Made by a program: the position numbers and the translations under genes
In this document: one piece after another, positions 1 to 36,397 of the stretch
How positions within the stretch are numbered: position 1 is the stretch's first letter
Layout: every line of letters begins with the position of its first letter
Assembly (NCBI GenBank): GCA_035532835.1
Contig: DATKQG010000010.1
Location: 1-36,397 of the forward strand
DNA: 36,397 bases
Direction of reading: 5' to 3'
Origin: Candidatus Dormiibacterota bacterium
Lineage (GTDB): Bacteria; Vulcanimicrobiota; Vulcanimicrobiia; Vulcanimicrobiales; Vulcanimicrobiaceae
The notes under the pieces: model-generated
What the model saw: only the letters and a program-made list of their open reading frames with translations
Told to the model about the DNA's origin: nothing
Databases searched by the model: none

Positions 1-402
1 GAGCATCGCAATTAGCTCGCTCGCATAGGCGAAGCCACCGGCCGGGGCCTGGAAATCGCTTGCGCCCTTGGGCGGATCGCCGCGCAACGCGAGCACGTTC
101 TGCACGCCGGCTCGGGCCAGATCGTCGAAGAGCGCTCGCAATTCGGCCCGCGTCGAACCCACGCAGGTGACGTGCGCCATCACCGTCAGGCCGATCTCTT
201 GCTGGATCTGCTTGGCCAAGGCGACCGTACGCGCGCGCGAGGATCCGCCCGCCCCATAGGTAATCGAGACGAATGCGGGACGCAGCGGCAAGAGCTGCTC
301 GATTGCCGCGAATAGCTGGCGCGAACCGGCCTCATCCTTGGGCGGAAAGAACTCGAACGAAAAGAACGGCCGCGTGTTCGCAAGCGCTTCGCTGATACGC
401 AT
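1..402 (-). CDS. metF: 5,10-methylenetetrahydrofolate reductase, N-terminal part (cut by window edge)
   Basis: The first 134 codons of an MTHFR-family protein, which reduces 5,10-methylene-THF to 5-methyl-THF with FAD in the cytoplasm for methionine synthesis. Visible family marks are the N-terminal FSFEFFPPK strand, the VSITYGAGGSS segment, the MAHVTCVGS strand and the ALRGDPP loop, in the order expected for the TIM barrel. The ATG at 400-402 places the FEFFPPK motif at about residue 15, the normal position. The C-terminal half and the stop lie beyond base 1. It is transcribed leftward, away from everything else here, after a 150-base gap holding no other gene. Family identification is firm. 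Confidence 0.93.
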   Translation of the reverse strand, partial: MRISEALANTRPFFSFEFFPPKDEAGSRQLFAAIEQLLPLRPAFVSITYGAGGSSRARTVALAKQIQQEIGLTVMAHVTCVGSTRAELRALFDDLARAGVQNVLALRGDPPKGASDFQAPAGGFAYASELIAML

Positions 403-556
403 GGTGCGCGCTAGGATTATCTACTACGGCCGCAAGCGCCTGTGCTCGGAGGTCCACCGAGAGCTCGCCGCAACCTCTCCGCAGACCAGCGCCCCTATCC
501 CCGGACCACGAGATGAACTTACACAACCGGTCCATGACCGACTTGTCGATCAACAG

Positions 557-825
557 CTAAAGGTCGCTGGTCGTTGGCGAATTAGCGGGCCAACCATCGA
601 GTGATGGGATATCGGGCGTTGCACGTATACACGCATCAGCGTAAACCGCGATACCCAAATCACCCGTCCAGAGCGAATGCCATGGGACGCCGAATTCTTT
701 GCGCTCGCGATCCGCTTGCGCGATGGCGTGCATAGCAAACGCGCGGGCGCGTTCGAGCCAACGTTCCTCTCCAGTTCGTTGATAGAGCCGCATATCGGCA
801 AGCCTCTTATACCGGAATGCCTGTC
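557..825 (-). pseudogene. remnant of a LanC-like protein C-terminus
   Basis: The frame encodes RLYQRTGEERWLERARAFAM, then a Trp-Thr-Gly-Asp-Leu-Gly segment followed by Ala-Val-Tyr and a short Leu-Asp tail. This order matches the last two helical repeats of LanC-like (lanthionine synthetase C-like) proteins, where a SLWTGDxGLA-type stretch closes the alpha/alpha barrel. Only the final 80 or so residues exist: an in-frame TGA at 826-828 cuts the frame, and the barrel repeats with the zinc-binding Cys and Cys-His are not found upstream. A Met at 793 could start a 78-residue ORF, but that could not fold as a complete LanC barrel. I read it as a decayed copy. Family assignment is by motif recall only. 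Confidence 0.6.
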
Positions 826-855
826 ACCCTGCAGCCTATGAGGTGAATTCGATAA

Positions 856-1428
856 CTACCTTGGGAGGGCGTGAACATACGTCGAGCGCAATCGATAGAG
901 GACGTGGCGACGGATCGGGTGCCCAGCCGGAATGCGCGGATGGTCAAAGTCGTCCGCAGGATTACGCGTCATTCCTAAACGCCGCATCACTTTTTGCGAA
1001 CGTTCGTTGCTCGTAGCAGTCATCGCAACCACCTCCTGCCAGCCCAGTTCGTTGAAGGCATATCGCAGCGCCGCGGATGCCCCCTCGGTCGCATAACCAT
1101 TGCCCCAACGGTCGACGGGCAATCGCCATCCGACTTCACGCCGCGGTTCGAATGGCGCATCCCAACCGATATCCGCCACGGCAATCACGCCCGCGAATCC
1201 GGGTTCGTCGCGTAGTTCAAGAACGAACCAGCCATAACCGTCGCGCTGAAGGCCGTCACGCAGAAGCCTAGCTTGTTCGAGCGAACGCTCCCTCGGCGTC
1301 GTACCGACGAAAAATTCCATTACACGCGGGTCGGCGTTCATCCGCGCCCACGGCTCGACATCTTCGGGAAGCCACCCACGCAGTCGAAGGCGCGGTGTCT
1401 CGATAGGCTTTAGCGATCTTGACGGCAC
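856..1428 (-). CDS. GNAT-family N-acetyltransferase (RimJ/RimL-like)
   Basis: A 190-residue GNAT protein expected to transfer acetyl from acetyl-CoA to an amine, often a protein N-terminus or small molecule. It opens with ETPRLRLRGWLPEDVEPW, the usual first strand of the RimJ/RimL group. The middle has EVGWRLPVDRWGNGYATEGA, containing the acetyl-CoA pyrophosphate-binding loop (about residues 110-130). VVAMTATSNERSQKVMRRLGM is the C-terminal helix-strand pair. The start is a GTG at 1426-1428. It lies 8 bases after the HTH antitoxin gene on the same strand, so it is probably cotranscribed with the BrnT/HTH pair. The substrate cannot be told from sequence. Confidence 0.88.
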   Translation of the reverse strand: MPSRSLKPIETPRLRLRGWLPEDVEPWARMNADPRVMEFFVGTTPRERSLEQARLLRDGLQRDGYGWFVLELRDEPGFAGVIAVADIGWDAPFEPRREVGWRLPVDRWGNGYATEGASAALRYAFNELGWQEVVAMTATSNERSQKVMRRLGMTRNPADDFDHPRIPAGHPIRRHVLYRLRSTYVHALPR

Positions 1429-1436
1429 GTTGCGGC

Positions 1437-1775
1437 TTAGGTCAGGGCATCGGCAAGCGCTTTCGGCTTGCGCGAAATCGCGAGCAGCAGCGTCATCGTG
1501 CCGGGGGCCGGGCGCTTACGTCCTTGCTCCCACTCCTGCACGCTACGCAGCGGGAAGCGATAGCGTCGCGCAAATTCTTCTTGCGTAAGGCCAAGCCGCT
1601 CGCGAAGGGCACGCACGTTTACATTGCAGACGAAGCGAGCGTTATCGGTAAACTCGAAATCCGCATCGCCATCTTCTCTCTTCCAGTTCTGAATCTGTGC
1701 TTCGGTCGGCTTCGGAAACGAATAGTCGCGATCGCCGCGCCCCAATTGCGAAAGCTTCTTACGGATAATAGGCAT
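1437..1775 (-). CDS. XRE-type HTH antitoxin paired with BrnT
   Basis: A 112-residue protein with a C-terminal XRE helix-turn-helix (VRALRERLGLTQEEFARRY followed by LRSVQEWEQGRKRP, about residues 57-92). The N-terminal part is charged, of the type that usually contacts a toxin. The start chosen is the ATG at 1773-1775, preceded by GAGAGG; an earlier start at 1805 would deepen the overlap with brnT. The start overlaps the toxin stop by 17 bases, typical of translational coupling. HTH proteins of this YiaG/HigA-like type are common BrnT partners in place of classical BrnA (DUF4415). It should neutralise the toxin and repress the promoter at 2048-2077. Confidence 0.85.
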   Translation of the reverse strand: MPIIRKKLSQLGRGDRDYSFPKPTEAQIQNWKREDGDADFEFTDNARFVCNVNVRALRERLGLTQEEFARRYRFPLRSVQEWEQGRKRPAPGTMTLLLAISRKPKALADALT

Positions 1776-2043
1776 AATACATTCGCCTCTCGCTTCGTGA
1801 TGCACGTCGAGCGGAAATGATGCGCCGCGCCGTACCGCGCGGCGTCCATACGAGCGTCAAGACGAGGTCATCGACAGCACCCGTAACCACGAACCGCCGC
1901 TCGCCAAAGTTACCGCGGGACTCTTCTTCGACGTACTCTTCCAGAAACACACGCGCTGCATAAGCAAAGCCGAAGCCCCGCAGTAACCTGTTTTTCTCGC
2001 TCTTAGCAGCATCCCACTCGACGGACTCAAAAGAACCACTCAC
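1759..2043 (-). CDS. brnT: BrnT-family ribonuclease toxin
   Basis: A 94-residue BrnT-like protein (RelE superfamily fold), expected to cleave RNA and arrest growth when its antitoxin is lost. Family signs in order: VEWDAAKSEKNRLLRGFGF, AARVFLEE, the GERRFVV strand, LVWTPRG, and the closing RIISARRASRSERRMYY with the conserved Arg/Ser/Arg cluster. The start is a GTG at 2041-2043; no ATG is available in frame near it. Toxin-first gene order matches brnTA loci. The GTG lies at the predicted transcription start of the promoter just upstream, so the mRNA may be leaderless. Confidence 0.88.
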   Translation of the reverse strand: MSGSFESVEWDAAKSEKNRLLRGFGFAYAARVFLEEYVEEESRGNFGERRFVVTGAVDDLVLTLVWTPRGTARRIISARRASRSERRMYYAYYP

Positions 2044-2047
2044 GGAT

Positions 2048-2077
2048 AGACTACTACGCTTGTAGCGTATAAGTCAA
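2048..2077 (-). promoter_or_regulatory. brnT promoter with palindromic operator
   Basis: Reading the minus strand, TTGACT (2077-2072) and TAGTCT (2053-2048) form -35 and -10 boxes with an 18-base spacer. Inside the spacer lies TACGCT-ACA-AGCGTA (2069-2055), a perfect 6-base inverted repeat with a 3-base centre. Its position suits an autorepressor site for the HTH antitoxin. The predicted start of transcription falls on or next to the brnT GTG. Confidence 0.6.
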
Positions 2078-2092
2078 CCGCGCAAAGCGCGA

Positions 2093-2746
2093 TCACCGGA
2101 AGCTCGCAGCGACGCCGCCGCACACCAGCGCCCAGCCGTCGACCATCACGAAAAGCAGCAGCTTGACCGGCAACGACACGACCGGCGGCGATAACATCAT
2201 CATTCCGAGGCCCATCAGCATCGCCGCGACCGCGAGATCGATCGCGACGAACGGCAGATAGAGCGCGAAACCGATCGCGAAGGCACTACGCAGTTCGCCG
2301 ACCACGAACGCCGGTATGAGTACCACCAGCGGAGCGCTGCGTGGAAGCGTACCGGCGCGATGCGCGATGCGGTCGAAGAGCGCGATATCGGCCACGTGCG
2401 TTTGCCGCAGCATGAACGCTCGCAACGGAATGACGGACCGCTCGAACGCCTGCGATTGCGAAAGCGCTCCACGCGAGTAGGGGTCAACGGCGTCGTGCCC
2501 GATGCGTTGGAGCGTCGGGGTCATCACCACGAGCGTGAGCACCAATGCCAACCCCGTGATCACGGCGTTGGGCGGTAGGGCGGAGGCGCCGATCGCCGAG
2601 CGCACGAGCGAGAGCACGACGACGATCCGAACGAACGATGTGCACATGACGAGAAGAAACGGTAAGACTGCGAGCAACGTCAGCCCGGCTAAGACGTCGA
2701 GCGGGAGCGTTCCGCGGCTGGATGCCACGTGCAAGAGTGCGTCCAT
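2093..2746 (-). CDS. fliP: flagellar export apparatus protein FliP (SctR family)
   Basis: A 217-residue inner-membrane protein of the type III export gate, which forms the FliP5FliQ4FliR1 pore. Family marks: the first membrane segment LLAVLPFLLVMCTSFVRIVVVLSLVRSA with the conserved T/S-SF-RIVVVLSLVR core, then ALVLTLVVMTPT, a cytoplasmic loop, PAFVVGELRSAFAIGFALYLPF, and LMGLGMMMLSPPVVSLPVKLLLFVMVDGW. It lacks the cleaved signal peptide of enteric FliP (about 245 residues). It is the last gene of the cluster as transcribed; fliQ, fliR, flhA and flhB do not follow it. The ATG at 2744-2746 has no obvious Shine-Dalgarno and sits 4 bases after a strong hairpin. Confidence 0.95.
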   Translation of the reverse strand: MDALLHVASSRGTLPLDVLAGLTLLAVLPFLLVMCTSFVRIVVVLSLVRSAIGASALPPNAVITGLALVLTLVVMTPTLQRIGHDAVDPYSRGALSQSQAFERSVIPLRAFMLRQTHVADIALFDRIAHRAGTLPRSAPLVVLIPAFVVGELRSAFAIGFALYLPFVAIDLAVAAMLMGLGMMMLSPPVVSLPVKLLLFVMVDGWALVCGGVAASFR

Positions 2747-2750
2747 GCAG

Positions 2751-2778
2751 CGAGGGTAACGCGCCTGCGTTACCCTCG
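2751..2778 (-). promoter_or_regulatory. perfect hairpin directly before fliP start codon
   Basis: CGAGGGTAACGC and GCGTTACCCTCG form a 12-bp perfect stem with a 4-base loop, ending 4 bases before the fliP ATG and within the 61-base fliN-fliP gap. No T-run follows, so it is not a standard intrinsic terminator. The only SD-like bases nearby (GAGGG on the mRNA) are in the 5' arm of the stem. It may control fliP translation or mRNA processing. Confidence 0.55.
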
Positions 2779-2807
2779 TGTGAACGTGTTGTTACGGGCG
2801 TTAGACG

Positions 2808-3089
2808 CTATGGAGGCGAGGGTCGCGAGATCAGTTCGGTGACGCGAACCCCGAAGTTCTCGTCGACGGCGACGACTTCTCCGCGGGCGACGAGTTTGTT
2901 GTTGACCAACAAATCGACCGGTCCGCCGGCGAGCCGATCGAGCTCGATGATGGAGCCCGTGCCGAGCTTGAGCACTTCGTTGACCGACATCTTACACTTG
3001 CCGAGCTCTGCGGTTACCGAAAGCGGAACGTGCATCAGCACGTCGAGATTGGCGCGATCTCGCGCGAATTTCTTTTGATCGATCGTCAT
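2808..3089 (-). CDS. fliN: flagellar switch protein FliN (SpoA domain)
   Basis: A 93-residue protein that is almost only a SpoA domain: [70 protein letters not shown]. This is the classic FliN/FliY C-terminal pattern, forming the C-ring base and the docking site for the FliH-FliI complex. The ATG at 3087-3089 is chosen because it lies one base after the fliM stop; the longer ORF would run into fliM. Length is close to the minimal FliN core. Confidence 0.93.
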
Positions 3090-3090
3090 G

Positions 3091-3906
3091 TTACTCCCCG
3101 CTCCCCGCCGGTAATGGCTCCCGTCCGTCGAGCACGAACGCATAGCAACCACCGCTCACGCCACCTTCGCCAAATGCAAGGGTCCATCCGGCAATGCCGG
3201 CCCGAGCATCGAAGGGCGCCATTGTGTTCATCATCGGCAAAAATGCGCCGGGCTCTAACCCCAGGAGCGTTTCGGCATCGATGGGAGCCAGAGGCACCTC
3301 GACCGCGACCTCGACCTCCACCTCCTCAAGGTCGGCGATCGCCAGCCGCATTCCCGGTACCGGTTGCGGCTCGCGCGAGAGTGCGATCGCGATGCGAAAG
3401 GCGCTCGCTCCCTCTACGAGCAGTTCGAAATAGGTGGAATAGCTCCCCAATTCCGCCGCCGGCTCGAAGCCGGCTGCGCCTTCGCCGCTGCCGGAAAGGG
3501 CGGACACGTGCACCGCCAGGGCATCCATCGTTCGCGCGAGCACGGTTCGCTCGATGGCCGAAAGCGGGCGCGGCTGCGCCGGCGACTCGCCGAAGGCCGA
3601 CCCGACGAGCGCCAGCGCATCGCCCGAACGCAGCAGCATCGCCGTATCCGCCATGCGCCCGGGAATGCGGTAAACGGTAGCATCGCCGGCAATCGTTCGC
3701 CAAGCTTGCGGGCTTGGCAGCACGGGCTCCGAGACGCGTACGCGCACCTCCGCGCCGAACAGGGTGCTCAAGGCTTCCCGCACGCTGCTCGCAACCATAC
3801 AAGCCGCGCCGATCGGCAGCAGCGAACGATCGACGAATCGCGCGTTGCGGATTCGCCGCCCCGAACCATCCGTCGCTCCCGAGTCTTCGAAAGCGAGCGC
3901 CCTCAT
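3091..3906 (-). CDS. fliM: FliM-like flagellar switch protein (short form)
   Basis: A 271-residue protein in the fliM position with a recognisable C-terminal SpoA domain: [33 protein letters not shown] and [20 protein letters not shown] (about residues 190-265). The middle resembles the CheC-like region only weakly, and the N-terminal CheY-binding EIDALL-type motif of FliM is absent. It is about 60 residues shorter than usual FliM. The ATG at 3904-3906 makes an ATGA overlap with the upstream hook/rod-like gene, and its stop is one base before fliN. SctQ-like or FliM are both possible; context favours FliM. Confidence 0.75.
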
Positions 3907-4625
3907 TTCACCAAATCCATCGCCGTTTTGCCCAGGCCCCATTGCGCCGTCTGCCCCGCCGAGAGCGCGTCGAACGCCAAATACGCATCTTTGAGCCGCG
4001 CGAGCGCGCGGTCGATATCGACCCGGCTACGCTCTCGACGGTGCGGTTCGAGCGCTCCAAACGCCGCGTCGCCCGGCTGCCCGACGTGCGGAATACTCTC
4101 CGCCGGAGCGGCGAAGTGGCTTGCATCGATCGCCTGTAGCCGCGTCCCCGCCGCAAAACGCGCGAGAGCGATGCGTCCGACAAGCACCCGTTGCAGTTCC
4201 CGCGCACCGCTGCGCGGGTCGATAACGCTACGCGAGTAGACCACGCTGCCGTCGCGTTCGATCCGCACGCCGGTCGCTCGCCCGAGGGCTGCGTCCACGG
4301 AATCGATCGCCAGCGGTGCGAGCGCGCCGCCGCCATCGACATATCCCAGCACCGGCCGTCCGTCGCTCCCGCGCAACACCCCTGCGTCAATCGTCATCGC
4401 ACCGTCGCGCGTGTACACCGCACGCCCTCGCTCGTCGCGAGCCATGAAGTACGTTTGCTCCGGTGCCGCGACACTGAGGGGGTCTTGCACCGCGCGCGCG
4501 CCAGCGTGCGCGGTTGCGACATCGTCGTGCCCCGGGATCGCGCCCGGTGTAAACGCCATCCGCACGTCGGCCGCACGCGCGCTGATGCGCTCTAACGCGG
4601 CGATGGTGGCAGGATTCACGAGCAT
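3903..4625 (-). CDS. flagellar hook/rod protein of the FlgE/FlgF/FlgG family (divergent)
   Basis: A 240-residue protein with the flagellar beta-domain signature: RGRAVYTRDGAMTIDAGVL then GSDGRPVLGYVDGGG (about residues 66-99), as in FlgF/FlgG/FlgE (RxGxFxxDxxGxLVxxxGxxVxG). LVGRIALARFAAGTRLQAID and the loop after it correspond to the C-terminal part of the rod core. The usual N-terminal ANxxTxGF-type helix is hard to see; the protein begins MLVNPATIAALERISARAAD. It sits between the fliK-like gene and fliM, where flgE lies in many flagellar operons. The start at 4623-4625 overlaps the previous gene by 10 bases. Confidence 0.7.
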   Translation of the reverse strand: MLVNPATIAALERISARAADVRMAFTPGAIPGHDDVATAHAGARAVQDPLSVAAPEQTYFMARDERGRAVYTRDGAMTIDAGVLRGSDGRPVLGYVDGGGALAPLAIDSVDAALGRATGVRIERDGSVVYSRSVIDPRSGARELQRVLVGRIALARFAAGTRLQAIDASHFAAPAESIPHVGQPGDAAFGALEPHRRERSRVDIDRALARLKDAYLAFDALSAGQTAQWGLGKTAMDLVK

Positions 4626-5176
4626 GCCGCGCCCTCCGTTTCGACATCGAGGACGATTCCTCGCGCGGCAAGCGCGAAACGCGCTTGCGTCAGTGCGGCG
4701 CGAACCCGTTCTTGTAAATCTCGGCGGCACACCGCCACCAGCCGAACGCGATTGCCGGATGTCTGCAATGCCACATGCACGCGCGCTTGCGTACCGTCGA
4801 TGCGAAACGTCGCGCGTTTGACATCCGAGGCCGGGCGGAGAAACGTGCGCTCGATACGGCGCGCAAGGCTCGAGCGCGACGCGCGCCGCTCGACGGGATC
4901 GGTGAGAAGGCGGCCGGAGCGCTCGACGTTTGGAATCGCTCGCACCGTATCCGACGCCCTCGGATGCTCCGCGCCGATGCGATGCACGGGCTGCTCGCGA
5001 TGCAGCCCGCCGGCCACCGCCTGCTTTTGCGAGGGCGCGCGCGTTGCGCGGGACGCGCAATCGGCGAGATGCAATGCCGAATACCATGCTTGCGAAAGCG
5101 CGCGACGATCCATCGCGGCTACCGGCGCGCACAAGATGCTGATCCCCAGTTGCTCGGTCATCATGTCGATAACCAT
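4616..5176 (-). CDS. possible FliK-like hook-length control protein (short)
   Basis: About 186 residues from the ATG at 5174-5176; Met codons at 5164 and 5161 are alternatives. The C-terminal 60 residues (ATFRIDGTQARVHVALQTSG, VRLVAVCRRDLQERVRAALT, ALAARGIVLDVE) follow the pattern of the FliK C-terminal hook-length domain: a beta strand, another strand with V-R-L-V-A, then an amphipathic helix ending in RxALxxxGxxL. The N-terminal part is Arg/Ala-rich with no recognised domain. Position after the export ATPase and before the hook-like gene is that of fliK. FliK is normally over 350 residues, so this would be an extreme short form; the call is an inference. Confidence 0.45.
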   Translation of the reverse strand: MVIDMMTEQLGISILCAPVAAMDRRALSQAWYSALHLADCASRATRAPSQKQAVAGGLHREQPVHRIGAEHPRASDTVRAIPNVERSGRLLTDPVERRASRSSLARRIERTFLRPASDVKRATFRIDGTQARVHVALQTSGNRVRLVAVCRRDLQERVRAALTQARFALAARGIVLDVETEGAACS

Positions 5177-5230
5177 GCGCTTCAGCCATGACGATCTCGT
5201 GACGTACGCGTGAACGATTTGTGCAGGCTG

Positions 5231-5409
5231 AGCCCTAGCCAACGCCGAGCACCCACCCATGTTGCGGGGCGTGCAGTTTTTTTGACCTGGCCTGGAGGGC
5301 CATTTCCAAACTTCGTTTTGTCAAAAAAATGCTCGAGCTAAGAAATTTCATGGATGAAATTTCTTGGCGTCCCCGCAACAAGGGTGGGTGCTCGGCGTTG
5401 GCTAGGGCT
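5231..5409. repeat. 179-bp nested palindrome (MITE-like or giant hairpin)
   Basis: Arms at 5231-5269 and 5371-5409 are inverted copies, 39 bases each with one mismatch (5259 against 5381). Between them lie a 10-bp inverted repeat, TTTTTTTGAC at 5277-5286 with GTCAAAAAAA at 5320-5329, and a perfect 12-bp hairpin at 5340-5365 (AAGAAATTTCAT, 2-base loop). The interior is AT-rich against its surroundings. The right arm carries the stop codon of the protease gene. It separates the protease gene from the fliK-like gene and could be a small non-autonomous transposon or a strong transcription or processing signal. No clear target duplication was seen. Confidence 0.85.
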
Positions 5410-6970
5410 GGTTCAGCGGCCGATAGCGTCCGTCGTCGAAATCGCGCGCGCGATCGAGGTAGAGCACGCGATTGGCTAAGTCGAAGGTCATGACGAAGTT
5501 GCGCAGTGTGGCGTAGCCGATATTGCCGGCATCGTTTTGATCCGCAAACGCTCCGTGTTTGGCGAGAACGACGCTTGCGAAACGGTGGAACATGCGGAAC
5601 GGCCCAAAGTAGAGTTGGTCGACGATCACCTTGGTAGCGTAGTTCCAGCCACCGATGCCGCGCTCTAGCACTTGCGCTTTGCCGACGGTGCTCACCAAGC
5701 CCGGATGCCGGTCGAGAAAATGCTGGAACACCAGCAACTCCGCCGTGTCGCCGGTATCGACGTAGAAGCGCCCTTGCACGCCGTTGAGCGTTGCGAGCAT
5801 TTCCGGCAGTTCGCGGTCGGTATCGATGGTGACGGGGCTACCCCGCACCGGGAGCATGCCCGGCTTTGCAATCGTGAGTTCGTGCAAGTCCGGATCGATG
5901 CGCACCTCGGCCTCGGCAAAGAGCGGGTAGCCGAGAACGCCGTCGACCGGGAACCCTTGGTTGATCACCGTGCTGAGATCCACAACCGATGCCACGTGCA
6001 CCGGCACCCGCACCGATCCGATATGCAGCGCGCCGAGCGCAACGATACCGTTAGCCGCCGTGCGCGCGATACCGCTCACCTGCAAGCGCCCTTGCGGCAC
6101 AAGGTTCAATCGCCGGGCGAGCGTGGGTGAGATGACGATACCCTGCGAGCCGGAGTCGAGCAAAAAGTTCGCGGTGATGCCGTGGATCCGCACCGCAACG
6201 AAGAGCAGGCCCGCATAGGATCGAAGCGGCACGCTTACGGGCTGCGACGCATCGACCGTCGTCGAAACCAGCGGGGCGAACGCGTCTTGGGCAATCGTAG
6301 GATCGATGACGACGCTCGTGATGCGGCTGGTGATATCGAGCGACGGATCGCCATCCGATTCAACTTGCGTGTACGGTACGAGCAAGCCGTGGACGACGTG
6401 ATAGTCGCTGCTGTCGACCGTGTGAATCGTATCGTCGTTCACGTAGGCAATCTCGTCGACCAGAAAGGTGCGCGCATCTAAGCCGACGTGATACGTCTCG
6501 CCGCCGGGCGGCGCGACGCGGATGATCCACACGAGGCGGCCGTCGGCAAGCCGGCCTAGCCCCAACATCGTGTCGTACGACGGGTTGCGCGCGAAGTCGC
6601 CCGACGATATGTCGTGTTCGGTGATGCTGCGCCGTAGCGAAATGCCCGCTAGCAGCCGTACGTCGCCGTTAGGATTCTGTTCGTAGATACGGTCGCCGTC
6701 GCGTAATTCCGTTTCGGTTTGAATGCCGATCTGCTCGTCGCTGCGCTCGCGATCGCCGTCGCGAACGTTGTGGAACGTGCCGGTGCTGCCGAGCCCGACG
6801 ATCGTGCCACGCTCTTCATAACGGCGAACGTCGCGTACGTGCAGGTTCGCGATCGTCGCGAGATAGGCGCGCAACGCGCTCTCAAGGTGAATGGTCGGTG
6901 GTGGGCTGGAAGGGACGGAAGCTTGCGCACCCATCAAACAAACGGCGAGGGCGCAGAGCAGTACTCGCAC
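5402..6970 (-). CDS. exported protein with two retropepsin-like aspartic protease domains
   Basis: A 522-residue protein from the GTG at 6968-6970, giving a clean signal peptide (VRVLLCALAVCLMGAQA). An earlier start at 7051 would overlap the transglycosylase gene. The first 240 residues resemble an outer-membrane-lipoprotein-like beta domain with no firm match. Then come two aspartic protease half-domains: LLDSGSQGIVIS with Asp at about 272, and FYVDTGDTAELLV with Asp at about 405, followed by the hydrophobic GVLGYPLF and GNIGYATLRNFVMTFDLANR flaps. Similar periplasmic pepsin-like proteins occur in Acidobacteria and Bacteroidota. It follows the transglycosylase by 13 bases, within the flagellar cluster. 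Confidence 0.85.
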   Translation of the reverse strand: MRVLLCALAVCLMGAQASVPSSPPPTIHLESALRAYLATIANLHVRDVRRYEERGTIVGLGSTGTFHNVRDGDRERSDEQIGIQTETELRDGDRIYEQNPNGDVRLLAGISLRRSITEHDISSGDFARNPSYDTMLGLGRLADGRLVWIIRVAPPGGETYHVGLDARTFLVDEIAYVNDDTIHTVDSSDYHVVHGLLVPYTQVESDGDPSLDITSRITSVVIDPTIAQDAFAPLVSTTVDASQPVSVPLRSYAGLLFVAVRIHGITANFLLDSGSQGIVISPTLARRLNLVPQGRLQVSGIARTAANGIVALGALHIGSVRVPVHVASVVDLSTVINQGFPVDGVLGYPLFAEAEVRIDPDLHELTIAKPGMLPVRGSPVTIDTDRELPEMLATLNGVQGRFYVDTGDTAELLVFQHFLDRHPGLVSTVGKAQVLERGIGGWNYATKVIVDQLYFGPFRMFHRFASVVLAKHGAFADQNDAGNIGYATLRNFVMTFDLANRVLYLDRARDFDDGRYRPLNQP

Positions 6971-6983
6971 GAGAGCGCTCGGA

Positions 6984-7619
6984 CTAGCGGTGGGCGCTGT
7001 ACTTCGCGTAGCTGGCGAGCACGTTCTGAACGTAATTCTGCGTTTCGGCATAGGGTGGGACGCCGCCGTACTTCTCCACCGCGCCGGGGCCGGCGTTGTA
7101 CGCTGCGACGGCCTTGCGCACGTCGCCGCCGAAGCGATCCATCAAGCCTTTGATGTATTTGGTTCCGCCCCAGACGTTCTGCGCGGGATCGTATGCGTTG
7201 CTGACGCCGAGGCCCGCGGCGGTGCCGGGCATGAGCTGCATCAAACCCTGCGCGCCGACCTTCGACGTGGCGTTCGCGTTGAAGCCGGACTCGTTGGCGA
7301 TGATCGCTTTGACCAAATTCGGGTCGACGCCGAACGTCGTCGCGTTGGCGCTCACCAGTTGATCGATCTGCGCAGGCGGGACCATTGCCGGGGCGTTCGA
7401 AGCCGCGTCGGCGCTGAAGGCCGAGTTGGCCGGATCGAGCGGGGCGTTGCCCTGGCCGTCGATGGCAGCCTGCACCATCGCCGCGAACGACGGGCTGTTC
7501 GGATTGAGTAACGGCAAGCCGTCGATACCGGTACCGTCGGCCATCGGCATGGGCGGGGGCGTACCGGTAATTTGGGCGATGCGCGCGGCGACCGCGGCTA
7601 AATCAGTCGAGATATCCAT
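6984..7619 (-). CDS. lytic transglycosylase (SLT domain), flagellum-associated
   Basis: A 211-residue protein whose C-terminal 120 residues are a soluble lytic transglycosylase domain: LVKAIIANESGFNANATS with the catalytic Glu, GAQGLMQLMPGTA, and AVAAYNAGPGAVEKYGG. It cleaves glycan strands to open the peptidoglycan for the rod. The N-terminal part is low-complexity (Pro, Ala, Asn), and no signal peptide is visible, so export through the flagellar apparatus is possible as for FlgJ. The ATG at 7617-7619 is preceded by GGGAGAAG and overlaps fliI by 17 bases. It takes the place where fliJ normally follows fliI. Confidence 0.92.
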   Translation of the reverse strand: MDISTDLAAVAARIAQITGTPPPMPMADGTGIDGLPLLNPNSPSFAAMVQAAIDGQGNAPLDPANSAFSADAASNAPAMVPPAQIDQLVSANATTFGVDPNLVKAIIANESGFNANATSKVGAQGLMQLMPGTAAGLGVSNAYDPAQNVWGGTKYIKGLMDRFGGDVRKAVAAYNAGPGAVEKYGGVPPYAETQNYVQNVLASYAKYSAHR

Positions 7620-8859
7620 GGGCTTCTCCCAGAGTATCGGCAATCTGCCCGAGTGCCGCTAGTGTTGCGGCCGCCGGCGACGGCTCGCTTCCTTGCTGCA
7701 GGAACCGCCGCAGCGCGGGCTCTGCCTGCAAAGCGTGGCTTAAGCCCTCGGCGTGACAGGGAATGCCCAAGGAGCGGGCCTCGCGCGTGCGCTCGAGCGA
7801 TTCGAGCGCTGCGCGGACGGCGGTAGCCGCATGACGATGCGACGGCGCGGCGGCATGGTGCATCGTTCGGCTCACGCTTTGCAGCACGTCGATGGCCGGG
7901 TAGCGGCCGGCGGCGGCAAGCTCGCCGCTGAGCGCAATGTGCCCGTCCAGCAGCGAGCGGGCCGCTTCGCTGATCGGGTCGCGGTCGTCGCCGTCGTTGA
8001 GCACCGTGGCCAGGAGCGTCGTCGAACCGCCGTAGGCCGGCCCAAATCGCTCCAGCAACAGCGCCAAACGCCCGATCACGCTCGGAGGAAAGCCGGCTCG
8101 CCCAACGCTTTCGCCGGACGCGACGGCGAGCTCGCGAGCCGCGCCCGCATAGCGCGCGAGGCTATCCATGAGCACCAACACGTCGAGCCCGCGCGCGCGC
8201 AAGGCGCCGGCTTGCGCCACCGCCACATCCGCCGCGCGCATTCGCTCCGCGGGCGGGCGATCGCCCGTAGCGCACACGATCGTGGTACGCGCGTCGATGC
8301 GTTGAAGCCACTGCTGCGCCTCGCGTCCGCGTTCGCCGATCAACGCGACGACGACCGCATCGCACGAGACGCCGCGCGCAATGGTTTCCAGCAACGTGCT
8401 CTTGCCGATCCCGGGCGCACCGAAGATGCCGACGCGGGCGCCGCGGCCGATCGTCAGCAGCGCATCGATCGGACGAATGCCCGTCCAGAGCGGTTGCGTA
8501 ACCGTGGCGCGTTCGTCGGGAAGCGGAGGCCGCGCATCGAGCGCGACCAAGGGCCCGTCGAGCCGGGCCTTGGCGTCCAAGGGGCGCAGGCGCGCGTCGA
8601 CGGCGCGACCGAGCGCGCACGTCCCGAGCGGCGCTAGTAACGCGGCGCGGCTAAGGTACGCGCCCGTGCCTGCGCGCAAACCCGCGCAATCGCCGTGCAA
8701 CGCCGCGCTTGCGGTTCCCTCGGCGTCGAGTGCATAGATCGTCGCCATCGTCGGATCGGGCAACGTCGCGATCGTGACGGTGGCTCCGAGCGCGGCGCGG
8801 GGCATCGCAAGTTCGACGAATTGCCCGCGCGCGCGCACGACCGTACCGCGCGCGATCAC
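7603..8859 (-). CDS. fliI: flagellum-specific export ATPase FliI
   Basis: A 418-residue F1-like ATPase that energises type III export. From the GTG start, Walker A GAPGIGKST is at about 147-155, the Walker B strand VLVLMDSLARYA at about 227-238, and between them ALIGERGREAQQW with the catalytic Glu. SVGRAGFPPSVIGRLALLLERFG and the Gly-Gly-Ser-Thr loop followed by VLNDGDDRDPISEAARSLLD are FliI/SctN hallmarks. The GTG at 8857-8859 forms a GTGA overlap with the fliH stop; an upstream TTG at 8871 is the alternative. It is slightly shorter than the usual 430-460 residues. Confidence 0.95.
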   Translation of the reverse strand: MIARGTVVRARGQFVELAMPRAALGATVTIATLPDPTMATIYALDAEGTASAALHGDCAGLRAGTGAYLSRAALLAPLGTCALGRAVDARLRPLDAKARLDGPLVALDARPPLPDERATVTQPLWTGIRPIDALLTIGRGARVGIFGAPGIGKSTLLETIARGVSCDAVVVALIGERGREAQQWLQRIDARTTIVCATGDRPPAERMRAADVAVAQAGALRARGLDVLVLMDSLARYAGAARELAVASGESVGRAGFPPSVIGRLALLLERFGPAYGGSTTLLATVLNDGDDRDPISEAARSLLDGHIALSGELAAAGRYPAIDVLQSVSRTMHHAAAPSHRHAATAVRAALESLERTREARSLGIPCHAEGLSHALQAEPALRRFLQQGSEPSPAAATLAALGQIADTLGEAHGYLD

Positions 8860-9353
8860 GTGCGCCCGCAAGCGTCGAGGAGCGCCTCGAAGCGAGCTCC
8901 GAGCGAAACGTCGATGCTGCCGTGACGAACGTCGATCGCCACGTCGCCGCGCCGCAACTTCGCGTCGGGAATGACTGGGAGCTGCATCGTATGCAGGGCG
9001 TGGAGGTCGTCGGGGTGCACGCGGATGCCGAGCGGGAGGTCGCGGCGCAGTTCGGCAAGCGCGTCATCGACGATCGCGGCGATATCGACCGGAGCCAGAC
9101 GCAATTCGCGCCCGAGAATAGTGGCGCCGAGGTCGCGCATGAACGTTTCGATCCTCGCCGCGCACGCATCCTCGAGCGCGGCCCGCATCCGCTTTATCTG
9201 CGCGACGAACGCGCCGAATACGGCAGCGGCGGCGGCATCGACCGGCGCGCTGCTGCATTCCACGGTTTCCGGCGGAGCAGCTTCCGGCGGGCTATCACAG
9301 GGTGGCGGATCGGGAAACAGGTAGGCTGCCAATGGAACGAATGCGTCAGGCAT
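8856..9353 (-). CDS. fliH: FliH-like stator/regulator of the export ATPase
   Basis: A 165-residue protein between fliF and fliI. The first 40 residues are Pro/Ala-rich; the rest is helical (VFGAFVAQIKRMRAALEDAC, ARIETFMRDLGATILGRELR) followed by ADALAELRRDLPLGIRVHPD-type sequence, DLHALHTMQLPVIPDAKLRRGDVAIDVRHGSIDVSLGAR. That end matches the FliH/HrpE C-terminal domain (V-HPxD followed by D..L..GD..IE...G.ID..L..R). It binds FliI and, through its N-terminus, FliN. The ATG at 9351-9353 overlaps fliF by 8 bases. Confidence 0.88.
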   Translation of the reverse strand: MPDAFVPLAAYLFPDPPPCDSPPEAAPPETVECSSAPVDAAAAAVFGAFVAQIKRMRAALEDACAARIETFMRDLGATILGRELRLAPVDIAAIVDDALAELRRDLPLGIRVHPDDLHALHTMQLPVIPDAKLRRGDVAIDVRHGSIDVSLGARFEALLDACGRT

Positions 9354-10815
9354 GGCGCGAGAGCACTTCCTGCGCGTCCGGGAACAGCGGCGAATGCGGG
9401 CGCTGCATGCGTCGCACGATCGCATCGCGCTCGTGTTGCGGGTAGAGTTCGAGCACGGCGGCGGCCGTTGCCGCCGGCAGCGCGCTGATAATCGCGGCCG
9501 CGGCGTGCGGCGGCTCGTTCGCGAGCGCGCCGCGCACGCCGGCCGGCGTATAGCCGGCAACCGCTTGCGAACGGCGCGCGATCGTGGCGCGCTCGAAGGC
9601 GGCGGCAAGAGCGCCCACCATCGGCCGGGCGGCGATTCGCGCGACCACGACGCCGCCAAACGCCAACGCCAAGGCGGGGAGCAACGGTACGATCGCACCG
9701 TAGAGTAGCCACCAGACGTCGTGCACCGGCGCCGGATCGCGTTGAAAATCGACCGCTTGAACCGTGAGACGATCGCCGCGCCGCGCATCGAAGCCGACGG
9801 TCGCAGCAGCAAGCTCGCGAATGTTCGCGAGATCGATCGCGCGCGCCCGATCGACGAACACGGCGGTCGTCGTGCGGGCTAACCGGCCGGGCGCGCCGCG
9901 CGAGGTGGTTTCCTCCGTATCGCTCCCACGATCGCTCTGCGATGCGCGCTTGAGATAGCGCTTACCGCCCTGCACGTACGACTCTTCGGTTCCGGTTGAA
10001 GCGATCGGCGCGCCCGCGATCACCGAACGCCGCACGCGATGCCGTTCGATCGAGAGCGGATCGGTCTCGGTGTGCACGCGAACGATACTGGTACCGGCGC
10101 CGAACGCGGCGTCCAGCGCAGATTGTAGTGCCGCCTGCAGCGCTCCCGCATCGCTTTGCTCCGCATTCGCGTCGAGTGCGATCCCGCGGTCGTCGAGCAA
10201 CGTCACGCGGGCGGGCGTTAATCCCGCGACGCTCGCCGCGACGAAGGCGCGAATGCCGGTTACGGCCTGGGGAGCGAGCATCGCTCCGGGATGCATCCGC
10301 AATCGCACGCTCGCCGTTGCTTGGGTGGTGTTCTGGTCGGCGAATTCGCTTGCGTGCGCCGGCGCGATGATCACGCGCGCGTCGTCGATTCCGCGGATGC
10401 CGCGCAGGCTCCGCGCGATATCGCCGGCCAGCCCGTCGCGCGCTTGCGCGTCGATCACCGATTGCGGCGTCAGCATGCCGACGGCCGCCAGGGTCTCGCT
10501 GGACGAGGACAGGTGCGCGTGCGGAACGCCTGCCAGCGAGAGCTGCAGCAGCAACCGGCTGCGCGCGCCGGCGGCGATCGTCACGTTGTCGGCGGTCGGC
10601 GTAAACGCGACGTTCCAAGAAGCGAGCCGGTCTTCGACCTCGCGCAGTTGCTCGGCGTGCAGCGGCGTTGCGAACAGCGCGACGCGCGGAGCGTGGGCGA
10701 GGACGCCCGCAACGATTGCCGCGCACGATAGTGTGACGGCGGCAATGCCGCCGCTCCACCGCAATCTGCGCGGTAACAACTTCCACCAAGCCAGGAGTGC
10801 CTCAACGTAGGCCAC
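9346..10815 (-). CDS. fliF: FliF MS-ring protein with C-terminal FliG-middle-like domain
   Basis: A 489-residue protein. Residues 1-35 carry a membrane segment (GGIAAVTLSCAAIVAGVLAH); then come two ring-building motifs (LREVEDRLASWNVAFTPTAD, LARSLRGIRGIDDARVIIAP), a less conserved middle, and a second membrane segment VWWLLYGAIVPLLPALALAF, the usual FliF layout. Beyond it, residues about 427-489 read VRGALANEPPHAAAAIISAL, then a second helix ending AVLELYPQHERDAIVRRM. This is the FliG middle-domain pattern (L..EHPQT.ALILS.L....AA.VL..LP......V..R). The GTG at 10813-10815 follows the fliE stop by one base and has AGGTG upstream. No separate fliG is present in the window. Confidence 0.9.
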   Translation of the reverse strand: MAYVEALLAWWKLLPRRLRWSGGIAAVTLSCAAIVAGVLAHAPRVALFATPLHAEQLREVEDRLASWNVAFTPTADNVTIAAGARSRLLLQLSLAGVPHAHLSSSSETLAAVGMLTPQSVIDAQARDGLAGDIARSLRGIRGIDDARVIIAPAHASEFADQNTTQATASVRLRMHPGAMLAPQAVTGIRAFVAASVAGLTPARVTLLDDRGIALDANAEQSDAGALQAALQSALDAAFGAGTSIVRVHTETDPLSIERHRVRRSVIAGAPIASTGTEESYVQGGKRYLKRASQSDRGSDTEETTSRGAPGRLARTTTAVFVDRARAIDLANIRELAAATVGFDARRGDRLTVQAVDFQRDPAPVHDVWWLLYGAIVPLLPALALAFGGVVVARIAARPMVGALAAAFERATIARRSQAVAGYTPAGVRGALANEPPHAAAAIISALPAATAAAVLELYPQHERDAIVRRMQRPHSPLFPDAQEVLSRHA

Positions 10816-10816
10816 G

Positions 10817-11086
10817 TTACACCTGCATGTTGAGGATGCTCTGGAGCGCCTGCGCGCTTCGCTGCGCCGCCGCCGTCGCGATCGACAGTGCAACGTCGGC
10901 ACGCGCTCGCGCGATCACCGCATCTTGAAGCGAACCGGTGTGCGTGGCGAAGCGATCCTCGGCGCCTTCCGCCGATCGCAGGGTGTCGCCGATCGCGTCC
11001 AGCGCCCGCGCGAACAGCGACGGCTTCGCATCGTGCGACCGTTGGAGGGGGACGGCGATGTCGGGGACGAGGGGCTCGACGGTCAT
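10817..11086 (-). CDS. fliE: flagellar MS-ring/rod junction protein FliE
   Basis: An 89-residue FliE, the adaptor between the MS ring and the proximal rod. The C-terminal half carries the family pattern: LQDAVIARARADVALSIATA then QRSAQALQSILNMQV, close to the canonical L.....V.IA..KA.LA......VR.K...AY.EI..M.V. The N-terminal part is variable as usual. Length is slightly below the usual 100-110. The ATG at 11084-11086 overlaps the flgC stop by 4 bases (ATGA). Confidence 0.92.
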   Translation of the reverse strand: MTVEPLVPDIAVPLQRSHDAKPSLFARALDAIGDTLRSAEGAEDRFATHTGSLQDAVIARARADVALSIATAAAQRSAQALQSILNMQV

Positions 11087-11409
11087 AGACGGCCTGCGTC
11101 GATCGTTCGCTGCGCGAGGGTCTTCGCAAGATCGAATAGGGATGCATCGGCCTCATACGAGCGCGAAGCATTCATGGCGGAGATCATTTCGGTGAGAATA
11201 TCGACGTTGCGGCCGCGCTCTTCACGCGTACCCGCGAAGTGCGCGAGCGCCGTGCCGCCGCGTTCGATCACGGTAAATTCCGGAATCATGCGGGCGTACG
11301 ATCCGTTTGGGCCGGCGGCCTCCGCGGCCGCGACGTTGCGCGCAGCGACATCCAGCGCGGCGCGCTGCGCATCCATTCCGGCAGCCGCCGATGCAAAGAG
11401 ATCGCTCAT
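11083..11409 (-). CDS. flgC: proximal rod protein FlgC, shortened
   Basis: A 108-residue FlgC. The N-terminal rod helix ASAAAGMDAQRAALDVAARN matches the S-SGM-AQR-R-D-IA-N signature, and the C-terminal helix VDILTEMISAMNASRSYEAD followed by LFDLAKTLAQRTIDAGRL matches the V....EM..M..A.R.YEAN.......K.M....L..G end. The central region between them is much reduced: typical FlgC has 134-150 residues, so about 30-40 are missing, leaving little more than the coiled core. ATGA overlap with flgB. Confidence 0.92.
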   Translation of the reverse strand: MSDLFASAAAGMDAQRAALDVAARNVAAAEAAGPNGSYARMIPEFTVIERGGTALAHFAGTREERGRNVDILTEMISAMNASRSYEADASLFDLAKTLAQRTIDAGRL

Positions 11410-11624
11410 GGTTTAGCCACCGCTTTGAGTTCCGCCAGGCGAGCATGGATCGTCGCAAGCAACGCTTCTTGGAACACGGCGGCTTGCGCCGCGCTCGCCA
11501 TCGCAGCATCGGTGGAGCGCGCCGCATGGCCGGCGTTCGCCCGTGCGACGCTGTTTTCGGCATCCTGGAGCCGCATGCGCGCTTCAACCAAAGCGCCGGA
11601 GACGGGAGCGCTCGCATTCATCAT
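11406..11624 (-). CDS. flgB: FlgB-like proximal rod protein, very short
   Basis: A 72-residue protein directly before flgC in the FlgB position. GALVEARMRLQDAENSVARA resembles the FlgB N-terminal helix (L..R...LA.NIANA.T), and FQEALLATIHARLAELKAVA resembles the closing helix. Standard FlgB has about 130 residues, so the middle would be missing. The first ATG at 11622-11624 is followed by a second at 11619-11621. It is the first gene of the cluster, with an 78-base gap to the toxin gene; no convincing promoter could be picked there. Call rests mainly on position and helical pattern. Confidence 0.6.
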   Translation of the reverse strand: MMNASAPVSGALVEARMRLQDAENSVARANAGHAARSTDAAMASAAQAAVFQEALLATIHARLAELKAVAKP

Positions 11625-11702
11625 GCGCTTATGCTAACCCGGCGATGCGTCCACGGCGTTATCGCGACGTGAACGAATCGCGAACGAGCTTACATTAGCG
11701 CG

Positions 11703-12056
11703 CTAAAGGCCAAGCGCAAGCGAGACGCGCTGACGAAGACTGTGCAACTGCCCCGGCGTGATGCACGAGGACGTCGCTTGAATGCGTCGCATCGAAACCG
11801 TCGTGACGTGATGCCCGAGCGCCCACGACGTTCCTTCACCGCCGTTCTGGGGCGTCGGTTCGATTCGCTCGGCAAAGGCCGGATACGCCAATCCTTCGTC
11901 CCGCGTCAGCGGGACAACGAGTATGTTGGGGTAGCCGTCGGGGAAGAGGTCCTCGCCCTCGACGACGATGGCGGGACGAACCTTGCTCGGCTCCTGCGGC
12001 ACCGCCCCGGTACGCCAGTCGACCAGCACGATCGCTCCAGCCTCGGGGCGACTCAT
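11703..12056 (-). CDS. MazF/PemK-family endoribonuclease toxin
   Basis: A 117-residue PemK/MazF-like protein: GAIVLVDWRTGAVPQEPSKV then RPAIVVEGED is the family opening (G.I..VD......G.E....RP.VVV), NILVVPLTRD the second strand, and later HHVTTVSMRRIQA with a Leu/Ser-rich end where MazF has the tail D.Q.R.ID..R......G. It should cleave mRNA. The start ATG at 12054-12056 overlaps the antitoxin stop by 4 bases. It lies just upstream of the flagellar cluster on the same strand. Confidence 0.88.
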   Translation of the reverse strand: MSRPEAGAIVLVDWRTGAVPQEPSKVRPAIVVEGEDLFPDGYPNILVVPLTRDEGLAYPAFAERIEPTPQNGGEGTSWALGHHVTTVSMRRIQATSSCITPGQLHSLRQRVSLALGL

Positions 12057-12295
12057 GGGAGATCGCTCGCCGGCGTTCCGTATTCGTCGATTTCTTGCCG
12101 GGCCTGGGGATGGGCAGCCATGTATGCAGTCACGCGTTCCCCTTCTGCGCGGATGGCTGCTCGAGCCAAGTGGCGGGCCTCAGCCTCAGCGAGGTCGCGA
12201 ATGAATGCGCTCAGCCCGATGCTCCTGCGGCGGGCCTCGGCCTCCAGAATTTTGCGATCGCGGTCATCCAGCCGAATTGTCAACGTAGCGCCCAT
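12053..12295 (-). CDS. ribbon-helix-helix antitoxin partner of MazF/PemK
   Basis: An 80-residue protein with an N-terminal ribbon-helix-helix DNA-binding fold: MGATLTIRLDDRDRKILEAE then RRSIGLSAFIRDLAEAEAR (residues 1-40), and a C-terminal charged tail ending in ASDLP that would wrap the toxin. Start set at the ATG at 12293-12295 because the strand must begin there and the longer ORF runs through the promoter. It lies upstream of and overlapping the toxin gene, the usual antitoxin-first order. The predicted mRNA start coincides with the ATG, so it may be leaderless. Confidence 0.87.
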   Translation of the reverse strand: MGATLTIRLDDRDRKILEAEARRRSIGLSAFIRDLAEAEARHLARAAIRAEGERVTAYMAAHPQARQEIDEYGTPASDLP

Positions 12296-12301
12296 AAACC
12301 G

Positions 12302-12330
12302 ACCGTAACACGCTATGGTGTCACCGTCAA
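12302..12330 (-). promoter_or_regulatory. promoter of the mazEF-like operon, flanked by direct repeats
   Basis: On the minus strand TTGACG (12330-12325), a 17-base spacer and TACGGT (12307-12302) form a near-consensus sigma-70-type promoter. The heptamer GTGTTAC occurs at 12337-12331 and again at 12311-12305, overlapping each promoter element and spaced 26 bases centre to centre. This is compatible with cooperative binding by the RHH antitoxin. Confidence 0.6.
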
Positions 12331-12362
12331 GTAACACAGCTAGGGCCGGCCGGCACGGGCCG

Positions 12363-13415
12363 TTACCGCAGGGGCAAACCGCGGTTGTCGAGGGGGATGC
12401 CGAGGATGAGGCGCGTGACCTCGTTGTAGTTGGCGACGCCGGCGGCGATGTGGTTGCTTTTCAGATACACGTTGTACGTGCGCCAGCTCAAGCGCGCGAG
12501 CGAGAGGTTGATGCGTCGCGCGTTGCGGGCGCGCAGCGCGGCGAAATCGCTCCATACCAGCGGGACGAACGTCGATTTGGCGTAGTGCGGTTGCGGCGGC
12601 AGATAGAGAAAGAGTTCGAGCCAGCCGGAGTATTGCACCGCCGGGTCTTGCGCGCGCAGGCACGTGAGTATGGCCAGATAGTTCGCCTCGTCCTCGCGCG
12701 CGTATGCGGCAACGTGCGACCATTCGTGCGCGAGCGAGAACGGCCGTTCGAACCACAGCAAGTCGGACGCGACCTGCACGTTGAGCGTAAAGGGATTGAT
12801 GAATCCGCTGGTCCCCGTCGCGTTCATGAACGGATCGGCGATGGTCGGCTTCGGCCAACTCACGTGCGGGTTCCAGCCATCGCCCGCGCGGCGAACCAAC
12901 GGCAACCAAGCCGTCCGCAGATCGGCGATGTCGAGCGGCTCGCGGCTTCGCGCATGCGCCGCCGGAGCCAAGGCGTTCATCTCCGCAATCGCGTGCGTGC
13001 GCAGACGATCGACCGCCCCGGTATCGACGCGAGCGGCGTTAAATGCCAGGCGCGATTCCATCGGCGCGCGGTCGTAGTTCCAGCCCCATGCCGCTTCGAA
13101 CCACAGCGCATACGCGCCGGCGATCGCAACGATCTCCACCAGGGCGACGGCAACGCGCCGCCACCGCGGCTTGCGATGCTGCCGTATGGTGACGCTGATG
13201 CGCCAGTACGCAAGCGCGATGCCGAGCAGGCCTGCGAAGTCGCCGAGCGACCACGGCACCGGCCCGGAGATCGCCTGCGCGACGTGCTGCCACGCGGCAT
13301 AGCCGCCGTTCGCATAGACGCGTTCCACCCAGGCTGCAGACGGATGCCACAGCAGCGCGAAGGCCCCCGCAGCAATACCGAGCACTCGCCACCATAAACG
13401 AAAAGAGCCGCCCAT
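12363..13415 (-). CDS. DUF3810 family membrane-anchored zinc-peptidase-like protein
   Basis: About 350 residues from the ATG at 13413-13415, which has GGAG 8 bases upstream; an ATG at 13436 is the alternative. Three hydrophobic segments in the first 110 residues anchor it (WWRVLGIAAGAFALLW, LGDFAGLLGIALAYW, VALVEIVAIAGAYALW). The remainder is presumably extracytoplasmic and carries HEWSH (about residues 230-234) followed by REDEAN, a typical gluzincin HExxH...E arrangement. GFINPFTLNV before it is also conserved in DUF3810. It is probably a zinc metallopeptidase, but the substrate is unknown. Three hairpins separate it from rpsI. Confidence 0.88.
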   Translation of the reverse strand: MGGSFRLWWRVLGIAAGAFALLWHPSAAWVERVYANGGYAAWQHVAQAISGPVPWSLGDFAGLLGIALAYWRISVTIRQHRKPRWRRVAVALVEIVAIAGAYALWFEAAWGWNYDRAPMESRLAFNAARVDTGAVDRLRTHAIAEMNALAPAAHARSREPLDIADLRTAWLPLVRRAGDGWNPHVSWPKPTIADPFMNATGTSGFINPFTLNVQVASDLLWFERPFSLAHEWSHVAAYAREDEANYLAILTCLRAQDPAVQYSGWLELFLYLPPQPHYAKSTFVPLVWSDFAALRARNARRINLSLARLSWRTYNVYLKSNHIAAGVANYNEVTRLILGIPLDNRGLPLR

Positions 13416-13467
13416 ACGGGCAGCTCCATTCGACATCCAACCAACTTCTTCAGCCACCGTCTGCGGC

Positions 13468-13539
13468 TCGGGCGAAGCCCGAACGCGAAGGCGGATTGGC
13501 CTTTAGGCCAACCGCGAAGGATTCGCCGAAGGCGAATCC
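13468..13539 (-). terminator. three consecutive hairpins downstream of rpsI
   Basis: Three inverted repeats lie in tandem within 72 bases: TCGGGC/GCCCGA with a 3-base loop (13468-13482), TTGGCC/GGCCAA with a 4-base loop (13496-13511), and GGATTCGCC/GGCGAATCC (13519-13539). On the minus strand the last reads C-TTCG-G at its tip, the stable UUCG tetraloop. None is followed by a T-run. They start 2 bases after the rpsI stop and probably protect or end the rplM-rpsI mRNA. Confidence 0.6.
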
Positions 13540-13541
13540 AC

Positions 13542-13931
13542 CTAACGTTTTGAGAACTGGAAGCGTTTGCGGGCGCGCTTGCGGCCGTACTTCTTCGATT
13601 CTTTTTCGCGCGGATCGCGGGTGAGGAAACCTTCTTTACGCAGCGTCGCTTTGAACGCTTCGTCGATTTCGAGCAAGGCGCGAGCGATGCCGTGGCGCAC
13701 GGCACCGGCTTGGCCGGTCACGCCGCCGCCCTGCGCCTTAACGCTCACGTCGAAGCGCGCGGTCGTCTGCGTCGCTTCGAGCGGCTGGCGGACGATCTGC
13801 TGCAACTGCGGGCGCGGGAAGTAGTCGTCGATCGACTTTTTGTTGATCGTGATGACGCCCTGCCCGAGCGTGAGTTCCACGCGGGCGATGGCACGCTTAC
13901 GACGACCGGTGGCTTGAATGGCTTCGCTCAA
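13542..13931 (-). CDS. rpsI: 30S ribosomal protein uS9
   Basis: A 129-residue uS9. It starts [20 protein letters not shown], contains [13 protein letters not shown] and [20 protein letters not shown], and ends [17 protein letters not shown], the Lys/Arg-rich tail reaching the P-site tRNA in the 30S subunit. The start is a TTG at 13929-13931 with AGGAG 8 bases upstream. It follows rplM by 9 bases, the conserved rplM-rpsI pair. Full length for the family. Confidence 0.98.
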
Positions 13932-13940
13932 AACTGACTC

Positions 13941-14366
13941 CTAGAACAGCGGTTGCGGCTTTTGCGGTTCGTGCGTGTGCTGCTCGCCCACGAAGACGCG
14001 CAGACGATTGAGATGCACGTCGCGCATACGATTGGTCGGGAGCATGCCGCGCACGGCCATTTCGATGAGGCGCTCGGGATGCTTGTCGTGAATCTCGCGA
14101 GCCGTCTTGGTCCGAAGGCCGCCCGGATATCCGCTATGGCGATAGTACACCTTCTGGTCCCACTTGTTGCCGCCCAGTTCGATCTTCTCCGCATTGATCA
14201 CGACCACGTGATCGCCGTCGTCAATGTGGGGCGTCCAGGTTGGCTTATGCTTGCCCGAGAGTGCGCGCGCAATTCGTACCGCGAGCGTGCCCAGGCGTAG
14301 CCCGGCCGCATCGACGATGTACCAATCGTGCTTCGTATCGACAGTCTTCTGTTGGTAAGTACGCAT
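13941..14366 (-). CDS. rplM: 50S ribosomal protein uL13
   Basis: A 141-residue uL13: MRTYQQKTVDTKHDWYIVDA, LGTLAVRIARALSGKHKPTW, DDGDHVVVINAEKIELGGNK, YRHSGYPGGLRTKTAREIHD and AVRGMLPTNRMRD are all classic. The ATG at 14364-14366 is set by homology and by AAGGA 10 bases upstream; the ORF extends further up without a family match. It begins the rplM-rpsI pair after truA, the widespread truA-rplM-rpsI order. Confidence 0.98.
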   Translation of the reverse strand: MRTYQQKTVDTKHDWYIVDAAGLRLGTLAVRIARALSGKHKPTWTPHIDDGDHVVVINAEKIELGGNKWDQKVYYRHSGYPGGLRTKTAREIHDKHPERLIEMAVRGMLPTNRMRDVHLNRLRVFVGEQHTHEPQKPQPLF

Positions 14367-14402
14367 CTCGAAGGTCCTTATTCCGTGGTAAAACCAGAAG
14401 TA

Positions 14403-14460
14403 CGCCAGGGGCCGGAGCCCGTGACAACCCCCGAATCTTATCGGCAAACGGTCCCTGGCG
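14403..14460 (-). promoter_or_regulatory. long-range pairing in the rplM leader
   Basis: CGCCAGGG (14403-14410) and CCCTGGCG (14453-14460) are exact 8-base complements 42 bases apart in the 128-base truA-rplM gap. They lie 37-94 bases upstream of the rplM start on the transcribed strand. A structured leader could serve autoregulation by uL13, as leaders do in other bacteria, but no known leader class was recognised. Confidence 0.35.
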
Positions 14461-14494
14461 TCAAGGGACGAAGGCGGAGTTTTGGGGATTTACC

Positions 14495-15208
14495 CTAGCT
14501 GCCGACAAATATCGGGGGCTCCCGGTACGAATCGTACCCTCCGAGGTAACGGACCCCGGCTAGATAGAGGCCGTGGGCAGGCGCCGTGAGCCCCGCGGCG
14601 GAGCGATCTCGAGCCGCTAGGATCGCCGGCAAGCTGGCCGGGTCGCGACGCCCCTTCCCGCACTCCACGAGCGTCCCCACGATCGTACGCACCATCCGGT
14701 GGACGAAACTATCCGCCGCGATTTCCACCCGGATCAGCGCCCCGCGCCGCTCGATGCTCAGGTGCTTCACGCACCGAACGGTGACGCCGTTGTCCGGGAG
14801 CGTGCCGCAGAACGACCGGAAGTCGTGCTCGCCGTGCAGCGCCCGGGCGGCCTCGATCATCGCCTCGAGATCGAGGCCGGCATACACGTGCTGGGCACGG
14901 TGCGCCAACATCGCCGAGCGGTCCGGCGCGTTGTGAATCGCATAGACGTAGCGGCGCTCGCGCGCGGAGAAGCGCGCCGAGAACCCCGGCGGTTCGAGTG
15001 CGACGTCGCGCACGCTCAGGTCCGCCGGCAGAGCGCTGTTGAGGGCGATCGCCAACCGGTCGAACGGAAAGTTACGATCGGTGACAAACGAGATCACCTG
15101 GCCGGTGGCGTGGACCCCGGTATCGGTGCGGCCGGCAGCCGAAATCTTGATCGGGGAAGCAAAAAGTTGCGAGAGCGCTCGTTCGAGCACTCCCGCAACC
15201 GTCCGCAA
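14495..15208 (-). CDS. truA: tRNA pseudouridine(38-40) synthase TruA; true start unresolved
   Basis: TruA isomerises uridines 38-40 in tRNA anticodon stems. Seen: AAGRTDTGVHATGQVISF with the catalytic Asp (RTDxGVHA), LPADLSVRDVALEPPGFSAR, RRYVYAIHN, HDFRSFCG, and IAADSFVHRMVRTIVGTLVE. The TTG at 15206-15208 is the first usual start codon, but the family's N-terminal strand continues upstream in the same frame: codons 15274-15209 read KVVRATVEYDGSAFFGLQFQ and on to HLRTVAG. YDGxxFxG is conserved in TruA, so translation should begin near 15274, just where the DUF5069 gene ends, yet no ATG, GTG or TTG is available there. See findings. Confidence 0.92.
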   Translation of the reverse strand: MRTVAGVLERALSQLFASPIKISAAGRTDTGVHATGQVISFVTDRNFPFDRLAIALNSALPADLSVRDVALEPPGFSARFSARERRYVYAIHNAPDRSAMLAHRAQHVYAGLDLEAMIEAARALHGEHDFRSFCGTLPDNGVTVRCVKHLSIERRGALIRVEIAADSFVHRMVRTIVGTLVECGKGRRDPASLPAILAARDRSAAGLTAPAHGLYLAGVRYLGGYDSYREPPIFVGS

Positions 15209-15273
15209 GTGCGGCTGAAACTGCAGCCCAAAAAACGCGCTACCGTCGTATTCGACGGTGGCGCGGACGACTT

Positions 15274-15714
15274 TTAAGCCGTTACCGGCGTGCGACGCGG
15301 CACGTCGCGCTTCTCGTCCAGATCCAGCAGGTCGGCCCAGCTCGTCACATCCGTGCGATCCGGAGCCAACTGATTGCGCAGGTTGATGAAGTATTCGAGC
15401 GACTCCCCTTCGGGCTTGTGGGCGACGTAGTCATGATTCCATTGCTCGAGCTCTTGCGCCGATTTTTTCGCGATGAACGGCGCGAGATAGGCCTCGATCG
15501 CAGCATCGTTCTTGGCATTCTTGATGACGGTCAAGAGCGCTTCGTGATCGATTCCTAAAAACCCGAAGACTGCCTGATCCATCGGGCAGTTGTAGTGGTA
15601 ATCGCCGATGTTGCCGTGCGCGAGCGCCTTGCCCTTGTCGACGGTCCGGCCGATTTGGACGATGCCGAGCCATTTGGCGTGCACGCTGCGGGGGAATTCT
15701 TTGGTTAGATCCAT
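15274..15714 (-). CDS. DUF5069 domain protein
   Basis: A 146-residue cytoplasmic protein of the DUF5069 family: MDLTKEFPRSVHAKWLGIVQ then IGRTVDKGKALAHGNIGDYH, with YNCPMDQAVFGFLGI following. This matches the family opening (DL....PRSP...LGG...L.R..DK.RA...G..G.Y.Y.C..D). Function is unknown; structure prediction suggests a small helical fold. Start set at the ATG 15712-15714, where homology begins; the ORF could extend to 15765. It overlaps the upstream edge of truA coding homology. Confidence 0.85.
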   Translation of the reverse strand: MDLTKEFPRSVHAKWLGIVQIGRTVDKGKALAHGNIGDYHYNCPMDQAVFGFLGIDHEALLTVIKNAKNDAAIEAYLAPFIAKKSAQELEQWNHDYVAHKPEGESLEYFINLRNQLAPDRTDVTSWADLLDLDEKRDVPRRTPVTA

Positions 15715-15784
15715 GGATGAGCTCCTCAATATCGATACTGGTGATAGTAACCATCCCTCGAACACAAGCTACTTTTGGTAGGTT

Positions 15785-15967
15785 TCAGGCGTAGGTATCG
15801 ATATTTCGCCCGAGGCCGATCGTCCGAAAGTAACGGACGGCCTCCGGCGGGTCCTTCGGACGTACGATCTTGCCCAAGCTCTGAGCTCGGGAACTCAAAG
15901 CCGTGAGGGTCTGGCGATACTGCGAAATCGCCCACGAGACGGAGACCGATATCGCCGGGGTGCTCAT
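15785..15967 (-). CDS. small hypothetical protein
   Basis: A 60-residue ORF from ATG 15965-15967, starting 6 bases after the metallothionein-like gene and on the same strand. Sequence is MSTPAISVSVSWAISQYRQT at the start and VRPKDPPEAVRYFRTIGLGR near the end: soluble, mildly basic, no signal peptide or Cys. I do not recognise a family. It is kept because of its compact spacing; two other frames overlap and could be real instead. Confidence 0.4.
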   Translation of the reverse strand: MSTPAISVSVSWAISQYRQTLTALSSRAQSLGKIVRPKDPPEAVRYFRTIGLGRNIDTYA

Positions 15968-15973
15968 CGCCGG

Positions 15974-16135
15974 TTAGTAACCGTTCATGCAGGTATCGTG
16001 GCGACAGCCGCAGCGATCGTGGGCCGGAAGATCCGCGTCTTGCTTATCGTACTCGGCGCATCGATCGCTGCAATACGTCTGCCCGAGATCGACGTAACAC
16101 GTACACTGCACGTGCCCGCACTTCTGTCCGTCCAC
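15974..16135 (-). CDS. prokaryotic metallothionein-like protein
   Basis: A 53-residue Cys-rich protein. Eight Cys lie at 6, 11, 13, 22, 26, 42, 44 and 49, with His at 8, 39 and 46. The order KCGHVQCTCYVD, then QTYCSDRCAEYD, then RCGCRHDTC follows the bacterial SmtA/BmtA plan (C...C.C.V......YCS..CA ... CGC....C), which binds zinc or cadmium in a cluster. The GTG start at 16133-16135 lies two codons after the lysS stop in the same frame, so it is the only usable start before the first Cys. No strong Shine-Dalgarno is seen, so expression may rely on coupling to lysS. Confidence 0.78.
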   Translation of the reverse strand: MDGQKCGHVQCTCYVDLGQTYCSDRCAEYDKQDADLPAHDRCGCRHDTCMNGY

Positions 16136-16141
16136 CTCGCG

Positions 16142-17644
16142 CTACCCGTGTTGGCGCTGCAACGGAAACAGCAGCACGTCCCGGATCGACGCATTGTCGG
16201 TGAGCAACATGACCAGACGATCGATGCCGATGCCGATGCCGGCCGTCGGCGGCATGCCGTACTCGAGCGCGCGCACGAAATCCCAATCTGGTTCGGGGAT
16301 TTCGTCGTCGCCTTTGGCGCGTTCCGCAACCTGGGCCTCGAAGCGCGCGCGCTGATCGTCCGGGTCGTTCAATTCCGTAAACGCGTTGGAGACTTCCATC
16401 CGATTGCAGAACAGTTCGTATCGATCTACCAATTGCGGGTCGTCGGCTTTGCGTTTGGCGAGCGGCGAGATCACGACCGGGTAATCCGTGACGAAGGTCG
16501 GCTGGACGAGATTGGGCTCGAGCACTCGTTCGAAAATTTTGTCCAGCGCGTGGCCGTGCGTCGGGGATTTCGGCATCCCGAGTTCGGCCAAGATCTGCGC
16601 GGCACCGTCCGGATCGAGCAGGCGTTCGCGCGTGAAGCGCCCGTCGCTATACTGCGCGATGCCGTCGAGATAGGAAACGCGTGCGAACGGGCGTGCGAAC
16701 GAGAGGGTGCGATCGCCGTTCTTCAATTCCGTGTTGCCGCCGGTCACCACCGAGACCAAATGCGCGATCAACGCTTCGTTGAACGCGAGCATATCGTGAA
16801 CGTCCCAATAGGCGGCGTACAGCTCCAGCATCGTGAATTCGGGATTGTGTGTCGTATCGATGCCTTCGTTGCGGAAGATGCGCCCGATTTCGTACACGCG
16901 TTCCATACCGCCAACGATCAGGCGTTTGAGATTGAGCTCGGTCGCGATGCGCAACTGCATTTCTTCGTCGGAGAGTGCGTTGACGCTGGTGAGAAACGGG
17001 CGCGCGGAGGCTCCGCCGGCGACGTGCAACAGCGTCGGCGTCTCGACTTCGTAAAAACCGCGTTCGTCGATGAAACGGCGGGTCTCCGAAACGATTCGGC
17101 TGCGCAAGATGAACGTATCCCGCACGTCGGGATTTACGATGAGATCGACGTAACGCTGACGGTAGCGCTTCTCGACGTCCTGGAGGCCGTGCCACTTATC
17201 CGGAAGCGGCATCAAGGCTTTGCCCAGCACCGCAAACGCCGTAACGTGCAGCGTGAGGTCGCCCTTCTTCGAACGAAACATGTAGCCGCGCACGCCGACG
17301 ATATCGCCGCGGTCCAGCGCTTCCCACGTCGCGAACGGCTCCTCGCCGAGTTCGTCCTTGCGCACGTAGAGTTGGATGCGTCCGGTGCGATCGTGGAGAT
17401 CGGCAAAGATCGTCTTGCCCATCGTGCGTTTGGACATGATGCGCCCGGCCAGATTCCAGCCCTCGGCATCGGCTTTCTGCCCGACTTCGAGAAACGCGTA
17501 ACGCGCGAGCAACTCTTGCGCGGTCGCTTCCACCTCGTAACGCGTTGCCAGAAACGGGTCGCTTCCGCGCGAACGCAAGGCGGCCAGATGATCGCGTCTG
17601 GCCGCCACGAGTGAGGCTTCGGTTTTGCCTAGTTCTTCGTCCAT
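16142..17644 (-). CDS. lysS: lysyl-tRNA synthetase, class II
   Basis: A 500-residue LysRS, full length, charging tRNA-Lys. The N-terminal OB-fold anticodon domain holds NLAGRIMSKRTMGKTIFADL (about 64-83). Class II motif 2 is FRNEGIDTTHNPEFTMLE (about 257-274) and motif 3 is GIGIGIDRLVMLLTD (about 469-483), ending with IRDVLLFPLQRQ. ATG at 17642-17644. It follows greA by 9 bases; greA-lysS is a common pairing. The metallothionein-like ORF follows immediately. Confidence 0.98.
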   Translation of the reverse strand: MDEELGKTEASLVAARRDHLAALRSRGSDPFLATRYEVEATAQELLARYAFLEVGQKADAEGWNLAGRIMSKRTMGKTIFADLHDRTGRIQLYVRKDELGEEPFATWEALDRGDIVGVRGYMFRSKKGDLTLHVTAFAVLGKALMPLPDKWHGLQDVEKRYRQRYVDLIVNPDVRDTFILRSRIVSETRRFIDERGFYEVETPTLLHVAGGASARPFLTSVNALSDEEMQLRIATELNLKRLIVGGMERVYEIGRIFRNEGIDTTHNPEFTMLELYAAYWDVHDMLAFNEALIAHLVSVVTGGNTELKNGDRTLSFARPFARVSYLDGIAQYSDGRFTRERLLDPDGAAQILAELGMPKSPTHGHALDKIFERVLEPNLVQPTFVTDYPVVISPLAKRKADDPQLVDRYELFCNRMEVSNAFTELNDPDDQRARFEAQVAERAKGDDEIPEPDWDFVRALEYGMPPTAGIGIGIDRLVMLLTDNASIRDVLLFPLQRQHG

Positions 17645-17653
17645 GACGTTACG

Positions 17654-18166
17654 CTACGAGGCTTTTTTCGCAGCCTTCTTGGGAGCGGCGGTGCTGCCGA
17701 TCGATTCGATCTTATATTTCACGACGCCGCGAGGAGTGGTGACGTCGACCGTCTCGCCCTTTTTGTGCGCCATCAGCGCGCGCCCGAGCGGGGATTCGTT
17801 CGAGATGCGCTGGCTCGAAGGGTCGGCCTCGGCCGATCCGACGATCGTGAAATCGTAGCTCTCGTTGTTCTTGAGGTCCTTCACCCTTACCGACGCGCCG
17901 AGATGCACTTCGTCGGCGGCGTACTCCGATTCGTCGATGAGTCGCGCGTTGCGAATCATCCCCTCGAGTTTGAGGATTCTCCCCTCGATGAATGCCTGTT
18001 CTTGCTTGGCGTCTTCGTATTCGGCGTTTTCGCTCAGATCGCCGTACTCTTTGGCTTGGCGAATCCGATCGTTAACTTCTTTGCGGTGTACGGCCTTGAG
18101 TTCGTCGAGCTCGTTTTGCAGTTTCGTCAGCCCCTCGGGCGTCAGGACGATTTCTTTTTCGTTCAA
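17654..18166 (-). CDS. greA: transcription elongation factor GreA
   Basis: A 170-residue GreA, which stimulates RNA cleavage by backtracked RNA polymerase. NEKEIVLTPEGLTKLQNELD opens the coiled coil; YGDLSENAEYEDAKQEQAFI holds the acidic tip (Asp and Glu of the DLSENAEY motif) entering the polymerase channel; the C-terminal domain contains ISNESPLGRALMAHKKGETV. The start is a TTG at 18164-18166, fixed by homology (LNEKEI..) and by GAGGG upstream; no ATG is in range. A lysine/alanine tail (KKAAKKAS) extends the usual 158 residues. Confidence 0.97.
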   Translation of the reverse strand: MNEKEIVLTPEGLTKLQNELDELKAVHRKEVNDRIRQAKEYGDLSENAEYEDAKQEQAFIEGRILKLEGMIRNARLIDESEYAADEVHLGASVRVKDLKNNESYDFTIVGSAEADPSSQRISNESPLGRALMAHKKGETVDVTTPRGVVKYKIESIGSTAAPKKAAKKAS

Positions 18167-18272
18167 GTAACAGACCCTCAAACCGAGAACGTATGGAACG
18201 CTGTAGCGCCCACAGGTGCCCGTGGAACGAGAAGCGCGCCCCGCGGGACGCTGGCGCGGTTGGTTCGCGAGG

Positions 18273-19592
18273 TCAGAGCGTGGCCCTGCCGCGCCAGAAC
18301 GCAAAGGGTATTCCCAGAATCACGCCCGCCCATGCGTACCACTGAAGCTGCCGGTTCTCCGATCCGATCGTGGCTCCGAGCACGGCCAGCAGCGCGATCG
18401 CCCCGAGCAGGGGGAGCGCCACGGCGCGGCTCGGCCAGAACTGCCGCGCGGCCGCCGCCGCGCTGAACACGAATAGCAACCCCAGGAATACCGAGGAGGC
18501 GTTGACTACCACATCGAGCTGGTCGGCGGCGCTGGGCGAAAGGCCGGTCACCAGTTCGCAGACCGTCACCAGCGCGGCGACGGCGGCAAGCGCCCAGAGG
18601 GGCTCGCTGCGCCCGTCTAAGCGGCCTAGGACGCGCGGGAGCACGCCGTCCCGGCCCATCGCATAGACCGAGCGAGAGAGGTACAGAATCGTGGTCCATA
18701 GCGTCGAGAGCGTCGAGAGCATCACCGTGATGACGATGGCGAACCGCCACGCGCCGCCGCCGAGCAAATCGCTCACGTAGGCGAGCGAGTCCGCTTGGTG
18801 GGCGGCGAACCCCGCCGGCGTCCCGAGATGCAGATAGGCGACCATGCAAAGCACGAGCAGAACGATGGTGACCACCAGGCCGGCCATGCCGCCCCGCCCC
18901 GACGCCGAAGCGTCGTCGTCCACTTCCTCGCTCGCCGAGGCGGAGATCTCCCAACCGTCGCTCATCCAGATGCCCAGCGTCATCGCCCCGATGAACCCGG
19001 CGACGGAGAGCGGCAGCACCGGAAGGGCCGCGGCGTGCGCCACGCTTGCGACTGGCGCGTGGGGCAAGAACTCCGCGGCCACCGCGCTGGCCGCCAGGAC
19101 CACGAGCTCGACCGCCAGCGCAACCAACGTGACCATCGCCGTCGGCCGGATGCCGACGTACAGCAGCACCGAGCTCGCAACGATCCACACCCCGCCCACG
19201 CACGCCGCCCAGAGCGGGTCCTGCGCGCGGGCCGGCGCGACCAGCTCCAGGGTATAGATTCCGGCCGGGACCGCGGTCGCCATCGTCGCAAAGAAATTCG
19301 AAAGCAACAGCAGCCACGCGCCGTAGGCGCCGACGCGGTGGCCGAACGCCATGCGGATCCACGAATACGAAGACCCCGCGTTGGGTGCGACGCGCGAGAG
19401 CTGCGCGAACGCGACCGCCATGCACAGCATGATCGCACCCAACGCGATCAACGCGAGCGGAGCCGCGCCGCCGGCCGCCGCCACCATCGGCCCCATCGTC
19501 GAGGCGAGCGAATAGGCCGGCCCCATCGATGCGCTTGCGAGCACCGAGATATCGAAAAATTTCAGCACCTTGGGCAGGCGCCGCGATGGCAT
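18273..19592 (-). CDS. APC-superfamily amino acid/amine permease
   Basis: A 439-residue inner-membrane transporter with about 12 hydrophobic segments. Family marks: LKFFDISVLASASMGPAYSL with the G-G-x-x-x-S-x-A-type first helix, LSRVAPNAGSSYSWIRMAFG with the conserved P-x-x-G-S-x-Y-S-W, and a Gly-Trp-Glu-Ile-Ser-Ala-Ser-Glu-Glu stretch in helix 6, typical of amino acid/polyamine carriers. The ATG at 19590-19592 abuts the stop codon of the previous gene, so it belongs to the aminotransferase operon and may import its substrate or export its product. Substrate not predictable. Confidence 0.92.
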   Translation of the reverse strand: MPSRRLPKVLKFFDISVLASASMGPAYSLASTMGPMVAAAGGAAPLALIALGAIMLCMAVAFAQLSRVAPNAGSSYSWIRMAFGHRVGAYGAWLLLLSNFFATMATAVPAGIYTLELVAPARAQDPLWAACVGGVWIVASSVLLYVGIRPTAMVTLVALAVELVVLAASAVAAEFLPHAPVASVAHAAALPVLPLSVAGFIGAMTLGIWMSDGWEISASASEEVDDDASASGRGGMAGLVVTIVLLVLCMVAYLHLGTPAGFAAHQADSLAYVSDLLGGGAWRFAIVITVMLSTLSTLWTTILYLSRSVYAMGRDGVLPRVLGRLDGRSEPLWALAAVAALVTVCELVTGLSPSAADQLDVVVNASSVFLGLLFVFSAAAAARQFWPSRAVALPLLGAIALLAVLGATIGSENRQLQWYAWAGVILGIPFAFWRGRATL

Positions 19593-20498
19593 TTAGTTCA
19601 GCGTGATGACGCGCGGTTCGAGATGCAACTCGTCGAGAACGCGCTCGTAATCGCCCGGCGTGATGTCGGCCCATTTTTTTCCGAGTAACGCCAGCAGCGC
19701 CGCTTCGATGACGTTGGTGCCGAACGAGCGGCCGTCGAAATCCGGCGTCGTCGTGATCAGCAGCTTGACGCCGCGGTCGCGCAATTCGTCGATGTTCGCT
19801 TGCGTGACGGTGTTCGTCAGGACGATCTTGCCATCCAAGCGATCCGGCATGAACTGGCGCATGAAGTGGAAATCGCCCGCGATGATTTCCGCTTCCGCGT
19901 AATACTGCGGGTATTTCGGCTCGGGCGGCTTGTCTTGCTTTTTGCCGGTCGGATAGAAAAACTGAAACGGCAACTTGCATGCGTCGGGCAGATATTTTTC
20001 GGCCAAGAGCTCGAACTCGTGCAGCCCGCGCACCGGCATGTCTTTATCGAGTGCGAAAATGAAGTCGCCGAACATCACGTCGGCTCCGGCATCCACCAGC
20101 GCTTGCGCCATGCCGAAGCGATCGAGCGCGCTCACCATCAGCACGTGCTTGCCGCGCAAATCGATCCCGAGCGCGCTCTGCATGAACCCAACGGCCTTTC
20201 GCTCGAGCGTGTTCTTCAAGCCGCTGCCGTCGACCACCGGCGTAATCTTCGCGGCTTCGAGCAAACGCAGGCCGTCGCGCAGCGCATAGCGCTTCGATCC
20301 CGCGTAGAGGTACACGTCGATGCCGCCCAGGCCGATCGCATCGACCGTACCGTCGAGTTCGCGCACTTTGGCGATCGCCGCATCGAGTTTACCGTCCATT
20401 CCGATGCGCGAGATGTCGAAATCTTCGCCGAGCAACGACACGATCGCGCGATGGTCGCGAGTCGAGGAGCCCAAAGAGACCGAGACGATGCGTTTCAT
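19593..20498 (-). CDS. quinate 5-dehydrogenase-like protein of unknown function
   Basis: A 301-residue cytoplasmic protein of the group usually labelled quinate 5-dehydrogenase. It begins MKRIVSVSLGSSTRDHRAIV; DAIGLGGIDVYLYAGSKRYA and KITPVVDGSGLKNTLERKAV follow, then IDLRGKHVLMVSALDRFGMA (about residues 119-138), which looks like a Rossmann strand-loop-helix, and VLTNTVTQANIDELRDRGVK and ITTTPDFDGRSFGTNVIEAA. I see no classical shikimate-dehydrogenase substrate motif, so the name may not describe the reaction. It lies 7 bases after the reductase-like gene and abuts the permease, so it should act in the same pathway. Confidence 0.7.
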   Translation of the reverse strand: MKRIVSVSLGSSTRDHRAIVSLLGEDFDISRIGMDGKLDAAIAKVRELDGTVDAIGLGGIDVYLYAGSKRYALRDGLRLLEAAKITPVVDGSGLKNTLERKAVGFMQSALGIDLRGKHVLMVSALDRFGMAQALVDAGADVMFGDFIFALDKDMPVRGLHEFELLAEKYLPDACKLPFQFFYPTGKKQDKPPEPKYPQYYAEAEIIAGDFHFMRQFMPDRLDGKIVLTNTVTQANIDELRDRGVKLLITTTPDFDGRSFGTNVIEAALLALLGKKWADITPGDYERVLDELHLEPRVITLN

Positions 20499-20505
20499 GC
20501 CGTCC

Positions 20506-21630
20506 TCACGATGCGAGCACTCGCCGGCGCGCGTCGGCGGCTTCGCGAATCTGCGCGATCCGCTCCGCCGTCACGGCGGTATCGAACGAGCGCATTCCCG
20601 CCAGCGTAAATCCGCAGCGTTTCGCCATTTCGTCGATCTCCATCACCTTCTGCACGTCGATGCCGCGACCGAGGGTAAACGACTCCAGCCGATTTTCCAA
20701 TGCGAGCACCATCGTCTCGCTCATGCAGGCCAGGGCCGTGCGCGGGGGGAGATTCAGATCGAATTCGCTTCCGGGTTCGCGGACGCGTTCGAAGTACGGC
20801 GTTCCGGGGACCACCATGTTACCGCCCTCGGTAACGAGCACGTCGGGGCGCTCGGTAGCGACGCGGCGGCTAACGTCGTGCGGCAGCGAGAGTTCGCATA
20901 CGACCGATCCGGTCTGCAAATCTTCGGGCTCGATCACGTCCTGCGTGGACGACGTCGCGGTGAGAATCAGTTGCGCGCGGCGTACCGCCGCCGAGATATC
21001 GGTCGTAAACGACGACTCGCACGGTAATTCCGGTGCGATCTGTTCGTGAAACTTCGCCAAGCGCGTCGCGTTGCGCGCGACCAAAATGATGTGTCCGACC
21101 CGGGGAGCGATCAATTTAACGCATGCGGCGCCGATCGAACCGGTCGCTCCGACGACCACCACGGTTGACGCCGCGGGATCGATGCCCATCTCGTCCGCGC
21201 CTCGAAAGAAGCTATGCACCCCGGCCGCAATGGTCAGCGAATTGCCGGTCGTTACCGGGATCGGCGAACGTTCTGCAATGGTCACGCCGCCGTCGCCGAC
21301 GACGGCGGTAAATGCGCCCAAGCCCGCGATCTGCGCGCCCATCTCGACGCCGATCTCGATCGCGCGCAGGATGCGCGTGTACACCTCTTCGCGCGGGAAC
21401 TCCATCATCTGCTCGGGGAGCAGCGGCGCGCTGACGAACCAGCCCTCGGTCTCCCGCCCGTCCGGCGTGCGCACGCCGGTAACGTGGACGGCGTTCCAGG
21501 GCGGCATCCACTCCATGATCTTGCGCACGATCGGCGCGCCCTTCCCTTTTGCCCCGGGCTCGTATCGCGCGACGTCGTCGAGCGAGAGCGGGTGCACGAC
21601 GAAACAAAACTTCGGCGTATTCGCGCTCAC
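20506..21630 (-). CDS. long-chain acyl-ACP-reductase-like (AAR) dehydrogenase
   Basis: A 374-residue NAD(P)-dependent protein resembling cyanobacterial acyl-ACP reductase, which turns fatty acyl-ACP into fatty aldehyde. Shared marks: AGLGAFTAVVG (about 102-112, as LGGFSSIVF in AAR), VTTGNSLT (as TTGNTHT), the Rossmann loop VVGATGSIG (about 159-167), and the C-terminal TALACMSETMVLALENRLES. The Cys there (about 302) aligns by eye with the thioester-forming Cys294 of Synechococcus AAR. The GTG at 21628-21630 overlaps the previous stop (GTGA). A shikimate-dehydrogenase-like activity is the alternative reading. Confidence 0.78.
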   Translation of the reverse strand: MSANTPKFCFVVHPLSLDDVARYEPGAKGKGAPIVRKIMEWMPPWNAVHVTGVRTPDGRETEGWFVSAPLLPEQMMEFPREEVYTRILRAIEIGVEMGAQIAGLGAFTAVVGDGGVTIAERSPIPVTTGNSLTIAAGVHSFFRGADEMGIDPAASTVVVVGATGSIGAACVKLIAPRVGHIILVARNATRLAKFHEQIAPELPCESSFTTDISAAVRRAQLILTATSSTQDVIEPEDLQTGSVVCELSLPHDVSRRVATERPDVLVTEGGNMVVPGTPYFERVREPGSEFDLNLPPRTALACMSETMVLALENRLESFTLGRGIDVQKVMEIDEMAKRCGFTLAGMRSFDTAVTAERIAQIREAADARRRVLAS

Positions 21631-22064
21631 GGCCGTTCGGCTTCGTTCTTCAGTGCGGCCAGCATCATCTCACTATTCTCCACGACCTTCTTCTGCAGCG
21701 TCGGGCCGATCAACTCCGCCAGCGTCGGGACGCCGAAATCGTAGTCGACGGTAAGTTTGACGTACGTCACCCCGTCGCGCTCGTCGAACGTCCACGCGCC
21801 TTCGAAGGTGTCCAAGTCGCCTTCCAGCAGCTTGTACTCGATGCGCAACGCGTCGTCGTAGAAGCGATCTTCCTCGATCCACTCGATCGGCGCCTCTTCG
21901 ACCAGCGTCTTCCAGCGCGAGAGGGTATGGTCGGGGTGTACTTCCAAGACCGTGACGGCTTCAACGTCCGGCATGAACTGCGGAAAACGCTCTTGGTCCT
22001 TGGCAAGTTCGTACACCACTCGGGCCGGGGCCGCGATGGCAATCGAGGTTTCTACGTAGGGCAT
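21627..22064 (-). CDS. SRPBCC-fold polyketide cyclase/COQ10-like protein
   Basis: A 145-residue SRPBCC (START-like) protein: MPYVETSIAIAAPARVVYEL, ERFPQFMPDVEAVTVLE, FTFDERDGVTYVKL-like strand region (AWTFDERDGVTYVKLTVDYD) and a final helix LIGPTLQKKVVENSEMMLAA. The family forms a deep hydrophobic cavity that binds lipids, polyketides or quinones; catalytic residues are not fixed. It starts 2 bases after the aminotransferase stop and overlaps the reductase-like gene. Binding of a long-chain intermediate would suit the operon, but that is inference. Confidence 0.88.
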   Translation of the reverse strand: MPYVETSIAIAAPARVVYELAKDQERFPQFMPDVEAVTVLEVHPDHTLSRWKTLVEEAPIEWIEEDRFYDDALRIEYKLLEGDLDTFEGAWTFDERDGVTYVKLTVDYDFGVPTLAELIGPTLQKKVVENSEMMLAALKNEAERP

Positions 22065-22066
22065 TT

Positions 22067-23350
22067 TTACAAGCGCCCTAGCTTCTGAACGGCGGTTGCC
22101 ACCCCTGCCCGCAGCGCGCCCAAAGCGCGCTCGACCTCATCCGCGGTGACGACCAGCGGCGGCTCGAGCCGAATCACGCGTTGCTGATTGAGCGTCCACG
22201 CCGCCGTCACGCCGGCCTTCACCATCTCGGGGATAATCCAGCCGCCGTATCCTTCGTTCGTGAGTTCGACCCCGACCAATAAGCCGAGGCCGCGGGCCTC
22301 GCGGATAACCTCGGGGTACTCGGCCGCGATGGCCCGGCACCCGTCGAGCAACTGCGCTCCGCGCACGCGGGCGTTTTCCACGAGGCCATCCTCCTGGAGG
22401 ACGTCCATGGCCGCCAGGGCCGCCGCGCAGGCCAGTTCGCCGCCGCCGAAGGTGGAGGTATGCAAGAGCGGCGCCTTGGCGTAGGCGGCATTCCAGACGC
22501 TCGCCCGCGCGATGTAGGCGCCGGCCGGCATGACGCCGCCGGAGAGCCCCTTCGCGAGCGTCATGACGTCGGGCACGACCCCGTCGCGATCGCATCCGAA
22601 GAGCGTCCCGCAGCGCCCGAGGCCCGTCTGCACCTCGTCGGCGATCAGCAGGGCGCCCGCGCGGTCGCAGGCCTCACGGGCGGCCCGCAGGTAGCCGGGT
22701 GGCGGAATATTGACGCCGCCTTCGCCCTGTACCGGCTCGACGACGAATGCGGCCGCGCCTTCGAGCGCCCGATCCAGAGCGCTCGCATCGCCGAACGGGA
22801 TGTGGACGACGTCGGCCAAGAGTGGGCGAAAAGGGGCCTGAAACGTCTCCCGGCCGCTGATCGAGAGGGCTCCGAACGTCTTGCCGTGGTAGGCATCGTG
22901 GGTGGCGACGATGGTGGCGCGCCCGGTCGCGCGGCGAGCGAGTTTGATCGCCCCTTCCACCGCTTCGGTGCCGCTATTGCACCAGAACGAGATCTGCAGA
23001 TCGCCGGGCGTGATCTCCGCAAGTCGCTTCGAGACGCGCCCGAGCAGCACGTTGAACATCGTTTTTCCCGAGAGCGACATCAGGTCGAGCTGGGCCTTGA
23101 CCGCCGCGACCACGCGCGGATGGGAGTGCCCGAGCGTGAAGACGCCGTATCCGCCCGCGAAATCGAGGTACGCCTTGCCCCGGTGGTCCCAAATCGTCGT
23201 ACCTTGCGCCCGCACCTCGATCGGCGAGGCCGAGAGTTTCATGACGCGCGCCAACGGCGGGTTCACGTACTGCCGATAGTTTTCGAACACCTCGTTCGCC
23301 AACTCTTGCGGCGAGGCGGCGCCGTACAGGGCGTCCCGTGATTCCAACAT
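22067..23350 (-). CDS. class III PLP-dependent aminotransferase
   Basis: A 427-residue fold-type I enzyme of the class III (ornithine/putrescine/GABA aminotransferase) group. Seen: LDFAGGYGVFTLGHSHPRVV (about 62-81), CNSGTEAVEGAIKLARR with the PLP phosphate site (about 124-140), DAYHGKTFGALS, VEPVQGEGG, LIADEVQTGLGRCG with the cofactor Asp (about 238), and TLAKGLSGG with the Schiff-base Lys (about 267). The N-terminal YRQYVNPPLARVMKL is closest to putrescine-type enzymes by eye. First gene of a five-gene operon; a divergent coiled-coil gene lies upstream. Substrate unproven. Confidence 0.92.
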   Translation of the reverse strand: MLESRDALYGAASPQELANEVFENYRQYVNPPLARVMKLSASPIEVRAQGTTIWDHRGKAYLDFAGGYGVFTLGHSHPRVVAAVKAQLDLMSLSGKTMFNVLLGRVSKRLAEITPGDLQISFWCNSGTEAVEGAIKLARRATGRATIVATHDAYHGKTFGALSISGRETFQAPFRPLLADVVHIPFGDASALDRALEGAAAFVVEPVQGEGGVNIPPPGYLRAAREACDRAGALLIADEVQTGLGRCGTLFGCDRDGVVPDVMTLAKGLSGGVMPAGAYIARASVWNAAYAKAPLLHTSTFGGGELACAAALAAMDVLQEDGLVENARVRGAQLLDGCRAIAAEYPEVIREARGLGLLVGVELTNEGYGGWIIPEMVKAGVTAAWTLNQQRVIRLEPPLVVTADEVERALGALRAGVATAVQKLGRL

Positions 23351-23444
23351 GATCCGCTTCCTTCGCTACCCGCCTGCCTTGCTCTTCGATAACCGTCCAT
23401 CCGGAGGAAACATCTTGGCAACTTCCGTATGCCAGAGTGCCACC

Positions 23445-23735
23445 ATGGACGCGCAGCCGACGACACGCGAACTCCTCGACGCCATGCTCGATTTCCGAGC
23501 AGCGGTAGAGACACGTTTTGATGCAATAGATCGCCGTTTTGAAGGCATCGACCGCCGATTTGATGGCGTAGACCGCCGATTCGAAGGCATCGAAGCCCAC
23601 CTCGCGCGGCACGACGTACAACTCGATGCGATCAGACGACACCTCGACCGGCACGACGTGCAATTCGATGCGATGGATTGCCGGCTTGGGCGAATCGAAG
23701 TGCGGATCGAAGCGGTAGAAGCTAAGCCGCGATAG
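23445..23735 (+). CDS. small heptad-repeat coiled-coil protein
   Basis: A 96-residue soluble protein on the plus strand, start ATG 23445-23447 (the reading frame extends back to 23349). The centre is a chain of 7-residue units of the form (I/V)-D-R-R-F-(E/D)-G, followed by longer HDVQLDAIRRHLDR / HDVQFDAMDCRLGR units, giving a strong coiled-coil heptad with hydrophobic Ile/Val/Phe positions and salt-bridging Arg/Asp/Glu. Such proteins occur widely as small relatives of tail-fibre-like or apolipoprotein-like coiled coils; no function is assigned. It overlaps the dus stop by 14 bases tail to tail. Confidence 0.78.
   Translation: MDAQPTTRELLDAMLDFRAAVETRFDAIDRRFEGIDRRFDGVDRRFEGIEAHLARHDVQLDAIRRHLDRHDVQFDAMDCRLGRIEVRIEAVEAKPR
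23524..23591 (+). repeat. 21-bp tandem repeats encoding DRRF units
   Basis: About three imperfect copies of a 21-base unit of the form GATCGCCGTTTTGAAGGCAT run in tandem and encode the seven-residue coiled-coil units. A related 42-base duplication (CACGACGT..CAATTCGATGCGAT) follows at about 23610-23680. Copy number may vary between strains. Confidence 0.75.
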
Positions 23736-24729
23736 TCGCTTCGGCTTCAAGCCGATCGATCGCTTCCTGAAGAACCGCTTTCGCTTCGCCGGCGCCGGCG
23801 ATGCGCATGATGCGCTCGCGCAACACCGCGGCTCCCGCGATGCCTTTCAAGTACAACGCGACGTGCTTGCGCATCTGGGGAACCGCGCGCGATTCGCCTT
23901 GCTCCTCCACCATACGGTCGTAGTGTTCGATGCAGAAGCGTAAACGATCCGCCGCCGGCGGCGTCGGCTGCGCGGCGCGGCCCTCCATGAGGTCGCGAAT
24001 CTGCGAGATGAGCCAGGGGTTGCCGAGCGTCGCGCGCCCGAGCATGATCGCATCGACGCCGCTCGCGCGCATGCGCTCCATCGCCAGATGCGCGTCGTCG
24101 AGATCGCCGTTACCGATTACCGGAATATCGATCGCCGCCTTGAGGCGCGCGATATGCTCCCAATCGGCGCTGCCTTTGTAAAACTGGCGCGCCGTGCGTG
24201 CATGCAGTGTTACCGCTTGCACGCCGACGCGCTGCGCGCGCTGCGCGACGTCGATATAGACCAGGTCCGTTTCGGTCCAACCCAAACGCATCTTCATCGT
24301 GACCGGGCAATCGACCGCGCGCACGACCGCATCCATGATCGCTTCGCAGCGTTCGACGTCGCGCAGGCAGGCGGAGCCGCCGTTGGTTTTCGTGACCTTG
24401 GGGGCGGGGCAACCGAAGTTGATGTCGACGATGTCGGCGCCGCACTCGCGCACGACCTTTGCGGCTGCGGCCATCGCCTCTGGATCGTCGCCCCAGAGCT
24501 GCGTGGAAACGGGCTTCTCGAGGCCGTGCTGATCGATCATCTCCATCGTGCGCTTGTTCGTGTACTTCAGCGCGTTGGACGAGACGAATTCCGTCACGGT
24601 CAGGCCCAAGCCAAAGGGCTTATAGAGCGCGCGCATCGTCCGGTTGGTAACGCCGGACATCGGCGCGAGCACGAGGGGCGGCCAAATCTGGTGGCTGCCG
24701 ATCTGCAGCGGGGCGACCGTGGGTGGCAT
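23722..24729 (-). CDS. dusB: tRNA-dihydrouridine synthase (DusB type)
   Basis: A 335-residue FMN enzyme reducing uridines in the tRNA D-loop. Seen: LAPMSGVTNRTMRALYKPFG (about 20-39), NFGCPAPKVTKTNGGSACLR with the catalytic Cys (about 102-121), VTMKMRLGW, VTLHARTARQFYKGSADW, PVIGNGDLDDAHLA and MLGRATLGNPWLI. These fix the Dus barrel and C-terminal helical domain; DusB versus DusA/C subtype is less sure. ATG at 24727-24729, 11 bases after the coaX stop. Confidence 0.95.
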   Translation of the reverse strand: MPPTVAPLQIGSHQIWPPLVLAPMSGVTNRTMRALYKPFGLGLTVTEFVSSNALKYTNKRTMEMIDQHGLEKPVSTQLWGDDPEAMAAAAKVVRECGADIVDINFGCPAPKVTKTNGGSACLRDVERCEAIMDAVVRAVDCPVTMKMRLGWTETDLVYIDVAQRAQRVGVQAVTLHARTARQFYKGSADWEHIARLKAAIDIPVIGNGDLDDAHLAMERMRASGVDAIMLGRATLGNPWLISQIRDLMEGRAAQPTPPAADRLRFCIEHYDRMVEEQGESRAVPQMRKHVALYLKGIAGAAVLRERIMRIAGAGEAKAVLQEAIDRLEAEATIAA

Positions 24730-24740
24730 GGCGCCCCCTA

Positions 24741-25514
24741 CTATAGCACAGCCAAGGATTCGTGGAAGAGGCGTAATCCGATCATGCTCAGGTGGGGGTC
24801 GACCAGCTCGATCTGCGCCGAATGTTTGGCGATGACCTCGGCCAAACCGCCGGTGGCCACGACGCGCGCGTGCGCGCCCAGTTCCTCGCGCATGCGGCCG
24901 ACCAGCGCCTCGGTCTGCCCGACGAAACCGTAGACGATCCCGGCTTGCAACGCTTCGATCGTGTTGCGACCGATCGCGCGCTCGGGCGCTTCGAGCGCGA
25001 TCTGCGGGAGTTTCGCGGTGTTGCCGACCAGCGCGTCGATCGAGGTATTGATGCCCGGCGCGATCGCCACGCCCATGTATTCGCCGGCCTGCGAAATCGC
25101 CATGAAGACCGTTGCGGTACCGTAGCTAATCACGATCAGCGGGGCACCGTAGCGAGCCCGCCCGCCGATCGCGGCCGCGACCAAATCGGCGCCGACTTCC
25201 GAAGGGCGATCGGTGCGCACCGGCATCAACGTTTGTTTGTGCGCCTTTAGAAACATCGGGGTCGCGCCGAAGAACCGCTCGCACGCGCTCTCGAGAATGC
25301 GGTCGAGGTTCGGTACGACGCTAGCGATCGCGACGGCGTCGATCGCTCGGTGATCGAGCCCTTGGGTCGCGAATAATTGCGTGAAGAAGACGCCGTATTC
25401 GTCGGCCGTGCGCCGCAGCTCGGTCGTGACGCGCCACATATGCTGCACCTCGCCGCTGGGCGAAAAGCAGCCGAGTTTGGTCTCGGTGTTCCCGACGTCG
25501 ATCGCTAAGAGCAT
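24741..25514 (-). CDS. coaX: type III pantothenate kinase
   Basis: A 257-residue CoaX that phosphorylates pantothenate with ATP, the first committed CoA step. MLLAIDVGNTETKLGCFS is the phosphate-binding DxGNT motif, RTDRPSEVGADLVAAAIGGR the GxDR/D-V-A region, ISYGTATVFMAIS the TGTA-like second phosphate loop, and TGGLAEVIAKHS the closing motif (TGGxA). Length is standard. It overlaps coaBC by 10 bases. ATG at 25512-25514. Confidence 0.96.
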   Translation of the reverse strand: MLLAIDVGNTETKLGCFSPSGEVQHMWRVTTELRRTADEYGVFFTQLFATQGLDHRAIDAVAIASVVPNLDRILESACERFFGATPMFLKAHKQTLMPVRTDRPSEVGADLVAAAIGGRARYGAPLIVISYGTATVFMAISQAGEYMGVAIAPGINTSIDALVGNTAKLPQIALEAPERAIGRNTIEALQAGIVYGFVGQTEALVGRMREELGAHARVVATGGLAEVIAKHSAQIELVDPHLSMIGLRLFHESLAVL

Positions 25515-26692
25515 CCGAGCACCTCTTCCAATGCGTCGAGCAACCGCGCGGCTAGATGCGGTTTGGTACCGGTGCCGATTTCCCGTTTATCCTTGGCGCC
25601 CCACAGCAACGTCAGCGTGCTCTGCACGAGGCCGAAGCCGCGCTCGTCGCGCACGTCGTTGAGCACGATCGCATCGAGGTGTTTGTTGCGCAACTTTTCG
25701 CGAGCGTTGGCCTCGTGGTCGTCGGTTTCGGCGGCGAACCCCACCAATTTGCTGCCGCCTTTACGTTCGCCCAGAGTCGCCAGCACGTCGGGATTGCGTT
25801 CGAAACGCACGAGCAAATCGCCATCGCTCTTCTTGAGTTTTGAAGCCGCGGTTTCGGCCGGGCGATAATCGGCGACGGCCGCCGTTGCAATCGTCCAATC
25901 GGCTCCCACCGCGTGCCGCATCGCGGCATCGAACAATTCGCGCGCGGTGGTGAACCGCACGGTCGTCACCTGCGCCGGAGGTTCGAGCAGCGTCGGCCCG
26001 AGCAGCAGCACGACCTCGGCGCCGCGGAGCGCCGCTTCGCGCGCGAGTGCTATGCCGATCGCCCCGGTGGAAGCGTTGCTCACGAAACGAATCGGATCGA
26101 AGGCTTCGCGCGTTGGGCCGGCGGTGATGGCGATGCGCTTCCCCGCAAGCGAGTTGCGGCGGCGCAACGCGCGTTCGAGCGCCTCGATCAGCCGTTCCTC
26201 GCTCGCAAGCCGTCCGGTCCCGCTCTCGCGCTCGGCCAAGAAGCCGCGTTCCGGTTCGACGATTTCGTATCCGCGCTCGCGCAATAACGCCAGGTTCGCG
26301 ACCGTTGCGGGATGCTCGTACATCGCACTATTCATCGCCGGCGCGATGACGACGGGGATGCGCGCCGCGAGCACGGCCGTGGTGAGCAGATCGTCGGCGA
26401 TGCCGTGCGCGAGCTTCGCGATGACGTTAGCGGTGGCGGGAGCGATGAGGATCGCTTGCGCTTCGCGAACGAGTCGTATGTGCGGAATGCGCTCCGGGGC
26501 GTCCCACAATGAGCCGAATACTGGGCGCGCGGTGAGCGATGCGAAGGTGAGCGGCGCGATAAAACGCTCCGCCGATGCCGTCAAGATGACGTCGAGCTCG
26601 ACGCCGCGTTGCACCAGCGTGCTGGTAAGCGCCGCAGCTTTGTAGGCGGCGATGCCGCCGCACACGCCGAGCAAAACGCGTACGCCGTTCAT
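25505..26692 (-). CDS. coaBC: bifunctional CoaBC (phosphopantothenoylcysteine synthetase/decarboxylase)
   Basis: A 395-residue fusion. The N-terminal CoaC flavoprotein half has GVCGGIAAYKAAAL, APATANVIAKLAHGIADDLL and PAMNSAMYEHPATVANL (the PxMNxxM motif). The C-terminal CoaB half has RIAITAGPTREAFDPIRFVS, SNASTGAIGIALAREAALRG (nucleotide binding) and LVGFAAETDDHEANAREKL, with NDVRD near the end. Together they convert 4'-phosphopantothenate to 4'-phosphopantetheine. ATG 26690-26692 makes an ATGA overlap with the panC stop. Confidence 0.97.
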   Translation of the reverse strand: MNGVRVLLGVCGGIAAYKAAALTSTLVQRGVELDVILTASAERFIAPLTFASLTARPVFGSLWDAPERIPHIRLVREAQAILIAPATANVIAKLAHGIADDLLTTAVLAARIPVVIAPAMNSAMYEHPATVANLALLRERGYEIVEPERGFLAERESGTGRLASEERLIEALERALRRRNSLAGKRIAITAGPTREAFDPIRFVSNASTGAIGIALAREAALRGAEVVLLLGPTLLEPPAQVTTVRFTTARELFDAAMRHAVGADWTIATAAVADYRPAETAASKLKKSDGDLLVRFERNPDVLATLGERKGGSKLVGFAAETDDHEANAREKLRNKHLDAIVLNDVRDERGFGLVQSTLTLLWGAKDKREIGTGTKPHLAARLLDALEEVLGCS

Positions 26693-27519
26693 AGCGACTC
26701 GATCCAAAGGTTATCGAGCAACCGGGTCGCCCCGAAGTTCGCGGCGCCGATCGCGAACGCATCCGACCGCAGGGTTTCGAGCGGCTCGAACGTTTGCGCG
26801 TCGACGATGTCGAGATAGTGTAGATGCGCGAGGGGATCGACGATCGTCTTGGCACGTTCGTATGCCTGCGCTTTGCTCGCACCCTGGGCGAGCGCATCGC
26901 GAAACGCCAGCAACGATGCGTGCAAACTCGGCGCGGCCGCGCGCTCGGCGGCACTCAAATAAGCGTTGCGGCTCGAAAGAGCCAGGCCGTCGGCCTCGCG
27001 CACCGTCGGAACGACGACCACCTGCGCATCGAAAGCGAGATCGCGCACCATGCGCCGCACGACGGCGGTTTGCTGCGCATCTTTTTGCCCGAGGTAGAGC
27101 CGGTCGGGCTTAACGAGGTGCAAAAGCTTCCCCACCACCGTAGCGACGCCGCGAAAATGGGTCGGGCGCGCCGCGCCTTCGAAGCCGGCTCCGATCGCCC
27201 CGACGTCGATGCCGGTGGAAAAACCCGGCGGATACATCGCGTCGTTCGGTGGGGCAAAGAGCACGTCGACGCCGGCATGCGCGAGTTTTTCGCGGTCGCC
27301 TTCAAAATCTCGCGGGTAGCGATCGAGATCTTCGCCGGCCGCAAACTGCAACGGGTTCACGAACACCGACGCGACGACCGCAACGCACTCTTCACGCGCG
27401 CGGCGTACGAGGGCCAGATGGCCGTCGTGCAAGGCGCCCATGGTTGGGATAAAGCCGACCGGCCGCGGCAGAATTTCAAAGAGCGCGTCGGCCTGCGCGA
27501 GGGTCGCGGCGAGTTGCAT
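26689..27519 (-). CDS. panC: pantothenate synthetase
   Basis: A 276-residue PanC that joins pantoate and beta-alanine with ATP. GFIPTMGALHDGHLALVRRA holds the HxGH nucleotide-binding motif (about 22-41), VASVFVNPLQFAAGEDLDRY the pantoate pocket, YLGQKDAQQTAVVRRMVRDL and READGLALSSRNAYLSAAER are the ATP-site loops (KxG/D and S-S-R-N). Full length. The start at 27517-27519 lies 9 bases after the FHA gene stop. First enzyme gene of the panC-coaBC-coaX set. Confidence 0.97.
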   Translation of the reverse strand: MQLAATLAQADALFEILPRPVGFIPTMGALHDGHLALVRRAREECVAVVASVFVNPLQFAAGEDLDRYPRDFEGDREKLAHAGVDVLFAPPNDAMYPPGFSTGIDVGAIGAGFEGAARPTHFRGVATVVGKLLHLVKPDRLYLGQKDAQQTAVVRRMVRDLAFDAQVVVVPTVREADGLALSSRNAYLSAAERAAAPSLHASLLAFRDALAQGASKAQAYERAKTIVDPLAHLHYLDIVDAQTFEPLETLRSDAFAIGAANFGATRLLDNLWIESL

Positions 27520-27528
27520 GCGGGGAGG

Positions 27529-27825
27529 CTACGAGACGTGGGTGACGCGCAGAACGGTGCGCCCCACGATGAAGGGGACGCCGATTCCAAGCGACGCCTC
27601 GCCGGAGACCGCGGCACCGTCGAGCTTGGTGCCGTTGCGGCTTTCGAGATCGGTCAACAGCAGGGTCTCGCCGGAGGCAAACAGCTTCGCGTGTTTGCGT
27701 GAGACGTAACGATCGAGCGCGATGCACGCCTCGGCGAGCGCGTCGTCGCGTCCGATCGTGATCTCTTGCTCGAAGGACCAGGTCTTTCCATCGAGCGGTC
27801 CGCTGAGAACTTCAAGCAGGTACAT
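27529..27825 (-). CDS. FHA-domain protein
   Basis: A 98-residue protein that is only a forkhead-associated domain, binding phosphothreonine peptides. Visible core: ITIGRDDA with the conserved Gly-Arg, CIALDRYVSRKHAKLFASGE with S..H, and LLLTDLESRNGTKLDGAAVS with the NGT/N-G loop. No kinase or other domain is attached, and no Ser/Thr kinase lies in the window. It is the first gene of the minus-strand CoA operon; ATG at 27823-27825. Confidence 0.92.
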   Translation of the reverse strand: MYLLEVLSGPLDGKTWSFEQEITIGRDDALAEACIALDRYVSRKHAKLFASGETLLLTDLESRNGTKLDGAAVSGEASLGIGVPFIVGRTVLRVTHVS

Positions 27826-27933
27826 GGCAGCGTGCCCTTCTCTGGTGCGCCCGTGTGCCTCCTGGCGCCGGGCCGATTTGGTTAAGAGAAGCTAACAAAA
27901 ACCCATCTTCGGACGATTATTCAAAGAGTGACC

Positions 27934-28146
27934 ATGAACGACCGAATCGACGAGCTCCTACAGCTCATAGAGGTGGAGCCGGATGCCCTGCGGGAGGCTG
28001 AGTTCCTCCAGGCGCAGGCTATTCTCGAAACGCTCGTGGGTAAAACGGTGACCGCCGCCGAGCTACAGGACACGAGAATCGTTGTGACCACGAACGACGG
28101 AAACCGCTATTTCTTCTACGGGTTCTTGGGCGGAAAGCAAGAGTAG
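27934..28146 (+). CDS. small acidic hypothetical protein
   Basis: A 70-residue ORF from ATG 27934-27936; an upstream GTG at 27928 is possible. MNDRIDELLQLIEVEPDALR then EAEFLQAQAILETLVGKTVT and VVTTNDGNRYFFYGFLGGKQ: acidic, probably helix followed by a small beta sheet, no Cys or membrane segment. No family recognised. It is divergent from the FHA gene; the 108-base gap between them must hold both promoters, but none is clear. It runs tail to tail with the PilZ gene, 16 bases apart. Confidence 0.6.
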   Translation: MNDRIDELLQLIEVEPDALREAEFLQAQAILETLVGKTVTAAELQDTRIVVTTNDGNRYFFYGFLGGKQE

Positions 28147-28162
28147 GGGACCGCTTGCCGCG

Positions 28163-28528
28163 CTAGAGCGCGTCGGTTGCTTCGGACGACGCAGTTACGA
28201 AGCGGCTGATTTCGTCGTGGTCTTGCGGGGTGTACTGGGTGAAAGCGACGCCGTGCGCGTAACTCTCGGCCGCATTGTCGTAAAACGAGAGCACGACTCG
28301 GCCGCGAACCAATAATTCGCGCTCGCCCTCCGGGAGCGTAAAGCGCAGCACGACCAAGTGCCCGGCCGGCACGTCGGCCGAGGTAGCGACGCGCATTCCG
28401 CCGCGGCTCACGTCGATCGAGCGCGCGTCCAAAATCAACTCTTCGCCCGGAACGATGAGTGTTACCGGAACTTCGACGTGCGCTCGGATAAAACGCCGCC
28501 CGTGCGATTGATCCTCTCTGGTACTCAC
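28163..28528 (-). CDS. PilZ-domain c-di-GMP receptor protein
   Basis: A 121-residue single PilZ domain. Both c-di-GMP motifs are present: GRRFIRAHVEVPV with RxxxR (about 11-15) and ARSIDVSRGGMRV with DxSxxG (about 39-44). LVVLRFTLPEG, the ELLVRGRVV strand and AHGVAFTQYTPQD complete the barrel. Start taken as the GTG at 28526-28528. It lies 35 bases after the C-S lyase gene on the same strand, probably in the lexA-side operon, and could connect to the flagellar or an exopolysaccharide system elsewhere. Confidence 0.93.
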   Translation of the reverse strand: MSTREDQSHGRRFIRAHVEVPVTLIVPGEELILDARSIDVSRGGMRVATSADVPAGHLVVLRFTLPEGERELLVRGRVVLSFYDNAAESYAHGVAFTQYTPQDHDEISRFVTASSEATDAL

Positions 28529-28563
28529 GGGGGTTACGGTTCTCTGCGCTCGGACGGCGGCCT

Positions 28564-29811
28564 TCAACCCCGAACCGCACGCGCCGCCAGAAGGGCGCCG
28601 GCGATGGTGTGCTCGGCAACCATTCCGCCCTGCAAATAGACCTCGAACGGCTCTCTGAGCGGCGCGTCGCAGGAGAGCTCGATGGTCGCCCCGCCGACGA
28701 AGGACCCGCTCGACATGATCACCGGATCGGCATAGCCGGGGACGGGGCCCGGCTCCGGGCGGAAGCGGGCGTTCAACGGCATGGCTCGCTGCAAGCCTTC
28801 GGCGAAGCGCACGAGCGCATCGCGGCTTCCCAGGCGGATGGCCTGCACGATATCGGTGCGCGGCACGCCGGGCATCGGGTCCACGGCGTAGCCGAGATCC
28901 TCGAAGAGCGCGGCGGCGAAATCGAGCCCGCGAAGCGTCTGCTCCACGACGAGCGGCGCCAGAAAGAGCCCGTGCACGAAGGCGCGGCCGAACCCGAACG
29001 TCGGGCCGAGCGCATCGCGCAGACCCGGAGCGTACAACCGCGCGGCTACGCGTTCGATGAGATCGGCCCGCCCGGCCACATACCCGCCACCCGGCGCGAG
29101 CGTGCCCCCGAGGTTCTTGATGAGCGATCCCATGACGAGATCGGCCCCGACGTGGGTGGGCTCGCGCGTTTCGACCAACTCGCCGTAGCAATTATCGACC
29201 AAGATCGTCGCCGCCGGCGCCGCGGCCTTGACGGCGGCAAAGATGCGCTCGCAGGCCGCAATATCGAGCGAGGGCCGCGGCGCGTACCCGCGCGAGCGCT
29301 GGACGAAGACCGTCGCGTCCGGCGCGCGCTCGAGCGCCGCGGCGACGCCGTCCAGATCCACCGTACCGTCGCGAAGCAACGAGACCTCGTCGTAGCGCAC
29401 GCCCTGTTCGACCAGCGCGAACGGTGCGTCGCAGATGGCGTTGCGCAACGTATCGTACGGGCGGCCTGCGATCGAGATGATGCTCCGCCCCGGCGGCGTG
29501 CAAGCCGCCAGCGCCGTGACGATCGCATGCGTACCGCTCACGAGCGAGAGCCGCGCGAGCGCGCGCTCCGTACCGAAGATGCGCGCGATCAGGCTTTCGT
29601 ATGAAGCGCGAGCGGCGTCGTCGTACCCGTACCCGGTCGATCCGGCCAGATCGCTTTCGCTCAAACCCGCATCCATAAAGGCCGCCAGCATCGCCAGCTT
29701 GTTTTCAGTTTGCGCCACATACGAAACGTGCGAAACGCGCGCGTGCGCGCGTAGTGCGGCATCGCGCAGATCGCCGTCGATGGAGAAGCGACGGCACAGC
29801 GATTCAATCAC
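28564..29811 (-). CDS. methionine gamma-lyase-like PLP protein (YnbB / aluminium-resistance family)
   Basis: A 415-residue fold-type I PLP protein of the family labelled methionine gamma-lyase family or aluminium resistance protein. AGSTGYGYDDAARASYESLI, LVSGTHAIVTALAAC, YDTLRNAIC, TILVDNCYGELVE with the PLP Asp, and MGSLIKNLGGTLAPGGGYVA with the Lys (about 232) are the diagnostic pieces. It should act as a C-S lyase or be a regulator-type homologue. The GTG 29809-29811 has GGAGG 8 bases upstream and overlaps the EIIC gene stop by 4 bases. Confidence 0.9.
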   Translation of the reverse strand: MIESLCRRFSIDGDLRDAALRAHARVSHVSYVAQTENKLAMLAAFMDAGLSESDLAGSTGYGYDDAARASYESLIARIFGTERALARLSLVSGTHAIVTALAACTPPGRSIISIAGRPYDTLRNAICDAPFALVEQGVRYDEVSLLRDGTVDLDGVAAALERAPDATVFVQRSRGYAPRPSLDIAACERIFAAVKAAAPAATILVDNCYGELVETREPTHVGADLVMGSLIKNLGGTLAPGGGYVAGRADLIERVAARLYAPGLRDALGPTFGFGRAFVHGLFLAPLVVEQTLRGLDFAAALFEDLGYAVDPMPGVPRTDIVQAIRLGSRDALVRFAEGLQRAMPLNARFRPEPGPVPGYADPVIMSSGSFVGGATIELSCDAPLREPFEVYLQGGMVAEHTIAGALLAARAVRG

Positions 29812-31028
29812 GCCGCCGCCTCCAAATGCCGTTCGTATGCGCGCACGAACGGCCAATACACAACCGCCGCGATGGCGACGTTGGCGAGCACGAGCACGAT
29901 CGCTCGCAGATCGTACGTGGCCAGATACGTGGAGATCAACGTTGGGATTGAAGATGGCACGTACATCGCCGGGCGCGCGACCCACTGCAACGCGACCGCG
30001 ACGTACGTCGTCGTGGCGAGCACCATCGGTACGACGATAAACGGAATTGCAAGGTACGGATTAAACACGATCGGTGCTCCGAAAATCAGCGGTTCGTTGA
30101 TATTGAAGAATGCCGGCACGATCGCCACGCGCCCCGTCTGCCGCAAGCGTTGAATCCTGGAGCGCAGCAGCAATACCGCGAGCGGCAACGTCCCGCCCGC
30201 GCCTCCGGGAAAGACGAAGAGAAACAGCGAGACAACCACGATGTGCGGGAGCGGTTGGTGCGCGATGAACGCCTGCGTGTTCTGCGCCTGCAACGCAAGA
30301 TAGAGCGGCGTCACCACCGCCGCAAGCGTAGCCGGGCCGTGGATCCCCGCGGTCCACAGCGCCGTTTCAACGAAGACGATGACGAGCAACGCAACGTAAC
30401 TATCGCCCAGGTGCGCGAGCGGCAGCATCGCTTGGGCGACGAGCCCGGCGACCGAGATATGCGCGAAGAGAAATGCCGCGAAGATAGCGGCGCCGGCCGC
30501 GGCGCCGGCCCACTCCGCAAGACGGCGCGAAGCGATGGTGCGGCGCGCGACGGCGATGGCGGCAGCCACCACACCGGCCACCAGCATCGCCAGAAATAAG
30601 CCGCTCGGGCCAAGTTCGTGCAGATAGGTGATGGGCGTCGGGCCGAAAGGCCGCGGTAGCGCCAGCGCCATCCCCGCCACCGTGCCCAAAAGCATGGGGG
30701 CAGCGAAGAGGGCGGCTTTGCGCGCGTATGCGATCGAAAGCGCGATCGCGAGCGCCGGCGCCATGACGCCGAACGCGGGTAGGAGCGCCTGCGAAATGCG
30801 CAGCCCGAGCGTGCGGCTGAAGAACGGCCCGGGCTGGTGGCTAAAGGGCAGGAGGATCGCCAGCGCCACGAGCAGGACGATGAAGCTCGGCGGCAGCGCG
30901 TCGCGCACGGCCGCGACATAGGGGAAATCGCCGAAGCGGCGCATCGCGGGGACGACGCGCGCTTCGAACCAGGCCTCGATCTTAGATCCGGCGGACGACA
31001 GCCTCAACGCGACCGATGATCTCAACAT
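29808..31028 (-). CDS. orphan PTS EIIC, lactose/cellobiose family
   Basis: A ~406-residue membrane protein. Signature PAFFNINEPLIFGAPIVFNP with the conserved NEPxxFG motif (sugar-binding Glu) and about 10 hydrophobic segments match EIIC of the lactose/chitobiose/cellobiose class; RFGDFPYVAAVRDALPPSFI opens it as LRAIRDGF does in homologues. No EIIA, EIIB, HPr or EI is encoded nearby, so it may work with proteins elsewhere or without phosphotransfer. Start uncertain: ATG at 31026-31028 overlaps lexA by 47 bases; TTG at 31007 is the alternative. Confidence 0.85.
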   Translation of the reverse strand: MLRSSVALRLSSAGSKIEAWFEARVVPAMRRFGDFPYVAAVRDALPPSFIVLLVALAILLPFSHQPGPFFSRTLGLRISQALLPAFGVMAPALAIALSIAYARKAALFAAPMLLGTVAGMALALPRPFGPTPITYLHELGPSGLFLAMLVAGVVAAAIAVARRTIASRRLAEWAGAAAGAAIFAAFLFAHISVAGLVAQAMLPLAHLGDSYVALLVIVFVETALWTAGIHGPATLAAVVTPLYLALQAQNTQAFIAHQPLPHIVVVSLFLFVFPGGAGGTLPLAVLLLRSRIQRLRQTGRVAIVPAFFNINEPLIFGAPIVFNPYLAIPFIVVPMVLATTTYVAVALQWVARPAMYVPSSIPTLISTYLATYDLRAIVLVLANVAIAAVVYWPFVRAYERHLEAAA

Positions 31029-31593
31029 CGCTCGCGTAGATTGGCGCCATGCTGCGATTCTCCGGCTGCAATCGCACGCGGCCGGTTTCTTTATAGAAGC
31101 GCTTGACCGTGGCTTCGCCTTCGAGCATCGCGACCACGATCTCGCCATTGGCGGCCGATTTCTGCGGCCGCACGACGATGAGGTCGCCATCCAAGATGGC
31201 CGCATCGATCATCGAATCGCCTTGAACGCGCAGCATGAACGCATCCGAGGCTTTGGGCAGGAAGCCGATCGGCAAGAGAAACTCGCCTTCCAGATCCTCT
31301 TGCGCGGCGATCGGCACGCCCGCGGCGACCTTGCCGAGGATCGGCATCACCATCGCGTCGGGCTGGCGCGCGCCGGGCATCTCCGAGCGCATCGCTCGCG
31401 GCTTGGTGGCGTCGCGCGAGATCATCCCGCGTTTTTCGAGCGCCTTGAGGTGCGCGTGAATCGTGGACGAGGACGATAGGCCCACCCGCTCGCCGATCTC
31501 GCGGACCGAGGGCGGGTAGCCCTGCTCGTTCGTAAAGGCATGAATCACGTGCAAAATCTGTTGCTGGCGCTCGGTAGCCGGTTTTTCCGTCAT
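30982..31593 (-). CDS. lexA: SOS repressor LexA
   Basis: A 203-residue LexA. N-terminal winged helix: QQILHVIHAFTNEQGYPPSV, REIGERVGLSSSSTIHAHLK (about 31-50). Cleavage site VAAGVPIAAQ has the Ala91-Gly92 bond. Latent protease: Ser127 in LRVQGDSMIDAAI and Lys164 in ATVKRFY, the same spacing as in E. coli. ATG 31591-31593 has GGGGGAA just upstream. It should repress itself and the divergent LysM gene via boxes at 31677 and 31778. The EIIC gene overlaps its end. Confidence 0.98.
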   Translation of the reverse strand: MTEKPATERQQQILHVIHAFTNEQGYPPSVREIGERVGLSSSSTIHAHLKALEKRGMISRDATKPRAMRSEMPGARQPDAMVMPILGKVAAGVPIAAQEDLEGEFLLPIGFLPKASDAFMLRVQGDSMIDAAILDGDLIVVRPQKSAANGEIVVAMLEGEATVKRFYKETGRVRLQPENRSMAPIYASDVEIIGRVEAVVRRI

Positions 31594-31616
31594 AGTTCCC
31601 CCGGTTGGCGTCAAAA

Positions 31617-31636
31617 AGTGCCATGCGTATGGCACT
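31617..31636. promoter_or_regulatory. inverted repeat in the lexA leader
   Basis: AGTGCCAT and ATGGCACT are 8-base inverted arms around GCGT, ending 24 bases before the lexA start. It does not resemble the LexA box. A leader hairpin or a second operator is possible. Confidence 0.45.
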
Positions 31637-31676
31637 ACATTCGCCTACAACCTTAACATAAGAACGACCGAGAAGG

Positions 31677-31690
31677 CAAACATACGTTCG
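31677..31690. promoter_or_regulatory. LexA box 1, between lexA and LysM gene
   Basis: CAAACATACGTTCG matches the Bacillota/actinobacterial LexA consensus CGAACRNRYGTTYG at 13 of 14 positions (A for G at position 2). It lies about 85 bases upstream of lexA, at a position overlapping a possible lexA -35 (TTGCCT, 31679-31674 on the minus strand), and 8 bases upstream of the plus-strand -35 at 31699. Confidence 0.7.
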
Positions 31691-31698
31691 CGCCCCGC

Positions 31699-31729
31699 TT
31701 GACAACGCTTGGCCGGTCCGTGGTAAAAT
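31699..31729 (+). promoter_or_regulatory. promoter of the LysM gene
   Basis: TTGACA (31699-31704) and TGG-TAAAAT (31724-31729) give a consensus -35 and a good -10, though the spacer is 19 bases, a little long. It would give a leader of about 85 bases before the GTG at 31820, with LexA box 2 inside it. Confidence 0.65.
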
Positions 31730-31777
31730 CTAGGGGACGAACAGGCGTTTGGCCCAACCTATAGACCTCTTCGTAGT

Positions 31778-31791
31778 CGAACGTTCGTTTG
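31778..31791. promoter_or_regulatory. LexA box 2, in the LysM gene leader
   Basis: CGAACGTTCGTTTG matches CGAACRNRYGTTYG at 13 of 14 positions (T instead of R at position 8). The first 10 bases are also a perfect palindrome (CGAACGTTCG). It lies about 50 bases downstream of the -10 and 28 bases before the GTG start, so a bound repressor would block elongation or promoter escape. Confidence 0.65.
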
Positions 31792-31819
31792 CCACAAGAT
31801 ATAGTAAGGAGCAAAAACG

Positions 31820-32101
31820 GTGAGTACGCGCAAGAAAATAACCCTGATGCCGATCATTGCACTAGCCGCCTTGAGCTTGACGGTAACGCTACCGACGCTC
31901 TCCGGCATGCGCTTGTATGCTGCGACCGCTCAGCGTTACACCACCGTCACCGTCCAGCGCGGCGACACGCTCTGGTCGATCGCGGCCGCGCATTCCGCGC
32001 CGAACGCCGACGTTCAAGAAACGATCGATCGCATCAGCCAAGCGAATCACCTCGCCGCCGCATCGCTCCAACCCGGCCAGCATCTCCGCATCCCCGAGTA
32101 G
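31820..32101 (+). CDS. YneA-like membrane-anchored LysM protein, probable SOS cell-division inhibitor
   Basis: A 93-residue protein, start GTG 31820-31822 with AAGGAG upstream. Residues 8-32 form one N-terminal hydrophobic segment (LMPIIALAALSLTVTLPTL); residues 42-92 form a single LysM domain: VTVQRGDTLWSIAAAHSAPN, ETIDRISQANHLAAASLQPG, QHLRIPE. This is the architecture of Bacillus YneA, an SOS-induced septation inhibitor encoded divergently from lexA. Here too the gene is divergent from lexA with two LexA boxes beside it. Sequence alone cannot exclude a plain peptidoglycan-binding protein. Confidence 0.85.
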   Translation: MSTRKKITLMPIIALAALSLTVTLPTLSGMRLYAATAQRYTTVTVQRGDTLWSIAAAHSAPNADVQETIDRISQANHLAAASLQPGQHLRIPE

Positions 32102-32120
32102 AGCAGGTCTCGCTTGAAAC

Positions 32121-32160
32121 AAAAATGCCGCGCGTGTAGACGCGCGGCATTTTTGTTTTT
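32121..32160. terminator. bidirectional intrinsic terminator
   Basis: AAAAATGCCGCGCG (32121-32134), a 6-base loop, and CGCGCGGCATTTTT (32141-32154) make a 14-bp perfect stem, followed on the plus strand by TTTTTGTTTTT and on the minus strand by A-start T-run equivalents. It ends the LysM gene and the convergent Uma2 gene. Confidence 0.92.
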
Positions 32161-32167
32161 GGCATGG

Positions 32168-32689
32168 TTATTGCTCCTGAGCGCGGATCCGCGCAAAGAG
32201 CTCGGCTACTTCGAAGTGCAGTGACGGCATGTTTTCGTGCGCGAATGTCTGCTTCTCGTGGAAGACACGAGGAGCACCGCCTCGCGCGTGAGCGTAGACG
32301 ATTCGCGTTTCCGGATCGATATCTAGGACTAGCAATGAACCATGTGCGAGATACGCGGCAGTTTTCTGCGCGCCGTATTCCGCTCGATAGGATGGCGACC
32401 GGATCTCGACGGCGACATCGGGCGCAAACGGGGGCTCTTCGCGTTCGGCCTCCGATAAGGGGCGCAGCCGTTCGAACGAAACAAACGCTACGTCCGGAAC
32501 GAATTCGATCTGCGGCTCCAGCCTGCAGCGCCATTCCGTAGCGGTATCCCCGCGGTCGCCTACACAACGCACAAGAATCATGGCCATCGCAAGTTGGACC
32601 ATCCCATGCGTGCGCTTGGGGCTCACCTTGGGATACTTCCGTCCGTCGAGCAACTCGACTTCGGGCCTATCGCGTAATTCGGCCGGCAT
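32168..32689 (-). CDS. Uma2-family (DUF820) endonuclease-fold protein
   Basis: A 173-residue PD-(D/E)XK-fold protein. Seen: GRKYPKVSPKRTHGMVQLAM at the start, VPDVAFVSFERL, FAPDVAVEIRSPSYRAEYGA with the catalytic-type Asp and Glu-Ile-x-Ser-Pro-Ser, QKTAAYLAHGSLLVLDIDPE with the Lys. These match Uma2/DUF820, widespread in cyanobacteria and related phyla; the biological role is unclear. ATG 32687-32689 is set where homology starts; the ORF could run to 32737. Confidence 0.88.
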   Translation of the reverse strand: MPAELRDRPEVELLDGRKYPKVSPKRTHGMVQLAMAMILVRCVGDRGDTATEWRCRLEPQIEFVPDVAFVSFERLRPLSEAEREEPPFAPDVAVEIRSPSYRAEYGAQKTAAYLAHGSLLVLDIDPETRIVYAHARGGAPRVFHEKQTFAHENMPSLHFEVAELFARIRAQEQ

Positions 32690-32791
32690 GTGCACCTCTC
32701 CATGCCATCCTATCACGCGGGAGCCTGCGCAAGGCAAGGCTCTCAGGCCGGCTTGAGCGTCGTTTCTAGTGTGACAATCTGCGTCACGGGC

Positions 32792-33001
32792 TTAGCGTTT
32801 GCTTACTAGCATGACGTCGTGGCCTTGGTGATCGTTGAGGAACTCGAGGCCGTCCATCATCCAAGTATCCAGGCCGTTGCTGGAGTGTTTGGCGACTTCG
32901 CGCGCGACGTGGACGCGGTCTTTGAGCCACGCCAACTCCGTTCGTGTCGTAACCAGAAATATCGCGGCTTCGCACTCTTCGCATTGGTATCCGTATCGCA
33001 C
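32792..33001 (-). CDS. small CxxC-containing hypothetical protein
   Basis: A 69-residue ORF, MRYGYQCEECEAAIFLVTTR then LDTWMMDGLEFLNDHQGHDV. A single CEEC pair could bind metal only in a dimer or with a partner; the rest looks like a mixed helix-strand small domain with no known family. The + strand ORF at 32819-33091 over the same DNA is not favoured. It lies between the TonB-receptor terminator and the Uma2 gene and is probably expressed on its own. Confidence 0.6.
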   Translation of the reverse strand: MRYGYQCEECEAAIFLVTTRTELAWLKDRVHVAREVAKHSSNGLDTWMMDGLEFLNDHQGHDVMLVSKR

Positions 33002-33014
33002 AGTCCACGCGAGT

Positions 33015-33055
33015 TCGGCAAAAAAGAGAAGAGCCCCCGCGAATGCGGAGGCTCT
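33015..33055 (-). terminator. terminator of the TonB-dependent receptor gene
   Basis: On the minus strand AGAGCCTCCGC (33055-33045), a 4-base loop and GCGGGGGCTCT (33040-33030) form an 11-bp stem with one mismatch or wobble, followed by TCTCTTTTTT. It sits about 33 bases after the receptor stop. Confidence 0.9.
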
Positions 33056-33087
33056 TGCCCGTTTCGGAGTCTTACGCTAGCGCGAGG

Positions 33088-36000
33088 CTAGAGCTTGACC
33101 TCGAGGTTGAAGTACGCGTTGAACGGAGCTGGGATGCTGCCTGCGTACGAGCCCGTTCCCGGCGCGTACGACTGCTGCTGCCACGGGTACAGGGTCGTAC
33201 CGTTGGCGGCCGCATCGTATGCAGCGGTGTTACCCGGGTTCGCGGCGCCTGCGCCGAGCTGGTAGTTCGAGACGTACGAGCCGTTTGCGCTATACGAGCA
33301 AACGTTTTGTCCCGGAGCGTACGCGTTCGTCCACGGGGCCTTCGTCCCGCCGAAGCAGGTGTGGAAGAGGTTCGTGAGCGTGACGTGCGCCGTGACGCGG
33401 GGGTTGAGGTCGTAGGTCAACGCGAGGTTGCCGACGAGCAGCGACGGGTTGCGGTACTGTCCGACCGATGCAAACGAGCCCGTCTGCGGATTCGGAATGT
33501 ACAGCACGCCGGTCGAAGTCGCGGCAGCGCCGGCTACGGTGAGGTAATTACACTGGCCGACCGGCGCGCTGGCGCTGGGGTCGACGCCGGTGCACGTGCG
33601 CGGGTCGATACCCTGCACATCGAACGGCGAACCGTACGACGAGCCGGTAACGAGCTGCACGCTCGGCGTGATCGCGAGCTTATCGTGACGATAGTTCAGG
33701 ATCAGCGACGAGATCCACGGAGCATCGTAGAACGCGAAGTTGGTGTAGAAGCCGGGGGTGGTAAGAATACCAGCCGGTGCATACCAACCGTTCGGGTCTT
33801 CGAGGCTCTGCTTCGGCTTGCCGAAGTACGGGTTAACGATCGTACCGACGCCGCAAGGTGCCGGTGCGCCGATGGTACCGCCAGCGTATGGCGTGTAGCA
33901 CTGCGACGAGGTCGTCAGGTTGTTGTAATTGGTGATCGCCTGGTTAACGGAATCCATCTGGTTATTCGCCAGAATCTTCTGGAAGCGTTCCTTGGCGTTC
34001 GTGTAGGTCACCGAGAGCTGGCCCGAGAGGCCGTTGCGATTGAAGTCGCCCTTGGTGATCTGCGATTCGATACCGTAGCTCCGGAACTGCCCGACCGGCA
34101 CCTGGGTCACGAAGCCGGGGCCGATGAAGGCCTGGGCTTGGTAGCCGTTGGTGAGGTTGTAGAAGGGCGAGATCTTGAAGCTCACGTCGGTTCCACGGAT
34201 ATGGCGTTCCAGCGAGACGTCATACTGACCCGACGTCTGCGACGGAACGTTGTGGAACGGCGTGAAGTAGCCGAAGTTGATGAACTGCGCCCAATTCAGG
34301 ACGTTGTTGCCGGACTGGTCGAGATACTGCACCGAGGCCGAGATTGGGGGCTCGATGTAGCGTCCACCCTCAAAGCGCCAGACGGTGTCGGGCGATTCGG
34401 TGTACGTTCCGGCCAGGCGGAGCGAGTAGTAGTTGAGCTTGTACGAGCTGGGCGAAATGGGGTTCCACAGGGTCGATTGGGTGCCGTCTTGCGCGGTACC
34501 GTTCGGGTGGACCCAGTTCGTCGCGGTCGTGCCGGTCGCAGTACTGACTGCGGTGTTACAGTCGCCGGTAATGTACGAGGGCGTCGCCGGGAAAGGCGCA
34601 CCCGGGGTTAGCGGCGGGGTGAAGACCTGGTTGGTCGCGGTGTTGTAGCAGATGTACTTCTGGACCACTTGGCCGTAGAAGTTATCCGCCGCCGAGTTGC
34701 TCGGATCCAAACCATAGACGTACTGTTCGTAGCGGAGGCCGCCGTTGAACAGCCACTTGTCGTTCGGACGGAAGTTATCGGTCAACGAGAGCGTTGTGAA
34801 CTGCGGCTTAACCGAGTTGTACGCGCCCTTCGTCGGGCCGTTCCAGAGGTTGATGTACTGGGCACCAGCCGCGGCAGCAGCGCTGCCTGGGGGCAGGGGG
34901 GCCGTGAATGCGGCCGGATTGTTGAACTTGGTATCCGCGTAGCCGACGTTCGGGCTATAGCAGCCCTTGGGGGCACCGGTTGTGGCGTTGTAGCAGGTAT
35001 AGCTACCGCTCGCGTCTTGGCTGACAAGACCGACGGGGCTTGCAATGCCGAACAGGCCGCCGATAACGAAACCGGAGTTGTTATCGCGCAGCACATTAGC
35101 GCGCGTATAGTTCGCGGTAAACGAGACTAAGTTCTTATCGTTGACTTGGTCGCTGAATTGGAACTCGCCGCCCGTCGTATGCGTGGACAGCAGGTAGTTC
35201 GCCGCATCCGGCTGGGATGGGTATCCCCAGTAGTAATTTGCCGCGGCCGAGAGCGGGCCCGTCTGATTCCAATCGGAATAGAACGTGTAACCAGCTAGAC
35301 GCATGTACGCGCGGTCGCTCAGCGGATGCGTATACTGGAGCTTCACGATACCCGTGTCGTTCCAGATGCTGTCGCGCTGCGTTGCGGGAATCTGCGAAAA
35401 AGGCTCGCGATTTGCCGGGCTATCCGGCGACTGGTATAGGGCCGGCGTTGCATTCGTAACGCTTGCCCCGAATGGCAGGTTGAATACGTACGCATCGACG
35501 TAGAACGGGTAGTTGGCCTGGACCGGGAACTGGCCCGTCACGAACGGAGAATCCGTGATCGGCGAGGTCGGTGCAACGTATGGGAGGCCCGTCTGAGCCA
35601 ACATGTAGTTGTTGTAGCCGCCGAGGTCGTTCGGCGAACCATAGTAATGGGTCAACATCGACGACGAACTCCAGAGAAGCTGGAGGTCATCTTTCTGACC
35701 GTTCTTACGCGGGATACCAAAGTGGAAGTTCACCACGTTCTCGCGGTCGCTGATGTTGCTCTGCAAAGCCGACAAACCATTGTACTGAAAGAGACAGAAA
35801 TTCGTCAGCCCTGTTTGTGTCTGCACGGAGGTGGGCGTCGTGCCGTCCGCGTTACAGATCGGATATGCGCCACCAGGGATGGCAGCGTAGATCGGACCGG
35901 CCGAATTATAAGCCGGCGACGTTGAGTAGTCAGCGAGGATGCCGCCCGGGCCCATCAAGCTTGCGCCGTTGTTGTTGTCGTAATGGCGGAAGTCCTGATT

Positions 36001-36397
36001 GTAGCCGCTGACGCCTACGTAGTAGCTGAAGTTACGGTCGGGGCTTGCGCCGCCGGCTTCGACCTTCGCCATATGGTAGAACGCGCTGGAGGCAATGCCG
36101 CCCGTGAGGGTGGCGTAACCGGGATAGGTACCGGTCTTGATGACCTGGTTGATGAAGCCCGACGTACCCGATGACGAGTTGCTGGCCGGGCCACCGCCGG
36201 TGTACACCTGGAGCTCTTGCAAGCCCAAGTTCGACTCGGTCGATGAGTTGTAGTTATCGAACGCACGGTTGACGGGGACGCCGTCATACTCGTAGCTGGT
36301 GAAGAACGACTGCGAACCACGAATGTACGCAACGTTGTTGTTCCAGCCGGATCCACCGATCGGAACGTTCACGCCCGGGACCGATGCGATCGCCGAG
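33088..36397 (-). CDS. TonB-dependent outer-membrane receptor, C-terminal part
   Basis: About 1,100 residues of a TonB-dependent receptor; the N-terminus lies beyond the right edge. The visible start, AIASVPGVNVPIGGSGWNNN, then AYIRGSQSFFTSYEYDGVPV and NRAFD, is the plug domain (..L..VPGV......IRG.....DGVPV). The rest is a 22-stranded-type barrel: alternating aromatic strands, Asn/Ser/Gly/Thr-rich loops, and a C-terminal strand ending YFNLEVKL. Cys pairs in the loops (for example CYNATTGAPKGCYSP) may form disulphides. It imports a large or metal-bound nutrient with TonB energy; the ligand cannot be inferred. Its own terminator follows. Confidence 0.93.
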   Translation of the reverse strand, partial: SAIASVPGVNVPIGGSGWNNNVAYIRGSQSFFTSYEYDGVPVNRAFDNYNSSTESNLGLQELQVYTGGGPASNSSSGTSGFINQVIKTGTYPGYATLTGGIASSAFYHMAKVEAGGASPDRNFSYYVGVSGYNQDFRHYDNNNGASLMGPGGILADYSTSPAYNSAGPIYAAIPGGAYPICNADGTTPTSVQTQTGLTNFCLFQYNGLSALQSNISDRENVVNFHFGIPRKNGQKDDLQLLWSSSSMLTHYYGSPNDLGGYNNYMLAQTGLPYVAPTSPITDSPFVTGQFPVQANYPFYVDAYVFNLPFGASVTNATPALYQSPDSPANREPFSQIPATQRDSIWNDTGIVKLQYTHPLSDRAYMRLAGYTFYSDWNQTGPLSAAANYYWGYPSQPDAANYLLSTHTTGGEFQFSDQVNDKNLVSFTANYTRANVLRDNNSGFVIGGLFGIASPVGLVSQDASGSYTCYNATTGAPKGCYSPNVGYADTKFNNPAAFTAPLPPGSAAAAAGAQYINLWNGPTKGAYNSVKPQFTTLSLTDNFRPNDKWLFNGGLRYEQYVYGLDPSNSAADNFYGQVVQKYICYNTATNQVFTPPLTPGAPFPATPSYITGDCNTAVSTATGTTATNWVHPNGTAQDGTQSTLWNPISPSSYKLNYYSLRLAGTYTESPDTVWRFEGGRYIEPPISASVQYLDQSGNNVLNWAQFINFGYFTPFHNVPSQTSGQYDVSLERHIRGTDVSFKISPFYNLTNGYQAQAFIGPGFVTQVPVGQFRSYGIESQITKGDFNRNGLSGQLSVTYTNAKERFQKILANNQMDSVNQAITNYNNLTTSSQCYTPYAGGTIGAPAPCGVGTIVNPYFGKPKQSLEDPNGWYAPAGILTTPGFYTNFAFYDAPWISSLILNYRHDKLAITPSVQLVTGSSYGSPFDVQGIDPRTCTGVDPSASAPVGQCNYLTVAGAAATSTGVLYIPNPQTGSFASVGQYRNPSLLVGNLALTYDLNPRVTAHVTLTNLFHTCFGGTKAPWTNAYAPGQNVCSYSANGSYVSNYQLGAGAANPGNTAAYDAAANGTTLYPWQQQSYAPGTGSYAGSIPAPFNAYFNLEVKL

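Follow-up and report, generated by a model that had tools for sequence, protein, structure and literature searches.

A conserved gene unit in Vulcanimicrobiota as a candidate pathway from fatty acids to long-chain amines

What do an aminotransferase, an SRPBCC protein, a putative acyl-thioester reductase, a 'quinate-DH-like' protein and a permease do together in a bacterium of the phylum Vulcanimicrobiota? The window that we analyzed is a stretch of 36,397 nt (contig DATKQG010000010.1 of assembly GCA_035532835.1, Candidatus Dormiibacterota bacterium), in which the list of open reading frames places five closely spaced minus-strand ORFs between positions 18273 and 23350. In order of transcription, followed by the flanking genes, these are:

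22067..23350, minus strand: AT, class III PLP aminotransferase, 427 aa (Aminotran_3, 334 bits)
21627..22064, minus strand: SRPBCC protein, RatA/COQ10-like, 145 aa (Polyketide_cyc, 66 bits)
20506..21630, minus strand: AAR, acyl-thioester reductase-like protein, 374 aa (Shikimate_DH, 34 bits, Rossmann domain only)
19593..20498, minus strand: QDH, two-domain alpha/beta protein, 301 aa (no match in Pfam)
18273..19592, minus strand: APC amino-acid permease, 439 aa (AA_permease_2, 97 bits)
16142..18304, minus strand: greA and lysS, downstream neighbours conserved in several phyla (context, not mechanism)
23722..24729, minus strand: dus, conserved on the upstream side (likewise context rather than mechanism)

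The AT and SRPBCC genes are separated by 2 bases, SRPBCC and AAR overlap by 4, AAR and QDH lie 7 apart, and QDH and the permease gene abut with a gap of 0. The ORF coordinates therefore agree with the spacings of −4, 0, 2 and 7 bases given in the original prediction, and the five genes likely form a single transcription unit. A scan of the locus for the sigma-70 consensus gave no promoter match.

Within the phylum, AAR was found in 137 of 148 genomes, which makes it part of core metabolism. Linkage was counted at 39 loci from 16 families of the phylum, each pair being scored where both genes were visible. AT and SRPBCC were adjacent at 32 of 34 loci, SRPBCC and AAR at 29 of 37, and AAR and QDH at 34 of 39. 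The permease, by contrast, accompanied the unit at 7 of 11 loci within the family to which the window belongs and at none of 24 elsewhere in the phylum, so that its proposed membership did not hold beyond that family. The conserved unit is AT, SRPBCC, AAR and QDH, with the permease as an accessory.

Outside the phylum, the parts recur as QDH–AAR pairs, AT–SRPBCC pairs (13 genomes), AT–AAR fusions (13 Clostridia-type genomes, with the domain order AT–AAR in Lutispora and Syntrophomonadaceae) and QDH–AAR fusions (two Chloroflexota). The four-gene cluster was present in two Actinomycetota MAGs, and Meiothermus hypogaeus has all four parts. The conserved linkage across phyla that the original prediction had named as a check was thus borne out by loci, pairs and fusions. 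In addition, a PatA/PigE-type AT was present in 48 of the 56 genomes with AAR versus 1 of the 14 without it (Fisher p = 5e-8, uncorrected for kinship). The unit is not always complete, since QDH occurred without AAR in 14 of 70 genomes and 8 of the 56 AAR genomes had no clear AT. A single Leptolinea genome had suggested that Chloroflexota lack AAR, a view we rejected because most sampled genomes of that phylum carry it, unlinked. In two Meiothermus, AAR is fused to a PlsY-type acyltransferase; a 735-aa frame from this genus, considered as an AAR–AT fusion, was rejected because this acyltransferase is the partner of AAR.

The description of the third gene product as AAR-like proved sound. Its predicted model adopts the three-domain fold of S. 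elongatus AAR (SeAAR; TM 0.72–0.79, E 2e-21), and the catalytic cysteine and the TTGNxxT and GATGSIG motifs reported for it are all retained:

20725..20727, minus strand: Cys302, predicted acyl-thioester cysteine, aligned with SeAAR C294
21130..21150, minus strand: GATGSIG dinucleotide-binding loop, residues 161–167
21244..21255, minus strand: TTGN motif, residues 126–129 (within TTGNSLT, residues 126–132)

The cysteine is kept in 52 of 54 module AARs. Arg186, Arg190 and Arg322 align with R189, R193 and R314 of SeAAR, the NADPH-phosphate arginines of that enzyme (PMC7089970), the second site being R or K in relatives. Although fold, cysteine and these arginines are common to the window AAR and the cyanobacterial enzymes (6jzq/6jzy), the two share ∼25% identity, the window protein has an aminotransferase partner, and its score against AcACP_reductase (TIGR04058) is 88.8 bits, under the cut-off of 449.7. 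In line with the original prediction, the aldehyde-deformylating oxygenase (ADO) partner was not seen: searching the genome (96% complete) for PF11266 gave no match, whereas the same search was positive in Synechococcus.

Both AAR and AT resemble the halves of a known fused enzyme, PigE, with 211 bits for AAR against its N-terminal domain and 422 bits for AT against its C-terminal domain. Two positions of AT matter here and below:

22550..22552, minus strand: Lys267, the lysine of the PLP Schiff base; it aligns to YgjG K300 and is invariant in the aligned set
23063..23065, minus strand: Lys96, at the position of YgjG Gln119 in the alignment with YgjG

PigE joins an AAR-type domain to a class III aminotransferase domain, with a catalytic cysteine and a PLP lysine as in the window pair (C302, K267), and follows the same logic of acyl thioester to aldehyde to amine; biochemical evidence shows that the thioester is reduced and the resulting aldehyde then transaminated (PMC8341465). 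Unlike PigE, which is one polypeptide (NF053554, cut-off 850 bits), the window has two genes, both scoring under that value, SRPBCC and QDH partners, and neighbours (dus, greA, lysS, coaX, coaBC and panC) that are not a prodigiosin gene cluster, and its unit is core to the phylum. In TamH, the transaminase domain converts C7–C14 aldehydes to amines with L-Glu, and TamA together with TamH converts fatty acids to amines (PMC9594044). Here, too, the step from fatty acyl-ACP to fatty amine is alike, and the order AT–AAR matches the Lutispora/Syntrophomonadaceae fusions. TamH, however, serves a secondary metabolite, tambjamine, whereas no pyrrole genes are linked to the window unit, which occurs almost throughout its phylum. 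The chemistry from acyl thioester to amine is thus already known from PigE and TamH, fused forms of the AAR and AT pair, and the earlier remark that the combination matched no familiar pathway has to be revised. Of the two directions it had allowed for AT, aldehyde to amine is the best-supported reading, with both enzymes as precedent.

The pathway that we propose builds on what was observed about the genes present, their linkage and fusions, the conservation of active-site residues, the predicted AAR fold and co-occurrence. With four genes kept together phylum-wide and re-paired or fused elsewhere, a route from fatty acid to long-chain amine is the most likely function. We consider it likely that this route would be a two-step reductive amination, from acyl thioester via fatty aldehyde to long-chain alkylamine. 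AAR would accept the fatty acyl chain of acyl-ACP or acyl-CoA on Cys302 and use NADPH to reduce it to the fatty aldehyde, which AT would transaminate to the alkylamine; both reactions and the chain length are predicted from sequence, as is the lipid end product discussed below. The SRPBCC protein, whose nearest solved relative is TTHA0849 of Thermus (2d4r, E 2.7e-20), is probably a binder of hydrophobic ligands and would probably hold the aldehyde or amine, or pass it between the enzymes or to the membrane. QDH would act with AAR, as suggested by their fusion in two Chloroflexota; we favour for it either an oxidoreductase role alongside AAR or a step on the head-group side. The alkylamine would then enter a lipid, most likely an N-glyceroyl-alkylamine phosphoglycolipid.

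A membrane phospholipid of Deinococcus and Thermus in which a long-chain amine is amide-linked to glyceric acid was described in 1985. The enzymes for its third chain were stated in 2022 as not identified (PMC9636437). Glyceroyl-alkylamine phospholipids occur in Thermus, Meiothermus and Deinococcus; they are also attributed to some Bacillota (Bale et al. 2025, as cited in PMC13274423). To build such lipids, a cell requires a primary amine with a long chain, which is what AAR and AT are predicted to make. When run on 14 control genomes, the AAR model matched only Synechococcus, Thermus and Deinobacterium, so that both Deinococcota controls possess AAR. The unit is also present in Bacillota, where gene and lipid were compared at the level of the phylum. 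The lipid is known from Deinococcota and some Bacillota, not from the window's phylum, whose one isolate, Vulcanimicrobium, has polar lipids listed as unidentified (PMC9758169). Against a lipid end use, the analysis identified neither an amide-forming nor a phosphatidyl-transfer enzyme. In its favour, AAR is joined to the PlsY-type acyltransferase in the two Meiothermus, and SCP2, PAP2 and SRPBCC lie next to QDH elsewhere. On balance, we somewhat favour the view that the four core genes serve to produce long-chain primary amines that go into membrane lipids, and lean slightly towards the N-glyceroyl-alkylamine type as the end use.

The four-gene set may accordingly represent the first part of the amine-lipid pathway of Thermus, Deinococcus and some Bacillota, and is a concrete candidate for the chain-making enzymes of this lipid. 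If so, N-glyceroyl-alkylamine-type lipids would be predicted in Vulcanimicrobiota, the highly conserved 'quinate 5-dehydrogenase' family would be tied to a pathway, and the genes could provide genome markers for the lipid as well as single-function, possibly thermostable enzymes for fatty amine production. More tentatively still, AAR, AT, SRPBCC and QDH could constitute an ancient, dedicated alkylamine-chain pathway for glyceroyl-alkylamine lipids in Vulcanimicrobiota, Bacillota, Deinococcota, Chloroflexota, Armatimonadota and Actinomycetota, with QDH as a new enzyme family of the pathway and the lipids far commoner than known, including in Vulcanimicrobiota (Eremiobacterota).

The same evidence on AAR and AT would also fit a long-chain amine or aldehyde made for another end, such as a fatty amine left in free form, a lipid with an ether or vinyl-ether bond derived from the aldehyde, or a small product for secretion. 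Several Chloroflexota with AAR and QDH lack the special AT, so the route may stop at the aldehyde in these genomes, and an NTP-transferase and PAP2 are among the QDH neighbours in this phylum. The AT–AAR fusions and the strong co-occurrence of the two nevertheless point to an amine, and Deinococcota with these genes have alkylamine lipids; we regard another product as possible but rather unlikely.

A catabolic role, with AT oxidizing a putrescine-like (di)amine imported by the permease and AAR acting as a CoA-acylating aldehyde dehydrogenase, appears improbable. YgjG/PatA is the characterized aminotransferase nearest to AT by general score, alike in fold class and PLP chemistry, and AT lies close to YgjG in the tree, so that a small diamine could still be its substrate. 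Furthermore, APC permeases adjoin the window unit and also QDH in Desulfofundulus/Pelotomaculum. AT, however, falls under the putrescine aminotransferase cut-offs (432 bits versus 612 for PRK11522; 383 versus 659 for TIGR03372), whereas the true Desulfofundulus enzyme passes the former (745 bits). A raw score threshold by itself could not tell module ATs and true putrescine ATs apart, so residues and a tree were needed. Three YgjG residues, Gln119 (by which the distal amine of putrescine is bound; PMC4244111), Phe327 and Tyr402, are kept in the Desulfofundulus enzyme and replaced by Lys, Leu and Gly in the window AT; at the Gln119 site, nearly all stand-alone module ATs have K or R (H once) and true putrescine ATs Q. 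The permease is not conserved, and a unit present in nearly the whole phylum suggests a core component.

We rejected, as very improbable, the idea that AAR and AT act on aminoacyl-tRNA as a glutamyl-tRNA reductase (GluTR) and GSA aminomutase (GSAM): the weak AAR–hemA similarity (about 27–28 bits, cut-off 210), the GluTR–GSAM analogy drawn by the PigE authors and the conserved neighbour lysS stand against a separate, genuine hemA elsewhere in the genome (410 bits), an AAR fold that matches AAR rather than GluTR (TM 0.72 versus 0.32), and greA–lysS flanking QDH even at loci without AT. A shikimate/quinate operon, which the original prediction had raised against itself, was rejected as scarcely credible, as the PF01488 match (34 bits) spans only the Rossmann part of AAR, and QDH, despite its annotation name in Deinococcus, has no Pfam match, nor does a shikimate-DH fold appear among the structures closest to it.

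The 'quinate-DH-like' label thus came from an annotation name alone, relatives of QDH elsewhere being annotated 'quinate 5-dehydrogenase'. The predicted QDH model (pLDDT 92.5) reached a best PDB TM of 0.51, with distant Rossmann-like or periplasmic-binding matches only. Nor is QDH a duplicated AAR, because the profiles do not align (profile–profile probability 0.2%). In Deinococcus, its family is slow-evolving and uncharacterized (PMC9425974). A QDH search of plasmids and IMG/VR gave no match, and the AAR search of plasmids returned PigE-like fusions (Alphaproteobacteria, Pseudoalteromonas and other plasmids) rather than the four-gene unit.

The original prediction had described five tightly packed ORFs at 18273–23350 of the window, and these were confirmed as described, all on the minus strand:

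Minus strand, first in transcription order: class III aminotransferase (AT), 427 aa
Minus strand, second: SRPBCC protein, 145 aa, 2-base gap after AT
Minus strand, third: acyl-ACP-reductase-like protein (AAR), 374 aa, gap of −4 from SRPBCC
Minus strand, fourth: protein annotated elsewhere as quinate 5-dehydrogenase (QDH), 301 aa, 7 bases after AAR
Minus strand, fifth: APC permease, 439 aa, 0 bases after QDH

Pfam and NCBIfam agreed on the identities of AT, SRPBCC and the permease; no Pfam family matched QDH. The predicted AAR model (pLDDT 91) reached TM-scores of 0.72–0.79 to structures of the Synechococcus elongatus enzyme (SeAAR), with Cys302 aligned to SeAAR C294 and Arg186, 190 and 322 to its NADPH residues R189, R193 and R314. 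The catalytic Cys was kept in 52 of 54 AARs from such units, the two exceptions being copies from one genome (L101/L235) that encodes an AT-AAR fusion elsewhere. In the window's own genome, no ADO was found and a true hemA is present separately.

Among 148 genomes of the window's phylum, including records under Candidatus Eremiobacterota/Vulcanimicrobiota, AAR was present in 137 (83 of the 85 of good quality), with 43–97% identity across well-covered matches. Across 39 loci from 16 families of this phylum, AT adjoined SRPBCC in 32/34 cases, SRPBCC adjoined AAR in 29/37 and AAR adjoined QDH in 34/39, and the permease occurred in 7 of the 11 loci from the window's own family that had sufficient flank and in none of 24 others. 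The conserved unit is therefore AT-SRPBCC-AAR-QDH, and the permease is an addition to it. Common neighbours of the unit are dus upstream and greA-lysS downstream, and the order dus–(QDH or whole unit)–greA–lysS is common to Vulcanimicrobiota and Bacillota (window 16142–18304 and 23722–24729). One own-family genome carries a second, distant AAR-like gene (L069:7186–8241; 26% identity, very long branch).

The window's genes belong to ordinary enzyme families, and their arrangement has a known but rare precedent in PigE and TamH. PigE makes an amine from a thioester, with the aldehyde as intermediate. The AAR-like N-terminal domain of PigE carries Cys296, and ornithine or arginine probably serves as amine donor; the complete reaction was obtained in cell lysate, not with purified PigE (PMC8341465). 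TamH fuses the same two activities, its transaminase accepts C7–C14 aldehydes with L-Glu, and TamA plus TamH make amines from fatty acids (PMC9594044). Whereas these are fusions, the window's unit consists of split genes, a phylum-wide core with two extra partners. PigE-like AAR-aminotransferase fusions on plasmids of Leisingera and Methylocystis (L071:6594–10781, L072:7998–10541) lie in clusters that include adenylating enzymes, ACP or PKS, and they apparently serve other amine natural products.

AT retains the PLP lysine, Glu210, Gln241 and Arg394, but the residues fitting putrescine in the aminotransferase YgjG (Gln119, Phe327, Tyr402) are Lys, Leu and Gly. All three are kept in the true putrescine aminotransferase of Desulfofundulus (745 bits, over the putrescine cut-off), which the unit's ATs do not reach. 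In the AT tree these form one supported clade beside another of PigE-type and Clostridial enzymes; since YgjG falls inside the former, diamine substrates are still compatible with the tree alone.

The QDH model (pLDDT 92.5) is a two-domain alpha/beta protein whose nearest solved fold has a TM-score of 0.51, and profile comparison found no similarity to AAR. As 31 residues are invariant across 80 sequences from many phyla, QDH is under strong constraint; in Deinococcus, the family is among slow-evolving unknown families (PMC9425974). Scanning 84,980 species genomes for the QDH motif GRSFGTNxxEA gave at least 119 stretches, the matches listed being from Bacillota, Chloroflexota, Deinococcota, Armatimonadota, Actinomycetota, Calditrichales, Atribacteria, the home phylum, an NPL-UPA2 MAG and a Heimdallarchaeota MAG. 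QDH-AAR pairs occur in Bacillota, Armatimonadota and NPL-UPA2, and QDH-AAR fusions (751 and 729 aa) in two Chloroflexota. The fusions support a shared pathway. The presence of QDH in some AAR-less genomes shows that it can act without AAR; a Heimdallarchaeota relative (L116:1–870) lacks AAR.

Two Actinomycetota MAGs have the order QDH-AT-SRPBCC-AAR and one Alicyclobacillaceae MAG has AT-SRPBCC-AAR; AT-SRPBCC pairs occur in Anaerospora, Natroniella, Selenomonadales and others, and Lutispora and Syntrophomonadaceae-type genomes encode AT and AAR as one fusion. In 70 genomes picked for QDH, a PatA/PigE-type AT (one scoring ≥400 bits, or else lying next to AAR or fused with it) was present in 48 of the 56 that have AAR versus 1 of the 14 that lack it (Fisher p = 5e-8, in a QDH-selected sample of related, non-independent genomes).

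Three lines of evidence point to membrane lipids as a candidate end use. First, AAR is fused behind a PlsY-type glycerol-3-phosphate acyltransferase in two Meiothermus species, and lipid-type proteins (SRPBCC, SCP2, PAP2) recur next to QDH. Second, a major phospholipid of Meiothermus, Thermus and Deinococcus contains glyceric acid joined through an amide bond to a long-chain amine (PMC3398001, PMC3035268), and the enzymes making the amine chain were reported as unidentified (PMC9636437). Meiothermus hypogaeus encodes all four components (AAR, AT, SRPBCC and QDH), for the most part at separate loci, and when the AAR model was run on 14 control genomes, Synechococcus, Thermus composti and Deinobacterium chartae were its only matches. 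Third, N-glyceroyl alkylamine lipids are also reported in several Bacillota, with Moorella thermoacetica listed (Bale et al. 2025, as cited in PMC13274423). Counted against this, the polar lipids of the sole Vulcanimicrobiota isolate are all listed as unidentified (PMC9758169). No paper linking these genes to glyceroyl-alkylamine lipids was found in the open-access literature. A tie between the unit and this unsolved membrane-lipid pathway is plausible.

QDH also has other neighbours. In Desulfofundulus, Pelotomaculum and another Bacillota MAG (L128:4982–7757, L159:918–3581, L167:3896–6495) it adjoins an APC permease and an SCP2-like protein, a separate association of QDH with a permease. An NTP-transferase follows QDH at L122:2608–4863 and roughly 30 further loci, most of them from Chloroflexota, and in many a PAP2 phosphatase follows as well (Anaerolineae). 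The AAR slot behind QDH is filled by diverged AAR-like or unrelated proteins at L101:3240–4292 (= L235), L244:3604–4596 and L093:108–1010, and a small HTH protein lies directly upstream of QDH at 36 loci outside the home phylum. Elsewhere in the window, a putative 128-aa ORF with heptad-like RFxGIDRRFDGVDRR repeats lies opposite the dus/AT gap (23349–23735, plus strand), and a FliF ORF (8856–10902, minus strand) has a match to the FliG middle domain at its end and runs into the following ORF, possibly a FliF-FliG fusion, an overlap or a frameshift.
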